Shown piece after piece: positions 1 through 64,000 of a stretch of 64,000 nt of DNA. Every line of letters starts with the position of its first letter. Positions within the stretch are counted from its first letter, which is position 1. Source of the DNA: Chloroflexota bacterium (GTDB lineage Bacteria > Chloroflexota > Limnocylindria > P2-11E); assembly GCA_021787445.1 (NCBI GenBank), contig JAJYLV010000002.1, forward strand, positions 37,930 through 101,929, in the 5' to 3' direction. Made by a program: the position numbers and the translations under genes. The notes under the pieces were generated by a model that was not told the DNA's origin, searched no databases, and saw only the letters and a list, made by a program, of their open reading frames with translations.

Positions 1-1
1 C

Positions 2-247
2 CAGCTCGCGACGCTCCTGCGACAGGAGCTCGCCGGCGCGAAGACGCTTCGAGCGCTCCTGGTGGACGCACGCCGGTGGAAGCTGCTGCGTGCCGACGTG
101 AACGTCGAGGTCGCCGCGCGGATGCTGGCCGGCGCGCTTCTCACCTGGGTCGTGAGCGATGGCGCGTTCAGCCGGCTGCCCAAGCCGCCGTCGCGCGCCG
201 TGGTCGACGAGCTGGTTCGACTCTTCCTCGCCGCGGTCGCGTCGTGA
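2..247 (+). CDS. TetR-family regulator, C-terminal part (5' end outside window)
   Basis: The frame is open from base 2 to the TGA at 245-247 and ends in a helical, hydrophobic stretch typical of a TetR ligand-binding domain (ARMLAGALLTWVVSDG, then a final DELVRLFLAAVA helix). The DNA-binding half lies outside the window, so the assignment rests on the C-terminal helices and on position. Its stop overlaps the GTG of the next gene (GTGA), so the two are translationally coupled and the regulator probably controls the PEP-utilising enzyme. The ORF track starts it at an internal GTG (62), which is an artefact of the window edge. Confidence 0.6.
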   Translation, partial: QLATLLRQELAGAKTLRALLVDARRWKLLRADVNVEVAARMLAGALLTWVVSDGAFSRLPKPPSRAVVDELVRLFLAAVAS

Positions 248-2466
248 CGGCGACCGAAGCGGAGCCGCTCATCGTCAGGCTCGACGAGGCCGCCGGTCTG
301 GCCCGATCGCTCCTCGGCGGCAAGGCCGCGAATCTCGCGCGTCTCGCGGCGGCCGGGCTCACCGTGCCTCGCGGCGTGGTCGTGACGTCCGCGGCCCGCG
401 AGAGCTGGGATGACGCCCGGTCGCGTGTCGCCGATGCCGTCGGCCGGCTCGGGGCGGGCCCGTTCGCGGTCCGCTCCTCCGGCGTCGCGGAAGACCTCGA
501 GGGCGCATCTTTCGCCGGGCAGTACGAGACGCTGCTCGGAGTCGCCGCGGCGGATGTTCCCGACGCCGTGCGGCACGTCCTCGACTCGGCCGCCAGCGGA
601 CGCGTGTCGTCCTACCGGGCCGCGCGGAACGATCGGGAGCCGTCCGGCGAGGCGATGGCCGTGCTGATCCAGGTCATGGTGGATGCCGACGCGGCAGGCG
701 TGAGCTTCTCCGCGAACCCGCTCACTGGAGCACGCGATGAGGTCGTGATCACGGCCGTTCGTGGGCTGGGAGAGCGGCTCGTGTCCGGCGAGGCCGTGGG
801 GGAGCAGTGGGTCGGCCGCGGCAGCAGCGTCGAGCGTCGCTCGGGTGACGAAGAGGCGATCGACGAGCGGACCGCCCGCGAGGTCACGGAGCTGACGCGC
901 CGGGTCGCGCGTCACTTCGGCGTGCCGCAGGACATCGAGTGGGCCGTTTCCGACGGCGTGCTCTACCTCCTTCAGGCGCGGCCGATGACGGCCCTGCCGG
1001 CTGCGGTCGAGTGGATCCCGCCGTACCCGGGGTGGTGGCTGCGCAACCTCCGGCTCGGAGAGTGGCTGCCGGACCCGGTGACGCCGCTCTTCGCGACCTG
1101 GCTCCTTCCGCGGCTCGACCTCGGCTACGCGGCCGCGACCGAGGAGGACATCGGCATCGCCATCGAGCCGGCGACGGCGATCATCAACGGCTGGTACTAC
1201 ACGACCCCGCAGGGACGCGGACCGCTCCGCGACGCGCTCTTCGAGCTCGTGCGTCGACCCCGCGCACTCGCCCGGATGATCACGCTGCTCCTGCTCGCGG
1301 GGCGCGCGCCGGAACGCGCCGATGGGCTCCTCACCACGCTCGCGACGCGCTGGCGGGAAGAGCGCCTGCCGGCATACGGCGACGCCGTGCGTGCCCGCGA
1401 GAGCGAGGCCGCGTCGGCGGGCCCGAGCGAGCTCGTCGCGGCGATCGATGAGGTCGGCGAGCTGGCGGGAAGGATCGCCTGGTCGATCGCGAGCGTCGCG
1501 GGATCGGCCTGGAAGGTCGAAGGCGCGTTCGCCCGCTTCTTCCAGGCGCACCTCTCCCGCCACATCGACGCGCCTTACCAGCGGTTGCTCATCGGCCTTC
1601 CCGGCGCCGCGCCGGGATCCGTCTCGCACGCGGTCCACAGCATCGACTGGCACTGGCCGACGGCGGTGACACCGCCGCCCGATGCGCGGGTCCAGGAGCG
1701 CCTGCGTGCCGAGCGTGAAGAGATGGAAGCCGCCTGTCGCGCCGCACTCGCGCCGGACTCCGCGCGCCTCGCTCGGTTCGACCGCCTGCTCGAAATGGCC
1801 CAGCGCTACGCCGTCATTCGCGAGCAGCAGACCCGCTCGTTCACGCTGGGCTGGCCGCTCCTGCGCCAGTGCGCACTGCGCCTCGGGACCATGCTGTGCG
1901 AGCGCGGGGCGATCGCGAGCGCCGAGGACGTCTTCTTCCTCGAACGAGACGAGGTCTCAGCCGCGCTCGCGGCCGACGGAACGACCACCCTGCACGGAAC
2001 GACGCGCGAGCGGCGCCGGCTCTGGGACGCACAGCGCCGGCTGGCCGCGCCGCTCGAGATCGGCTCGCCTCCGGCGCTCGCGCGCAGCCAGATGATCGGG
2101 ACCATCGAGACGGCGCGGTCGAAGGCACCGCCGAGCGAAGGCGTGCTCGTGGGGCAGCCGGCCAGTCCCGGCCGCGCGACCGGCCGGGTCCGCATCGTGA
2201 CGGGTCCGGAGGAGTTCGCGCGATTCGAGGCGGGCGAGGTGCTGGTCGCGCGAGCGACGGCACCAGCGTGGACGCCACTCTTCTCGCGCGCCGTCGCGGT
2301 CGTGACCGACGGCGGGACGCTCGCCGCCCACGCTTCGCTCGTCGCGCGCGAGTTCGGGATCCCGGCGGTGGTCGCGACCGGCGACGCGACGCGGCGCCTC
2401 CACGACGGTCAGACCGTCACCGTCGACGGCGCGGTCGGCGTGGTCGAGGTCGAACGCGAACGCTGA
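244..2466 (+). CDS. PEP-utilising phosphotransferase, rifampicin phosphotransferase-like
   Basis: This 740-residue protein starts at GTG 244, which overlaps the upstream TGA. Residues about 15-245 form a PPDK-type ATP-grasp domain (GGKAANL near 25, FAVRSSGVAED, SANPLTGARDE, LQARPM). A central domain of about 380 residues follows. The C-terminus is a swivelling phosphohistidine domain with the motif GGTLAAHASLVAREFGIPAV, putting the likely phosphorylated His near residue 696. The phosphohistidine domain is last and no PEP/pyruvate-binding barrel follows. That order is that of Rph-type enzymes, not PEP synthase or pyruvate phosphate dikinase. It probably transfers phosphate from ATP through His to a small-molecule hydroxyl; the acceptor cannot be read from sequence. 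The ORF-track start at 76 lies inside the TetR gene in another frame and is rejected. Confidence 0.8.
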   Translation: MTATEAEPLIVRLDEAAGLARSLLGGKAANLARLAAAGLTVPRGVVVTSAARESWDDARSRVADAVGRLGAGPFAVRSSGVAEDLEGASFAGQYETLLGVAAADVPDAVRHVLDSAASGRVSSYRAARNDREPSGEAMAVLIQVMVDADAAGVSFSANPLTGARDEVVITAVRGLGERLVSGEAVGEQWVGRGSSVERRSGDEEAIDERTAREVTELTRRVARHFGVPQDIEWAVSDGVLYLLQARPMTALPAAVEWIPPYPGWWLRNLRLGEWLPDPVTPLFATWLLPRLDLGYAAATEEDIGIAIEPATAIINGWYYTTPQGRGPLRDALFELVRRPRALARMITLLLLAGRAPERADGLLTTLATRWREERLPAYGDAVRARESEAASAGPSELVAAIDEVGELAGRIAWSIASVAGSAWKVEGAFARFFQAHLSRHIDAPYQRLLIGLPGAAPGSVSHAVHSIDWHWPTAVTPPPDARVQERLRAEREEMEAACRAALAPDSARLARFDRLLEMAQRYAVIREQQTRSFTLGWPLLRQCALRLGTMLCERGAIASAEDVFFLERDEVSAALAADGTTTLHGTTRERRRLWDAQRRLAAPLEIGSPPALARSQMIGTIETARSKAPPSEGVLVGQPASPGRATGRVRIVTGPEEFARFEAGEVLVARATAPAWTPLFSRAVAVVTDGGTLAAHASLVAREFGIPAVVATGDATRRLHDGQTVTVDGAVGVVEVERER

Positions 2467-2641
2467 ACGCGTTACGGAGCCGCCGGCGCCACGCGCTGAG
2501 TGACGAGCAGGCGGCGAGGAGCAGTGCCTGGCGCCGGTCCGGCCCGGCGTATCTGCGGAACAGGTCGGCCGCGCCACCGGTCGCATCCCCGGATGCCGGG
2601 CGACATAACATCGGCTCCAGCGACCGACCGGGAGGGTATCC

Positions 2642-2845
2642 GTGATCAGCAGCAACGCACGCGACCGTGTGAAGCGCTCCATCGACCAGCTCGAGGAGCT
2701 CTTCCACACCTACGACGACCGTTCGTCCGCCGACGTCAACGACTCCTACGAGGCCGCGCTGGATCGGGGCAAGGCCATCGCTTTCCAGGAGGCGGCGCAC
2801 CTGGTGAAGGCCGCGCTGCACGACATCGACGTGAAGTCGCTCTGA
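2642..2845 (+). CDS. Small conserved-looking protein of unknown function (67 aa)
   Basis: GTG 2642 is preceded by a clear GGGAGGG ribosome-binding site. The 67-residue product is soluble, rich in charged helices ([18 protein letters not shown], then [19 protein letters not shown]), with no signal peptide or membrane segment. I do not recognise the family. Its TGA overlaps the ATG of the next gene (TGATG), so it is co-translated with the Lrp-like effector-domain protein and may work with it. A possible promoter element, CATAACAT, lies about 35 bases upstream. Confidence 0.65.
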
Positions 2846-3132
2846 TGATCACGGCCATCGTCCTCGTCAACGCGGAAAAGCAGGCGCTCGGCGATCTCGG
2901 CGAGCGCCTCGCGGCCGTCGACGGCGTGTCGGAGGTGTACTCGGTCACGGGCGAGATCGACCTCATCGCGATGGTCCGCGCGCGCGGGCACGAGGAGCTC
3001 GCCGACATCGTGACGAAGAAGATCGCGCAGGTGCCGGGCGTAGCGCGGACGCACACCCACGTGGCCTTCCGCATGTACTCGCGGCACGACCTCGAGTCCG
3101 TGTTCGCCATCGGCGGCGACGCCTCTACCTAG
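2845..3132 (+). CDS. Lrp/AsnC ligand-binding (RAM) domain protein, stand-alone
   Basis: The 95-residue protein begins at ATG 2845 and is essentially a single RAM/AsnC effector domain: [12 protein letters not shown], then [19 protein letters not shown], then [13 protein letters not shown]. Such stand-alone domains lack the helix-turn-helix of Lrp and form decamer-like rings that bind amino acids or similar ligands. The ORF track extends it upstream to 2500, but the upstream part has no such homology and the TGATG overlap fixes the start at 2845. It lies directly before the sugar nucleotidyltransferase fusion gene, which has its own promoter-like element. Confidence 0.82.
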
Positions 3133-3151
3133 CACTCCGCGCTCTACCTAG
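3123..3151 (+). repeat. 10-bp direct repeat CTCTACCTAG at an operon boundary
   Basis: CTCTACCTAG occurs at 3123-3132 and again at 3142-3151. The first copy contains the TAG stop of the RAM-domain gene and the second contains the start of the putative -10 of the next gene. A short duplication could have created the new promoter, or the two copies could be a regulator site. Confidence 0.35.
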
Positions 3152-3154
3152 ACT
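3149..3154 (+). promoter_or_regulatory. Putative leaderless -10 element (TAGACT)
   Basis: TAGACT ends 7 bases before the GTG start at 3162 and no Shine-Dalgarno sequence is present. A -10 this close would place transcription initiation at or within a base or two of the start codon. Identical or similar TANNNT elements sit at the same distance before several other genes in this window. Confidence 0.5.
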
Positions 3155-3161
3155 GACCCAC

Positions 3162-5663
3162 GTGCGCGCCGTCGTGATGGCCGGCGGCGAGGGGAGCCGC
3201 CTTCGTCCGCTCACGATCAACCGTCCGAAGCCGATGGTGTCGATCGTGAACAAGCCGTGTCTCGGGCACATCTTCGATCTGCTCAAGCGGCACGGGATCA
3301 CGGACGCGTTCGTCACGCTCCAGTACCTGGCGAGCGTCATCCAGGACGCCTACGGCGACGGCGGATCGGTCGGCATGCGGCTCCGTTACAGCGTCGAGGA
3401 GACGCCGCTCGGGACCGGTGGATCTGTCCGCCAGATCGGCGACGCCCTCGGCGAGCTCCCGTTCCTCGTCATCTCGGGCGACGCCCTCACGGACATCGAC
3501 CTCGGGAAGATCATGGCCTTCCATCACGAGAGGGGCGCGGCCGTGACGCTGTGCCTCAAGCACGTGCCCGACCCTCTCGAATACGGAGTGGTCATCACGA
3601 ACGCCGACGGCCGCATCACGAACTTCCTCGAGAAGCCGTCGTGGGGCGAGGTCTTCTCGGACACGATCAACACCGGCATCTACGTCATCGACCCGCGCGT
3701 GCTCGAACGGTTCGCGGTGGGGACGCCGTTCGACTTCAGCAGGGACCTCTTCCCGCAGCTCCTCGCCGACGGCGAGGCCCTCTACGGATACGCCGCGGAG
3801 GGATACTGGACCGACATCGGGAGCATCGCCGAGTACACGCGCGCGAACGCGGACGTCCTTCACGGACAGGTGCGGGTCGCGCCGCTGGGGCGCGAGGTGC
3901 GTCCAGGCGTGTGGGCGGACGGCGAGGTCGAGATCGACGACAGCGCGGACGTCCGCGGTCCGGTCTTCCTCGGCGAGGGTACGAAGGTCGGACCCCAGGC
4001 GCAGGTCATCGGACCGACCGTGCTGCGCGACTACGTGGTCGTCGAGCCGGGCGCGGTCATCGACCGCTCCATCGTGTGGCGCAACAGCTACATCGGCGAG
4101 CGCTCCGAGGTCCACGGCTCGATCGTCGGACGGCAGTGCGCGCTGAAGGCGCGCGTCGTCCTCGAGGAGGGCAGCGTCGTCGCCGACCACTCGATCGTGG
4201 GCGAGGGCGCGCGCGTCCGGGCGCAGGTGAAGGTGTGGCCCGACAAGCAGATCGAGAGCGGCGCCGTCGTCGGGTCGAGCCTCATCTGGGGCGCGCAGGG
4301 GCGCCGCGCGCTGTTCGGCCGATTCGGCGTCACCGGGATCGTCAACGTCGACCTCACGCCGGAGCTCGCGGCCGGCCTCGGTGCGGCGTACGCGTCGACC
4401 CTCGCGCCCGGCACCACGGTGACGATGAACCGCGACCAGCACCGCACGAGCCGCATGCTCAAGCGCGCGATCATGAGCGGCGTCGTCGGGAGCGGCATCC
4501 ACGTCGCCGACCTTGGGCAGGTCCCGCTCCCCATCGACCGTTACGAGACGCGGCGGATCGGCGCCGCCGGCGGAGCGCACGTGCGCATCTCGCCCTTCGA
4601 CGACCGCGTGTGCGACATCAAGTTCTTCGACCAGCAGGCGCTCGACATGGGCCGCGCGCAGGAGCGCAAGGTCGAGAACGTGTATTTCCGCGAGGATGTC
4701 CGGCGAGTGACGTACGACGACGTCGGACAGATCTATGACCTCCCGCGGATCGGCGAGGCGTACAGCGAGGCGTTCCTCGGAGAGGTCGCGAACAAGCGCG
4801 CGATCGCCGAGGCTCACTTCAAGATCGTCGTCAACTACTCGCACGGCATGGGCGCTCAGTTCCTGCCGCAGCTCCTCAGCTCGCTCGGCGTCGAGGTCGT
4901 CGCCATCAACGCGGTCGTGTCGGAGAGCGTCGGAGCGCGCTCGCTCGAGGCCTTCCAGCAGGAGATGCGCGAGCTCGCCGCGATCACCTCGACGCTGCGC
5001 GCGAGCTTCGGGGTCACGATCGACGCCGGCGCCGAGAAGGTCTTCTTCGCCGACGACCGCGGCCGGATCGCGGAAGACCGCCACTTCCTCACCGCGTTCG
5101 TCGGGCTCGCCGCGCGCGTCTCTCCGGGCGTCGTCGCGGTGCCCGTCTTCGCGCCCTCGGCCATCGAGACGATCGTGGCGGAGGCCGGCGGCCGCGTGCT
5201 CCGGGTCCGGAACTCGGCGGAGGCGCAGATGCGCTTCGCCGCGCGTGAGGATCCGCTCATCGTCGCGGACGGCCTGGGTGGCTTCATCTTCTCGCACTTC
5301 CACCCGTCCTTCGATGGGCTCTTCGCGGTCGTGAAGCTGATCGAGCTGCTCGCCGTCACGCGGACGAGCCTCGCCGAGCTCATCGATCGGACGCCGACAC
5401 CGCGGATGGCGCGGCTGAAGGTCGCCTGTCCGTGGGAGGAGAAGGGCCGCGTCATGCGGATGCTCGCGCAGGAGCCGGCGACGGAGCGGACCAAGCAGGT
5501 CGACGGCGTGAAGCACGTGTACGACGGCGAGTGGGTCCTCGTCCTGCCGGACGCGGACCAGCCGCTGTTCAACGTGTGGGCCGAAGCGCACGACGAGGGA
5601 CGCGCATGGGCGCTCGCCCATGAGTACGCGGAGCGCGTCGGATCGCTGCGGATGGCGTCGTAA
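3162..5663 (+). CDS. Mannose-1-phosphate guanylyltransferase-like / phosphohexomutase-like fusion
   Basis: The 833-residue protein begins [18 protein letters not shown], the nucleotidyltransferase signature. Residues about 1-235 are the NTP-transferase domain, about 250-360 are left-handed beta-helix hexapeptide repeats, and about 380-833 are a phosphoglucomutase/phosphomannomutase fold. The first part should make an NDP-sugar (GDP-mannose or a related donor) for cell-envelope glycans or protein glycosylation. The mutase half looks catalytically dead: the phosphoserine loop TASHNP is replaced by RISPFDD (near 474), and the metal-binding DGDADR loop is not recognisable (ADDRGR near 631). Similar long fusions occur in actinobacteria and Chloroflexota, so the degenerate half is probably a conserved structural or regulatory module. 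The exact sugar is not determined. Confidence 0.82.
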
Positions 5664-5734
5664 GTGCTTCGCACGGACATCCATGGCTCGTGCGTCAGCG
5701 CCAGCACGCTGCCGCTGGCTGCCCTGGCGCGGCT

Positions 5735-6604
5735 GTGAGCGTACGCATCGCCGTCGCGCAGTGCGCCCCGGCGCTCGGAGCATTCAAGAGGAACCTCGAC
5801 CTGCATCTCGCCACGATCGAGCGGGCACGGGAGGCCGGCGCGCAGGTGGTCGTGTTCCCCGAGCTGTCCCTCACGGGCTACTACGTGAAGGATCTCGCGA
5901 CCGACCTCGCGTGCGCGCCGGACGACGCCGCGCTCGCGCCGCTCGCCAAGGCGGCGAACGGCATCGACGTCGTCGCCGGCTTCGTCGAGCGCTCGCCCGA
6001 CGCGCGGATCCACATCGCGAGCGGCTACTGGTCGGGCGGGGCGGTCCGCCACGTTCACCGCAAGGTGTACCCGCCGACGTACGGGATCTTCGACGATGCT
6101 CGCTACTTCGCGCGCGGCGAGCGGTTCGACGTGTTCCCCAGCGCGCTCGGACCGGCGGGGATCGCGATCTGTGAGGACGCGTGGCACATGTCCACTCCGT
6201 ACCTCTACGCCGTGCGCGGCGCGCACGTCCTCCTCTACGTCGCCGCGAGCCCCGGACGCGGCGTCTCGGAGGGCGGCGACCTCGGCACCGCCGAGTCGTG
6301 CCGCCTCATGGACGCCTTCTACGCCCAGTACCTGACGATGTACGTCGTCTTCGTGAACCGCGTCGGGCACGAGGATGGGATCGCGTTCTGGGGCGGCTCC
6401 GAGGTCGTCGCGCCCGACGGCACCGTCGTCGCGCGCGCGAAGGAGTTCGAGGAGGATCTCCTCGTCGCCGAGATCGATCCTCTCCTCGCCGCTCGCGAGC
6501 GCGCGCGGAACCCTCTCCTGCGCGACGAGCGGCACGACCTCGTGCTCCGCCACCTCGCCGAGCGGGTCGGGATGCCGCGCGGTCTCAAAGAGGTGCTGGA
6601 CTGA
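5735..6604 (+). CDS. Nitrilase-superfamily amidase, probable glutaminase partner of NAD synthase
   Basis: The 289-residue protein from GTG 5735 (VSVRIAVAQCAPALG) has the carbon-nitrogen hydrolase Glu-Lys-Cys triad: Glu in PELSLTGYY (about residue 43), Lys in HRKVYPPTYGIFDD (about 110) and Cys in AICEDAWH (about 146). The GIFDDARYFARG segment is typical of the glutaminase domain of glutamine-dependent NAD synthases. Here that domain is a separate gene whose stop overlaps the next gene, nadE. The inferred role is to supply ammonia to NadE from glutamine. A free-standing omega-amidase-type role is the alternative. The ORF-track start at 5690 is upstream of the homologous N-terminus. Confidence 0.78.
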   Translation: MSVRIAVAQCAPALGAFKRNLDLHLATIERAREAGAQVVVFPELSLTGYYVKDLATDLACAPDDAALAPLAKAANGIDVVAGFVERSPDARIHIASGYWSGGAVRHVHRKVYPPTYGIFDDARYFARGERFDVFPSALGPAGIAICEDAWHMSTPYLYAVRGAHVLLYVAASPGRGVSEGGDLGTAESCRLMDAFYAQYLTMYVVFVNRVGHEDGIAFWGGSEVVAPDGTVVARAKEFEEDLLVAEIDPLLAARERARNPLLRDERHDLVLRHLAERVGMPRGLKEVLD

Positions 6605-7488
6605 CCGTTCACCCGCGGCGCGAGCAGCGCGTCGGCGCGATCCGGCCCGACCCCGGCGACCTGTCGCCGCTCCGCATCGACGAGGCGCTCGTCCGGCGGA
6701 TGCTCGTCGCGTTCCTCCGCGCCGAGACGGCGAAGGTCGGGCTGCGCCGGGCGGTGGTCGGGCTGTCCGGCGGCGTCGACAGCGCCGTCGCTCTCGCGCT
6801 CGCCGCCGAAGCGTTCGGCCCGGAGCGCGTGCTCGCGGTCCACACCCCCTACCGCACCAGCAGTCCGGCCTCGCTCGAGGACGCGCGCGCCGTCGCCGAC
6901 CGCTGCGGCGTGGAGCTGCGCGTCATGCCGATCACCGCGCAGATCGACGCGTACCGCGAGCTGGTCGGCGAGGAGATGCAGCGCGTCCGTCTCGGGAACA
7001 AGATGGCGCGCGAGCGCAAGTCCATCGAGTTCGACCTCGCGTGGCCGGACGGCGCCGTCATCGGGACGAGCAACAAGACGGAGCTGCTCCTGGGATACGG
7101 CACCTGGTTCGGCGACATGGCCTCGTCGCTCAACCCCGTCGGCGACCTCTACAAGACGCAGCTGCGCGAGCTCGCGGTGCTGCTGGGGATCCCGGAGCGG
7201 GTCGTGAAGAAGCCGCCGACGGCGGAGCTGTGGCTCGGCCAGACCGACGAGGAGGAGCTCGGCTTCACGTACGCCCAGGCCGACCTGATCCTGTACTTCC
7301 TCGTCGATCGCCGCGCGCGGCCGGAGGAGCTGCTCGCCGCCGGCTTCGGCGCCGTGCTCGTCGGCCGCATCCGTGAGATGGTGCGGAAGAGCCACTTCAA
7401 GCGGGTGACCCCGCTCATCGCGAAGGTGAGCCTGCGCACGATCGGCCACGACTTCCTCTATCCCCGCGACTGGGAGGCCGATCGATGA
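6601..7488 (+). CDS. nadE: NAD+ synthase (ammonia-type domain), probable CTG start
   Basis: The protein contains the N-type ATP-pyrophosphatase P-loop VVGLSGGVDSAVALALA (near residue 56), GTSNKTELLLGYGTWFGD and the KPPTAELWLGQTDEEELGF signature of NadE. It adenylates and amidates deamido-NAD to NAD. No ATG, GTG or TTG occurs in frame between the upstream stop and codon 34. CTG at 6601-6603 overlaps the amidase TGA (CTGA) and has an AAAGAGG site 7 bases upstream, giving 295 residues. The next methionine (6700) would remove the first helix of the domain. I therefore favour CTG, with translation coupled to the amidase gene; the start remains uncertain. Confidence 0.85.
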   Translation: MTVHPRREQRVGAIRPDPGDLSPLRIDEALVRRMLVAFLRAETAKVGLRRAVVGLSGGVDSAVALALAAEAFGPERVLAVHTPYRTSSPASLEDARAVADRCGVELRVMPITAQIDAYRELVGEEMQRVRLGNKMARERKSIEFDLAWPDGAVIGTSNKTELLLGYGTWFGDMASSLNPVGDLYKTQLRELAVLLGIPERVVKKPPTAELWLGQTDEEELGFTYAQADLILYFLVDRRARPEELLAAGFGAVLVGRIREMVRKSHFKRVTPLIAKVSLRTIGHDFLYPRDWEADR

Positions 7489-7561
7489 CCGGGACGCTCT
7501 GGACGCGCAGCGCCGACCGTCACTGCTCTGAGGCGGAGGCCAAGATCCGAGACCGCGTGGC

Positions 7562-8509
7562 ATGAATGAGCTCGCGGTCGAGATAGAGCCGGTCCCACCG
7601 GCTCCGGTCCCGGTCGAGCCGCCGGTCCGGCTCGCCCTCGGCTACGCGCTCGCGCTCGCGAGCGCGGCGCTCTACGGCCTCGGCGGCGTCATGGCGAAGG
7701 ACGCGTTCAAGGCGGGGATCGAGCCCAGCGAGCTCGCCGAGCTGCGCGCGCTGTTCTCGTTCCTCGTGCTGTTCGTGGTCCTCGCGCTGTTCGGCCGTCG
7801 GCATCTGACCGTCCGGCGCGCGGACCTTCCGATCCTCGCCCTCTTCGGCGCGCTCGGCATCGCCGCGGTGAACGGGTCGTACTACGAGACGATCCAGCGC
7901 CTGCCGCTCGGCGTGGCGCTCGTCATCCAGTACACGGCGCCGCTCCTGCTCCTCGTCATCGCGCGCGTCCTCGGCCGCAGCGTCGGACGACGGCTGTGGA
8001 TCGCCGGTGCCCTGACCCTCGTCGGCTGCTACTTCGTCGTCGGCGCGTACGACGCCTCGCTGCGGCAGATGAACGCGCCGGGGACGGCGTGGGCGCTCGT
8101 TGCGATGCTCACGTTCGCGGCGTACTTCCTCATCGCCGAGCGCGTCGTCCGGCGCTACGCGCCGTGGACGCTGCTCCTGTGGGGTCTCCTCTTCGCGAGC
8201 GTCGCCTGGAGCCTCTACCGCGTCCCGACCCAGCTCCCGTGGAACGTCGTGGCGCTCGAGTGGCCGCTCATCGTCGGGATCGTGTTCGTCGCGACCCTCT
8301 TCCCGTACGTCCTCTCGCTCGGCGCGGTGTCGCTCCTGCCGGCCCCCCGCGTCGGCCTCACGTCGACGTTCGAGCCCGTCGTCGGCGCCGTCGCGGGCGC
8401 CGCGCTGCTCGGCGAGATCCTCCAGCCGGCGCAGATCGTCGGCGGGGTCCTCGTCCTCTTCGCGATCGCCCTGGTGCAGACCGTACGAGTACGCGCCGGC
8501 GGCGTCTAG
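7562..8509 (+). CDS. EamA/DMT-family transporter
   Basis: This 315-residue protein from ATG 7562 has ten hydrophobic segments arranged as two EamA repeats (about residues 20-155 and 165-300), with the hallmark LGVALVIQYTAPLLLLVIAR and SLLPAPRVGLTSTFEPVVGA regions. It is an inner-membrane exporter or permease of the drug/metabolite superfamily; the substrate is unknown. It follows nadE after a 73-base gap and precedes rsmI. Confidence 0.88.
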   Translation: MNELAVEIEPVPPAPVPVEPPVRLALGYALALASAALYGLGGVMAKDAFKAGIEPSELAELRALFSFLVLFVVLALFGRRHLTVRRADLPILALFGALGIAAVNGSYYETIQRLPLGVALVIQYTAPLLLLVIARVLGRSVGRRLWIAGALTLVGCYFVVGAYDASLRQMNAPGTAWALVAMLTFAAYFLIAERVVRRYAPWTLLLWGLLFASVAWSLYRVPTQLPWNVVALEWPLIVGIVFVATLFPYVLSLGAVSLLPAPRVGLTSTFEPVVGAVAGAALLGEILQPAQIVGGVLVLFAIALVQTVRVRAGGV

Positions 8510-8550
8510 CGGCTACGCGAGCCAGCGGATCGCGCGCCGCACGGGCCCAC

Positions 8551-8556
8551 TAGGAT
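8551..8556 (+). promoter_or_regulatory. Putative leaderless -10 element (TAGGAT)
   Basis: TAGGAT lies 8 bases before the GTG start of rsmI, in a 55-base gap, with no ribosome-binding site. It has the same form and spacing as the other TANNNT elements in the window. Confidence 0.45.
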
Positions 8557-8564
8557 CGCGCCGC

Positions 8565-9245
8565 GTGGGGAAGCTGTATCTCGTCGCGACGCCCATCGGG
8601 AACCTCGAGGACGTGTCGCCGCGGGCGCTGCGCATCCTCCAGGAGGCCCACATGGTCGCCTGCGAGGACACTCGCCACACTCAGATCCTCCTCCGGAAGC
8701 ACGGCATCCGAGCGAAGCACCTGACCTCGTACAACGAGTTCAACCACCGCCGCAAGGTGGGCGAGCTGATCGGCCAGCTCGACCGCGCCTGGGACATCGC
8801 GCTCGTGTCCGACGCGGGGACCCCGGCGCTGTCCGATCCGGGCGAGGCCCTCGTCGCCGCGGCGATCGCCGCGGGTCACGAGGTCGTCCCCATCCCCGGC
8901 CCCTCGGCCTCCGTCGCGGCCCTCGTCGCGTCCGGGCTCCCGACCCGCGAGTTCACGTTCGTCGGCTTCGTCCCGAAGAAGAGCGGGCAGCGCCAGCGTC
9001 TGCTCCGCGAGCTCCTCGCCGCGCGGCGAACGATCGTCCTGTACGAGAGCCCGTACCGCGTCGCCGACCTGCTCGGAGACCTCGCGGCGGTGGACCCGGC
9101 GGCGCGCGTCGCCATCGCACGCGAGCTCACGAAGCTGCACGAGGAGATCGAGCGCGGTACGGCGTCCGACCTCGCCGCGCGGTACGCGGGGACGGCCGTG
9201 AAGGGCGAGATCACGGTGGTGATCGCGCCCCCCGAGCGTCCCTAG
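8565..9245 (+). CDS. rsmI: 16S rRNA 2'-O-ribose methyltransferase (C1402)
   Basis: The 226-residue protein starts GKLYLVATPIGNLEDVSPRA and carries CEDTRHTQILLRKHGI, SDAGTPALSDPG and PIPGPSASVAALVASGLP, the diagnostic RsmI blocks of the tetrapyrrole-methylase fold. It methylates the ribose of C1402 in the decoding centre. The short C-terminal helix found in some RsmI proteins is reduced. It sits directly before metG (9-base gap), in the conserved rsmI-metG-tatD order known from Bacillus. Its TAG stop is part of the putative metG -10 element. Confidence 0.93.
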   Translation: MGKLYLVATPIGNLEDVSPRALRILQEAHMVACEDTRHTQILLRKHGIRAKHLTSYNEFNHRRKVGELIGQLDRAWDIALVSDAGTPALSDPGEALVAAAIAAGHEVVPIPGPSASVAALVASGLPTREFTFVGFVPKKSGQRQRLLRELLAARRTIVLYESPYRVADLLGDLAAVDPAARVAIARELTKLHEEIERGTASDLAARYAGTAVKGEITVVIAPPERP

Positions 9246-9248
9246 ACT
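9243..9248 (+). promoter_or_regulatory. Putative leaderless -10 element (TAGACT) overlapping the rsmI stop
   Basis: TAGACT begins with the rsmI stop codon and ends 6 bases before the metG ATG. No Shine-Dalgarno sequence is present between the two genes. Confidence 0.45.
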
Positions 9249-9254
9249 GGACCG

Positions 9255-10808
9255 ATGCCCGACCGGAAGTTCTACGTCACGACGGCGATCGACTACGTCA
9301 ACGACCGACCCGGGCTGCACCACGCCTACGAGAAGACGGGCGCGGACGCCCTCGCGCGCTTCCACCGCCAGCGCGGCGACCACGTCTTCTTCCTGACCGG
9401 CACCGACGAGAACGCGACGCGCAACGACCGTGCGGCGAAGGAGCTCGGGATCCCGACCCAGGAGCTCGTCGACCGCAATGCTTCCGAGTTCCGGCGGATG
9501 TGCGACGCGTTCCAGATCTCGTACGACCGCTTCATCCGGACGTCCGTGGATCCCGACCACCGCGCCGGGGTGCAGGAGCTCGTGCGGCGCTGGATCGAGA
9601 ACGACGACGTCTATCTGGCGACGTACGAGGGCCTCTACTGCGTCGGCTGCGAGGCGTTCTACGAGGAGTCCGACCTCGTCGACGGGAAGTGCCCCATCCA
9701 CCCGACCCGGCAGATCGAGCGCCTGCGGGAGGAGAACTTCTTCTTCCGGCTCAGCCGCTATACCGAGCCGCTGACGAAGCTCTATCGCGAGCGACCGGAG
9801 GCCTGCGTCCCGGCCATCCGGCGCAACGAGGTGCTCGGCTGGCTCGAGCGGGGGCTGCGCGACATCAGCGTCTCGCGGCGCGGACTCAGCTGGGGGATCC
9901 CGTTCCCCGACCACCCGGATCACGTCGTGTACGTATGGTTCGACGCGCTCATCAACTACGTGACCGGCGTGGGGTTCGGGACGAACGAGAAGCTCTTCGC
10001 CGAGTGGTGGCCGGCCGACGTTCACATCATCGGCAAGGACATCACCCGATTCCACTGCATCTACTGGCCGGCGATGCTCATGGCCGCCGGCGTCGAGCTT
10101 CCGCGCCAGGTGTACGCGCACGGCTTCCTCGAGTACGCGGGCCAAGGCCGCCTCTCGCGCTCGAGCGGCAACATGATCGACCCCATCGCCGCCGCGAACG
10201 AGTGGGGGAGCGATGCCGCGCGCTACCTGCTGCTGCGCAGCGCGCCGTTCCAGAAGGACACCCCCATCTCGCCCGGGTCGTTCAACGCGCGCTTCGACGC
10301 CGACCTCGCGAACGGGCTCGGCAATCTCCTCTCGCGCACCGCGGCGATGGTCGAGCGCTACTTCGCCGGTCGCGTTCCCGAGGCCCGCGGCGGCGGCGCG
10401 TCGGAGGCCGCGGTGCGCGAGACCGCCGAGCGGAGCCTGCGCGATCACGACGCCGCGGCGGCGCAGCTGCATTTCTCCGAGGCGCTCGATGCCGTCTTCG
10501 CCTTGGTCGACGCGGCGAACAAGCACTACACGGTCACGCAGCCGTGGATCCTCGCGCGGGATCCCGCGCGCCGCGACGACCTCGCCGCGGCCCTCTACGT
10601 CGGGTGCGAGTCGCTGCGGCTCATCGCGTACCTGCTCTGGCCGTACATGCCGCAGACGGCGGTCACGATCGCGGAGCAGCTCTCCGTCGCGTCCCCCGCG
10701 GACGCGGCGTGGAGCGACGTCGCGCGGTGGGGCCTGCTGAGCCCCGGGAGCGAAGTGCGTCAGCGCCCGCCGCTCTTCCCTCGGCTGGAGTCGAACAAGG
10801 TCGCGTGA
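9255..10808 (+). CDS. metG: Methionyl-tRNA synthetase-like protein with altered class I motifs
   Basis: This 517-residue protein is colinear with bacterial MetRS. It has FYVTTAIDYVNDRP at the start, a zinc-type connective peptide (CVGC about 132, KCPIH about 147), WGIPFPDHPDHVVYVWFDA, IGKDITRFHCIYWPAMLM and a C-terminal anticodon-binding helical domain. It has no C-terminal tRNA-binding extension. Three normally invariant sites differ. The HIGH box reads PGLHHAY where PHxGHAY is expected, GTDEHG reads GTDENA, and KMSKS reads RLSRS (about 299-303). Genomic position (rsmI-metG-tatD) says it is the main MetRS, whereas the motif changes suggest modified or lost catalysis. It either works with unusual active-site chemistry or has been replaced by another MetRS elsewhere. 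Confidence 0.8.
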   Translation: MPDRKFYVTTAIDYVNDRPGLHHAYEKTGADALARFHRQRGDHVFFLTGTDENATRNDRAAKELGIPTQELVDRNASEFRRMCDAFQISYDRFIRTSVDPDHRAGVQELVRRWIENDDVYLATYEGLYCVGCEAFYEESDLVDGKCPIHPTRQIERLREENFFFRLSRYTEPLTKLYRERPEACVPAIRRNEVLGWLERGLRDISVSRRGLSWGIPFPDHPDHVVYVWFDALINYVTGVGFGTNEKLFAEWWPADVHIIGKDITRFHCIYWPAMLMAAGVELPRQVYAHGFLEYAGQGRLSRSSGNMIDPIAAANEWGSDAARYLLLRSAPFQKDTPISPGSFNARFDADLANGLGNLLSRTAAMVERYFAGRVPEARGGGASEAAVRETAERSLRDHDAAAAQLHFSEALDAVFALVDAANKHYTVTQPWILARDPARRDDLAAALYVGCESLRLIAYLLWPYMPQTAVTIAEQLSVASPADAAWSDVARWGLLSPGSEVRQRPPLFPRLESNKVA

Positions 10809-10854
10809 TCGGACCGCCCGGGGGGTCGGCGGGGGGCTCCGGCCCCGGCCTTCG

Positions 10855-11616
10855 GTGATCGACGCGCACGCGCACCTCGCGGACGACCGCTTCGCCGCCG
10901 ACCTCGACGACGTGCTTGTCCACGCGCGTGACGCGGGCGTCGCGCGGATCCTCGCGTGCGGCGAGGACGTCGCCTCGAGCGAGAGGACGATCGAGATCGC
11001 GCGGCGCGATCGGCTCGTCCGCGCCGCTGTCGGCATCCACCCCCACCGTGCCGCGACGTGCGACGCGGCGGCGCTCGCGCGCCTCCGCGAGCTCGCGCGC
11101 GACGAACGCGTCGTCGCGATCGGCGAGATCGGGCTGGACCTGTCGGGGCGCTCCGCGCCGCGCCCGTCGCAGGAGGCCGCGCTCGTCGCGCAGCTCGCGC
11201 TCGCCGCCGAGCTCGGGCTCCCTGTCTGCCTCCACGTACGTGACGCGGGGCCCGAGGTCCGCGCGGTCCTCGACGGCGTCACGCACGGCACGGGCTACAT
11301 CCACTGCTACAGCGAGACCGCGAACGAGGTGGACGGCTGGATCGAGCGTGGGTTCTTCGTGTCGTTCGCCGGCACGGTGACCTACCCCCGCGCCGACGTG
11401 CTGCGGGCCGCCGCCGCGGTAGTCCCCGACGAGCGCCTTCTCGTCGAGACCGACGCGCCGGCGCTCGCGCCTCAGCGCCGCCGCGGTCGGCGCAACGAGC
11501 CCGCGGCGATCGGCGAGACGTACGAGACGGTCGCGCGGCTCCGGGGCCGCGACGTCCCGAGCGTCGCGGAGCTCGTCTCGCGCAATGCGGCGTCGCTCTT
11601 CGGGCCGTGCTGGTGA
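10855..11616 (+). CDS. tatD: TatD-family metal-dependent deoxyribonuclease
   Basis: The 253-residue protein starts at GTG 10855 (IDAHAHL) and has all TatD metal ligands: HAH near the start, Glu in IGEIGLD, His in CLHVRDA, His in YIHCYS and Asp in LLVETDAP. The fold is a TIM barrel; members act as 3'-5' exonucleases on DNA or RNA, or as D-aminoacyl-tRNA-related hydrolases. Its position right after metG is the standard one. The gap to metG is 46 bases of C/G-rich sequence without a clear promoter, so they are probably co-transcribed. Confidence 0.88.
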   Translation: MIDAHAHLADDRFAADLDDVLVHARDAGVARILACGEDVASSERTIEIARRDRLVRAAVGIHPHRAATCDAAALARLRELARDERVVAIGEIGLDLSGRSAPRPSQEAALVAQLALAAELGLPVCLHVRDAGPEVRAVLDGVTHGTGYIHCYSETANEVDGWIERGFFVSFAGTVTYPRADVLRAAAAVVPDERLLVETDAPALAPQRRRGRRNEPAAIGETYETVARLRGRDVPSVAELVSRNAASLFGPCW

Positions 11617-11682
11617 CCGGCCGGGAACCGTAAGCCAGCTTCGTTCGTCCCTCTGAGAAAGAAGCCCCGTGAGGTGACGGAG

Positions 11683-12648
11683 ATGAAGGCGAAGCCCGCG
11701 CGTGCTCTGGTCGCGCTCCTCGTTCTCCCCGCGCTCCTCCTCGCCGCGTGCGCGTCGCGGTCGACGCCCGCGGCCAGCACCGGACAGGGCGGCGTCGCCA
11801 CCCACGCGACGGTCGGCGCGGCCGCGCCGAAGGACGCCTCACGGACGCTCGCCGGCGCTCCCGCCGTCGGCGCGCCCGCCCTCTCCGTCCCCGCGCCGGC
11901 CGTCGCGGGAGGCCAGAGCGCGCAGGGTGCGCCCCTCCCGATCCCGGTCCCGCAGGCGTTCGACGGCGAGAAGGCCATCGTCCTCACCGCGAACGTCGCG
12001 CTCCGCGCCGACGACCCGTGGGGCATCGCCGACCGCGTCCAGGCGATCGCGACGGGCCTCGGGGGCGATGTCCTGTCGCTGTCGCAGTCGGGCGCGAAGG
12101 ACCAGAAGAGCGCGACGCTCACCATCCGCGTCCCTCAGGCGAGCTTCAACGAGGCGCTGCGGCAGATCCGCGGCATCTCCGACGTCGACGTGCTCTCGTC
12201 GAGCGTGAACGGCCAGGACGTCACGGACCAGTTCGTCGACCTACAGGCGCGCCTCAAGGCGAAGCAGGACGAGGAGCAGCGCTACCTGGCGCTCCTCGCG
12301 CGTGCCACCACGGTCGACGACATCCTCCGCATCGACTCGGTCCTGTCGCAGGTGCGGACACAGATCGAGCAGCTGACGGGGCAGATCGACTCGATCAAGG
12401 CGCGCACGGACTACTCGACGATCACGGTGCAGGTCTCGTCCTCCGCCGTGGTGGCGCCGACGCCGAAGCCGCTCGCATACGACCCCTCGCGGACTCTCGA
12501 GCACGCGACGGCGGCCTTCGTGTCGATCATGCGCACCTTCCTCGACGCTGTGATCTGGGCGGTCGTCTTCGGGTGGATCCCGCTCGTCCTCTTCGGCCTG
12601 GCGCTCCTCCTCGGGCGGATGCGCGGGCGCGTCCTCCCCTCCGCCTAG
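11683..12648 (+). CDS. DUF4349 membrane-anchored lipoprotein
   Basis: ATG 11683 has GAGGTGA five bases upstream and is preferred to the GTG at 11674. The 321-residue product begins with a lipoprotein signal (ALVALLVLPALLLAACAS, lipobox LAAC), then an Ala/Pro-rich linker. A DUF4349 domain covers about residues 95-260, with a coiled coil (LQARLKAKQDEEQRYLALL). A C-terminal transmembrane helix (AVIWAVVFGWIPLVLFGLALLL) is followed by basic residues. The double anchoring and central coiled coil are typical of DUF4349 proteins, whose function is unknown but envelope-related. It is followed by a strong hairpin. Confidence 0.88.
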   Translation: MKAKPARALVALLVLPALLLAACASRSTPAASTGQGGVATHATVGAAAPKDASRTLAGAPAVGAPALSVPAPAVAGGQSAQGAPLPIPVPQAFDGEKAIVLTANVALRADDPWGIADRVQAIATGLGGDVLSLSQSGAKDQKSATLTIRVPQASFNEALRQIRGISDVDVLSSSVNGQDVTDQFVDLQARLKAKQDEEQRYLALLARATTVDDILRIDSVLSQVRTQIEQLTGQIDSIKARTDYSTITVQVSSSAVVAPTPKPLAYDPSRTLEHATAAFVSIMRTFLDAVIWAVVFGWIPLVLFGLALLLGRMRGRVLPSA

Positions 12649-12664
12649 GCATCCTCTCCCGTTC

Positions 12665-12697
12665 GGGAACGGCCGTGGCCCAGCCGCGGCCGTTCCC
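12665..12697 (+). terminator. Long GC hairpin after the DUF4349 gene
   Basis: GGGAACGGCC (12665-12674) pairs with GGCCGTTCCC (12688-12697), and the inner GTGG/CCGC can extend the stem to about 14 pairs with a five-base loop. It lies 17 bases after the stop. There is no U-tract, so it is either a weak intrinsic terminator or a 3'-end stabilising stem. Confidence 0.6.
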
Positions 12698-12715
12698 GCA
12701 TGTCACACTGCGGAC

Positions 12716-13318
12716 GTGCTCGACCGGCAGTTGGAGCGGTCCTTCCCGGACATCTCGGCCATCCGCGACCCGAACATCCGCGAGCTCTGCCACGCGCAGT
12801 GGCGCTACGTGAGCGCGCACGGCGACCCCTCGCACACGGACATCGAGAAGCTCCCCATCCACCCCTCGCTGCCGGTCGCGCGCTACGGCGCGCTCGCCTC
12901 GCACGTCCGAGGGCAGATGGAGATCTCGAAGGTGCTCGTGCCGTTCGCGAAGCGCGAGTGGAAGGTCGAGCTCGACCTCGACCACTTCCTCGCGTGCGCG
13001 CTCGTGCACGACTCGGCGAAGGTCATCGAGTTCGTCGGGAAGGACGGCGAGCTCGTCGCGACGCCCGGCTTCGACCACGCGGCGGAGGGTGCGAAGATCG
13101 CCCTCACGGTCGGCTTTCCGAAGGAGGTCGCGCACATGATCGCGGTCCACACCTACCTCGGCCCGCGGCGCCTGCCGCGGACGGCGGCGGCGCAGCTGTT
13201 CCAGTTCCTCGACCCCATCTGCCTCCCGGTGTTCCCCGAGGGCGGGAAGGGCGCGGTCGAGCGCCACCTCGAGGCGAACGGGTGGTCCGTACCGCCCGCG
13301 CCGCCGGCGGTGGCGTGA
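12716..13318 (+). CDS. HD-domain putative phosphohydrolase
   Basis: The 200-residue protein starts at GTG 12716, six bases after a CACACT -10-like element. It has an HD signature, with His-Asp in ALVHDSAKVIEF (near residue 97), a later FDHAAEGAKIALTVGFP segment and HMIAVHTYLG supplying further histidines. HD proteins hydrolyse nucleotides or other phosphate esters; the substrate is unknown. Its TGA overlaps the start of the GNAT gene (TGATG), so both are translated together. Confidence 0.75.
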   Translation: MLDRQLERSFPDISAIRDPNIRELCHAQWRYVSAHGDPSHTDIEKLPIHPSLPVARYGALASHVRGQMEISKVLVPFAKREWKVELDLDHFLACALVHDSAKVIEFVGKDGELVATPGFDHAAEGAKIALTVGFPKEVAHMIAVHTYLGPRRLPRTAAAQLFQFLDPICLPVFPEGGKGAVERHLEANGWSVPPAPPAVA

Positions 13319-13755
13319 TGGCGGAGATCCGGATCCACCCCCTCACCGAGCTGGACATCGACGGCATCACGCGCATCGACGAGCGCATCACGGGGAGGTA
13401 CCGGCCCGAGGTCTGGGAGGAGCGCGTCACCTACTACATCCGGCGCGACGCGGAGGCCTCGCAGGTGGCGGAGGCCGACGGCGCGGTCGTCGGCTTCATG
13501 CTCGGCGAGGTGCGCGGCGGCGAGTTCGGGCTCGAGGAAGCCACCGGGTGGCTCGACTTCATGGGCGTCGACCCCGGCACGCGCGGCAAAGGTGTCGGCG
13601 CGCGCCTCGCCGAGGCGCTCCTCGCGCACTTCCGGTCGTGCGGCGCGCACGTCGCGCGCACGATGGTGCGCAACGAGGACGAGCAGATCCTCGGGTTCGT
13701 GCGCTCCATCGGCTTCGCGCCCGCGCCGATCTCCTCCCTCGAGAAGCGCCTGTAG
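13318..13755 (+). CDS. GNAT-family N-acetyltransferase
   Basis: The 145-residue protein has the GNAT fold in order: a beta strand of IRIHPLTELDIDGITRID, a central GEVRGGEFG...WLDFMGVDPGTRGKGVG with the acetyl-CoA loop (RGKGVGARL), and the C-terminal FVRSIGFAPAPISSLEKRL. The start is ATG 13318 (a GTG at 13315 is also possible). It is coupled to the HD protein upstream and followed two bases later by a TetR-type regulator. The acceptor amine is unknown. Confidence 0.85.
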   Translation: MAEIRIHPLTELDIDGITRIDERITGRYRPEVWEERVTYYIRRDAEASQVAEADGAVVGFMLGEVRGGEFGLEEATGWLDFMGVDPGTRGKGVGARLAEALLAHFRSCGAHVARTMVRNEDEQILGFVRSIGFAPAPISSLEKRL

Positions 13756-13757
13756 CG

Positions 13758-14420
13758 TTGGCGCCGCCGAGGATCGCGCCGAAGCGGCCCGACGGGCGGA
13801 CCCTGCGGCGGAAGCGGTCCGCGACCGCGGCGGGCGCGAAGCTGCCGCGCCGGCAGGAGATATTCGACGCCGCGGCCCTCCTCATGGGACAGCGCGGGTT
13901 CGTCGGCACGACGATCGAGGAGGTCGCCCAGCAGCTCGAGCTGACGAAAGCGGCCCTCTACTACTACGTCAGCAACAAAGAGGAGCTCCTCTACCAGATC
14001 CTCGACCAGACGCTGACGCTCGCGCTCGAGCGGATCGCCGCCGTCGAGCGGTCGGAGGCGCCTCCGGCGAAGAAGATGGCCGACGTCGTCGAGACGTTCG
14101 TCCGGCTGGTGGCCGAGCGGCCGCAGTTCTTCACCGTTTACTTCCAGGAGAAGGGCCACCTCGGGCGCGAGCACCTGCGGGCGGTCACGCGCCAGGAGCG
14201 CCGGATCGTCGACGCCGTACGCCGCATCTACCGGCGCGGCGCCGCCGACCGATCGTTCCGACCGCTCGACCCCGTCGCCGCGACGTTCGGCGTGCTCGGG
14301 CTGTGCTTCTGGGTGTATCAGTGGTACCGCCCCGGAGGACGCCTATCCGTGGACGAGGTCGTTCGGACCTTCCAGGACCTCGCGGCCCGGGGGTATCTTG
14401 CCCAGCGGGCGGGCCGCTAA
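13758..14420 (+). CDS. TetR-family regulator (probable controller of the di-iron oxygenase gene)
   Basis: The only plausible start is TTG 13758, two bases after the GNAT stop, giving 220 residues. A basic N-terminal arm (PKRPDGRTLRRKRSAT) precedes a canonical TetR helix-turn-helix: RRQEIFDAAALLMGQRGFVGT, then IEEVAQQLELTKAALYYYVSNKEELLYQIL. The C-terminal domain is of the TetR_C type seen in acyl-CoA-responsive regulators. A perfect palindrome lies between this gene and the BoxB/PaaA-like gene downstream and is the likely operator. The inferred inducer is an aromatic or fatty acyl-CoA. Confidence 0.85.
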   Translation: MAPPRIAPKRPDGRTLRRKRSATAAGAKLPRRQEIFDAAALLMGQRGFVGTTIEEVAQQLELTKAALYYYVSNKEELLYQILDQTLTLALERIAAVERSEAPPAKKMADVVETFVRLVAERPQFFTVYFQEKGHLGREHLRAVTRQERRIVDAVRRIYRRGAADRSFRPLDPVAATFGVLGLCFWVYQWYRPGGRLSVDEVVRTFQDLAARGYLAQRAGR

Positions 14421-14430
14421 GGCCTGTTCC

Positions 14431-14445
14431 CCGCCCGCCGGGCGG
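14431..14445 (+). terminator. Short GC hairpin after the TetR gene
   Basis: CCGCCCG-C-CGGGCGG is a near-perfect inverted repeat 10 bases after the TetR stop, directly before the putative -10 (TATGCT at 14448-14453) of the next gene. There is no U-tract, so it may attenuate read-through only partly. Confidence 0.35.
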
Positions 14446-14457
14446 CGTATGCTCTTT

Positions 14458-14471
14458 ACTAACTAGTTAGT
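14458..14471 (+). promoter_or_regulatory. Perfect 14-bp palindrome, likely TetR operator
   Basis: ACTAACTAGTTAGT is a perfect palindrome within TTACTAACTAGTTAGTTAG. It is strikingly A+T-rich against its surroundings and sits just downstream of a TATGCT -10-like element, 30 bases before the ATG of the oxygenase-like gene. Tandem CTAA/TTAG half-sites of this form are typical of TetR operators. Binding here would block transcription of the downstream gene. Confidence 0.75.
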
Positions 14472-14501
14472 TAGATCGGGCCGATCGGACAGAGGTGCGA
14501 G

Positions 14502-15857
14502 ATGGCGGAGATCAAGCGCGACATGCCGCGTGAGTACCACGAGGCGGTCGTCCACTGGCAGAAGCACAACTTCCCCGACTACCCGAAGCTCGTCCAGCTC
14601 TGGGACCGCTACTTCCCGCGAGATGAGCCCTTCTGCCTCTGCGCGAAGCTCGCCGACGACGTCGACCCGGAGATCCAGCTCGGAGACCGCAAGGGTCAGC
14701 CGAAGGCGCTCAGCCCGAAGGAGCTGCCCCAGGACGCGGCGCACCTCCTCCTCGGCCAGATCCGCGCGCAGGCCTCGACGGAGTTCGGGTCGATCCAGCA
14801 GCACGAGGGGACGCTCGCGCGCGCGGCGGACCCTCAGGACCAAGCATGGGTCCTCCGCGTCATGGCGGAGGAGCTCCGCCACGGCTACCAGATGGTCCAC
14901 CTGCTGACGAGCCAGGACTGGTCCTCGGTGACCGAGCAGAAGCCCGCGGACATGGTCGAGGAGATCCTCAACATGAACACGGGCTCGCACGTTCTCGCGG
15001 CCTTCAACCTCGAGTTCGACAGCTTCACCGACAACGTCGTCTTCGCCGCCCTCATCGACCGGGTGGGGAAGTACCAGCTCTCGATGCAGAAGGTCTCGGC
15101 GTACGAGCCGTACGCCGCGAGCATGCCGCCGATGCTCAAGGAGGAGGCGTTCCACCTCGCCGCCGGGGTCGTGCCGCTCCGGCGCTGGGTCGAGCGTGCC
15201 GCGAAGGGCGACGCGCTGGTGACGATGGAGGTGATCCAGAAGAGCGTCGTGAAGTGGTTCGTTCGCGGTCTCGAGATGTTCGGCGACGACCGGCCGGGCG
15301 GCCACGGTGGCGATGACGCCGTCCGCATGGGGCTCAAGGACATGAACAACCGTCAGGCGCAGGACTCGTACATCGCCGAGGTCCAGAAGGTCCTCGACGA
15401 CCTGAACGAGCGTTACGTTCGCGCGAAGCGGCCCGACCTCTCACGCGACGAGGCGGACGCCCTGTACGCCAAGCTGAAGCGCGAGAAGGGGAGCGCCGAC
15501 GGCATCGCGTACGAGGACCTCCTGCGCCTTCCCGACCGGCGCTTCTTCCGGCGGCGCGGCGAGGGCGCGTTCCAGATGTACGGGTTCGACGGCCAGACGT
15601 TCGACGACCCCGAGAAGTGCATCGCGGACGTCGCGGCGCACCTGCCCGAGGCGTACCGCGCGTCGGTGGACGTGCGGCACTGGTCGAACATGCTCCGGAA
15701 GGTGCACGCCGGCGAGGTGTCGTTGAAGGACGCGATCAAGAGCATGCCCCGCCTCGCGCGCGTCGGTGGCTCCTGCCCGTGCGCGCGCTCGGTGCGCTGG
15801 GTCATGGACGTCGACGGCGGCGGCGCGAGCGGCGAGGGCGCCCGCTTGCACCCCTAG
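14502..15857 (+). CDS. BoxB/PaaA-like ferritin-fold di-iron protein
   Basis: The 451-residue protein starts at ATG 14502. It resembles the phenylacetyl-CoA/benzoyl-CoA epoxidase oxygenase family, with paired carboxylate-histidine motifs on helices: STEFGSIQQHE (about 94), MAEELRHGYQM (about 122), FNLEFDSF (about 170) and KEEAFHLAAG (about 213). These could bind two irons and activate oxygen on an aromatic acyl-CoA. BoxB proteins are of similar length. No paaBCDE, boxA reductase or CoA ligase gene lies nearby, so it would need an electron donor encoded elsewhere. The adjacent TetR gene and palindrome imply induction by its substrate or product. Confidence 0.72.
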   Translation: MAEIKRDMPREYHEAVVHWQKHNFPDYPKLVQLWDRYFPRDEPFCLCAKLADDVDPEIQLGDRKGQPKALSPKELPQDAAHLLLGQIRAQASTEFGSIQQHEGTLARAADPQDQAWVLRVMAEELRHGYQMVHLLTSQDWSSVTEQKPADMVEEILNMNTGSHVLAAFNLEFDSFTDNVVFAALIDRVGKYQLSMQKVSAYEPYAASMPPMLKEEAFHLAAGVVPLRRWVERAAKGDALVTMEVIQKSVVKWFVRGLEMFGDDRPGGHGGDDAVRMGLKDMNNRQAQDSYIAEVQKVLDDLNERYVRAKRPDLSRDEADALYAKLKREKGSADGIAYEDLLRLPDRRFFRRRGEGAFQMYGFDGQTFDDPEKCIADVAAHLPEAYRASVDVRHWSNMLRKVHAGEVSLKDAIKSMPRLARVGGSCPCARSVRWVMDVDGGGASGEGARLHP

Positions 15858-15878
15858 CGGCTCGAGGCCGTCCCGGCG

Positions 15879-16337
15879 TCAGGTCGGCTCGGCCCCGACC
15901 TTCCTTCGGCAGTAGGCGTAGAGGGCGTCGAGGACGGGCCGCGACGCCTCACGCTGCCTCTGGTCGTCCGGATAGTGGAGGTGCCGCAGGCCGTCGAGGA
16001 TCGCCTCGACGCCCTGCGACTCCGGCGTGACCGTCTTGTCCGCCGTGTCCGCGCCGCGGATGACCTGTGCCATGTACACGAGCGCGGGATCCGTGTCGAG
16101 GCCGTACGTGTCGACGAACGCGTCGAAGCTGCACTTCGCGCCGTGATGCCCCAGCTCGACGCCCTTCACATCGAAGGGCGTCGCTCCCCGCTTCTGGGCT
16201 TCGCTCTCGACCTCCGCTCCGGGGACGTAAACGAACTCCGGCGTCTTGTCGACGAACCGCTCGATGAGCCAGGGGCAAGCGACGCGGTCGACGCGCGGGT
16301 GCTCGCGTGTGATCCAGCGCACGATCGATCCCTCCAT
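15879..16337 (-). CDS. ChrB C-terminal-domain protein (chromate-resistance-associated)
   Basis: The 152-residue protein from the minus-strand ATG at 16337 (MEGSIVRWITREHPRVDRV) contains the ChrB_C signature RVACPWLIERFVD followed by FVYVPGAEVESEAQKRGATPFDV, and a conserved CSFDAFVDTYGL segment. In chromate operons ChrB senses chromate and controls the exporter ChrA. Here it is the short single-domain form with no chrA beside it. It lies two bases after the GerW-like gene on the same strand, so the two are co-expressed. Confidence 0.8.
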   Translation of the reverse strand: MEGSIVRWITREHPRVDRVACPWLIERFVDKTPEFVYVPGAEVESEAQKRGATPFDVKGVELGHHGAKCSFDAFVDTYGLDTDPALVYMAQVIRGADTADKTVTPESQGVEAILDGLRHLHYPDDQRQREASRPVLDALYAYCRRKVGAEPT

Positions 16338-16339
16338 TC

Positions 16340-16795
16340 CTAGCGGCGCTTCGCGAAAGCCTTCGCGACCGAGCGCACGACGAGCAAGAAGACGATCGTC
16401 GCGATCTGACCGCCGACGATCGTCCTGTTCACGTCGATGGCCGGCCGCCACGTCACGGCGCCGTCCTTGATGACGAACGCGCCTACGGGGCTCGCGGACA
16501 TGGCAACGCCTCCGCCCCAACCGCGTCCCTGGCCTTGCGGCCCCTCACCACTTCCGCCGCCGCCACCGCCGCGCACGTTCGCGGCGGGGATGACCGTCAC
16601 GCCGTCCTTCTCGATCGGCTCGCCGTACACGCGGCGGACCGTCATGACGTCCTTGGCGCGCTCCATCAGGCCCATGACCCCTCGTGGCTCCATGACATCG
16701 CCCGAACGCTTTGACGCGTCGAGCTCGACGATCTCGCCCTGGTGGCGATGGTGCTTGTCCTCGTGCTTCTCGTCGTGGTCGTCGTGATCCGACAC
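16340..16795 (-). CDS. GerW/YtfJ-family protein
   Basis: The minus-strand GTG at 16795 gives 151 residues. A His/Asp/Lys-rich start (VSDHDDHDEKHEDKHH) is followed by the GerW core: MTVRRVYGEPIEKDGVTVIP, a Gly-rich loop (GGGGGGSGEGPQG), MSASPVGAFVIKDGAVTWRP, and a final hydrophobic helix (TIVGGQIATIVFLLVV). In Bacillus GerW acts in spore germination, but homologues are widespread in non-sporulating actinobacteria and Chloroflexota with unknown roles. The His-rich N-terminus could bind metal. The ORF track extends it into the upstream gene, which is rejected. Confidence 0.82.
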   Translation of the reverse strand: MSDHDDHDEKHEDKHHRHQGEIVELDASKRSGDVMEPRGVMGLMERAKDVMTVRRVYGEPIEKDGVTVIPAANVRGGGGGGSGEGPQGQGRGWGGGVAMSASPVGAFVIKDGAVTWRPAIDVNRTIVGGQIATIVFLLVVRSVAKAFAKRR

Positions 16796-16836
16796 TCGCT
16801 GCCTCCGCTCTCGAGCCGCGCAGCGGCGGGACGTCG

Positions 16837-17961
16837 CTACGTCAGCCGATACTTCGCGATCTTCTTCTTGTCGAGCTCGAGCCCCAGGCCGGGCCGCCGC
16901 GGGACCGCGACGACGCCCTTCGTCGCCTTCGGCAGCGGCTCGGTGAACAGCTCGGCCAATGGATTGTCGATCCACATCCATTCCGCCTTCCAGAGTCCGC
17001 TGACGGCCGCAGCCAGGTGCAGGGACGCGAGCTGGGCAACGCCGCAGGAGAAGCCTGTGTGGGGCGCGTACCGGACGTTGTGGGCATGGACCAGTGCGCT
17101 CACGCGCATGCCGGCCGTGAATCCGCCGACGCGCGCGACGTCCGGCTGGATGATGTCGACGGCGCGCCGGCGCAGGAGCTCGCGGAAACCGAACACGCCG
17201 AACTCAGACTCGCCGCAGGCGAGGCCGATCGTCGTGTGCCGCCGGATCTGCTCGTAGCCGTCGATGTCGTCGGGGTAGACGGGCTCCTCGAGGAACGTGA
17301 TGTCGTGGCGCTCGATCGCGTCGCAGAAGCGGATCGCCGTCGCCGCGTCATAGGCACCGTTCACGTCGATCCCGATCTCGACGCCCGGCCCCGCCGCCTC
17401 GCGAACGGCGCGCACGCTCTCGATGTCCATCCGAAAGCCGCCCAGGTCGGCGCTCCGTCCACACTTCATCTTGAGCGCGACGTGCCCCTTCTCGACCTGC
17501 TCGCGCGTCTCGCTCTGCATCGTGTCCAGATCCGCGATGTATACGGACGACCCGTACACCGGGACACGGTCACGCCCCGCGCCGCCGAGCGCCTTGTACA
17601 AGGGGACCCCCTGTGCCTGCGCGACGATGTCCCAGAGCGCCTGGTCGACGCCGCTCATCGCTTCCTGGACGAAGCCGCGGTAGTGGCCCCAGCCGCGCAG
17701 GAGGCGCATCTCGTCGTCCCAGATGCCGCCCGCGTCGCGCGGGTCGCGGCCTTGGACGACCGGCCAGAGGAGGTCGCGGAGCACCGTGTCGGTCACCCTC
17801 GGGGCCCGGCGGGCGATGCACTCGCCGACGCCGGTGATGCCGTCGTCGGTCGTCAGCTCGACGAGCGTCGCCGTGAAGGCCGCGTAGGGCCCGATCCCGA
17901 ACAGGATGGGCTTCTCGAGGCGGGCCTCCAGGACGTAGGTCTCGAGCTTGGCGATGCGCAC
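16837..17961 (-). CDS. Mandelate racemase/muconate lactonising enzyme family (enolase superfamily)
   Basis: The 374-residue protein from GTG 17961 has the MR_MLE capping domain at both ends (FTATLVELTTDDGITGVGE at the start) and a TIM barrel with the catalytic KxK (VALKMKCG, about 163-167). The metal ligands are in IGIDVNGAYD, FLEEPV and CGES, and a His lies in YAPHTGF. The KxK plus C-terminal His is the arrangement of the mandelate racemase subgroup, so it probably dehydrates or epimerises an acid sugar or a similar hydroxy acid; the substrate is unknown. A TAGGCT element lies nine bases before the start. It heads a three-gene minus-strand unit with GerW and ChrB. Confidence 0.88.
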   Translation of the reverse strand: MRIAKLETYVLEARLEKPILFGIGPYAAFTATLVELTTDDGITGVGECIARRAPRVTDTVLRDLLWPVVQGRDPRDAGGIWDDEMRLLRGWGHYRGFVQEAMSGVDQALWDIVAQAQGVPLYKALGGAGRDRVPVYGSSVYIADLDTMQSETREQVEKGHVALKMKCGRSADLGGFRMDIESVRAVREAAGPGVEIGIDVNGAYDAATAIRFCDAIERHDITFLEEPVYPDDIDGYEQIRRHTTIGLACGESEFGVFGFRELLRRRAVDIIQPDVARVGGFTAGMRVSALVHAHNVRYAPHTGFSCGVAQLASLHLAAAVSGLWKAEWMWIDNPLAELFTEPLPKATKGVVAVPRRPGLGLELDKKKIAKYRLT

Positions 17962-18018
17962 CGGAGGGGTAGCCTAGCGAGGGCGGGCTCGGAGGCCCTG
18001 AGCCGCCAGCACCCCCGC

Positions 18019-18048
18019 TTGACAGCCCTTGGACCTGCGGCCTATGGT
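18019..18048 (+). promoter_or_regulatory. groESL promoter (-35 TTGACA, -10 TATGGT)
   Basis: TTGACA at 18019-18024 is a perfect -35. TATGGT at 18043-18048 (18-base spacer) fits the -10. The CIRCE operator starts two bases downstream, over the transcription start. This is the best canonical sigma-70-type promoter in the window. Confidence 0.75.
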
Positions 18049-18049
18049 C

Positions 18050-18076
18050 TTAGCAGTCTCGCGGGGCGAGTGCTAA
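18050..18076 (+). promoter_or_regulatory. CIRCE operator (HrcA site)
   Basis: TTAGCAGTC-N9-GAGTGCTAA matches the CIRCE consensus TTAGCACTC-N9-GAGTGCTAA with one mismatch in the left arm (G for C at the seventh base). It lies directly after the promoter of groES and predicts heat-shock control of groESL by an HrcA repressor encoded outside the window. Confidence 0.92.
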
Positions 18077-18156
18077 AGACCCCTTTGGGCGTCCGAACTG
18101 TGGGTCAGCGCGCCCCGTGACCGATATCGGATGCACACAGACGGAGGGAGCAGACC

Positions 18157-20140
<1,984 letters not shown>

Positions 20141-20165
20141 GGCCCCTACTACCTCCTCGCGCGAC

Positions 20166-20210
20166 GCACGAGCCCGGCCGTACGGCCGGGCTCGTGCCTT
20201 TCTTCTTCTC
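20166..20210 (+). terminator. Intrinsic terminator of groESL
   Basis: GCACGAGCCCGGCCG (20166-20180) and CGGCCGGGCTCGTGC (20183-20197) form a perfect 15-pair stem with a two-base spacer, followed by CTTTCTTCTTCTC. It is the clearest rho-independent terminator in the window. Confidence 0.9.
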
Positions 20211-20270
20211 CGGCATGTCGTCCACCGCCGCGCTCGGAGGTGACCCCAGAGACGGAGCCGACCCGGGGCC

Positions 20271-21077
20271 TCAGCGCTGCTCGGCCGCGGCTCCGGCGAT
20301 CCACGGGAAGAACGTCGCTTGGACCCACTTCACGAGCATGACGTTCGCGACCCCGAACATCGACGAGATGAACACGACCGCGAGGAGGCGTCCCGTCAGG
20401 AACGAGTTCCCGTAGGTGATCAGGAGGTAGCCGAGGCCCGTCAGGCTGACCTCCATCTCGCTGACGATCATGCCGATGATCGCGAGCCCGGCGGACACGC
20501 GCACGCCGGCGAGGATGTACGGGACGGCGGCCGGGAGCGTGATCTTCCGGAGCATGTCGGTCTCCGACAGGCCGAAGGCCGCTCCGACATCGACGTACCC
20601 ACGGTTGACGTTGCGCATGCCGGCGACGGTGTTGAGGAGCACGGGCCAGAGCGTGATGAGGAAGATGAAGAGCAGCCGGGCGTTCTGACTGATGCCGACC
20701 CAGATGATGACGAGCGGGATGATGACGACGAGCGGCGTCGCGTTCAGGAAGTTGACGAACGGGCTGAGCACCTTGTCGACCAGCTCGTAGCGCCCCATGA
20801 GCAGTCCGAGGCCGATCCCGGCGGCTATTCCGATCGAGCCGCCGATCACCAGCTCCTCGAGCGACTCCGCCAGCGGGTCGAAGATGACGCCTCGCGTGAC
20901 GAGCTGAACGAGGTCGCCGGCGATCGCCGCGGGGGTCGAGATGAGGATCGGGTTCAGGAAGAGTCCCGACCATTGCCAGACGGCGAGCACCGCCGCCACC
21001 GCGGCCGCCGGCAGGAGCGGCTCGAGCTTGCGGCTCGGCCTCGCGCGGCGGCGCTGGGCGACCACGATCCCGCTCAC
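20271..21077 (-). CDS. ABC transporter permease (SsuC/TauC type), second paralogue
   Basis: The 268-residue protein from GTG 21077 overlaps the ATPase stop by four bases (GTGA). It has about six membrane helices and a BPD_transp_1 domain with the EAA-loop region GYVDVGAAFGLSETDMLRKITLPAAVPYILAG. The family moves sulfonates, nitrate, taurine or thiamine precursors. It differs in sequence from the other permease of this operon, so the transporter may use a permease heterodimer. It is the last gene of the minus-strand unit. Confidence 0.9.
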   Translation of the reverse strand: MSGIVVAQRRRARPSRKLEPLLPAAAVAAVLAVWQWSGLFLNPILISTPAAIAGDLVQLVTRGVIFDPLAESLEELVIGGSIGIAAGIGLGLLMGRYELVDKVLSPFVNFLNATPLVVIIPLVIIWVGISQNARLLFIFLITLWPVLLNTVAGMRNVNRGYVDVGAAFGLSETDMLRKITLPAAVPYILAGVRVSAGLAIIGMIVSEMEVSLTGLGYLLITYGNSFLTGRLLAVVFISSMFGVANVMLVKWVQATFFPWIAGAAAEQR

Positions 21078-21856
21078 ACGAGGACCTCGTCGCGCACGCC
21101 GAGATGCTGGATGATCGACTCGCGCATCTCGATCGCGCGCGTGTCGCCCCGCACGTTGAACTCCCAGCGCGGGTGCGGCAGTCCGACGTCGAGGACGTCG
21201 GTCACCCGGCCGGGCTTGCCCTGGAAGAGCGCGATGCGATCGCTCAGGAAGATCGCCTCATCGACGTCGTGCGTGACGAAGACGACGGTCGTGCCGAGCT
21301 TCGACCAGAGCTTCGAGATCTCGATCTGGAGCGTCTCACGCGTGAAGTTGTCGAGATGGCCGAAGGGCTCGTCCATGAGCAGCACCTTGGGGTGCAGGGC
21401 GAGCGCTCGCGCGACGCCGACACGCTGCTGCATCCCGCCGGAGAGCGTGTAGGGCGGCACGTTCGCCACGTCCTCGAGCCCGACCATGCGCAGCGCCTCC
21501 AGGGCGATCCGTCGCCTGTCGGCGGCGGGCGTGCCGCGCGCCTCGAGGCCGATCTCCACGTTCTCCCGGACGTTCCGCCACGGCAGCAGATTGATGTCCT
21601 GGAACACGAACCCGATGTCCCGGCTGACGCCCGTCAGCTCCCGGCCGTTGAAGACGATCCGGCCGTCGCTCGGCTCCGCGAGGCCGTCGAGGATCCGCAA
21701 CAGGGTCGTCTTCCCGCAGCCGCTCGGCCCCACGAAGCTCATGAACTCGCCCTCTCGGATGCCCAGGCTCACGTCGCGCAGCGCCTCGACGCGCCGCTGC
21801 GGCGTCTCGTAGACATGGCTCACATGCTCGATCTCGAGCACGGTCGCTCCTTTCAT
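21074..21856 (-). CDS. ABC transporter ATP-binding protein (SsuB/TauB type)
   Basis: The 260-residue protein from ATG 21856 has Walker A (GPSGCGKTTLL), the Q-loop (GFVFQDINLLPWRNV), the ABC signature (LSGGMQQRVGVARAL), Walker B (VLLMDEPFG) and the switch His (VFVTHDVDEA). Its ATG overlaps the stop of the upstream permease (ATGA) and its stop overlaps the next permease. It powers import together with the two permeases and the lipoprotein. The longer ORF-track version (to 22441) reads into the permease gene in another frame. Confidence 0.93.
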   Translation of the reverse strand: MKGATVLEIEHVSHVYETPQRRVEALRDVSLGIREGEFMSFVGPSGCGKTTLLRILDGLAEPSDGRIVFNGRELTGVSRDIGFVFQDINLLPWRNVRENVEIGLEARGTPAADRRRIALEALRMVGLEDVANVPPYTLSGGMQQRVGVARALALHPKVLLMDEPFGHLDNFTRETLQIEISKLWSKLGTTVVFVTHDVDEAIFLSDRIALFQGKPGRVTDVLDVGLPHPRWEFNVRGDTRAIEMRESIIQHLGVRDEVLV

Positions 21857-22683
21857 CGCCTCGGCGCGGCGGACGCCGCGACCCACGGGAAGTACCGGTA
21901 CTGGAACGCCTTGAGCAGCCCGAAGAGCATCATCGCGAGGCCCGTGCTCGTGATGATCGCCGCGATCAGGTAGTCGGTCTGGAAGAACGAGCCGTAGTTC
22001 TCCGTGAGGCCCCCGAGGCCGCTCTCGCCGACCTCCTGGCCCCCGAGGATCATGCCGACCGTCGCCTGCGCGAGGGCGACGCGCAGCCCGGCGATCATGT
22101 ACGGCGCCGCCGCGGGAAGGAACACCTTCCACGTGAGCGCGATGCCGCTCAGGCCGAACGCACGCCCGACCTCGGCGTAGCCACGGCCGACGTTCCGGAT
22201 GCCCGCGAGCGTGTTGATGACGAGGGTCCACAGGCAGATGACCGTGATGAAGGCGATGCGGGAACGGACGTCGGTGCCGAACCAGATCTCCATGAGAGGC
22301 AAGAGCGCGATCGTCGGCGTCGCGTTGAAGAAGTTGACGAACGGGTCGATCGTTCGTTCGACCAGACGGACACGGCCCATCGCCGTCCCCAGACCGAAGC
22401 CCACGACCATGGCGATCCCGAGACCGACGACCATCTCCCACAGGCTCGAGAGGAAGGCGCTGGGCAGCGTGCCATCGGCGACGATCTTGACGAACGCGCT
22501 AAGGACCGAGGCCGGCGTCGCGATGAATATCGGGTTCATGAACGCGCCGGAGAGCTGCCACAGGCCGAGCACGACGCCGATGGCGGCGACGCGCAGGATC
22601 TCGCCCCGCCAGGCCGGTGCGCGCGCACCCCGCCGCGGTCGCACCGCGGCAATGGGCAGCTCGACCGCACCGGCCTGGCGCAT
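21853..22683 (-). CDS. ABC transporter permease (SsuC/TauC type), first paralogue
   Basis: The 276-residue protein has a cytosolic basic N-terminus (RPRRGARAPAWRGEI), then about six membrane helices and an EAA-like loop, GYAEVGRAFGLSGIALTWKVFLPAAAPYMIAGLR. It is clearly related to, but distinct from, the third gene of the same operon. It starts 13 bases after the binding-protein stop and overlaps the ATPase gene by four bases. Confidence 0.9.
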   Translation of the reverse strand: MRQAGAVELPIAAVRPRRGARAPAWRGEILRVAAIGVVLGLWQLSGAFMNPIFIATPASVLSAFVKIVADGTLPSAFLSSLWEMVVGLGIAMVVGFGLGTAMGRVRLVERTIDPFVNFFNATPTIALLPLMEIWFGTDVRSRIAFITVICLWTLVINTLAGIRNVGRGYAEVGRAFGLSGIALTWKVFLPAAAPYMIAGLRVALAQATVGMILGGQEVGESGLGGLTENYGSFFQTDYLIAAIITSTGLAMMLFGLLKAFQYRYFPWVAASAAPRR

Positions 22684-22696
22684 CAGACCAGAGGTG

Positions 22697-23803
22697 CTAC
22701 TTCTCGAACGCGGCGGCGTGCGCCTTGAAGTACGCGACCGCGTCCGTCCACGGCTTGGTCACCGCCCACTGCGAGATGGGCCGGTCGCCCTGTCCCTTGA
22801 TCTGACCCGACTTCTTGGCGGAGTCGAAGTTCTTCTGGAGCGTGGCGGTATCCATGCCGCTGCCGTCGAACGGCCACGGCTGCGCCTTGGCGAGAGCGTC
22901 ATAGCCGCTCGACGCCTCGGCCGAGGTGATCGCTTTCTTCGTGTACGCGACCGCGTTCTGGACCCACTGCGCCTTGTCCTTGTCGAATACCCAGGCGGCG
23001 TGGAGCCAGGCGAGGTCGATCGCCTCCGCCGTCGCGGGGTTCGCCTTGAGCCAATCCGCCGTTGCGGTCATGTAGCTGTCGGCGTCCCACGGCTCGAGCG
23101 TCGCACCGTTCGCCAGGACGCTGACCGTCCCGCTCTTCTGGAGCTTTCCGAGCGCGTCCGCGTGCACGAATGCGACGTCGACCTGGTGCTGGACCATCTG
23201 GTTGACGGAGTTCCCGTTCGAGCCCGTCAGCTGGACCTTGACGTCGCTCCGTGTCAGACCCGCCTTCGCGAGAGCGCCGTCGAGCAGGTAGTTGTCCGGC
23301 GAAACGGTCGTCGCGATCGCGACCGTCTTCCCCTTGAGCTCAGAGAGCGACGACAGCTTGCTGGACACCATGAGGTAGTCCACATGGACCTGGTTGTTGC
23401 CGAAGATGTTCAGGCCGGCGTCGAGGTCCGTCGGGAGCGGTCCTGCCGTCGCCTGGAGCTGGCCGCTCACGACCGCGAGCTGTGTCGTGTTGCTGCTACC
23501 GAGCTGAAGGTCGGCGTTCGCGCCCCACTTCTTCAGCTCCTGGACGGTGATGTAGACGACCGTGTCCCCGATCGTCGCGTCGCCCGCCGCGTTCCCGAGA
23601 TGGACCGTCAGCCCGGTGAGGTCGGGTGTGCCGTCGGACTTGAAGTGGAGCGTCGTCGCCGAATATCCGGCCGTCGAAGGCGCCGCACTGGCGGCCGTGG
23701 TCGCTGCCGGAGCGCTCGAGCCCGAGGTCGCCGCCGGAGTCGATCCGCCGCATGCCGCCGCCAAGACGAGGCCCACGAGTGTCGACGCGATCAGTCGAGC
23801 CAT
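22697..23803 (-). CDS. ABC transporter substrate-binding lipoprotein (NMT1/SsuA-like)
   Basis: The 368-residue protein begins MARLIASTLVGLVLAAACGG, a lipoprotein signal with lipobox AAAC, then a Ser/Ala-rich linker and a periplasmic-binding fold of the NMT1/SsuA type (VHVDYLMVSSKLSSLSELKGKTVAIA, VNQMVQHQVDVAFVHADALGKL). It is the first gene of a four-gene minus-strand importer unit. The ligand is unknown; the family takes up sulfonates, nitrate, pyrimidine precursors and related compounds. No TPP or other known riboswitch is visible upstream. Confidence 0.88.
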   Translation of the reverse strand: MARLIASTLVGLVLAAACGGSTPAATSGSSAPAATTAASAAPSTAGYSATTLHFKSDGTPDLTGLTVHLGNAAGDATIGDTVVYITVQELKKWGANADLQLGSSNTTQLAVVSGQLQATAGPLPTDLDAGLNIFGNNQVHVDYLMVSSKLSSLSELKGKTVAIATTVSPDNYLLDGALAKAGLTRSDVKVQLTGSNGNSVNQMVQHQVDVAFVHADALGKLQKSGTVSVLANGATLEPWDADSYMTATADWLKANPATAEAIDLAWLHAAWVFDKDKAQWVQNAVAYTKKAITSAEASSGYDALAKAQPWPFDGSGMDTATLQKNFDSAKKSGQIKGQGDRPISQWAVTKPWTDAVAYFKAHAAAFEK

Positions 23804-24015
23804 GCGTCCCCCCTACTTCCTCTGGTGCCGACCCTCGAGCGCGCGCCCGTGGTCGGCCCGTGCTCGCCGCAGATCGGACTGATGTTATGACCATTGCACC
23901 AGACCTTGTGCATGTTGGCCATTTGTCCGGTCTTCTCATGGCCCTGGTGGCGCCTCGTCGTCGCGGGACGAGCGCGGACGATGATGCGAAACGTCTTCGA
24001 TCACAGTGGGCGGGA

Positions 24016-24519
24016 ATGACCGATCTCGCGCTCTTGCTCCTGCGCCTCACGGTGGGGTCGTTCATGTTCGTCCATGGATCGCAGAAGCTCTTCGGCTGGT
24101 TCGGCGGCAAAGGCGTCTCCGGTGCGATGGAGATGCTCGGGAAGCGAGGCGTGCGCCCGGAGTGGCTGTGGGGCACGGCCGCCGCGCTCGCCATGACGGG
24201 CGGTGCCGCGGCGACACTGCTGGGGTTCCTCGATCCGATCGGTCCGCTCTGCATCGTCGCGACGATGCTCGCGGTCGTCACTCTCGGCCGGCATAGGGGC
24301 TTCTTCGCGCACCGGGGCGGCAACGAGCACGCCTACCTCTATCTGCTCACGGCGCTCGCGCTCGGTCTATCCGGCCCCGGGAGGTTCTCGCTGGACGCCG
24401 CGCTGGGGATCGCGCTGCCCGTCCCGCTGCTCTTCGCGGCGATCGCCCTCGCGGCGACCGGCCTCGTCGCGGTCCACGCGGCGCGGACGGCTCGCGACGG
24501 AGGAACGGCGCGCGCATGA
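24016..24519 (+). CDS. DoxX-family membrane protein
   Basis: I choose ATG 24016 because the family homology starts there (MTDLALLLLRLTVGSFMFVHG), giving 167 residues. ATG 23887, which would add 43 non-homologous residues, is the alternative. Four hydrophobic helices and the KLFGWFGGKG and HRGGNEHAYLYLLTALAL segments identify DoxX/YphA-type proteins. They are linked to thiol-redox or quinone-related functions in the membrane. The TGA overlaps the ATG of the amidohydrolase (ATGA). The 212 bases upstream separate it from the divergent importer operon. Confidence 0.8.
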   Translation: MTDLALLLLRLTVGSFMFVHGSQKLFGWFGGKGVSGAMEMLGKRGVRPEWLWGTAAALAMTGGAAATLLGFLDPIGPLCIVATMLAVVTLGRHRGFFAHRGGNEHAYLYLLTALALGLSGPGRFSLDAALGIALPVPLLFAAIALAATGLVAVHAARTARDGGTARA

Positions 24520-25367
24520 GCGCCCTCCGCGGCGACGCCGTCGTCGACACGCACGTTCACGTCACGAGCGCCGACACGAGGCGGTATCCCCGCACCGAGC
24601 CGGCGCCGGGAGCGACGTGGTTCGTCGACCGGCCGCTCGACGTGAACGGTCTTCTGCGCGACATGGACGAGGCCGGCGTCGCCAAGGCCGTCGTCGTTCA
24701 GGGGCTCGGGCCGTACGCGTTCGACAACCGCTACCTCCTCGATGCTGTGCCGCAGGACCTCGCCCGGCTCGCGGCCGTCGTCGCGGTCGATCCGACGGAC
24801 CCGGCGGCCCCGGCGACGATGGCGCGGCTCGCCAAGCATCCCTACGTGCGCGCGGTCCGGCTCCCCGCGGGCACCGCACGCCGGTCCGACTGGCTCTCCG
24901 ATGCCCGCGCCGACCGCGTCTGGCGCGCGGCCGCGGACCTGCGGCTCTCGCTGGTCCTGTGGGTCACGGAGGACGCCCTCGCCGAGCTCGCGGCCGTCGT
25001 CAGCCGTCACCCCGACGTCCCCGTCGCCCTCGACCACTGTGGCGGAGCGACCTTCCGGCGGGATGACGACAGCGTCGCGGCGACCGCTCTCCTGGCGTTC
25101 GTCCCGCTCGAGCACGTGCTGCTCAAGGTCACGACCGCCGTTCTCGATGTGGCGGACGCTCTCGACGACCCCGCGCCCCTCGGCGCGTGGCTCGCGGAGC
25201 ACTTCGGCAGCCGGCGCCTCATGTGGGGGTCGAACCATCCCGCGAGCGGTGGGCGCTCCTACCGCGAGATGCGCGACCTCCTCGAGCGTGCGGTCGCGCG
25301 CCTCGCGTCGTCCGCACGCACGGACGTGCGAGGCGCGACGGCCGCGCGCCTTTACCGCCTGGGATGA
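24516..25367 (+). CDS. Amidohydrolase-2 family TIM-barrel hydrolase
   Basis: The 283-residue protein has the amidohydrolase-2 pattern: DTHVHVT near the start, GVAKAVVVQGLGPYAFDNRYLLDA, a VALDHCGG metal/substrate histidine, and a C-terminal LMWGSNHPAS. In most relatives the last motif reads SDFP or SDWP with a catalytic Asp; here it is Asn, so metal-dependent hydrolysis may be altered. Relatives hydrolyse lactones or decarboxylate aromatic acids. It is translated together with the DoxX protein. Confidence 0.8.
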   Translation: MSALRGDAVVDTHVHVTSADTRRYPRTEPAPGATWFVDRPLDVNGLLRDMDEAGVAKAVVVQGLGPYAFDNRYLLDAVPQDLARLAAVVAVDPTDPAAPATMARLAKHPYVRAVRLPAGTARRSDWLSDARADRVWRAAADLRLSLVLWVTEDALAELAAVVSRHPDVPVALDHCGGATFRRDDDSVAATALLAFVPLEHVLLKVTTAVLDVADALDDPAPLGAWLAEHFGSRRLMWGSNHPASGGRSYREMRDLLERAVARLASSARTDVRGATAARLYRLG

Positions 25368-25377
25368 GCCTCCCGCG

Positions 25378-25812
25378 CTACGGGTTGGTCACGACGTGCC
25401 AGATCCCGTTGATGCCGTTGCCGATGGCGTCGCCCGGCTTCTGGTCGTTCTTGTAGTAGTAGAGAGGCTTGCCGTTGAGGGTCACTTGCTTACCGCCGTC
25501 GGAGCGCGTGATCGTTCCGAGCGTACCGCTGATCCCGTTACCCGTCGGCGTGCCGCTCGCGGTGAGAGGCGGCCACGTCGTCGCGCACGCTCCGCTGCAG
25601 TTCGAGGTGTCCTTGGCGTCCTTGTCGAAGACGTAGAGCGTCATCCCGTTCGCGGCAACGAGGATCGTGCCGAGGTTCGCGTTCTTCGCCGTCTTGACCG
25701 TCGCCCCCGCCGCGCTCGCCGACGCCGCCGCGCTCGCCGACGGGCTACTGGCCCCGCTCGCGCACGACGCGAGCAGCACGACCGCGACTCCTGCCACCAC
25801 CGCTATCCGCAC
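25378..25812 (-). CDS. Yp-repeat (COG4315-type) secreted lipoprotein
   Basis: The 144-residue protein from GTG 25812 has a lipoprotein signal (IAVVAGVAVVLLASCAS) and a Ser/Ala-rich linker. Two 'secreted repeat' units follow: GMTLYVFDKDAKDTSNCSG.CATTWPPL and VTLNGKPLYYYKNDQKPGDA. The repeats are heme- or metal-site-like modules of unknown function anchored on the cell surface. An AGGGAGGA ribosome-binding site lies upstream. It faces the amidohydrolase convergently and is separated from pcrA by a long non-coding region. Confidence 0.88.
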   Translation of the reverse strand: MRIAVVAGVAVVLLASCASGASSPSASAAASASAAGATVKTAKNANLGTILVAANGMTLYVFDKDAKDTSNCSGACATTWPPLTASGTPTGNGISGTLGTITRSDGGKQVTLNGKPLYYYKNDQKPGDAIGNGINGIWHVVTNP

Positions 25813-26004
25813 TGGTGTTCCTCCCTTTGTTCCATGGGCCCCGAGGCCGTTCCGCCGCCTCAGGCGCCCTGCCCATCAAGCATGCTCCCGCCCCGCGGGA
25901 AGCGCCGGAGGGCTGGAAGGGGGAGAACAAGAAGCGTCCCGAGCGACCTGCCTCCGCTTCCGGCCCCCGCTTCGAAGACGGCGGACCGGGTCGTGGAGCC
26001 GGTC

Positions 26005-26311
26005 CTTGATACCATCGCGGACCGCCTTTGATGCTATCTCCGGTTGCGCTCCCGAGGCCCGGGCCCTTGATCGGATCTCCGGCCCTGACCCCTTTGGCAG
26101 ACCCCTCGGGACGCGGGGCAACATACGGCCCGCGAGAGATGCCGAGCAAGCGGGTTGTCCACGATCTCGCGTCGCCCCGATGCGATCGTATCCACCGATC
26201 CGTGCACTTATCCACCGCTAACGAACAGGGACGTGGAGATCGGGTGGGCAGCATAGAGATCGTCCCGAGCGACGGCCGTCCGACGGATCTCGCACCTTGA
26301 TGCGATCGCGG
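26005..26311 (+). repeat. Four dispersed copies of YTTGATNNNATCKCSGG
   Basis: Copies lie at 26005-26020 (CTTGATACCATCGCGG), 26027-26043 (TTTGATGCTATCTCCGG), 26066-26082 (CTTGATCGGATCTCCGG) and 26296-26311 (CTTGATGCGATCGCGG). A fifth GATGCGATC core lies at 26179-26187. Each has GAT-NNN-ATC dyad symmetry with conserved flanks, as expected for a protein-binding iteron. I do not recognise the protein. Confidence 0.65.
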
Positions 26312-26437
26312 TAGCGTTCCCCCGGGCGGTCCCCTCTCGGGACGGGGCGGAACTGTACTCCCGACCGCGGCCGCCGCCGCCTCGCCGTCCACGATCGGCC
26401 CTCCGACCTATCCACAGATATGGCCGACTTATCCACC
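26155..26437 (+). other. Cluster of DnaA-box-like 9-mers
   Basis: Same-strand near-matches to TTATCCACA or TTGTCCACA are TTGTCCACG (26155-26163), GTATCCACC (26188-26196), TTATCCACC (26208-26216), CCGTCCACG (26385-26393), CTATCCACA (26408-26416) and TTATCCACC (26429-26437). Three differ from the consensus at one position. No box in the opposite orientation was seen in this gap. Confidence 0.6.
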
Positions 26438-26463
26438 ACAAGCGGAGCGGAGGATGCCGAACC

Positions 26464-26469
26464 TACCAT
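26464..26469 (+). promoter_or_regulatory. Putative leaderless -10 element (TACCAT) of pcrA
   Basis: TACCAT ends six bases before the GTG of pcrA and there is no Shine-Dalgarno sequence. The identical hexamer at the identical spacing precedes the UbiE-like gene on the other strand (37910-37915). Confidence 0.5.
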
Positions 26470-26475
26470 CGGTCA

Positions 26476-28749
26476 GTGGCCGATCCGATCCTCGACCCAC
26501 TCAATAAGGAGCAGCGCGCAGCCGTCACCCACGGCGCCGGACCGCTGCTCATCCTCGCCGGAGCGGGCTCCGGCAAGACCCGCGTGCTCACCCACCGCAT
26601 CGCCTACCTCATCCGCGAGCTGAACGTCCCACCGAGCGCCATCCTGGCCGTCACCTTCACCAACAAGGCCGCGCGCGAGATGAAGGAGCGGCTCGAGCGC
26701 CTCCTCCCCGCGTCGGCGCTCGGCGAGCTGACCGTCGGGACGTTCCACGCCTTCTGCGCCCGCGTGCTCCGCCGCTGGGCGCGCGCCGCGGGCATCGACC
26801 CGGGCTTCGTCATCTACGACGAGGCCGACCAGCGCTCGCTGCTGCGGCGGGCGATGGAGGACGCCGGGCTGGGGGAGCGGCTCGTGCCGCCGGGGGCGAT
26901 CGCGTCCGCGATCTCGAACGCCAAGAACGAGCTCCGGGGTCCGGCCGACCTCACGGCGTCGGCTCACGGACAGATCGAGCGCGCCGCGGCTCTGGTGTGG
27001 CCGCGCTACGAAGCGCTGCTGCGGGAGAACAACGCCGTCGACTTCGACGACCTGCTTCTCTTCGCCGTTCGGCTCTTCGAAACGAGCGACGCCGCGCTCG
27101 AGCACTTCCAGGACCGCTACGAGCACATCCTCGTCGACGAGTACCAGGACACGAACCACGCGCAGTACACGCTCCTCCGCTACCTGACGGGCTGGAAGCA
27201 GGACCTTGCCGTGGTCGGCGACGATGACCAGTCGGTCTTCTCGTGGCGCGGCGCGGACCTGCGCAACATCCTCGACTTCGAGCGCGACTTCCCGAAGACG
27301 ACGGTGGTGAAGCTCGAGCAGAACTACCGGAGCACGCAGCGCATCCTCGACGCCGCGCACGCGATCGTGCGCAACAACGCCGCGCGCAAAGAGAAGAAGC
27401 TCTGGACCGACCGTGCCGGCGGCGAGGACGTCGTCGTCGTCGAGGCGCACGACGAGCACCACGAGGCCGAGCTCATCGCGCGCGAGATCGAGCGCCTGCG
27501 CCGCGAGGGGGAGGCGAACGAGCCGCGCGGCGTCGCGATCCTCTACCGGACGAACGCGCAGTCGCGCGCGATCGAGGACGTCTTCCGCGAGCTCGGGCTC
27601 GCGTACCAGGTCGTCGGCGGCGTCTCTTTCTACGAGCGCCGCGAGGTCAAGGACGTGCTCGCGTTCCTGAGGATCCTCCGGAATCCGCAGGACACGGTCG
27701 CGCTCGCACGCGTCATCAACGTGCCGCCTCGCGGCGTCGGCGCGAAGACGCAGGCGGCGCTGCTGTCCGCCGCGCGGGACAGCGGGAGCGTCATCGCCGC
27801 CCTAAGCGACGTCGAGGCCCTTGTCGCGGTCGCGCAGCGCCAGCGCCAGGCGCTCGCGTCGTTCGGCCGCACGCTCGCGGAGCTGCGCGCGGGCCTCGAG
27901 CAGCACGACCTGCCGCAGCTCATCGATCTGGTCCTGTCGCGGACGGGCTACGGGCCGTACCTGAAGGACGGGACCGAAGAGGGCGAGGAGCGCCTGGCCA
28001 ACGTGCTCGAGCTACGGAGCATCGCCGAGGACTTCGTGCGCCTTCCGCGCGAGGAACAGCTCCCGGCGTTCCTCGAGGACGTCGCGCTCGTCTCCGACCA
28101 GGATCAGTACCAGGAGGGCGTCCCCGCCGTGACGCTCATCACGCTGCACGCCGTCAAGGGGCTCGAGTTCCCCGTCGTGTTCCTCACCGGCATGGAGGAG
28201 GGCGTTTTCCCGCACGCGCGGTCGCTCGACGAGGAGGCCGAGCTCGAGGAGGAGCGCCGCCTCTGCTACGTCGGCGTCACCCGCGCGAGGGACCGCTGCT
28301 ACCTCTCGTGGGCCCGGCAGCGCACGCTCTTCGGGCAGACCCGCTCGAACCCGCCGTCCCGCTTCCTGCGCGAGCTGCCGCGCGATGGCGTGGAGTGGCG
28401 TCCGGGCAGCGAGGCCGAGGAGCGCGACGTGTGGGCCGAGCTCGACGACGAGGCGGCGCGCGAGCGCTACGCGGCGCGGCGCGCCGCGCGCCGCGAGGGT
28501 GCGTTCGCGGGGCTCCCGTCCGCGTGGAGCGGCGCGCGCGCGGCGAACGGCGGCCACGCGTCCGAGGCCGCGTCGACGCGCGTGACGATGCGCTTCCGCG
28601 CCGGACAGAAGGTGCGCCACCGCTCGTTCGGCGAGGGGATCGTCGTCTCGAGCGCGGCGCGCGCCGGCGATGAGGAGGTCACCGTCGCGTTCCCGGGCAA
28701 GGGCGTGAAGAAGCTGATGGCGGCGTTCGCCGGCCTGCGACCCGTGTAG
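26476..28749 (+). CDS. pcrA: UvrD/PcrA-type DNA helicase
   Basis: The 757-residue protein from GTG 26476 has the superfamily 1A motifs: NKEQRAAVTHGAGPLLILAGAGSGKT (Q motif and Walker A near 30), TFTNKAAREMKER, DEYQDTNHAQY (motif II near 220), GDDDQSVFSWRGA, NYRSTQRIL, TLHAVKGLEFPVVFLTGMEEG and YVGVTRARD. The C-terminus carries a Tudor-like module (KVRHRSFGEGIVVSSA) known in PcrA/UvrD to bind RNA polymerase. It unwinds DNA in repair and at transcription-replication conflicts. It lies immediately downstream of the origin-like region. Confidence 0.95.
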   Translation: MADPILDPLNKEQRAAVTHGAGPLLILAGAGSGKTRVLTHRIAYLIRELNVPPSAILAVTFTNKAAREMKERLERLLPASALGELTVGTFHAFCARVLRRWARAAGIDPGFVIYDEADQRSLLRRAMEDAGLGERLVPPGAIASAISNAKNELRGPADLTASAHGQIERAAALVWPRYEALLRENNAVDFDDLLLFAVRLFETSDAALEHFQDRYEHILVDEYQDTNHAQYTLLRYLTGWKQDLAVVGDDDQSVFSWRGADLRNILDFERDFPKTTVVKLEQNYRSTQRILDAAHAIVRNNAARKEKKLWTDRAGGEDVVVVEAHDEHHEAELIAREIERLRREGEANEPRGVAILYRTNAQSRAIEDVFRELGLAYQVVGGVSFYERREVKDVLAFLRILRNPQDTVALARVINVPPRGVGAKTQAALLSAARDSGSVIAALSDVEALVAVAQRQRQALASFGRTLAELRAGLEQHDLPQLIDLVLSRTGYGPYLKDGTEEGEERLANVLELRSIAEDFVRLPREEQLPAFLEDVALVSDQDQYQEGVPAVTLITLHAVKGLEFPVVFLTGMEEGVFPHARSLDEEAELEEERRLCYVGVTRARDRCYLSWARQRTLFGQTRSNPPSRFLRELPRDGVEWRPGSEAEERDVWAELDDEAARERYAARRAARREGAFAGLPSAWSGARAANGGHASEAASTRVTMRFRAGQKVRHRSFGEGIVVSSAARAGDEEVTVAFPGKGVKKLMAAFAGLRPV

Positions 28750-28767
28750 CGGACGAAGGAGGGGTCG

Positions 28768-29595
28768 GTGGAGAAGCGCGAGCAGCGTGCGAAGGCGGAG
28801 GCGTTCCGCGCGCTCCACGCCGGACCGCGCGTCCTCGTCCTGCCGAACGCGTGGGACGCGGGCAGCGCGCGCGTCTTCGAGGAGGCGGGCTTTCCGGCCG
28901 TCGCGACGACGAGCGGCGGGACCGCGGCGGTGTTCGGGTACGCGGACGGCGAGCGCGTGCCGCGCGAGGACGTCCTCCGTCTCGTCGAGGCGATGACGCG
29001 CGTCGTGCGCGTCCCCGTCACCGCCGACATGGAGGCCGGCTTCGGCGACGTGGGCGGGACGGTCCGTGCGACGATCGCCGCCGGCGCCGTCGGGATCAAC
29101 CTGGAGGACGGTGCCCACGACGGCGCGCGGGCGCTCACCGATCTCGCTCGCCAGGTCGAGCTGCTCCAGGAGGCGCGGCGCGTCGCCGACGCCGAGGGCG
29201 TGCCGATCGTCATCAACGCGCGGACGGACGTCTACCTCCGCGGGGCGGGTGAGGCGGCCGAGCGCTTCGACGAAGCGGTGCGGCGCGCGAACGCGTACCG
29301 CCGCGCCGGCGCCGACTGCCTGTTCCTCATCGGCGTTCGCGACGGTCCGACGATCGAGAGGCTCGTCCGCGCGATCGACGGCCCGGTCAACGTCGTCGGC
29401 GGCCCCGGCGCCCTCCCGATACCCGAGCTCGAGAGGCTCGGAGTGCGGCGCGTGAGCATCGCCTCGAGTGCGTCGCGTGCCTCTCTCGCGCTCGTCGAGC
29501 GCATTGCCGCGGAGCTGAGCGACGGCGGGACCTACGGCGCGATGGAGCAGCCGACGATGACGCACGCGAAGGTGAACGCGCTCTTCGAGCGCTAG
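28768..29595 (+). CDS. Isocitrate lyase/PEP mutase family enzyme
   Basis: The 275-residue TIM-barrel protein from GTG 28768 (GGAGGGGTC site upstream) has LPNAWDAGSARVFEEAGFPAVATTSGG, the Mg-binding VTADMEAGFGD and GINLEDG, and INARTDVYLRG. The lyase KKCGH loop is absent, so it is not a classical isocitrate lyase; relatives include 2,3-dimethylmalate lyase, oxaloacetate hydrolase and methylisocitrate lyase-like enzymes. It should cleave or rearrange a small dicarboxylate. Its TAG stop overlaps the stop of the convergent thioesterase gene at CTAG. Confidence 0.85.
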   Translation: MEKREQRAKAEAFRALHAGPRVLVLPNAWDAGSARVFEEAGFPAVATTSGGTAAVFGYADGERVPREDVLRLVEAMTRVVRVPVTADMEAGFGDVGGTVRATIAAGAVGINLEDGAHDGARALTDLARQVELLQEARRVADAEGVPIVINARTDVYLRGAGEAAERFDEAVRRANAYRRAGADCLFLIGVRDGPTIERLVRAIDGPVNVVGGPGALPIPELERLGVRRVSIASSASRASLALVERIAAELSDGGTYGAMEQPTMTHAKVNALFER

Positions 29596-30026
29596 GTCGT
29601 CCCGTCCTCGATCATCGCGCGGATACGGTCGGCAAGGTCGGGCGAGAACGCTACGGATCGACGCGCCTGACGGTCGATGAGGACGCCGGTCACCTCCGCC
29701 GTCGCGACGACCTCGCCCGTCGCGCCGTTCGACATCTCGTGGACGTACGAGAGGCTCGAGCGGCCGATCCGCGTGAAGTGCGAGCGTATGGTCACGACGT
29801 CCCCCGCGAGCAGCTCCTTCTTGAACTGCATGTCGTAGCGCACCGCGGAGAGCGCGAAGCCGGCACCGCGGATCCAGTCGGGCGTGATCCCGACGTCCGC
29901 GAAGAAGCTCCACGTCGCGGCGTCGAAGTGCGTGAGGTACGAGACGACGTTGACGTGTCCCATGATGTCGAGGTCGCGCGGGTAGAACACCCCGCGATGG
30001 GACACGATGCCCGGCCTATCCGTCAC
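29592..30026 (-). CDS. 4HBT-family acyl-CoA thioesterase (YbgC/FadM-like)
   Basis: The 144-residue hot-dog protein from GTG 30026 has the thioesterase motif YPRDLDIMGHVNVVSYLTHFDAATW, in which the Asp before xxGHVN is catalytic. It should hydrolyse short or aromatic acyl-CoA esters. The minus-strand TAGGCT (30034-30039), seven bases before the start, suggests leaderless transcription. The gene is divergent from ligA with about 80 bases between starts and convergent with the lyase-family gene. Confidence 0.85.
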   Translation of the reverse strand: MTDRPGIVSHRGVFYPRDLDIMGHVNVVSYLTHFDAATWSFFADVGITPDWIRGAGFALSAVRYDMQFKKELLAGDVVTIRSHFTRIGRSSLSYVHEMSNGATGEVVATAEVTGVLIDRQARRSVAFSPDLADRIRAMIEDGTT

Positions 30027-30094
30027 GCCGGGGAGCCTAGGGCGAGCGGCGGCCCGACGCGAGCGCGCCGGGCCCGCTGCACGGCGGGGATCAC

Positions 30095-33492
<3,398 letters not shown>

Positions 33493-33516
33493 TCGGCGCC
33501 GGATAGGATCCGTGCG

Positions 33517-33720
33517 ATGACGCGTCCGCGGTTCCGCGACCTCGGGTTCGCCCTCGGCGTCCTGCGACCGGGCCCCCGCAACGCCATCACCGACGTGCCC
33601 GGCGTCCGGGTCGGACACTCGACCATCGTGCGCGGCGACGGGCGAGGCCTTCGATCGCGCGATTGCGACGCTCTGACCGCGCTACGTCCGGCACTACCGG
33701 CTCGGATCGACCGGAGTTGA
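33517..33720 (+). pseudogene. 5' remnant of a P1-family (DmpA-like) peptidase gene
   Basis: The 67-codon frame reads FALGVLRPGPRNAITDVPGVRVGHSTI, the diagnostic N-terminus of P1 family aminopeptidases/esterases (about 330-380 residues). Homology is lost within the next 20 codons and the frame stops 12 bases before the transketolase gene. The nucleophile region and the rest are missing. TAGGAT seven bases before the ATG shows the old promoter position survives. It is a truncated relic. Confidence 0.7.
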
Positions 33721-33732
33721 TACTTTCGCGAG

Positions 33733-36087
33733 GTGGCGGTCACATCTGAGCTCCGGCCGGCGCTCCCGACCGATACGGACATCGCGCACCTCGAGGTCGT
33801 CAAGGACGTCGTCGACGAGCTCATCGACCTCTCGCTGAACTACCGCCAGAGCGGGCACCCCGGCGGCTCGCGCTCGAAGGCCCACATCCTCCTGTCGCTG
33901 CTCCTCACCGGCGCGATGCGCTGGGACCTCTGGCGCCCGTGGCGCCGGTTCGGTGACCGGCTCATCCTCGCCGCGGGGCACACCGTGCCCCTCGTGTACG
34001 CGACGCTCGCGACGCTGAACGAGGTCGTGCGCATCGAGCGCGAGCGGCGCGGCGACGAGCGCCTCGCGTTCCCCTTCGACGGGCGCTTCGTGCTGGTGTG
34101 GGAGGATCTGCTCGGCCTGCGCCACAACAAGGGACTGCCCGGGCATGCCGAGATGGCCGGCAAGACGCTCCTCCTCAAGTGGAACACCGGCCCCTCCGGC
34201 CACGGCCTCCCGCCGTCGGTCGGCGAGGCCGTCGCCCTCCGCGCCGCGGGCCTCGACGAGGTGAAGGTCTTCGCCATCGAGGGCGAGGGCGGCCTGACCC
34301 CGGGCGCGAGCCACGAGGCGCGCAACTCGGCCTGGGGCCTCGGCCTCCGCAACCTCGTCTTCCTCGTCGACTGGAACGACTTCGGGATCGATGAGAACCC
34401 CATCTCGGGCGTCGTGCACGGCACGCCCGCGGAGTGGTTCACGTCGTACGGCTGGCGCGTGCTCGGAACGGAGCACGGCAGCGAGTGGCCGGACGTGACG
34501 CGCGTCGTGCTCGAGGCCGCGCGCGGCGACAACCCCGGCAATGTCCCGACGATGGCCTGGTTCCGGACGCGGAAAGGGCGTGGCTACCTGAAGTACGACT
34601 TCGCGTCCCACGGCACGCCGCACCCTCTGAACAGCCCGCCCTTCTGGCGTCTGCGGAAGGACTTCATGGCCAGGTACGGGGTCGAGTACGCGGGCGTGGA
34701 CGCGCCGGCGCCGACGGACGCGAGCGCGCTGCGCGACCAGGCGCGGCACAACCTCGAGGTCGCGGTATCGGCGCTCCGCCGCCGCCCGGAGGCCGTGGCG
34801 GCGATCTGCGAGCGCCTCCGCGAGCGCGCGGCGAGCGTCCCCCAGGAGATCGCGTCGTTCCGCCTCGGCGGCGCGCGGTCGCGGATCCACACCGACGAGC
34901 GCGTCACGGACTTCGAGCGCTACCCGGCGGAGATGTGGGCCAAGCCGGGGGAGTCCAAGCCGAACCGGGCCGCCCTCGCGGCGTGGGGCGCGTGGGTGAA
35001 CTCGTTCGCCCGCGCGGAGTACGGGCGCCCGCTCGTCATCGCCATGTCCGCTGACCTCGCGGAGTCGACGAACATCGCGGGGTTCGCGAAGGGCTTCGGC
35101 GGCGTCGAGGGCTGGGGCTGGTACCAGCGCGACACGAACCCCACCGGAACGCTCCTGCCCCAGCAGATCACCGAGTTCACGAACGCGGGGATCGCCTGCG
35201 GCATCGCCTCGGTCGACCTCGCGGAGGATCCGTTCCACGACTTCGACGGCTTCTGGGGCGCGTGCTCGACCTACGGCGCGTTCTCGTACCTCAAGTACGG
35301 CGAGATGCGGCTCTTCAGCCAGCTCGCGCAGGACTGCGAGCTGAAGGTGGGGAAGGTCATCTGGGTCGCCGGCCACTCGGGCCCCGAGACGGCGGACGAC
35401 TCCCGGACGCACTTCGGCGTCTTCGAGACGGGTGTCACGCAGCTCTTCCCGGACGGCGCGGTCATCGACGTGCACCCCTGGGAGTACAACGAGGTCCCGG
35501 TCGTGCTCGGCGCGGCGCTGCGCCAGAAGGCGCCCATCGTCGCGCTCCACCTGACGCGCCCGCCGATCGCCATCCCCGACCGCGCCGCGCTCGGCATGCC
35601 GTCGCACTTCGCGGCCGCGCGCGGCGCGTACGTCATGCGCCCCTACCGCGGGGACCGGCCGAAGGGCGGCACCGTCTTCGTCCAGGGCACGTCGACCACG
35701 GCGAACCTCGTGAAGATCCTCCCCGAGCTCGACGCGCGCGGCCTCAACGTGAAGATCGTCGCGGCGATCAGCCCGCAGCTCCTCGCGCTGCAGGACGTGG
35801 CGTACCGGGACGCGGTCGCGAGCCTGGCCGACCGGGTGGACGCGATGGTCATCTCGAACCGCGCGCGCCGGGTCATGGGGGACTGGATCGCGACCCCTAT
35901 CGTCGCCGAGTACTCGCTGACGTCGGACCAGGACGACCGCTGGCGCACCGGCGGCACCGTCGACGAGGTCATCGAGGAGGCACACCTCGCTCCGCACCAC
36001 CTCCTCGCGGGTATCGAGCGCTTCGTGCGCGAGCGCGAGCAGCGCCTCGCGCGGCTCGGCTCGGCGGTCGCGGAGGCGCGCGGCTAG
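33733..36087 (+). CDS. Transketolase-like thiamine-diphosphate enzyme
   Basis: The 784-residue protein from GTG 33733 has transketolase N (SGHPGGSRSKAHILLSLLLTG; GHTVPLVYATLA), a central pyrimidine-binding domain (MSADLAESTNIAGF, FTNAGIACGIASVDLAEDPFHDFDGFW) and the C-terminal transketolase domain. The diphosphate-binding motif, normally GDG...N, reads EGEGGLTP...LVDWNDFGID, with Glu for Asp. It is longer than common transketolases (about 660), resembling a divergent subfamily. It may work in the pentose phosphate cycle or on related ketol transfers. The TAG stop overlaps that of the convergent M48 gene. Confidence 0.85.
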   Translation: MAVTSELRPALPTDTDIAHLEVVKDVVDELIDLSLNYRQSGHPGGSRSKAHILLSLLLTGAMRWDLWRPWRRFGDRLILAAGHTVPLVYATLATLNEVVRIERERRGDERLAFPFDGRFVLVWEDLLGLRHNKGLPGHAEMAGKTLLLKWNTGPSGHGLPPSVGEAVALRAAGLDEVKVFAIEGEGGLTPGASHEARNSAWGLGLRNLVFLVDWNDFGIDENPISGVVHGTPAEWFTSYGWRVLGTEHGSEWPDVTRVVLEAARGDNPGNVPTMAWFRTRKGRGYLKYDFASHGTPHPLNSPPFWRLRKDFMARYGVEYAGVDAPAPTDASALRDQARHNLEVAVSALRRRPEAVAAICERLRERAASVPQEIASFRLGGARSRIHTDERVTDFERYPAEMWAKPGESKPNRAALAAWGAWVNSFARAEYGRPLVIAMSADLAESTNIAGFAKGFGGVEGWGWYQRDTNPTGTLLPQQITEFTNAGIACGIASVDLAEDPFHDFDGFWGACSTYGAFSYLKYGEMRLFSQLAQDCELKVGKVIWVAGHSGPETADDSRTHFGVFETGVTQLFPDGAVIDVHPWEYNEVPVVLGAALRQKAPIVALHLTRPPIAIPDRAALGMPSHFAAARGAYVMRPYRGDRPKGGTVFVQGTSTTANLVKILPELDARGLNVKIVAAISPQLLALQDVAYRDAVASLADRVDAMVISNRARRVMGDWIATPIVAEYSLTSDQDDRWRTGGTVDEVIEEAHLAPHHLLAGIERFVREREQRLARLGSAVAEARG

Positions 36088-37208
36088 GCGACGTCCTGCC
36101 AGCGCAGCCCGAGCTTCCGCACGCGGTTCGCGATCGCGGGGTGGCTGTAGGACCAGATCTCTTCCCAGCGCGGCGGCTCCGGATCGGCGAGGTTCTGGTC
36201 GGCGAGACGGACGAGTGCGCGCGCCATCGCATCGCGTGAGGTGTGACGCGCGCCGAAGGCGTCGGCGGCGCTCTCGCGCCAGCGCGTGAAAGCCATGACC
36301 GCCGGGCGGCCGACCACAACGAGGACGGAGAGCGTGGCCGCCACGAGCGGGTAGGAGGCCGGGTCGGCGGTGCCGCCGACCGGCGCGGCGAGGCGGTCGA
36401 CGATGAGCCGTATCACGATGAGCGCGGCGGCGCCGGCGGCGCCGAACGCGAGGACGTAGCGGAGCGGATCGCCGGTCACGTCGTGGCCGACCTCGTGGGC
36501 GACGACCGACTCGACCTCGTCGATGGGGAAGTGCTCGAGGAGCGTATCGCCGAGCGCGATCCGCTTCGTCGGTCCGACGCCGATGACCGCCGCGTTCGCA
36601 GCGGTCGTCTTCGCGCCCATGCCCCAGCGGTAGACGCCTGACACGCGGGCGCCCGCGCGCTCGGCGACGGCGCGAACGCGCTCGGCGACGGTCGCGTCGG
36701 CGAGCGGCTCGAAGCGGAAGAAGAGGGAGGCCAGCGCGGGGCCGAGGAGCGTCCCCAGGGCGGAGACGGCGAAGGCGCCGGCGATCGTCCACAGCGCCCA
36801 CTCGGGGCGGAGGAGGATGAGGTACCACGCCGTCACGGGAACGTCGACAAGGGCGAGCGTGATGACGATCCTCTTGAGCTGGTCGACGAAGGCGCCGCCC
36901 CAGCTCTGGACGACGAGGCCCTCACGGCGGCCGCGCCTCCACGAGAGGTAGCTGGTCGGGAGCCCGACGGACCATTCGACCAGCGTGAAGGCGGCGACGA
37001 CGACGTAGATGACGACGGCGTGGCTCGCCGTCGCGCCGGCGACCGTGTCGCGCAGGTCGACGCTCGTTCCCGCGAGGTAGAGGCCGACCATGACGGCTAT
37101 GCCGAGCGTCGTCCCGGCGAGATCGAGCACGAGGCTGAACTTCCGGTACGAGCGCGCGCGCCGGAGCCGCTCGGGATCCATCCGCGGCCGCGCCTCGTGC
37201 TCGCTCAC
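36084..37208 (-). CDS. M48-family (Ste24/HtpX-like) membrane metalloprotease
   Basis: The 374-residue protein from GTG 37208 has about six membrane helices. It has the zinc motif VVAHEVGHDVTGDP (HExxH near 237), the downstream Glu in WRESAADAFGARHTS, an N-terminal peptidase_M48_N-like region, and a GVGPTKRIALGDTLLEHF signature seen in CAAX-type prenyl proteases. It should cleave membrane or membrane-associated proteins at the cytosolic face. The GTG overlaps the stop of the UbiE-like gene (GTGA). Confidence 0.9.
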   Translation of the reverse strand: MSEHEARPRMDPERLRRARSYRKFSLVLDLAGTTLGIAVMVGLYLAGTSVDLRDTVAGATASHAVVIYVVVAAFTLVEWSVGLPTSYLSWRRGRREGLVVQSWGGAFVDQLKRIVITLALVDVPVTAWYLILLRPEWALWTIAGAFAVSALGTLLGPALASLFFRFEPLADATVAERVRAVAERAGARVSGVYRWGMGAKTTAANAAVIGVGPTKRIALGDTLLEHFPIDEVESVVAHEVGHDVTGDPLRYVLAFGAAGAAALIVIRLIVDRLAAPVGGTADPASYPLVAATLSVLVVVGRPAVMAFTRWRESAADAFGARHTSRDAMARALVRLADQNLADPEPPRWEEIWSYSHPAIANRVRKLGLRWQDVA

Positions 37209-37903
37209 GTCGCGCCCGACGGCCGCGCCGCGACGTGCCCCCAGGTCACGGCGGCCGTGCCGAGAAAGAGCGTGTCGGTCCGCACGTCGACGATCCCCGC
37301 GGCGCGCCAGACCTCCTCCATCGCGTAGCGGTCGCAGAAGCCATCGATGGAGCGACCGAGGAATGCGCCGACGTCGTGCCACGTCGGCGAAACGAGCGCG
37401 CCGACCAGCGGGAGTCCGAGGCGCGTGTACAGCCACCAGCCGGCGCGCACGGGGAGCGCGTGCGGCCGATCGAATTCGAGCATGGTGAGGCGTCCGCCGG
37501 GTCGCACGACGCGCGCGAGCTCGCGCAGCGTCGCCACCGGATCGTCGACGTAGCGGAGAAGGTACGTGACGGTGAGGCCGTCGAAGGCCGCGTCGGGGAA
37601 CGGGAGCCGCTCGGCGCGGCCAAGGACGAAAGCGATCCCGTCCGAGCGGCGGGCCGCGTCGATCATGCTCGGAACGAGGTCGATCCCGACGACGCGGCAG
37701 CCGCTGCGACGCAGCTCGCGCGCGACGAGGCCCGTCCCGGTCGCGACATCGAGGTACAGATCAGCTGCGCGCGGGGCGGCACGCCGCGCCAGGCGACGCC
37801 GCCATCCCGCTTCGAGGCCGAGGCTGAGCAGGGTGCTCGCGCGCTCGTAGTCGGGGCCCAGCGGAGGGAAGAGCACCTCCGGGCGAACGGTGGTCGGGAT
37901 CAT
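37205..37903 (-). CDS. UbiE/MenG-like class I SAM methyltransferase
   Basis: The 232-residue protein has the Rossmann motif DLYLDVATGTGLVARELRRSG, the acidic loop VVGIDLVPSMIDAA, GRAERLPFPDAAFDGLTVTYLLRYVDDP and VVRPGGRLTMLEFDRP, all typical of the demethylmenaquinone/ubiquinone methyltransferase family. It is shorter than most UbiE and may act on quinones or other lipids. TACCAT six bases before the ATG indicates a leaderless start. It is co-translated with the M48 protease. Confidence 0.85.
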   Translation of the reverse strand: MIPTTVRPEVLFPPLGPDYERASTLLSLGLEAGWRRRLARRAAPRAADLYLDVATGTGLVARELRRSGCRVVGIDLVPSMIDAARRSDGIAFVLGRAERLPFPDAAFDGLTVTYLLRYVDDPVATLRELARVVRPGGRLTMLEFDRPHALPVRAGWWLYTRLGLPLVGALVSPTWHDVGAFLGRSIDGFCDRYAMEEVWRAAGIVDVRTDTLFLGTAAVTWGHVAARPSGAT

Positions 37904-38120
37904 CTTCGGATGGTAAAAGACGCGCTCCGCCGCTCCGTAACGCAGCCCGAAGGGCCGCGCGCAGCGACGGCGGCAGGAGCGCGGCGGCGAGCGCGTCGTT
38001 CGGCCAGTACGCGGCCCCGGGCAGCTGCATGAGGAGAGCCGCCGTCCCGCCGAGGAGCACGAACGTCTCGCGGTCGACGCGGCGTGCGACCGGGTCGCGC
38101 CGCAGGAGCGCCACCGCCAC
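37904..38120 (-). pseudogene. Remnant of a DUF2236 (MpaB-like oxygenase) gene
   Basis: On the minus strand a frame from GTG 38120 reads RRDPVARRVDRETFVLLGGTA and ALLMQLPG, the start of DUF2236 proteins. It then jumps to ALAAALLPPSLRAALRAAL, which resembles their C-terminal end. The roughly 200 residues between, including the expected His-rich core, are missing. The frame runs into the UbiE-like gene without its own stop. I read it as an internally deleted relic; the family match is from memory and moderate. Confidence 0.5.
37910..37915 (-). promoter_or_regulatory. Putative leaderless -10 element (TACCAT) of the UbiE-like gene
   Basis: Read on the minus strand, TACCAT is followed by six bases and the ATG at 37903. 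It is identical in sequence and spacing to the element before pcrA. Confidence 0.5.
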
Positions 38121-38163
38121 GGTCTGAGTGGGGAATGGGGCCCTCGCCGGCCTTGTTACGATG

Positions 38164-38177
38164 GTTGCGCGCGCAAC
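38164..38177 (+). promoter_or_regulatory. Perfect palindrome at the pirin promoter
   Basis: GTTGCGCGCGCAAC is a perfect 14-base palindrome starting one base after a TACGAT -10-like element (38157-38162) and 32 bases before the pirin ATG. Its position over the start of transcription suits a repressor site, though a chance CG-rich palindrome is possible. Confidence 0.45.
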
Positions 38178-38208
38178 TTCCGCGCGCGGGAACAGAGGGG
38201 AACAGGAC

Positions 38209-39183
38209 ATGCCCGCCATCACCGTCGAGACGCCGCTCGCGCTGCCTTCCGTCCAGGTCGCCGAGGGATCGCCGGCGCGCTACCGGAAGGTCGAGCGCGT
38301 CATCGAGGCGGTCAAGACGTTCGAGGGGGAAGGCTTCCCCGTCCGACGCCCGTTCCCCGGCCTCGAGAGGGCCGTCGCCGACCCGTTCGTCCTCCTCGAC
38401 GAGATGGGGGAGGTGCAGTACGCGCCGGGTGAGGCCAAGGGCGCTCCCGACCACCCGCACCGCGGGTTCGAGACCGTCACGTACATGATCGACGGCGAGT
38501 TCGTGCACCGCGACTCGAACGGCGGCGGCGGGGTGATCGCGAACGGTGACACGCAGTGGATGACGGCGGGCGCGGGGATCGTGCACTCGGAGATGCCCCC
38601 CGAGAAGCTCATCCGCGCCGGTGGCCTCTTCCACGGGGTCCAGCTATGGGTGAACCTGCCCGCGGCGCGGAAGTGGGAGAAGCCCCGGTATCAGGACATC
38701 CGCGCGTCCGCCGTCGCCCTCCTCCGCTCGGCCGACGGCGGCGCGCTCGTGCGCGTCATCGCCGGCGACCTCGGCGGGCACGGCGGCCCCGGCGTCACGT
38801 ACACGCCGATCACGTACGCGCACGCGACGCTGCTCCCGGGCTCGCGTCTCGACGTGCCGTGGCGGCCTGACTTCAACGCTCTGGTCTACGCCCTCGGCGG
38901 ATCCGGCTCCGTCGGCGTCGAGTCGATGCCGCTTGGCTCGGGGCAGCTCGCGGTCCTCGGCCCGGGCGACGCGCTCCGGGTCGAGGGGAGCGCGGAGCAG
39001 GACAGCCGTACGCCGACGTTCGACGTGCTCCTCCTCGGTGGCCGTCCCATCGGCGAGCCGGTAGTGCAGTACGGCCCGTTCGTCATGAACACGCGCGAGG
39101 AGATCCTGCAGGCGCTGGCGGACTATCAGGCGGGCAAGATGGGCTACATCCCGGCGACGCACTTCGGAGCGGGTCCCCGCTAG
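38209..39183 (+). CDS. Pirin-family cupin protein
   Basis: ATG 38209 follows AGAGGGG at ideal distance and gives 324 residues; the track start at 38128 is upstream of homology. The N-terminal cupin contains the pirin metal site DHPHRGFETVTYMIDGEFVHRDS and the conserved TQWMTAGAGIVHSEMP. A C-terminal pirin_C domain follows (ALVYALGGSGSVGV). Pirins bind Fe and act as quercetin dioxygenases or redox-responsive cofactors. The protein is cytosolic. A palindrome overlaps its likely promoter. Confidence 0.92.
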   Translation: MPAITVETPLALPSVQVAEGSPARYRKVERVIEAVKTFEGEGFPVRRPFPGLERAVADPFVLLDEMGEVQYAPGEAKGAPDHPHRGFETVTYMIDGEFVHRDSNGGGGVIANGDTQWMTAGAGIVHSEMPPEKLIRAGGLFHGVQLWVNLPAARKWEKPRYQDIRASAVALLRSADGGALVRVIAGDLGGHGGPGVTYTPITYAHATLLPGSRLDVPWRPDFNALVYALGGSGSVGVESMPLGSGQLAVLGPGDALRVEGSAEQDSRTPTFDVLLLGGRPIGEPVVQYGPFVMNTREEILQALADYQAGKMGYIPATHFGAGPR

Positions 39184-39526
39184 CGCGCAACGGGGCCGGC
39201 GTCACACCCGTACTGACCAGCGCCGCGCCGTCCGCCCATGGCCCCTCGTCTCTCTAAAGAACTACCGGCGGACGGACCGCGGCCGGTGCCCCGGACGGCC
39301 GTGCAGAGTGAACGTTCTCACTCCCAAAACGGGTACCTCCTGATACACCTACGGCGCGCGCCGGGCTTTCCCGCTGGGAGACCGGCCGGAGAAGGGGGGA
39401 GGTGAAGCGGTCGGGGGGCGTGACCGGCAAGCGAGGCCCTCCCGTCCTGATGCCCGGGGGCCGGCCCGCGACGCTCCCCCACGGAACCGGAACAGCAGCA
39501 CAGCTGAGTTGATAGGGGGACGGAAG
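39184..39526. other. 343-base intergenic region before the tricarboxylate transporter genes
   Basis: No coding frame is convincing here. It contains an imperfect inverted repeat GAGTGA-ACGTTC-TCACTC at 39306-39323, which could be an operator, then a long purine-rich tract (GGCCGGAGAAGGGGGGAGG) and a GGGGGACGGAAG ribosome-binding site. I recognise no riboswitch. The length suggests a regulated 5' leader for the transporter operon. Confidence 0.4.
39306..39323 (+). promoter_or_regulatory. Inverted repeat GAGTGA-N6-TCACTC
   Basis: Six-base arms flank ACGTTC about 200 bases before the tctC-like gene. This is the form of a dimeric regulator site. No regulator gene is adjacent. Confidence 0.35.
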
Positions 39527-40588
39527 ATGCGTACGAGACTCGCGCCTCGAAGCACGAGGGGTGTGCTGGCGGCCGCGCTCGTTGCGGCGACTGTCCTTGC
39601 CGCGTGTGGAGCGCCATCGTCGAGCGCCTCGGCTCCGCTCAAAGGGAAGACCATCCATCTGACGATCGCCGGTGGGGTCGGCGGCACGTTCGACCTCGAA
39701 GGCCGCGCGCTGGCGCCCTACCTGGCAAAGCAGCTCGGAGCGACGATCGACGTCGTCAACCTCCCCGGCGGCGGTGGCCTCAAGGGCTGGAACGCCGTCG
39801 CGCACGACAAGCCGGATGGTCTGAACATCGGCATCGGCTACATCCAGGGCATGATCGCGAACGTCTGGGAGAAGGTCCCGGGCCAGAACTTCGACGCGAC
39901 GAAGCTGAGCTGGCTGGGCGGCTACGCCGGCAACCGCGGCCAGACCGCCAAGGTGCTGTTCGCGAACACGACGAAGCCGCCGTTCGACACCGCCGGCGAC
40001 CTCATCAAGACTCAGACGAAGGTGACCGAGCTGGGCGCCGTCGGGGACGTCTCCGGTCCGCTGTTCTTCAAGGTCTACAAGGTGCCCTACCGCGATCTGA
40101 CGTCGTACGCGGACGCGTCCGCCCAGAAGGTCGGCATGCTCCGCGGTGACGGCCAGCTCGACGTGAAGTTCTACCCCGGCTGGAGCTCGCTGGTCACCTC
40201 CGGCAAGCTCCATGTGCTGCTCGACTTCAGCATGCGCGACAGCTGGTCCGTGGACAGCAAGGTGCCGACGATCGGGGCCTTCATGAAGGCGCACCCCATC
40301 CCGGCCGAGGCGCAGACGGCGATGGAGGCGGACGCGGCCGCCCTGGACGCGGGAGCGGGCGTGTTCGCGCCCGCGGGCCTGCCCAAGGACGTGGCGGACG
40401 CGCTCTCGAGCGCGATCGCCGCCGCCTTCAAGGAGCAGGCATTCCAGGCGCAGGCGACCAAGAGCCACCTCTCGCCCTTCTATCTGGACTCCAGCGCGGA
40501 GCTCAAGGCGATCAACACGGCCCTCGACCCGAAGACGGTGACGATCATGCGGAAGTACGTTCCGCTCAGCAAGGGCGAGGCGTCGTGA
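39527..40588 (+). CDS. Tripartite tricarboxylate transporter substrate-binding lipoprotein (TctC-like)
   Basis: The 353-residue protein from ATG 39527 begins with a lipoprotein signal (GVLAAALVAATVLAACGA). The binding fold of the Bug/TctC family follows: KTIHLTIAGGVGGTFDLEGRALAPYL, IDVVNLPGGGGLKGWN, and FAPAGLPKDVADALSSAIAAA near the end. It captures a carboxylate outside the cell and delivers it to the TctAB permease encoded 40 bases downstream. The ligand is not predictable. Confidence 0.85.
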   Translation: MRTRLAPRSTRGVLAAALVAATVLAACGAPSSSASAPLKGKTIHLTIAGGVGGTFDLEGRALAPYLAKQLGATIDVVNLPGGGGLKGWNAVAHDKPDGLNIGIGYIQGMIANVWEKVPGQNFDATKLSWLGGYAGNRGQTAKVLFANTTKPPFDTAGDLIKTQTKVTELGAVGDVSGPLFFKVYKVPYRDLTSYADASAQKVGMLRGDGQLDVKFYPGWSSLVTSGKLHVLLDFSMRDSWSVDSKVPTIGAFMKAHPIPAEAQTAMEADAAALDAGAGVFAPAGLPKDVADALSSAIAAAFKEQAFQAQATKSHLSPFYLDSSAELKAINTALDPKTVTIMRKYVPLSKGEAS

Positions 40589-40628
40589 GCACCATTCTCG
40601 ACCGTTCCATCGCGTCCATCGCGCGTCC

Positions 40629-42722
40629 ATGACCGCGCTCTTGGGGGGACTGGTCGGGGGGCTGGCGGCGCTCGCCAGCCCCCCCGCCGTGGCCCTTCTC
40701 CTCCTCGGCAGCGTCGTCGGGATCGTGTTCGGGGTCGTCCCCGGACTCGGCGGGATCGTCCTGCTCGTGGTGCTGCTGCCGTTCATCTACAACATGTCGC
40801 CGCTCCTCGGCCTCACGCTGCTGCTCGGCGCGCACTCGGCCATCTACTACGCCGCCTCCACGACCGCCATCCTCCTCAACACTCCGGGCGCGGCGGAGTC
40901 CGCGGCCACCTGCATCGACGGCTACGCGATGACCCGCAAGGGACAGGCGGCGCGTGCCCTCGGCATCTCCGCCGCGGCGACCACCTTCGGCGGATGGTTC
41001 GGAGCGATCGTCCTCGTCGCCGCGATCCCGCTGATGCTGTTCTTCGTCACCCTCTTCCACCCGCCGGAGTACTTCTTCCTCGTGATCCTCGCGGTCGTGC
41101 TCATCGGCCAGCTGCAATCGGGCTCGGTCACGAAGGGCATCCTGTCCGGAGCCTTCGGGTTCATGATCTCCTTCGTCGGCGACGCGCCCAGCACGGGCAC
41201 GACCCGCTTCACCTTCGGAAATCTCTCGCTCTACGACGGCTTCTCCATCGCCGTGGTCGCCATCGGCCTCTTCGCCGTCAGTCAGATGTTCATCCTCTTC
41301 GGCAGCGAGCGGCACCTCTCGAGCGTCAAGGCCGGCACGGTCTCGTACCGGAACTGGGATCAAGTGCTCCAGGGCATCCAGGACGTCGCGGTGAACCGCT
41401 GGCTCGTCGTCCGCTCGGCCGCCATCGGCGTGCTCTGCGGCGTGATCCCGGGCATCGGGTCGACCGCCGCGAACTTCATCAGCTACGGGCAGGCCATCCG
41501 CACCTCGAAGCACCCGGAGCTTTTCGGCACCGGAACGCCCGAAGGCATCATCGCTCCCGAGGGCTCGTCGATCTCGAAGGAGGCGGGTGCTCTGATCCCC
41601 ACCGTGGCCCTGGGCGTGCCGAACGGCCCGGCCATGGCGGTGCTCCTCAGCGCCTTCGCGATCCTCGGGATCGAGCCGGGCCCCACGATGCTGACCACCC
41701 ACCTGACCTTGGTGTTCTCGCTGGTCTGGGTGCTGGCCATCTCGAGCCTGCTCGCGAGCGTCATGGGCTTGGCGCTCGCGCCCGTGCTGGCGAAGATCAG
41801 CACGATCCCGGGGCGCGTGCTCGTTCCATTCATCTTCGTCCTCACCATGATCGGCGCGTACGCGAGCACGACCGACATGGTCCAAGTGCTGGCGCTGGTC
41901 GCCTTCGGCGTGATCGGCCTGACGATGAAGCGCTACGGGTACTCGCTTCCCGCCGCCATCGTCGGCCTGGTGCTCGGCTCGACGGCCGAGAACAACGTGA
42001 TCTTGACGCAGCGGCTGTTCGGCTGGAGCTTCCTCGAGCGCCCGGTCACCGACATCCTCATCCTCGCCATCCTCGGCATCGTCATCAGCGGCGTGGTCAG
42101 CTCGCGCCGCGCGCGCCGCGGCACGTCCAGAACGGCCGAGAAGGACGAGAACGCGCCGATCGGGCGCGGCGAGCTCGTCGTGGACGTCATCTGGGTCGCG
42201 CTCGCCGCCGGTTATGTCGCGCTGGCGGTCGGCTATCCGCCGCCGTCGAACGTCGGGCCGACCCTCATCGGCGGCGCCGCGCTGGTCATCGCGGTCGTCC
42301 AGCTGATCGGCGGCTTCGTGCCGTCACTACGCCGCGTCACCCATGGCTCGGGCCGAATGATGTTCGCGCCGGTGCAGGTGCCGCTGGGCGAAGAGGCGCC
42401 GATCCAGGCCGCGATGGCGGAGGACATCCCGGCGCAGGTCCCGGCGGCCGCGGCCCGCACGCTCGGGGAGGCGAGCGATCAGCACGAGCAGTGGGTCGCG
42501 GTGGCCATCGCGCTCGCTCTGTACGCGGGCATCTATCTCTTCGGGTACTTCATCGCCCTGCCCGCGTTCATGCTGCTGTACTTCCTGTTCGTCCACCGCC
42601 AGGGCTGGGCGATGGCCGTCGTCTCGGCCGCGGCGATCGGCGCGCTCGCCTACGGCGTGGTCGCGCTCCTGCTCGGCGTCAACTTCCCGACGGGGCTCGT
42701 GCCGGCCCTGCTCGGCGCGTGA
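40629..42722 (+). CDS. TctA-TctB fusion permease of a tripartite tricarboxylate transporter
   Basis: The 697-residue membrane protein has a full TctA large permease in residues 1-500 (GIVFGVVPGLGGIVLLVVLLPF, ILLNTPGAAESAATCIDGYAM, VIPGIGSTAANFISYG, SKEAGALIPTVALGVPNGPAMA). A polar linker (RRARRGTSRTAEKDENAP) leads to a TctB-like small subunit of four helices (about 515-697). In most systems TctA and TctB are separate genes. With the upstream TctC-like protein it forms a complete secondary carboxylate importer driven by an ion gradient. Confidence 0.9.
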   Translation: MTALLGGLVGGLAALASPPAVALLLLGSVVGIVFGVVPGLGGIVLLVVLLPFIYNMSPLLGLTLLLGAHSAIYYAASTTAILLNTPGAAESAATCIDGYAMTRKGQAARALGISAAATTFGGWFGAIVLVAAIPLMLFFVTLFHPPEYFFLVILAVVLIGQLQSGSVTKGILSGAFGFMISFVGDAPSTGTTRFTFGNLSLYDGFSIAVVAIGLFAVSQMFILFGSERHLSSVKAGTVSYRNWDQVLQGIQDVAVNRWLVVRSAAIGVLCGVIPGIGSTAANFISYGQAIRTSKHPELFGTGTPEGIIAPEGSSISKEAGALIPTVALGVPNGPAMAVLLSAFAILGIEPGPTMLTTHLTLVFSLVWVLAISSLLASVMGLALAPVLAKISTIPGRVLVPFIFVLTMIGAYASTTDMVQVLALVAFGVIGLTMKRYGYSLPAAIVGLVLGSTAENNVILTQRLFGWSFLERPVTDILILAILGIVISGVVSSRRARRGTSRTAEKDENAPIGRGELVVDVIWVALAAGYVALAVGYPPPSNVGPTLIGGAALVIAVVQLIGGFVPSLRRVTHGSGRMMFAPVQVPLGEEAPIQAAMAEDIPAQVPAAAARTLGEASDQHEQWVAVAIALALYAGIYLFGYFIALPAFMLLYFLFVHRQGWAMAVVSAAAIGALAYGVVALLLGVNFPTGLVPALLGA

Positions 42723-42796
42723 AGGCGGCGCGGGGCTGTCGCTCGGCCGCCTTCGCGGAGATATCCGCGACGCCCTCGTCGTCGGACTGGGGCGTC

Positions 42797-43213
42797 CTAC
42801 AGCTTCGGGACGATCCCGAGCTGCTGCATCTGGCCGAGCGTGTCGTACGAGGCGTAGATCTCGACGATCTTCCCGTTCCGCACACGGAAGGTGTCCAGGC
42901 CGCGCACCTTGAAGGCCTCACCGTTCGGCAGCAGGCCCATGAGCGTGCTTTGGAAGGTGCCGCTCATCGTGTAGCGCGTGCAGACGACCTCGCCCTCGCG
43001 GACCTCCTCCTCGATGTCGAAGTGGAGGTCCGGGAACGCTTCGCGGGTCTGCTGCGCGAAGTGCTGGAACTCCCGACGCCCGTTGAGCGTCGTCCCGATC
43101 GCGGTGTGGAACACGACGTCATGGTCGAGGATCTCGTCCGCGGCGCCCAGGTCGCCGCGGACCATGACGTCCTCGAAGCAGCGTCGAACGATGGCCTTCG
43201 TGTCGTCGTTCAC
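42797..43213 (-). CDS. SnoaL-like/ester cyclase family protein (NTF2 fold)
   Basis: The 138-residue protein from GTG 43213 has the SnoaL-type pattern: IVRRCFEDVMVRGDLGAADEILDHDVVFH, FPDLHFDIEEEVREGEVVCTRYTMSGT, and GLDTFRVRNGKIVEIYASYDTLG. The fold is a cone-shaped alpha+beta barrel used by polyketide cyclases, isomerases and small hydrolases; the substrate is unknown. A TACAGT element lies eight bases before the start on the minus strand. Monocistronic, and divergent from the DUF1801 gene. Confidence 0.85.
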   Translation of the reverse strand: MNDDTKAIVRRCFEDVMVRGDLGAADEILDHDVVFHTAIGTTLNGRREFQHFAQQTREAFPDLHFDIEEEVREGEVVCTRYTMSGTFQSTLMGLLPNGEAFKVRGLDTFRVRNGKIVEIYASYDTLGQMQQLGIVPKL

Positions 43214-43271
43214 CGCGGGGCACTGTAGCGGCGCTCTCCGATCGGTGCAGACGCGCCCTGACCTAGACGCC

Positions 43272-43661
43272 GTGACCGCGGCACGTGGCCGTGCTCGCTC
43301 CCCCGCGGCGGAGACCGTCGACGAGTACCTCAGGAGCGTCGATCCCGCGTTCCGGCAGCTGCTCCAGCGGGTCCGCAGGACGGTCCGCTCGGCCGCGCCG
43401 AAGGTGACCGAGAGCATCAGCTACGGGATCCCCACCTTCAGGCAGGATGGCAAGAGGCTCATCTATCTCAGTGCGGCGAGCCGACACTGCGCGGTCCATA
43501 TGATCGGCGCGGCACATCTCGCGGAGGCGAAGCGCCGTGGCTTCGCTGTCGGCCGCGGATCGATCCGGTTCACGCCGGATAGACCGCTTCCCGAAGACCT
43601 GCTCAAGCGGATCGTGATGGCGCGCCTCGCCGAGATCGCGGCCGGCGCGCGGCGGTACTAG
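43272..43661 (+). CDS. DUF1801 (YdhG-like) domain protein
   Basis: GTG 43272 gives 129 residues with the DUF1801 pattern: TVDEYLRSVDPAFRQLLQRVRRTVRSAAP, ESISYGIPTFRQDGKRLIYLSAASRHCAVHMI, and GSIRFTPDRPLPEDLLKRIVMARLAEI. These small cytosolic proteins have an unknown, possibly iron- or ligand-binding, function. The start is supported by the family N-terminus; no ribosome-binding site is evident. Confidence 0.85.
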   Translation: MTAARGRARSPAAETVDEYLRSVDPAFRQLLQRVRRTVRSAAPKVTESISYGIPTFRQDGKRLIYLSAASRHCAVHMIGAAHLAEAKRRGFAVGRGSIRFTPDRPLPEDLLKRIVMARLAEIAAGARRY

Positions 43662-43677
43662 CCGCGCGCTCCCTCGC

Positions 43678-43806
43678 TCACGGTCGCGGAGCGAGCTCCG
43701 CTGCCACCGGGATGACCGCGCGGCCCATGATCTCGATCGGCGTGATCCGATCGACCCCGGCGACCCACCCGAAGACGGTCTCGATCCCCCGCTGCCAGCG
43801 ATGAGG
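43678..43806 (-). pseudogene. Possible C-terminal gene remnant
   Basis: A minus-strand frame ending at TGA 43678 reads HRWQRGIETVFGWVAGVDRI and then PIEIMGRAVIPVAAELAP, which looks like the conserved tail of a protein, vaguely like luciferase-type monooxygenases. It has no start or upstream body: the isoprenylcysteine methyltransferase-like gene ends just before it. It may be a deletion relic. The family assignment is weak. Confidence 0.3.
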
Positions 43807-43822
43807 GTCGATGGACGTTCGT

Positions 43823-44395
43823 TCACGTTCTCGGTCGCTTCATGAAAGGGATGAGCATCGGGACCTCACGGCAGTACCGTACGTATGGGTCGCCGAAGAT
43901 CGCTCGCAGCTCGGTCTCCTCGAACGGGATCTGCACTAGCACGAACCAGAGCACGACGCACCCGACCCCGAACAGCGAGGACGTGCTGTTCGTGACGAGC
44001 GCGCATCCCAGGAAGATGAGCGTGGCCGCCAGATAGAGCGGATGCCGGACATACTTCTGGGGCCCGTTCACGATCAGCGGCTCGGTCCGCCCTTCGAGGC
44101 TCGCGATCTGAGCACGGCTGAGCATCTTCACGAACGTGACGTACGTCGACACGATCATCGTGGCCGGGCTGCGGTATCGGAATAGCCACAGGCCGAGCGC
44201 CGCTCCCGCGGCGAGCGCGATCCACCCGAGCAGCCTCACGGCCGGCGGCAGAGCGAGGGTCGTCGGTGCGCCAAGGAGGCGCGCGGCCACAGAGCCGAGC
44301 CAGAAGAGGACGGAGACAAGGGCGACGATGACCCCGCCGGCGACCAGCGCTGCCTTCGCGACCGATCGCGTACCGACGCGCTCCTGCTTCGCCAC
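43823..44395 (-). CDS. Isoprenylcysteine methyltransferase-family membrane protein
   Basis: The 190-residue protein from GTG 44395 has an AGGGAGGCAGG site upstream. It has five hydrophobic helices and the family signature GPQKYVRHPLYLAATLIFLG, then EETELRAIFGDPYVRYCREVPMLIPF. Bacterial members of the ICMT/PEMT group methylate lipids, isoprenoid thiols or related amphipathic substrates in the membrane using SAM. A TAAGAT element lies about 30 bases upstream. The substrate is unknown. Confidence 0.85.
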   Translation of the reverse strand: MAKQERVGTRSVAKAALVAGGVIVALVSVLFWLGSVAARLLGAPTTLALPPAVRLLGWIALAAGAALGLWLFRYRSPATMIVSTYVTFVKMLSRAQIASLEGRTEPLIVNGPQKYVRHPLYLAATLIFLGCALVTNSTSSLFGVGCVVLWFVLVQIPFEETELRAIFGDPYVRYCREVPMLIPFMKRPRT

Positions 44396-44606
44396 CGTCC
44401 TGCCTCCCTGACCGTTCCGGACGCTGGATCTTACGCGTTACCGCCAGCCGTCAGATCTTGGTCAGCCTCAGATCGAAGCCGAGGAGCTCTCCTCCTTCGG
44501 TGGCGGCCGCGTGCGCTACGCCCGCGACGTCCCGCCGCTCACACCCTTCGGCAAGGGGCCGAGGAGACCGAGGGGTGACGCCCGGCGGTCGACCGACCGC
44601 GGGAGA

Positions 44607-46079
44607 TCAGCTGATGGTCCGGAGCGCCGGCCACATCACGGGCCACGGAGCACGGAGGCCCGTACAGACGGACACGTTCTTCCCCTGCTCGCCGTTCCGG
44701 ATGCCGAGGCCGTTATCGATCGTCGCGACCTCGCGACAGCCGACGAAGTACGGACTCCAGTCGACCGGGCGCCAGTCGCCGACGTGAACGACCAGCGTGC
44801 GGTCGGCGGACGGCGGCCCCCAGTACCAGAAGGAGTTGTGGCCCGAGTACACCGGCGGCAGCTCCGTGCCGAGCAGGATCAGCGCGCTCGCCTCGCTGTA
44901 GCTGTTCGTGAGGATCACGGCATGCGCGAGCTCGGCCGGGGGAAGCGATCCGACCACTCCATCGACCGTGGCGACGAGCTGTGGCCAGCCGATCTCGTTG
45001 GCCGTGTCGGGCACCGCCGATGGGAGCGACGTCTTCGCGTACGTTGCCAGGGGCAAGATCGGCAGGGTCAGGTACGCGATGAGCGCGCCGGACATCAGCG
45101 CCGCCGCGGCGAAGGCGCTCGCCTTCAGGCGGAGGTGGCCGCGGGCCGACCAGCGGTCGACGAGCAGCGCTCCCGCAGCCATGAACACGGGCGCGCTGCC
45201 GATGGCGTAGTAGGCCTTCCCGCCGCTGACGAGGACGAGACCGAGCGCGGCGAGGCCCGCGACCCCGATCGCGCGCCACGGCCTCGCTTCCGCAGCGAGC
45301 AGGATCCAGATCAGTCCAGCGACGCTGACCGGGAAGAGGAGCGGTCCACTGAAGAGCCAAAGCAACGGGACGACCTGCGCGCGGTCCGTTCCCGCGTACG
45401 AGGCGATCGCGTGCGCCATCGCGAGCTGAGGCCAGCCATTCGTCGCCTGCCAGACGAGGTTCGGTGCCCAGATCAGAAGCGCGATCCCCATCGCCGACCA
45501 CGGCCAGGGCGAGCGGACCACATCCCATCGCCGAGCGAGCACGAGCCCGATGGCGAGCCCGGCACCGAGGAAGAGGAGCGTGTCCTTGTTCTCGAGCCCG
45601 ATGCCGGCGGTGACGCCCACCGCCGACCACAGACGTCGATCTCCGCCGGCGAGGATCGTGACCAGCAGCCAGAGGATGAGCGCCCAGGCGAGGAGATCGA
45701 GGTCGGTCGTCGTGTCGAGGTGACCGGCGCCGAGATATCCCGAGACGCCGGCGGTGACCGCGGCGAGGACCTGCGCCCGCCGCGAGCCGCCGAGGGCCGC
45801 CGCGATGAGCGCGACCAGGACCACGACGAGCGCCATCTCGAGCGCCGGCAGGATGCGCACCGCCGTCGGCGAGACGCCGAGCAGCGCTACCGACGCCGCG
45901 GAGAGCAGCGGGGTCAGCGGCGGCTGGTCGACGTAACCGAATGCCGGGTGTCGACCCGCGACGACGTAGTACATCTCGTCTCCGTGGAATCCGTACGCGC
46001 CGGAGACCGCGAGCAGTCCGGCGAACATGAGGCCGGCGATCGCGATCACCGCCCCCGGGATGCCGCTTCGTGCGCTCAC
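44607..46079 (-). CDS. GT39/ArnT-like membrane glycosyltransferase
   Basis: The 490-residue protein from GTG 46079 starts with a membrane helix (AVIAIAGLMFAGLLAVSGAYG). The acidic loop FHGDEMYYVVAGRHPAFGYVDQPPLTPLL follows, the hallmark of GT-C transferases using polyprenyl-phosphate sugars. About ten more helices and a periplasmic C-terminal domain follow. It should add a sugar to protein or lipid on the outer face of the membrane. The upstream track extension to 46703 runs through the neighbouring divergent gene and is rejected. A TACCGT element lies ten bases before the start. Confidence 0.87.
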   Translation of the reverse strand: MSARSGIPGAVIAIAGLMFAGLLAVSGAYGFHGDEMYYVVAGRHPAFGYVDQPPLTPLLSAASVALLGVSPTAVRILPALEMALVVVLVALIAAALGGSRRAQVLAAVTAGVSGYLGAGHLDTTTDLDLLAWALILWLLVTILAGGDRRLWSAVGVTAGIGLENKDTLLFLGAGLAIGLVLARRWDVVRSPWPWSAMGIALLIWAPNLVWQATNGWPQLAMAHAIASYAGTDRAQVVPLLWLFSGPLLFPVSVAGLIWILLAAEARPWRAIGVAGLAALGLVLVSGGKAYYAIGSAPVFMAAGALLVDRWSARGHLRLKASAFAAAALMSGALIAYLTLPILPLATYAKTSLPSAVPDTANEIGWPQLVATVDGVVGSLPPAELAHAVILTNSYSEASALILLGTELPPVYSGHNSFWYWGPPSADRTLVVHVGDWRPVDWSPYFVGCREVATIDNGLGIRNGEQGKNVSVCTGLRAPWPVMWPALRTIS

Positions 46080-46223
46080 ATCGACCCGGACGGTACTGCG
46101 ACTGAGCGTCGCGGCGTTTGGATACCCTGAGTGGCGCCCGAGGAGTCTTCGCTTCGACGCTCCGGCGGCTCGGAACGAAGGCGCTTCAGGCAGCGTTAGT
46201 GTGAGGATCGGAGGGGATCGGCG

Positions 46224-46718
46224 GTGGGTCCGCATCGGACGTTCGGCATCCTTCCCGTGGGATGGTTCTACCGGGAGCGGAGGGCCACGAGCCTGGGGAG
46301 AGGTCTGTCTCGCTTCTGGGCCGCATGGGCATCGCTCGGCCTGCCGCCGTATCGGCAGGTGCAGCTCGAAGTGAAGGGGAGAAGGACGGGTCGCCCGCAC
46401 CGCCTCGCGCTCGTCGTCGCGAGATACCAGGGACAGGAGCATCTGGTGTCGATGCTCGGCGAGGGCGAATGGGTCAAGAACGTGCGTGCCGCCGGATGTG
46501 AGGCGTTCATCGTCAGCGGCCGGCGGCGCAAGGTGAGCCTCCAGGAGGTGCCCGTCGCCGAGCGGGCGCCGGTCATCCAGGAATTCCTCCGCCGCGCGCC
46601 GGGGGGGCGGCCGCACCTCGGTCTGGGCGCGAACGCGACGCTCGCGGAGTGCGAAGGTGTCGCCTCGACCACTCCCGTGTTCCGCGTGGTCAGAGAAATA
46701 CACTCGCGGCGTGAGTGA
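46224..46718 (+). CDS. Deazaflavin-dependent nitroreductase-family protein (DDN/DUF385)
   Basis: The 164-residue protein from GTG 46224 has a GGAGGGG site upstream. It has the split-barrel pattern of the F420/FMN-binding DDN family: YRQVQLEVKGRRTGRPHRLALVVARYQGQEHLVSMLGEGEWVKNVRAAG. The GRRTG loop contacts the cofactor phosphate in relatives. It may reduce quinones or lipids near the membrane. Its stop overlaps the gatC start by eight bases, although gatC also has its own -10-like element. Confidence 0.82.
   Translation: MGPHRTFGILPVGWFYRERRATSLGRGLSRFWAAWASLGLPPYRQVQLEVKGRRTGRPHRLALVVARYQGQEHLVSMLGEGEWVKNVRAAGCEAFIVSGRRRKVSLQEVPVAERAPVIQEFLRRAPGGRPHLGLGANATLAECEGVASTTPVFRVVREIHSRRE
46699..46704 (+). 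promoter_or_regulatory. Putative leaderless -10 element (TACACT) of gatC
   Basis: TACACT lies six bases before the gatC GTG, within the last codons of the upstream gene. It matches the sequence and spacing of other such elements here. Confidence 0.4.
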
Positions 46719-47019
46719 GATCGATCGTGGGGTCGTCCGCTACGTCGCGGATCTCGCGCGGATCGCGCTGACCGACGAGGAGGTCGACCGCTTCACCGCG
46801 CAGCTGAGCGTCGTCCTCGACGCGGTCGGGAAGCTGCGCGAGGTCGACACCGAGCGCGTCCCGCCGACCGCGTCGGTCCTCCCGCTGCAGAACGTCCTTC
46901 GCGAGGACGAGGTCCGCGAGGGCCTGACCGTCGAGCAGGCGATGCGCAACGCTCCCTCGCGCGACGGCGACCTCTTCCGGGTGCAGACCGTCATCGAGGA
47001 GCGGCCGCCGAGTGGCTGA
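46711..47019 (+). CDS. gatC: Aspartyl/glutamyl-tRNA amidotransferase subunit C
   Basis: The 102-residue protein starts VSEIDRGVVRYVADLARIALTDEEVDRFTAQL and includes TERVPPTASVLPLQNVLREDEV, the GatC signature. It clamps GatA and GatB, which convert mischarged Glu-tRNA(Gln) and Asp-tRNA(Asn). Its last eight bases overlap gatA, so the two are co-translated. Confidence 0.95.
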   Translation: MSEIDRGVVRYVADLARIALTDEEVDRFTAQLSVVLDAVGKLREVDTERVPPTASVLPLQNVLREDEVREGLTVEQAMRNAPSRDGDLFRVQTVIEERPPSG

Positions 47020-48466
47020 GGCCGGGACCGTCCGCGAGCTCGCGAGCGCGCTGCGCGCGCGCTCGACGAGCGCCGTCGAGCTCGCCCGCGACGCGATCGC
47101 GCGCGCGAAGGCGGACCCGTACAACGCATGGCTCCTCGTCGCCGAGGAGCACGCCCTCGCGCTGGCGCAGGCCGCGGACGAGCGCATCGCCGCGGGCGAC
47201 CCGGCGCTACTGTGCGGCATCCCGTGGGCGTGCAAGGACATCATCGGGACCAAGGACGTCGAGACGACCGCGGGGTCGCGCATCCTCGATGGCTACGTGC
47301 CGCCGTACTCCGCGACGGTCGTCGAGAGGCTCGACCGCGAGGGCGCGGTCATGATCGGCAAGACGAACCTCGATGAGTTCGCGATGGGCTCGTCGAACGA
47401 GAACTCCGCTTTCGGGCCGGCCCACAACCCGTGGGATCCCGCGCGTGTCCCCGGCGGGTCGTCGGGGGGCAGCGCGGTGTCGGTCGCGGCAGGCGAGGTG
47501 ACGTTCGCGCTCGGCACCGACACGGGCGGCTCGATCCGCCAGCCGGGCGCCCTCACCGGGATCGTGGGGATGAAGCCGACGTACGGGCGCGTCTCGCGCT
47601 ACGGAGTCGTCGCATTCGCCTCCTCGCTCGATCAGGTCGGTCCCTTCGCGCGGGCGGTCGAGGACGCGGCGATCGTGTGCCAGGCCCTCTTCGGCCTGGA
47701 TCCCTCCGACGCGACGACGATGCCGCTCCCGGCCGAGGATCTGCGCCGGGACCTCGAGCGCGGCGTCAAGGGCATGCGCCTCGGGGTCCCGAAGGAGTAC
47801 TTCATCCGAGGCATCGAGCCGGGGGTCGAGCGGGCGGTGCGCGCCGCGATCCGCGACCTCGAGTCGCAGGGGGCGTCCATCGAGGAGGTCTCGCTGCCCT
47901 CGACGGACAGCGCCCTCGGCGTCTACTACATCATCCAACCGGCGGAGGCTTCGGCGAACCTCGCGCGCTACGACGGCGTGCGGTTCGGTCTGCGCGTCGA
48001 GGGACCCGACCTGGTGGAGACGTACAAGCGGACGCGGGGCGCAGGTTTCGGGGCCGAGGTGAAGCGGCGCATGATCCTGGGGACGTACGCGCTGTCGACC
48101 GGCTACTACGACGCGTACTACGTGAAGGCCCAGAAGGTCCGGACGCTCATCAAGGAGGAGTTCGAGCGCGTCTTCGCGAAGGTCGACGCTCTCGTGACGC
48201 CGACGTCTCCGAGCATCGCGTTCGGCATCGGCGCGAAGGTGAACGACCCGCTGCAGATGTACCTCAACGACGTGTTCACCCTGCCGGTGAACATCGCGGG
48301 GCTGCCGGGGATCTCGATCCCGTGCGGGCTCAGCGAGGGGCTGCCGGTCGGCCTGCAGGTGATCGCCGGCTACTTCCAGGAGGCGACGCTGTTCCGCGTC
48401 GCCGCCGCCTACGAGCGGGCGACGGACCACCACACGCTGCGACCAAGTACGCTCCGGAAGTCCTAG
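47012..48466 (+). CDS. gatA: Aspartyl/glutamyl-tRNA amidotransferase subunit A
   Basis: The 484-residue amidase has the Ser-cisSer-Lys triad: Lys in GIPWACKDII (near 73), GGSSGGSAVSVAAG (near 148) and TDTGGSIRQPGALTG (near 172). GFGAEVKRRMILGTYALSTGYYDAYY and the C-terminal MYLNDVFTLPVNIAGLPGIS complete the family pattern. It releases ammonia from glutamine and channels it to GatB. Three unrelated genes separate it from gatB. Confidence 0.97.
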   Translation: MAEAGTVRELASALRARSTSAVELARDAIARAKADPYNAWLLVAEEHALALAQAADERIAAGDPALLCGIPWACKDIIGTKDVETTAGSRILDGYVPPYSATVVERLDREGAVMIGKTNLDEFAMGSSNENSAFGPAHNPWDPARVPGGSSGGSAVSVAAGEVTFALGTDTGGSIRQPGALTGIVGMKPTYGRVSRYGVVAFASSLDQVGPFARAVEDAAIVCQALFGLDPSDATTMPLPAEDLRRDLERGVKGMRLGVPKEYFIRGIEPGVERAVRAAIRDLESQGASIEEVSLPSTDSALGVYYIIQPAEASANLARYDGVRFGLRVEGPDLVETYKRTRGAGFGAEVKRRMILGTYALSTGYYDAYYVKAQKVRTLIKEEFERVFAKVDALVTPTSPSIAFGIGAKVNDPLQMYLNDVFTLPVNIAGLPGISIPCGLSEGLPVGLQVIAGYFQEATLFRVAAAYERATDHHTLRPSTLRKS

Positions 48467-48530
48467 GCGCGACCGTGGAGCTTCGAAGCGAAGACCCCTC
48501 ATCCCTCCGATATGGCTCGGGAGGTACGAG

Positions 48531-49703
48531 ATGACCATCGCGAATAGGTCGCTGACGAACGAACGCGTCAGGAAGATCCCGGCGAGCGGGATCCGCCGCT
48601 TCTTCGACATGGTGTCGGGGGTCGAGGGCTCGATCTCCCTCGGCGTCGGCGAGCCCGACTTCGTGACGCCGGACCGCTTCCGCCAGGCGGCGATCCGCTC
48701 GATCGACGAGGGACACACGCACTACACGTCCAACTACGGCATCCGCGAGCTGCGCGACGCGATCGCGCGGCACACGGAGCGGCTGCGGGGCCTGCGCTAC
48801 GACGCGGCGACCGAGATCCTCGTCACGGTCGGCGTGTCCGAGGCGGTCGACCTCGCGCTCCGCGCCACGCTCAACGAGGGCGACGAGGTCATCATCGCCG
48901 ATCCCTCCTACGTCGCGTACGTGCCGGGGATCGTCCTCGCGGGCGGCGTGCCCGTTCCGGTCGCGACGGACGAAGCGAACGAGTTCCGCCTCCTCCCGCG
49001 CGACGTGGAGCGGGCCATCACGCCCCGGACGCGCGCTATCCTCCTCGGCTTCCCGAACAACCCGACGGGCGGGGTCCTCACCGCCGCCGACGTCGCCGGC
49101 ATCGCGACGGTTGCGCGTGACCACGACCTGCTCGTCTATTCCGACGAGATCTACGACCGGCTCGTGTACGGGACGGAGCACCGTTCGATCGTCGCGGAGC
49201 CCGGGATGAAGGAGAGGAGCGTCTACCTCGCGGGCTTCTCGAAGTCGTACGCCATGACCGGGTGGCGCGTCGGCTACGCCTGCGCGCCGGCCGAGGTCAT
49301 CGAGCAGATGATGAAGATCCATCAGTACGCCGTCATGTGCGTTCCGACGGCGGCTCAGTACGCGGCGATCGAAGCGCTCCGCAGCGGCGAGCCCGAGGTC
49401 CAGCGCATGGTCGCGGAGTACGACCGCCGGCGCAAGCGGATGTGGGAGCGCTTCAACGGAATGGGCCTGCCGGCCTTCGAGCCGCGTGGCGCTTTCTATT
49501 GCTTCCCGAACATCACGTCGACCGGTCTGGGCGACGAGGAGTTCGCCGCGCGTCTCTTCCGGGAGGAGAAGGTGGTCGTCGTTCCCGGATCGGCTTTCGG
49601 CGAGCGGGGCACAGGCCACGTCCGCGCCTGCTACGCGACGTCGATGGAGAGGATCGACGAGGCGTGCGACCGCATCGAGCGCTTCGTGAAGAGGATCCGC
49701 TGA
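48531..49703 (+). CDS. Class I/II PLP-dependent aminotransferase
   Basis: ATG 48531 follows a GGGAGG site and gives 390 residues. It has the fold-type I aminotransferase pattern: SLGVGEPDFVTP, YTSNYGIRELRDAIA, FPNNPTGGVLT, YSDEIYDRLVY, and the PLP lysine in AGFSKSYAMTGWRVGY (near 237), with an Arg near the C-terminus in GHVRACYA. It resembles aspartate/MtnE-like aminotransferases; the substrate is not certain. It is embedded between gatA and gatB, and its stop overlaps the CTG start of the next gene. Confidence 0.92.
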   Translation: MTIANRSLTNERVRKIPASGIRRFFDMVSGVEGSISLGVGEPDFVTPDRFRQAAIRSIDEGHTHYTSNYGIRELRDAIARHTERLRGLRYDAATEILVTVGVSEAVDLALRATLNEGDEVIIADPSYVAYVPGIVLAGGVPVPVATDEANEFRLLPRDVERAITPRTRAILLGFPNNPTGGVLTAADVAGIATVARDHDLLVYSDEIYDRLVYGTEHRSIVAEPGMKERSVYLAGFSKSYAMTGWRVGYACAPAEVIEQMMKIHQYAVMCVPTAAQYAAIEALRSGEPEVQRMVAEYDRRRKRMWERFNGMGLPAFEPRGAFYCFPNITSTGLGDEEFAARLFREEKVVVVPGSAFGERGTGHVRACYATSMERIDEACDRIERFVKRIR

Positions 49704-50077
49704 TCGACGAGAGCTGGGAGAGCGAGTTCGAGCGGAAGCTGCGCGGAGGGGATGTGCTCGGCGCCTCCGACGTCCTGCGCAAAAGGGGGAAGGAGGGCTG
49801 GGTCCGGAAGGCGGAGCATGAGCGCGCGGCGCGGATCCTCGACGCGGTCGCTCCGGCGCCCATCGTGCGCCGCGACTGGGCCACCCGGCTCCTCGCGCAC
49901 CCGCGCCGGGTGGACAAGGAGCTTGCGGTCACCATCCTGCTGCCGCTCGTGCGGACACATCGCGCGGACTGCGAGCGCGCGGCGGAGCGCCTCCGGACGG
50001 AGACCGACCCCGCGGTGAAGCGAGCGCAGCAGCGCCTCGTCCGCGCTCTCGCCGCGGCACGGCCGGCGGAGCTCTGA
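49700..50077 (+). CDS. Small helical protein of unknown function, probable CTG start
   Basis: No ATG, GTG or TTG occurs near the beginning of this open frame until GTG 49754. CTG 49700 overlaps the aminotransferase TGA and has AAGAGGA four bases upstream, giving 125 residues. The product is mostly alpha-helical and charged (SEFERKLRGGDVLGASDVLRK, then RDWATRLLAHPRRVDKELAV and a Lys/Arg-rich end). It may be a short helical-repeat protein. I do not recognise it. The stop overlaps the next ATG (TGATG). Confidence 0.6.
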   Translation: MIDESWESEFERKLRGGDVLGASDVLRKRGKEGWVRKAEHERAARILDAVAPAPIVRRDWATRLLAHPRRVDKELAVTILLPLVRTHRADCERAAERLRTETDPAVKRAQQRLVRALAAARPAEL

Positions 50078-50685
50078 TGGGAACGCACTTCCACGATCAG
50101 CCACCGGAGCACTGGGCGCCCCCCGTCTCGCTCGACCCGACGCCGGTGTGGAAGCAGTACATCGTCATCGGCGTCCTGCTCGTGGTCGCGCTCGTCGTCA
50201 TCGCGGTCGTGTCGGTGCCCGCGGTGATGCCGACGGTCGCCGCGCCGCCGGCCGTCGTGCCGGGCGGCCGTGCTGTCCTCCCGCGCGACTGGATCCCGCC
50301 CGTCGCGGGGTATCCCCACTACGTGGGGGCGCCGCTCCTCGACGACGCGCACGCGCTGTGGCTCGTGCAGCCGACGGCAGGCACCGTCCTAGCGGTCCGC
50401 GCGCGCTGGGCTCCGAGCGCCGGCGCTCCCGAGTGCGCGGTGGCCGCGTTCCCGAGCGGGATCGCCGACACCAGCGCGCCCATCGACCGCCGGCCGTTCT
50501 TCCGGGCCTGCCCGGCGCAGGGCTGGCTCTTCGGCCCCAGCGGCGAGCCGATCCACGCTCCACGCTCGCTGGCTCGATATCTTGTGTCCGTGACGACGGA
50601 CCGCGTCATCGTGAACATCAGCGACGAGATACCCAGCTCCGTGTGGACGCCGGCGCCGAGCGCGTCGCCGAGGGGGACGCCGTGA
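50077..50685 (+). CDS. Membrane-anchored protein with a degenerate Rieske-like domain
   Basis: The 202-residue protein has a His/Pro-rich cytosolic start, one membrane helix (YIVIGVLLVVALVVIAVVSV) and an extracytoplasmic domain. The segment ACPAQGWLFGPSGEPIHAPR, followed by SLARYLVSV, strongly resembles the second box and C-terminal part of Rieske iron-sulfur proteins. The second-box His is Gln, however, and the first Cys-x-His box is absent, so no 2Fe-2S cluster should form. It may be a structural remnant or an evolved binding protein. It is coupled to gatB by a GTGA overlap. Confidence 0.6.
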   Translation: MGTHFHDQPPEHWAPPVSLDPTPVWKQYIVIGVLLVVALVVIAVVSVPAVMPTVAAPPAVVPGGRAVLPRDWIPPVAGYPHYVGAPLLDDAHALWLVQPTAGTVLAVRARWAPSAGAPECAVAAFPSGIADTSAPIDRRPFFRACPAQGWLFGPSGEPIHAPRSLARYLVSVTTDRVIVNISDEIPSSVWTPAPSASPRGTP

Positions 50686-52145
50686 GCGTCGCGATGGGGC
50701 GCGCCTACGAGATCGTCATCGGGATCGAGACGCACGTCGAGCTGGGGACGCTGTCGAAGATGTTCTGCGGGTGCTCGGCGCGCTGGTTCGGCATGCCGCC
50801 GAACACGCTTGTGTGCCCGGTGTGCCTGGGCCTCCCCGGCGCCCTGCCCGTCCCGAACCGGCGCGCGATCGAGCTCGCGATGACGGCGGGCCTCGCGCTC
50901 CACTGCGAGGTTCCCGAGCACACGAAGTTCGACCGCAAGAACTACATGTACCCGGACCTCCCCAAGGGCTACCAGATCTCGCAGTACGACCTGCCGCTCA
51001 ACGTGAAGGGCTGGCTGGAGATCCCCGCGGACGGCGGCGGCACGAAGCGGGTCGGGATCATCCGCGCCCACCTCGAGGAGGACACCGGAAAGCTTCTCCA
51101 CGGGCAGGGCTACTCGCTCGTCGACTTCAACCGCTCCGGCGTCCCCCTGCTCGAGATCGTGAGCGCGCCCGACATGAGCTCGGTGACCGAGGCGCTCGCC
51201 TACGCCGAGGCGCTGCGCGAGATCGTCATCCATGCCGGCGTGTCCGAGTTCCGGCTCGAGGAGGGGGCCGCGCGCTTCGACACCAACGTCTCGATCCGCT
51301 TCCGTGAGGGCGGCGAGGTGCGCTGGCCGCCGCAGAGCGAGATCAAGAACCTCAACAGCCTGCGCGCCGTCGAGCAGGCGGCGACCTTCGAGGCGCAGCG
51401 CCTCTGGGACGACTGGCACGCGGGGGGCGAGATCCGCTCGCGCAGGGCGAAGATCACCGTCGGGTGGAGCCCCGAGACCGGGCGCACGTTCCTGCAGCGG
51501 CGCAAGGAGGAGGCCGAGGACTACCGCTACTTCCCCGAGCCGGACCTCGTCGCGCTCGCGCCGTCGCGGGAGACGGTCGCCACGATCCGATCGTCGCTGC
51601 CGGAGATGCCGAGCGAGCGCCGGGCGCGGCTAGCGTCGCAGCACGGCCTCTCCGACTACGACGCGCGCATCCTCGTCTCCGATCCCGCGCTCGCGGCTCT
51701 CTTCGAGGACGCGGTGGGCCTGGGGGCCGATCCGAAGGTGACGGCCAACTGGATCGGCGGCGAGACCCTCCGCCTCCTCCGCGAGCGCTCGGTGCGCGCG
51801 GCGGAGATCCCCTTCACCGCCGCGCAGCTCGCCCAGCTCGTCGGGCTCATCACGACGCGCGAGATCAGCGCGACGATCGCGAAGGACGTCTTCGCCGAGA
51901 TGTGGGCGAGCCGCACGGACCCCGCGGCCATCGTCGAGGAGAAGGGGCTGCGTCAGGTGTCCGACGAGGGCGCGCTCGGAGCCGTCGTCGACCAGGTGCT
52001 CGCGGCGCAGGCGAAGGCGGCGACCGACTACCGCGGCGGCAACAAGCGCGCGCTCGAGGCGCTCTTCGGCGCGGTCATGGGGCGCACGAAGGGGAAGGCC
52101 GACCCGCGCGTCGTGCGCCGGCTGCTCACGGAGAAGCTCGGCTAG
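50682..52145 (+). CDS. gatB: Aspartyl/glutamyl-tRNA amidotransferase subunit B
   Basis: GTG 50682 overlaps the upstream stop and has AGGGGGA five bases before it; the alternative is ATG 50694. The 487-residue protein has the GatB kinase-like core (EIVIGIETHVELGTLSKMFCGC, CPVCLGLPGALPVPN, KNYMYPDLPKGYQISQYD, LEEDTGKLLH, DFNRSGVPLLEIVS), YRYFPEPDLV and the C-terminal YqeY-like tail domain (TDYRGGNKRALEALFGAVMGRTKGKADPRVV). It activates the mischarged tRNA with ATP. The stop forms a CTAG overlap with the minus-strand RIO remnant. Confidence 0.96.
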   Translation: MSVAMGRAYEIVIGIETHVELGTLSKMFCGCSARWFGMPPNTLVCPVCLGLPGALPVPNRRAIELAMTAGLALHCEVPEHTKFDRKNYMYPDLPKGYQISQYDLPLNVKGWLEIPADGGGTKRVGIIRAHLEEDTGKLLHGQGYSLVDFNRSGVPLLEIVSAPDMSSVTEALAYAEALREIVIHAGVSEFRLEEGAARFDTNVSIRFREGGEVRWPPQSEIKNLNSLRAVEQAATFEAQRLWDDWHAGGEIRSRRAKITVGWSPETGRTFLQRRKEEAEDYRYFPEPDLVALAPSRETVATIRSSLPEMPSERRARLASQHGLSDYDARILVSDPALAALFEDAVGLGADPKVTANWIGGETLRLLRERSVRAAEIPFTAAQLAQLVGLITTREISATIAKDVFAEMWASRTDPAAIVEEKGLRQVSDEGALGAVVDQVLAAQAKAATDYRGGNKRALEALFGAVMGRTKGKADPRVVRRLLTEKLG

Positions 52146-52378
52146 CGCGACCACTGGCGCGCGAACTTCCGCCCGCTCGCGTCGAGGTCGGTCAGCGCGC
52201 GGTCCACGTCGGCTGTCACCCCGTGACGACTGAAGTACGCGGCCAGCGACGCGACGTCGCGGCGGAGCAGGTCGAGCGCGGCGGGGTGCGTCACCGCGTC
52301 GAACGTCTGCGACAGGTCGATGACGACCGCGCGCTCCCGCCACCACGGCACGTTGTAGCCGACGATCCGCGACGGCAT
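52142..52378 (-). pseudogene. C-terminal remnant of a RIO1-type kinase gene
   Basis: The 78-codon frame reads VGYNVPWWRERAVVIDLSQT and continues HPAALDLLRRDVASLAAYFSRHGV. This matches the end of the RIO kinase catalytic loop, the metal-binding DLSQ/DxxQ segment and the following helices of bacterial RIO proteins. The N-lobe, the P-loop and the catalytic Asp of the DLSxYN loop are missing because the frame begins just there, where the sequence reads RIVGYN. It cannot be an active kinase. It lies between gatB and the glycosylase gene. Confidence 0.65.
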
Positions 52379-52414
52379 GCCGCGCGCATGGGTGGCGTCA
52401 ACAGGGACGGCTGA

Positions 52415-53023
52415 TCAGGGGATCGTCGGCGGGATCCCCAGCGACTCCCAGAGGTAGAGCGACGCGATCGTGCGATAGGGTCGCCACGGCTCCGCCAGCG
52501 ACTCGAGCTTCGCCGCATCCGGGAGCGGGATGCGATAGGCGCGCTCCACCGCGCGGCGCAGGCCCAGATCGCCGACCGGGAGGACGTCGGGGCGGCGCAG
52601 GTGGAACATGAGGAACATGTCGGCCGTCCAGCGGCCGAGCCCCTTCACCTCGGTGATCGCGTCGCGCACGCCCTCGTCGTCGAGCCGCCGGATCCGGCGC
52701 GCATCGAGCGTCCCGTCCCGGAAGCGCCGCGCCAGATCGCGCGTGTACGCGATCTTCGTCCCCGACAGGCCGCACCTCCGCAGGGTCGTCTCCCGCATCC
52801 GCAGCAGCTCCTGCGGCGTCGGCGACGAGCCCCCGTTGGCATCGACGACGCGCCCGAAGATCGCGCGCGCGGCGTGTACCGAGAGCTGCTGGCCGACGAT
52901 AGAGCGCAGGAGCGACCCGAACGCTTCCTTCGGCCGCCCGCGCGTCCACTGCCCGACGCCGAGCGGTCCGACGCTGTCGATGACCCCGCGCAGTACCGCG
53001 TCACGCCGGCGCAGGTGGGACAC
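52415..53023 (-). CDS. DNA-3-methyladenine glycosylase II (AlkA-like, HhH-GPD)
   Basis: The 202-residue protein has the HhH-GPD fold: FGSLLRSIVGQQLSVHAARAIFGRV, the hairpin VKGLGRWTADMFLMF, and the catalytic Asp in LPVGDLGLRRAVERAY. The N-terminal AlkA_N domain is absent, as in many bacterial and archaeal short forms. It excises alkylated purines from DNA. The last residues WRPYRTIASLYLWESL are typical of the family. Confidence 0.92.
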   Translation of the reverse strand: MSHLRRRDAVLRGVIDSVGPLGVGQWTRGRPKEAFGSLLRSIVGQQLSVHAARAIFGRVVDANGGSSPTPQELLRMRETTLRRCGLSGTKIAYTRDLARRFRDGTLDARRIRRLDDEGVRDAITEVKGLGRWTADMFLMFHLRRPDVLPVGDLGLRRAVERAYRIPLPDAAKLESLAEPWRPYRTIASLYLWESLGIPPTIP

Positions 53024-53057
53024 GGGAAGGCGCTGACGCCAGGTCCGCGCCGACGCC

Positions 53058-54647
<1,590 letters not shown>

Positions 54648-54698
54648 GGGTGATCCGTATCCTACAAAGCGAATGACGCCGGAACGCACCGGTTCCGC

Positions 54699-56573
54699 AT
54701 GGCGCAAGGTCGCGGCCCGATGAGCGGCGCGCTCCTCGGCGGGACGACGTTCGCAGCGGTCGGTCTCCTCTTCCTGTTGACGGCGATACGCGTGTTCACG
54801 TCCACGCTCTATCAGTCGCTCTTCGGCGCCGTTCCGAACGACACGGTCGGCGCGATCGCGCTGGGCGTCTTCGCCGCGTCGATCCTCGCCGTCGTCGCGG
54901 CGTGGCGCCTCGGTCCGCGCGGTTCGGTCGCGCTCTCGGGCACGCTCCTCGCCGGCGGGACGCTGCTGGCGACGGCGTCGCACTCCGACCGCGCGGTGAT
55001 CGTCCTCGCCGCGGTCGCGGTCATCGGCGGGACGTGGTGGGTCGCGCTGGTGCAGAGCGCACGCGGGCCATCGGGCACGTCGCCGTTCGTGATCGCCCTT
55101 CCGCTCGCCCTCGTCCTCGATCTCGCGCTGCGCGCCGCCTTCCGGACGGAGATGGTCGTCGAGCTCACGCCGGCCGTCGCGCTCCTCCTCGCCGCCGTCG
55201 CGACGCTCGTATTCCTCGCGGCCGGCCTGGCCTGGGCGAGCGGCGAGCGGCAGTGGACGTCGCCGGGAGGGCGCGGAGCGATCGCGCTGTTCGCGATCCC
55301 GGCGCTCCTGCTCCTGTCGGAGCTCGTCGGCGCGGACCCGGGCGAAGCGGCGGGCGCGGGTGGTCTCGACCGCGGGCCGCAGCCCGCGGGCACGTGGTAC
55401 GTCGTCGCCGCCCTGCTCGGTCTCGGCATGACGACGGGCGCGCTCCTCCTCGCCCGGCGCCGGCCACCGCCGCGCTTCAGCGCGCTCATCCTCGTCTTCG
55501 CGGGGTCATTGCTGCTCTGGTCACATCTGCCGGTCGCCGCGACGATCGGGGCGGCGATCGTCGCGGTCGGCACGTTCGCCGGGGCGTCGATCCTCGCGGA
55601 CACCGCGGCGCGGCCCGCCCGCGGCCCGGCCGTCGGCGCGGTCGCGCTCGCTCTCGGGTGGGTCGCCTTCGTCGCGATCGCGTTCGTCTACTACGCGTAC
55701 TACGCGCCGGGCGCCGTATCGTTCGTGGCCGTCGCCATCGTGGTCGTCGGTCTCCTTGCGGCCGTCCCGCTTCCGACGCCGCGCTTCGGGATCCCGGGCA
55801 TCGTCATCGTCGGGCTTCTCGGGATCGCCGTCCCCAGCGTTGCCCTCCTCACGCCGCCGAGCGTCTCCCGCGCCGAGCCGCGCTCGGCGTTCCGCCTGAT
55901 GACGTACAACGTCCATCAGGGGTTCGACCTCGGGAACACGCCCTCCGTGGAGAGGCTCGCCGACGTCATCGCCGCCGAGGATCCCGACGTCGTCGTCCTG
56001 GAGGAGGTCGTCCGCGGCTGGATGATCGACGACCAGCATGACGTCCTCACGATCCTGTCCGAGCGTCTCGGGATGCCCTACGTGTTCGGCCCGGAGATCG
56101 GGGATGCCTTCGGCGACGCCATCCTGTCGCGGCTGCCGATGACCGACGTCACGGTGATCCACTTCCCGCGCGAGCCCGAGATCAAGCACCAGCCGCGGGG
56201 CGCGATCCTCCTGACGGTCGGCGGGGTCCGCCTCATCGGCACGCACCTCGACGAGTTCGACAGCGCGACCGAGATCCGCCAGCGGCAGGTCGCGACGATC
56301 CTCGCGGCCTGGCATGGGACGCGGCCGGCGATCGTCGCCGGCGACCTGAACGCGCGGCCCGGCGCGGCAGAGCTCCAGCTCCTCGCCGACGCAGGCTTCC
56401 GCGACCTCGCGAAGGACGACGGCGCCGACCAGCCGACGTTCCCCTCCGACCATCCGACGGAGCGGATCGACTACGTGTGGGGCATCGGCGTCGTGGGGTC
56501 GCAAGCGCACACAGTGGCGTCGACCGCGTCGGATCACCGCGCCGTCGTGATCAACGTCACGCGCTCGCCCTAG
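54699..56573 (+). CDS. Polytopic membrane protein with C-terminal EEP nuclease/phosphatase domain (CWH43-like)
   Basis: The 624-residue protein (ATG 54699; ATG 54720 is an alternative) has about 12 membrane helices over the first 390 residues. An endonuclease/exonuclease/phosphatase domain follows: [54 protein letters not shown], and [10 protein letters not shown] at the end. All core catalytic positions (Asn, Glu, Asp-x-Asn, Asp-His) are present. The architecture resembles CWH43-type lipid-remodelling proteins, so it may act on a phospholipid or glycolipid outside the membrane. Confidence 0.85.
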
Positions 56574-56784
56574 TCGGCGAAGGACCGCTCCGGCGGCCCC
56601 CTTCGTCGATGGTCGCGCCATGGAGCGTGACGATCGTGCCGTCGTCCAGGTCGGCGAGGGGCCGGTCCTCGGCGGCCAGCGTTCCTGCACGGCGTTCGAG
56701 GTCCACGGCAAGCAGGGAGATGGCCCCGGCCTGGCCCGCCTGCTCCTTCTTTGCGCTGAGGCGGCGCCGATACACTGGGCTCAC
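56557..56784 (-). CDS. Possible small protein on the minus strand before dnaE
   Basis: A 75-codon frame starts at ATG 56784 (MSPVYRRRLSAKKEQAGQAG) and continues GTIVTLHGATIDEGG. By eye its third codon positions are mostly G or C, as in neighbouring genes, unlike the opposing frames. The end overlaps the convergent EEP gene by 17 bases. It resembles no family I know. It could be a short regulatory protein or a chance frame. Expression would run toward the EEP gene, away from dnaE. Confidence 0.4.
   Translation of the reverse strand: MSPVYRRRLSAKKEQAGQAGAISLLAVDLERRAGTLAAEDRPLADLDDGTIVTLHGATIDEGGRRSGPSPTRASA
56771..56776 (+). promoter_or_regulatory. Putative -10 element (TACACT) of dnaE
   Basis: TACACT lies 46 bases before the inferred ACG start of dnaE, giving a short leader with a strong ribosome-binding site. 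It is the same hexamer as before gatC, here with a leader rather than leaderless spacing. Confidence 0.35.
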
Positions 56785-56822
56785 CGCGGCGCTTCCTCCG
56801 CGGCGGTACGAGGGAGGGCGCT

Positions 56823-59800
56823 ACGCCGCAGTTCGTCCACCTGCATACCCACAGCGAGTTCTCGCTGCTGGATGGCCTCTCGCGGATCAACGACCTCGTC
56901 GCGCGCGCGAAGGAGCTCGGGATGCCCGCGCTCGCGCTCACCGATCACGGTGCGCTGTACGGTGCCATCGACCTGTACGTCGCGGCGAAGGACGCCGGGA
57001 TCAAGCCCATCATCGGCGTCGAGACGTACGTCGCGCGCGGCAGCCGCTTCGACCGCGACGCGCGGATCGAGGGCCACGGTCGGCCGTTCCACCTCGTCCT
57101 CCTCGCCAAGGACTTCGACGGCTACCAGGCGCTCGTCCAGCTGGTGACGGCGGCGCACCTCGAGGGCTACTACTACCGGCCACGGATCGACAGAGAGCTC
57201 ATCCGGCAGAACGCGGGGCACCTCGTCGCGCTCTCGGCGTGCCTTCAGGGCGAGGTCGCGCGCGCGCTGCAGGAGGAGGGGCTCGACGCTGCCGTCGGCG
57301 TCGCGAAGGAGCACCGCGAGATGTTCGGGGAGGGCAACTACTTCCTCGAGCTGATGGACCACGGCATCGCCGAGGAGGCGCAGGTCTCCGAGGGGATCCG
57401 CGCGGTGTCGCGCCGCACCGGGATCCCGCTCGTCGTCACGAACGACCTCCACTACGTCAACGCCGAGGATGCCGAGGCACAGGACGTCATGGTCTGCATC
57501 CAGAGCGGGAAGACGATCGACACGCAGGACCGTCTCAAGATGATCGACCACCCCGAGCTGTGGATGAAGAGCGGCGATCAGATGGCGGCGCTCTTCCCGA
57601 ACGACGGCGAGGCGATCGAGAACACGCTGCGCATCGCCGATATGGTGGACATCGACCTCCCGCTGGGGCAGGTCCGCCTGCCGCGCTTCCCGCTCTCCGA
57701 GGGGAGGACCGCGGACGAGCAGCTGCGGGCGATGGCCGAAGCGGGCGTCGCGCGGAAGTACGGATCGGTCACGCCAGAGCTGCGTTCACGCCTCGAGCAC
57801 GAGCTCAACATCATCCAGAAGACCGGATACTCGGGATACATCCTCATCGTCCAGGACTTCATCCGCTTCGCGAAGGAGCAGGGGATCCTCACCGCGGTCC
57901 GCGGCTCCGCCGGCGGCTCGCTCGTCACGTACGCGATCGACCTCACCGACATCGACCCGATCCGCTACGGGCTCATCTTCGATCGCTTCCTCAACCTCGA
58001 GCGCTTCACGCAGCCCGACATCGACGTCGATTTCGAGGACGACCGCCGCGACGAGGTCATCGCGTACGTGTCCCAGAAGTACGGCGCCGACCGCGTCGCG
58101 CAGATCGGGACGTTCAACACGATGCTCGCGCGCGCGGCCGTGCGCGACGTCGCACGCGTTCTCGGGATGCCGTACGGCGAGGCCGACCGCGTCGCGAAGA
58201 CGATCCCGTTCGGCTCGAGCCTCGCCGACGCGCGCGAGATGGTCGGCGAGCTCAAGCAGCTCGCCGAGGAGCCGCACGTCGTCCGCCTCCTCGACCTCGC
58301 CGAGAAGGTCGAGGGGCTCGTGCGGTCGACCGGGACGCACGCCGCCGGCGTCGTCATCACCCGCGATCCGCTCACCGAGCTCGTGCCGCTCGAGCGGTCG
58401 AAGGGCAAGGCCGACGCCATCCAGACCCAGTTCGAGGACAAGGCGCTCGAGAAGCTGGGTGTCCTCAAGTTCGACTTCCTCGGGCTGGCGAACCTCACCA
58501 TCCTCGACCGCGCGCTCGAGCTCATCCATGAGAAGCGCGGCGTGACGATCAGGCGCGAGGAGATCCCCCTCGACGACGCGAAGACCTTCGAGCTGCTCGC
58601 GTCGGGCGAGACGACGGGGATGTTCCAGCTCGAGTCCGCGGGCATGCGGCGCCACATCAAGGACCTCAAGCCGGACCGCGTCGAGGACGTCATGGCGATG
58701 GTCGCGCTCTTCCGCCCGGGCCCGATGGAGTGGATCCCGACGTACATCCGCCGCAAGCGCGGTCAGGAGCCGATCACGTACGACCATCCCGCGCTCGAGC
58801 CCGTCCTCAAGGGGACGTACGGCGTCATGGTCTACCAGGAGGACGTCATGGCGGTGACCCAGGCGCTCGCCGGGTTCTCGCTGGCCGAGGCCGACGTCCT
58901 CTGCTACACGATCCGAAAGAAGATCCGCGAGAAGCTCGACGCGCAGAAGACGAAGTTCATGGCCGGCGCGCACAAGCAGGGCGTGCCGATGGACGTCATC
59001 GAGAAGGTGTGGGCGAACTTCGAGCCCTTCGCGCGCTACGGGTTCAACCGGGCGCACGCCGCCATCTACGGGATGATCGCGTACCACACGGCGTACCTGA
59101 AGGCGAACTACACGGCGGAGTACATGACCGCGGTGCTCTCGACCGAGATGGGGTCTCCGGAGCGGATCGCTATCGCCGTCGCGGAGTGCCGACGCCTCGG
59201 GATCGACGTCCTCCCGCCGGACATCAACGCGAGCGACCTCGGTTTCGCGGTGGACGGGAACACGATCCGCTTCGGCCTCGGCGCGGTGAAGAACGTCGGC
59301 CAGGGCGCGGTCGAGACGATCGTCGAGGCGCGGCGCGCGGGCGCGCCGTTCCGCTCGCTCGACGGCCTCTGCCAGCGCGTCGACCTGCAGCGCGTCAACA
59401 AGCGGGTGCTCGAGTCGCTCATCAAGTGCGGCGCGTGCGACGCGTTCGGTCCTCGCCTTGCCCAGATGGACAAGCTCGACGCCGTCCTCTCGACCGCCCA
59501 GCGCGAGCAGAAGGACCGCGCGAGCGGCCAGGTCGGCCTGTTCGACCTGTTCGCGGCCGTGCCCGACGGCGGGAGGATCGAGGGCCCCGAGGCGCCGCGG
59601 CGTGAGCTCCTGGGGTGGGAGAAGGAGCTCCTCGGGATCTACCTCTCGCAGCACCCGCTCCAGGAGTACAGCCAGCGGCTTCCGCCTGACCTCGTCGTCA
59701 CCTACCTCGCCGAGCTCCGCGAGGCTGGCGACGACCTCGTCACCGTCGCGTGCGTCGTGACGAGCGCGCGGAAGCACGTCACGAAGAACAAGCAGCTCAT

Positions 59801-60419
59801 GCTCTTCGCCCAGGTCGAGGACCTCACCGGGTCCGCCGAGGTGACCGTCTTCCCGCGCACCTACGAGGCGACGAGCGGCGTGTGGGCTTCCGACGAGATC
59901 CTCCTCGTCCTCGCGCGTGTCGAGCAGCGCGACGACGCCGCGCAGCTGCTGTGCGAGCACGCGGTCCGCTTCGACGAGGCGGGGATCGCCGAGATCCGCG
60001 CGAAGACGGAGGAGCGTCGCGTGTTCCTCGCGCGTAAGCAGAAGTGGTCGGGCAACGGCGGCGCGTACCGCGTGAACGGCAGCGGGAATGGCAATGGGAA
60101 CGCCGGATACGCCAATGGGAACGGCCGGACCGAGGCGCCGTCACCACCCCTCCCGACACCGGCGTCGGCGGCGCCCCCGATCCTCGTGCGCTTCCGCGCC
60201 GCGCTCGACTACGAGCGTTCGATCGCCCTGTTCCAGCGCATCCAGGGCGTCCTCGACCAGCATCCAGGCGCCTCACCCGTCGCGCTCGAGCTTCCGCGTG
60301 CTCAGGGGATGCCCCAGCGCGTACGCACCTCGTTCCGGGCGGAGGCGAGCGAGGACCTGGCCGCCGCGATCGAGCGCGAGGTGGGCGACGTCGTCGAGGT
60401 GGTCGTCGGGGCCGACTAG
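56823..60419 (+). CDS. dnaE: DNA polymerase III alpha subunit, probable ACG start
   Basis: The protein has a PHP domain (FVHLHTHSEFSLLDGLSRI), the polymerase active site PDIDVDFEDDRRDEV (near 400), RGSAGGSLVTYAIDLTDIDP, TGMFQLESAGMR, FNRAHAAIYGMIAYHTAYLK, a tandem helix-hairpin-helix and a C-terminal OB fold with a Gly/Asn-rich linker. The family N-terminus (xPQFVHLH) lies upstream of the first ATG (56922). Between the upstream stop and there, no ATG, GTG or TTG occurs in frame. ACG at 56823 falls exactly where Met is expected and has AGGGAGG five bases before it, giving 1198 residues. The track version lacks the PHP motif. Confidence 0.94.
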   Translation, partial: TPQFVHLHTHSEFSLLDGLSRINDLVARAKELGMPALALTDHGALYGAIDLYVAAKDAGIKPIIGVETYVARGSRFDRDARIEGHGRPFHLVLLAKDFDGYQALVQLVTAAHLEGYYYRPRIDRELIRQNAGHLVALSACLQGEVARALQEEGLDAAVGVAKEHREMFGEGNYFLELMDHGIAEEAQVSEGIRAVSRRTGIPLVVTNDLHYVNAEDAEAQDVMVCIQSGKTIDTQDRLKMIDHPELWMKSGDQMAALFPNDGEAIENTLRIADMVDIDLPLGQVRLPRFPLSEGRTADEQLRAMAEAGVARKYGSVTPELRSRLEHELNIIQKTGYSGYILIVQDFIRFAKEQGILTAVRGSAGGSLVTYAIDLTDIDPIRYGLIFDRFLNLERFTQPDIDVDFEDDRRDEVIAYVSQKYGADRVAQIGTFNTMLARAAVRDVARVLGMPYGEADRVAKTIPFGSSLADAREMVGELKQLAEEPHVVRLLDLAEKVEGLVRSTGTHAAGVVITRDPLTELVPLERSKGKADAIQTQFEDKALEKLGVLKFDFLGLANLTILDRALELIHEKRGVTIRREEIPLDDAKTFELLASGETTGMFQLESAGMRRHIKDLKPDRVEDVMAMVALFRPGPMEWIPTYIRRKRGQEPITYDHPALEPVLKGTYGVMVYQEDVMAVTQALAGFSLAEADVLCYTIRKKIREKLDAQKTKFMAGAHKQGVPMDVIEKVWANFEPFARYGFNRAHAAIYGMIAYHTAYLKANYTAEYMTAVLSTEMGSPERIAIAVAECRRLGIDVLPPDINASDLGFAVDGNTIRFGLGAVKNVGQGAVETIVEARRAGAPFRSLDGLCQRVDLQRVNKRVLESLIKCGACDAFGPRLAQMDKLDAVLSTAQREQKDRASGQVGLFDLFAAVPDGGRIEGPEAPRRELLGWEKELLGIYLSQHPLQEYSQRLPPDLVVTYLAELREAGDDLVTVACVVTSARKHVTKNKQLMLFAQVEDLTGSAEVTVFPRTYEATSGVWASDEILLVLARVEQRDDAAQLLCEHAVRFDEAGIAEIRAKTEERRVFLARKQKWSGNGGAYRVNGSGNGNGNAGYANGNGRTEAPSPPLPTPASAAPPILVRFRAALDYERSIALFQRIQGVLDQHPGASPVALELPRAQGMPQRVRTSFRAEASEDLAAAIEREVGDVVEVVVGAD
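60073..60128 (+). repeat. Short degenerate repeat in dnaE coding a Gly/Asn linker
   Basis: GGGAATGGCAATGGGAA, then CCAATGGGAACGG, encode an NGSGNGNGNAGYANGNG linker between the OB fold and the C-terminal domain of DnaE. It is A+T-richer than the flanks and could vary in length between strains. Confidence 0.55.
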
Positions 60420-60467
60420 CTCGCCCGCCGCGTACCCCTCCCGCGCGCGCGGTGTCATGCTCGCGGC

Positions 60468-61235
60468 ATGCAGTCGCGGTCCGCGGCCTCGCCGCCCGAG
60501 TCCGACCTCGCCGAGGCGGTCCGCCGCGTCGAAGAGGAGAAGGAGGAGTTCCTCTCCATCGTCGCGCACGAGCTGAAGACGCCGCTCACCCCGCTCAAGA
60601 GCGTGGCTCAGCTCCTTCGCCTGCGGCTCGCGCGCGCACGTCGCGGCGAGCGCGAGCTGGACCTCGATTCGCTGGAGACGAACCTCGCGACGATCGAGCG
60701 CCAGGTGGACCGGATGGACCGCCTCGTCACCGACCTGCTCGAGGTCTCGCGCATCGGGCGCGACCGGCTCGAGCTGATCCTCGAACGCGTCGACATCGCC
60801 TCGCTCGTCCGCGACGTCGTCCAGAGGTGGACCGAGGCCACGGCGGAGGAGGGGCGTCACCGCCTCGAGCTCGAGGCGCCGCCGAGCCTCGAGGTGACGG
60901 CGGACCGGCAGCGCGTCGACCAGATCCTCGTGAACCTCGTCGGGAACGCGGTGAAGTACTCGCCACACGGCGGCGCCGTGCACCTCCGTCTCGAAGAACG
61001 ACCCGGCGAGGTGGTCTTCACCGTCCGCGACGGCGGCATCGGCCTCGCGGAGGACGAGATCGCTCTTGTCGGCCGCGAGCCCTTCGTCCGGGGGCGCCGT
61101 GCGCACGGGTTCGCCGGCGTCGGTGTCGGCCTGTACCTGTCGCGGCTCGTCGCCGAGCGCCACGGCGGTCGCGTCGAGATCGAGAGCGAGGGCGAGGACA
61201 AGGGGACGACGGCGCGGTTGATCCTGCCGCGCTAG
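60468..61235 (+). CDS. Sensor histidine kinase without input domain
   Basis: The 255-residue protein from ATG 60468 has HisKA (EEEKEEFLSIVAHELKTPLTPLKSVAQLL, phospho-His near 34) and HATPase_c (VDQILVNLVGNAVKYSPHGG, FTVRDGGIGLAEDE, GFAGVGVGLYLSRLVAERHGG). No membrane segment, PAS or other sensing domain precedes the HisKA helix, so it is a soluble minimal kinase that probably gets its signal from another protein. No response regulator is adjacent. CATGCT six bases before the start suggests leaderless transcription. The 3' end nearly touches a convergent tRNA gene. Confidence 0.9.
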   Translation: MQSRSAASPPESDLAEAVRRVEEEKEEFLSIVAHELKTPLTPLKSVAQLLRLRLARARRGERELDLDSLETNLATIERQVDRMDRLVTDLLEVSRIGRDRLELILERVDIASLVRDVVQRWTEATAEEGRHRLELEAPPSLEVTADRQRVDQILVNLVGNAVKYSPHGGAVHLRLEERPGEVVFTVRDGGIGLAEDEIALVGREPFVRGRRAHGFAGVGVGLYLSRLVAERHGGRVEIESEGEDKGTTARLILPR

Positions 61236-61239
61236 CGGG

Positions 61240-61323
61240 TGCCGGAGGAGGGACTCGAACCCTCACGGGCTTGCGCCCACGGGTGTTTGGGACCCGATCG
61301 GCTACCGATTTCGACACTCCGGC
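61240..61323 (-). tRNA. tRNA-Leu (anticodon CAA)
   Basis: On the minus strand the sequence folds into a class II tRNA: acceptor GCCGGAG/CTCCGGC, D arm TCG/CGA, anticodon arm CGGGT-CCCAAAC-ACCCG, long variable arm GGGC-GCAA-GCCC, T arm GAGGG-TTCGAGT-CCCTC, and discriminator A. The loop gives anticodon CAA (codon UUG). Position 33, almost always U, is C. No CCA is encoded. The 3' end lies five bases from the stop of the convergent histidine kinase gene. Confidence 0.93.
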
Positions 61324-61344
61324 GCGACGTCGATTGTGACAGGA

Positions 61345-62130
61345 TCAGCGCGCCGGTAGCACCTCCACGACGGCGCCGCGCTTCACGTTCAGCCGGTCGA
61401 TCGCGCGCGCGCCACGCATCGCGAGCTCGAGGTGGCCCGAGCTGTTGATGACCGCGACGAGCTCGTCCGCGTCGGCCTCGGCGTAGAAAGAGACGAGCCG
61501 TCCGACGACGACGCTGCCCACCCCGACGGTCACGGAGCCACGCGGCACGAGCTCCTTGCCGATGTCGGTGACGACGTTGCCGAAGCGGTCGACGTGCACG
61601 ACGTGACCCGCCGCCGATCCGTCAGGGCGGCGCTGCGGCGGACGGATGGGGTAGGGGACGATCGAGTCGATCGCGTCGCCGACCTCGCGCAGTGCGGCGC
61701 CGGTCGCGAGGCGCGCCGCGATCGGCGCGAAGATGTCGCGTCCGTGGAACGTCGGACTGACGGGGTGGCGCCACAGCGCGCGGACCGTCAGCTCCACCGC
61801 CTCGCCGTCGGTCGATCCGCGCGCTACGAGCTCGAGGGTCCCGTTGTCGGGACCGACGCCCCGGCGGCCGTGCGCCTGGATCGCGATGCCTCTCCGCTCC
61901 GACCCGACGCCGGGGTCGACGACGCACACGACGACGCTTCCTTCGGGGAGGTCGCGCCACGCGGCGTTCAGGACCCACCCCGCTTCCGTGATGTCGCCGG
62001 GCGCGATCTCGTGCGAGATGTCGATGAGCTGGACGTCCGGCACGGCCTTCAGGAGGACGCCCTTCATCGACGACACGTAGTGATCGCGCGTCCCGAAGTC
62101 TGTCAGCAGCCCGACCACCTGGCGGCTCAC
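61345..62130 (-). CDS. S-adenosyl-L-methionine hydrolase (adenosine-forming), DUF62
   Basis: The 261-residue protein from GTG 62130 has the SAM hydrolase/chlorinase-fluorinase family pattern: GLLTDFGTRDHYVSSMKGV, DISHEIAPGDITEAGWVL, VVVCVVDPGVGSERRGIA, GPDNGTLELV and HGRDIFAPIAARLA in the N-domain, and HVDRFGNVVTDI with a beta-barrel C-domain. The Asp-Arg-His set needed for hydrolysis appears present, as in hydrolytic members rather than halogenases. It splits SAM to adenosine and methionine. The GTG overlaps the monophosphatase stop (GTGA). Confidence 0.9.
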   Translation of the reverse strand: MSRQVVGLLTDFGTRDHYVSSMKGVLLKAVPDVQLIDISHEIAPGDITEAGWVLNAAWRDLPEGSVVVCVVDPGVGSERRGIAIQAHGRRGVGPDNGTLELVARGSTDGEAVELTVRALWRHPVSPTFHGRDIFAPIAARLATGAALREVGDAIDSIVPYPIRPPQRRPDGSAAGHVVHVDRFGNVVTDIGKELVPRGSVTVGVGSVVVGRLVSFYAEADADELVAVINSSGHLELAMRGARAIDRLNVKRGAVVEVLPAR

Positions 62131-62957
62131 GACGTCCCCCTCCTCGAAGGTCTCACGAGCCCGGGCATCGTACGCAGCGCGTCGCGGACGAGCGCGGGCG
62201 GGCCGATGATGACCTGAGGCTCGTCCCACGTCGCCTCCGCTCCGGTCGTCAGCGAGGTCAGCGCCGCGCCCGCCTCCCGCGCGATCAGACCGCCCGCGGC
62301 GACGTCCCAGGGGCCGAGCGCGCCGTGCACGAAGAGGTCGAAGCGGCCCGCGGCGACGTATGCGATCTCGAGTGCGGCCGACCCGAGCATCCGCATTCGC
62401 GCGCAGTGCGCGTTGAGCATCGCGAAGCGCGACGTCGGCCGCGATGCCGCCTGGAACGCGAGGCTGCACAGAACGAAGGCGCGCGCGACCTCGCGCACGC
62501 GGGACACGTGGATCGGCGCGCCGTTGAGGCGCGCACCGCCGCCCTCGTATGCGACGAACGTCTCTCCGGTGCGCGGGGCGTGGATCGCGCCGGCGCGGGC
62601 GCGGCCATCCTCCACGTAGGCGATGGAGACGCAGTAGAAGGGCACGCCCCGGCTGAAGTTGAGCGTCCCGTCGATGGGGTCGACCACCCAGAACCGCCGG
62701 CCGCGCCGTGTCTTCGCCGCCGCGCCCTCCTCGGCGAGGACCGGGACGCCGCGGTCGTGCTTGCGCAGCAGCCGGATGATCGCGTCCTGAGCGGCGTGGT
62801 CGGCCGCCGTCGCGAAGTTCGCGCGCCCCTTCTTGCGCTTCACGATCTCGATGCGCTCGACGTCGATCCCGTCGCCCACGAGCTGGGCGGTCGAGGCGGC
62901 GAGGTCGGCCAGGTCCGGCCAGCGCCGGGCGGGCATCATGCGCGCTGTGGCGGACAC
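62127..62957 (-). CDS. Inositol monophosphatase-family phosphatase
   Basis: The protein has LAEEGAAAKT (metal Glu), WVVDPIDGTLNFSRGVPFYCVSIA (metal Asp-x-Ile-Asp-Gly-Thr) and GALGPWDVAAGGLIAREAGA (second metal Asp), the full IMPase set. It should dephosphorylate inositol phosphate, a sugar phosphate or PAP. Start choices are TTG 62960, GTG 62957 and ATG 62939/62936. I prefer GTG 62957 because CACTAT lies seven bases upstream, as at other leaderless starts. This start overlaps the divergent sigma gene by 11 bases. It is coupled to the SAM hydrolase downstream. Confidence 0.88.
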   Translation of the reverse strand: MSATARMMPARRWPDLADLAASTAQLVGDGIDVERIEIVKRKKGRANFATAADHAAQDAIIRLLRKHDRGVPVLAEEGAAAKTRRGRRFWVVDPIDGTLNFSRGVPFYCVSIAYVEDGRARAGAIHAPRTGETFVAYEGGGARLNGAPIHVSRVREVARAFVLCSLAFQAASRPTSRFAMLNAHCARMRMLGSAALEIAYVAAGRFDLFVHGALGPWDVAAGGLIAREAGAALTSLTTGAEATWDEPQVIIGPPALVRDALRTMPGLVRPSRRGTS

Positions 62958-63555
62958 CAAGCCGATAGTGCATCAGGGCGACGCCGAGGCCGGCGACCTC
63001 CTGCGCCGAGCGCGGGACGGCGACCCGCGCGCCTTCGAGCAGCTCGCGCGCCAGAGCGAGCGCGCCCTGTACGGACACGTCCTGAGGATCGTCGCGAACT
63101 CCGCGGACGCGGAGGACGTCGTACAGGACGCCTTCGTGTCGGTATGGCGCTCGCTCGGCGCGTTCCAGGGCGGATCGTTCCGCGCCTGGGTCTTCCGCAT
63201 CGCGACGAACCGCGCCATCGACGTCATCCGCGCGCGGAGGCGGCGCGGCGAGCTGCCCCTCGAGCCGTCGGAGGACGACGAGGTCGAATGGGCCGAGCCG
63301 GCGGCGTCCGGCCCGGGCCTCGCGGAGCTGGCCGGCCAGAGCGAGGCCGTCAGCATCGTCGAGCAGGCGCTCGGGACGATCCCCGCCGAGCAGCGGGCGG
63401 CGCTCCTGTTGCGCGACGTCGAGGGGTTCGCCTACGAGGAGATCGCGCGGATCATGGCGGTGGAGGTCGGTACGGTGAAGTCGCGCATCCACCGCGCACG
63501 CGTCGCGGTACGGAACGTCCTCGTGCAGCGTGGCTGGCAGGGGGCGGCGGGATGA
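62947..63555 (+). CDS. ECF-type RNA polymerase sigma factor
   Basis: The 202-residue protein has sigma-70 region 2 (FEQLARQSERALYGHVLRIVANSADAEDVVQDAFVSVWRSLGAFQGGSFRAWVFRIATNRAIDVIR) and region 4 (IPAEQRAALLLRDVEGFAYEEIARIMAVEVGTVKSRIHRARVAVR), separated by an acidic linker. GTG 62947 has CATCAT seven bases upstream; ATG 62938 is the alternative. It is followed 46 bases later by a zinc-finger anti-sigma gene, so it is probably held inactive by that membrane protein until a stress signal. Confidence 0.92.
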   Translation: MADTKPIVHQGDAEAGDLLRRARDGDPRAFEQLARQSERALYGHVLRIVANSADAEDVVQDAFVSVWRSLGAFQGGSFRAWVFRIATNRAIDVIRARRRRGELPLEPSEDDEVEWAEPAASGPGLAELAGQSEAVSIVEQALGTIPAEQRAALLLRDVEGFAYEEIARIMAVEVGTVKSRIHRARVAVRNVLVQRGWQGAAG

Positions 63556-63601
63556 CGGGAACCGAGCGCCCGTGCGGAGCGTCACAAGAGAGGTGAGGGA
63601 T

Positions 63602-64000
63602 GTGCATGTCGATAGCGACCTGTCCGCGTATCTCGACGGCGAGCTCGCGCCCGCCGACAGGACGCGCGTCGACGCTCACCTCGGCTCCTGCGGGCGCTGC
63701 CGGGCCCGGCTCGGCGAGCTCCGCGCGACGGCGGCCCTCGTCGCCGCGCTCCCCGCGCCACATCCGTCGCGCTCGCTCGTGCCCGTCGTCACTCAGCGGT
63801 GGAGCTGGCTGCGGCCCGTCCGAGCGCTCTCCGCGATAGCGACCGGTGCGTTCCTCTTTGCCTTCCTCCTCACCGCCCTCGGGCGATATGGCGGCGGTCT
63901 CGGCGGCGGCGACGAGTCGACGGCGATCTTCGGCGGCGCCGGACCGACCGCTGCCCCGGCCGCCGCGCCGGCCGGGGCGAGCGCGCCGCGCGCCAGATCG
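63602..64000 (+). CDS. zf-HC2 membrane anti-sigma factor (3' end outside window)
   Basis: An open frame not in the ORF track runs from GTG 63602 (AGAGGTGA site five bases before) to the window end. It reads VHVDSDLSAYLDGELAPADR, then the zinc motif HLGSCGRCRA (His-x3-Cys-x2-Cys), a basic/aromatic stretch, one membrane helix (SAIATGAFLFAFLLTAL) and a Gly/Ala-rich outer segment. This is the standard anti-sigma arrangement: the N-terminal zinc domain binds the ECF sigma encoded just upstream, and the outer part senses the signal. Other in-frame GTGs at 63572 and 63593 are less well placed. Confidence 0.85.
   Translation, partial: MHVDSDLSAYLDGELAPADRTRVDAHLGSCGRCRARLGELRATAALVAALPAPHPSRSLVPVVTQRWSWLRPVRALSAIATGAFLFAFLLTALGRYGGGLGGGDESTAIFGGAGPTAAPAAAPAGASAPRARS

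Follow-up and report, generated by a model that had tools for sequence, protein, structure and literature searches.

The stretch of 64,000 nucleotides analysed here, referred to as the window, carried a tRNA-Leu(CAA) gene with C instead of U at position 33. U33 gives the anticodon loop its U-turn. With a probability of roughly two in three, the gene encodes a tRNA-Leu(CAA) that is functional and vertically inherited and whose U33 was recently replaced by C33, in a lineage that tolerates C33. The overall pattern looks like a lineage-wide relaxation, or an editing, of a base that has been called universally conserved (PMC8891652), rather than like one defective tRNA.

The gene, which is of class II with a long variable arm, was located at 61240..61323 on the minus strand. 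ARAGORN reported a tRNA-Leu(CAA) at 61238-61323 (minus strand) with the anticodon at position 35, and Rfam RF00005 matched 61240-61323 (minus strand) with 43.9 bits against a gathering score of 29. An RF00005 search of the whole window with fast filters missed the gene. In the Rfam alignment, the anticodon stem-loop CGGGU CCCAAAC ACCCG occupied 61280..61296 on the minus strand, the anticodon CAA, which reads UUG, was placed at 61287..61289 (minus strand), and position 33 was a C at 61290 (minus strand; G on the plus strand). The stem CGGGU/ACCCG was fully paired and forced the 7-nt loop CCCAAAC, composed of C32, C33, C34-A35-A36, A37, and C38, which confirmed the C33 reported in the initial annotation. 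The discriminator base was A73, at 61240, and the CCA end was not encoded. The minimum free energy was -40.5 kcal/mol (z = -3.65 against shuffles), and the energy fold kept the acceptor, anticodon, variable, and T arms, while the D arm came only from the Rfam alignment.

The leucine identity nucleotides A73, A14, A15-U48, G18G19, and A20a (set from PMC9976931) were all retained. The tRNA thus combined a tRNA-scoring cloverleaf, the CAA anticodon, the leucine identity nucleotides, and a codon that stands for leucine; U33, a general tRNA feature that is not specific to Leu(CAA), was lacking. It was alike to bacterial tRNA-Leu(CAA) in the anticodon, the class II variable arm, and these identity nucleotides, but differed in having C33 instead of U33 and C38 instead of A38, C38 being common in U33 orthologues of Leu(CAA) throughout the class. 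The C33 form is a variant of the tRNA-Leu(CAA) family, because C33 tRNAs work elsewhere and here occur in tRNAs that look indispensable. The source assembly (2.51 Mb, 185 contigs, 95% complete, ~71% GC), which contained 38 tRNAs by RF00005, showed none of the marks of a pseudogene, namely disrupted stems, missing conserved bases, or another intact copy. A normal second tRNA-Leu(CAA) gene, which according to the initial annotation would make this one a pseudogene, was not found by a search with the tRNA itself in this 95%-complete assembly, and a copy in the missing 5% is possible.

In the relatives, C33 was found in none of the 18 other Leu(CAA) tRNAs of the family. A Leu(CAA)-C33 pattern matched only the genome of the window among 177 class genomes and 400 phylum genomes, and the U33 version matched 46 of those 177; the pattern detects GCCGGRG acceptor stems only. 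The orthologue in the same genus (genome G001) had the loop CUCAAAA with U33, and another family member (G017) had an identical anticodon stem-loop except for U33. Because the C33 pattern occurred in this genome only and the orthologues had U33, the change in Leu(CAA) appears to be recent and private to this genome.

The locus itself was conserved. A histidine kinase gene (HisKA and HATPase_c domains) was located at 60468..61235 on the plus strand, and a homologue of it adjoined Leu(CAA) in nine relatives. On the opposite flank of the tRNA gene, a SAM hydroxide adenosyltransferase gene (SAM_HAT_N/C) was located at 61348..62130 on the minus strand, with a homologue adjoining the Leu(CAA) tRNA in G001 and G002. 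The flanking proteins in G001 were 80% (histidine kinase) and 90% (adenosyltransferase) identical to those of the window. Since the neighbours were conserved beside Leu(CAA) in the relatives, the gene in the window is the inherited copy; a mobile tRNA, or one gained by horizontal transfer, was rejected on the basis of this synteny.

The initial annotation had implied that C33 was peculiar to this tRNA. When every anticodon loop in the genome was parsed, C33 was found in 5 of the 38 tRNAs, the other four being Leu(UAG) (L033), Leu(GAG) (L038), Gly(UCC) (L029), and Arg(UCU) (L023), which ruled out uniqueness. Two relatives with complete tRNA sets had C33 in 4 of 40 (G001) and 3 of 40 tRNAs (G019), and the family DNA analysed (family f1) had it in 16 of 190, a sample weighted toward leucine tRNAs. 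The departures from U33 in the family were always to C, never to A or G. With the genome of the window denoted G000, C33 was present in Leu(GAG) of four of six genomes (G000, G001, G004, and G019, with U33 in G002 and G011), in 4 of 19 Leu(UAG) (G000, G006, G008, and G022), in 2 of 22 Leu(UAA) (G001 and G019), in 1 of 19 Leu(CAA), in all three Gly(UCC), and in 2 of 3 Arg(UCU) (G000 and G001). Because C33 was scattered over genera, the sequences imply that U33 probably changed to C33 several times independently. Outside the family, C33 was found in 0 of 37 tRNAs, in a small and mostly leucine sample. A phylum-wide Leu(GAG) pattern allowing either base gave U33 in all matches listed, as judged by eye, and none of those came from this class.

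In the three complete tRNA sets, C33 was associated with U34 (8/31 versus 4/87, p = 0.002), the genomes being related and thus not independent. GC pressure alone was rejected as the cause of C33, with 0 of 14 tRNAs affected in G011 at 72.6% GC and the 3 of 40 in G019 at 66% GC. The loss of MiaA was likewise rejected as a cause of relaxed loops, as 26 of 28 genomes, that of the window among them, had miaA. G37 followed A36 in many of the family's tRNAs for UUR leucine codons (e.g. L042, L053, and L069), with loops such as CUUAAGA and CUCAAGA; the usual base there is A37 with i6A, and miaA is nonetheless present.

Codons were counted in 116 homology-supported ORFs (51,195 codons from a 460 kb sample). 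UUG was rare, at 1.37 per 1000 codons (70/51,195), as the initial annotation had expected, and UUA occurred at 0.10 per 1000 (5/51,195). Three of the five UUA-containing ORFs lay on one 20 kb stretch (L118, G000:C60:80001-100000). The commonest leucine codon was CUC, at 60.2 per 1000, and Leu(GAG), with C33, was the only tRNA found able to read it. Gly(UCC), also with C33, was the only tRNA found in this genome for GGA and GGG, which together made up 35 per 1000. Because C33 occurred in the sole tRNAs found for CUC and for GGA/GGG, it cannot be taken in this lineage as a plain sign of weak decoding or of a regulatory role. The initial interpretation was upheld for C33, for the lack of a second Leu(CAA) gene among the tRNAs found, and for the rarity of UUG, and was not supported where it took C33 as the mark of a poor, specialised, or regulatory tRNA. 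A compensation by modification, which it also proposed, or by editing may nevertheless occur.

The UUG codons stand for leucine. Positions with UUG aligned to leucine of G011 in 30 of 40 cases, compared with 1590 of 2218 for CUC (p = 0.73), and to leucine of G032 in 9 of 12 cases, which ruled out a reassignment of UUG. The genome had one strong leuS match. A second, divergent leucyl-tRNA synthetase was rejected, the further matches being weak and below the cut-off.

In the proposed mechanism, position 33 of tRNA-Leu(CAA) would have recently changed from U to C, and the tRNA would be expressed, receive leucine from the ordinary leucyl-tRNA synthetase, and be used to read UUG as leucine, with C33 still a C in the mature RNA. 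The C33 would be tolerated in Leu(CAA) because the family tolerates C33 generally, the same change having presumably arisen in several tRNAs. The constraint would be weaker still for UUG, because the codon is rare and Leu(UAA), which has U33 in this genome, can probably also read UUG by wobble. G001 showed the opposite arrangement, Leu(CAA) having U33 and Leu(UAA) having C33, which fits a relaxed constraint on both UUR tRNAs. Several points argue against this account. Leu(CAA) with C33 was seen in a single genome, whose assembly is fragmented into 185 contigs, which would allow a base error or strain variant at this position; in yeast systems, U33C is reported to degrade decoding by a tRNA (PMC3664417) and to abolish the Elongator-dependent modification of U34 (PMC11096365).

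It is improbable, though worth weighing, that an encoded C33 is converted to U33 in the transcript by deamination, which would leave the mature tRNAs normal, as in the C8-to-U8 editing of Methanopyrus kandleri by CDAT8. Editing predicts departures from U33 to C and never to A or G, as observed, and C33 was present in tRNAs that carry much of the decoding. In M. kandleri, a lineage whose genes depart many times from a universal U, this signature is explained by CDAT8 (PMC11802342, PMC6382703), and a genomic C at the universally U position was likewise found here in several tRNAs. The two cases share a gene-level C in place of a universally conserved U in several tRNAs of one lineage (PMC11802342), but the position is 8 there and 33 here, where the editing and its enzyme are hypothetical. 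However, only transitions may be tolerable even without editing, and about 10% of the tRNAs, not most, had C33. One ordinary-looking cytidine-deaminase motif (L131) and no tRNA deaminase were found in the 18% of the genome that was screened. Editing at position 33 is unreported in the accessible part of the literature on tRNA editing. Tolerance was placed well ahead of editing because C33 concerned only a minority of tRNAs and that 18% of the genome showed no candidate enzyme. It is improbable that an unrecognised tRNA deaminase converts C33 to U33 in several tRNAs of the family, at an editing site that would be new to the same part of the literature.

A decay of tRNA-Leu(CAA) toward a pseudogene, with UUG rare and readable by Leu(UAA), would agree with the UUG frequency of 1.37 per 1000 codons, with the presence of a Leu(UAA) with U33, and with the restriction of C33 in Leu(CAA) to this genome. 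In addition, TrmL needs an A36A37A38 motif (PMC9976931), which C38 breaks. However, C38 was common in U33 orthologues across the class, and C33 was also present in tRNAs that cannot be dispensable. Because the stems and leucine identity nucleotides were intact and the locus was syntenic in relatives, pseudogene status appears unlikely.

It is very unlikely that the C at the single base 61290 is an error of sequencing or assembly or comes from a minor strain. The fragmented assembly and the occurrence of Leu(CAA)-C33 in a single genome would allow it, but C33 was present at other tRNAs, several of them common to independently assembled genomes (Leu(GAG) in G000, G001, G004, and G019; Arg(UCU) in G000 and G001), and the base was not at the contig edge but about 2.7 kb inward from it. 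A tRNA dedicated to regulation, like bldA (UUA) of Streptomyces, would suit the rarity of UUG and the still greater rarity of UUA (5/51,195 codons), but is hardly credible with UUG at ordinary leucine positions (30/40 aligned to leucine) and C33 not specific to rare-codon tRNAs.

Natural C33 tRNAs are known from other systems. The eukaryotic initiator tRNA-Met has a natural C33 in a working tRNA (PMC9023262), but it is an initiator and one tRNA per genome, whereas a set of elongator tRNAs was affected here. The tRNA-Cys(GCA) of the Sulfolobales has a clade-specific C33 in an elongator tRNA (PMC7668247), but it is archaeal and one isoacceptor was reported, whereas several isoacceptors for three amino acids were found here in a bacterium. 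About 8 to 13% of the tRNAs of the present family were encoded with C33, including the sole tRNA found for CUC, the most-used leucine codon. The family offers a natural experiment on two alternatives, namely that efficient elongation does or does not require U33, and that editing restores it.

The leucine tRNAs of the family also varied in the length of the variable arm. The Leu(UAA) of the genome of the window was 74 nt long and had no long variable arm (L069, G000:C73:1147-1220, minus strand). Such class I Leu(UAA) tRNAs, of 74-79 nt, were found in 17 genomes of the family, and short class I Leu(CAA) tRNAs were found in G005, G010, and G028 (L069, L070-L082, and L094-L113 for the two kinds together). 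By pattern search, short-arm leucine tRNAs occurred within the class only in this family and its sister family, and A14, A15-U48, G18G19, A20a, and A73 were retained in nearly all of them. A search of the literature on leucine tRNAs with a short variable arm in bacteria, and on tRNA-ReL, gave nothing useful. The short-arm leucine tRNAs of this bacterial order contrast with the statement of a recent review that leucine tRNAs without the long arm occur only in animal mitochondria. Variants of E. coli tRNA-Leu without the long arm can still be leucylated (PMC9976931). In G020, one tRNA-Leu(UAA) of class I and one of class II lay about 0.8 kb apart (L303, G020:C221:20000-21200), and this pair is possibly an intermediate in the replacement of one Leu(UAA) class by the other.
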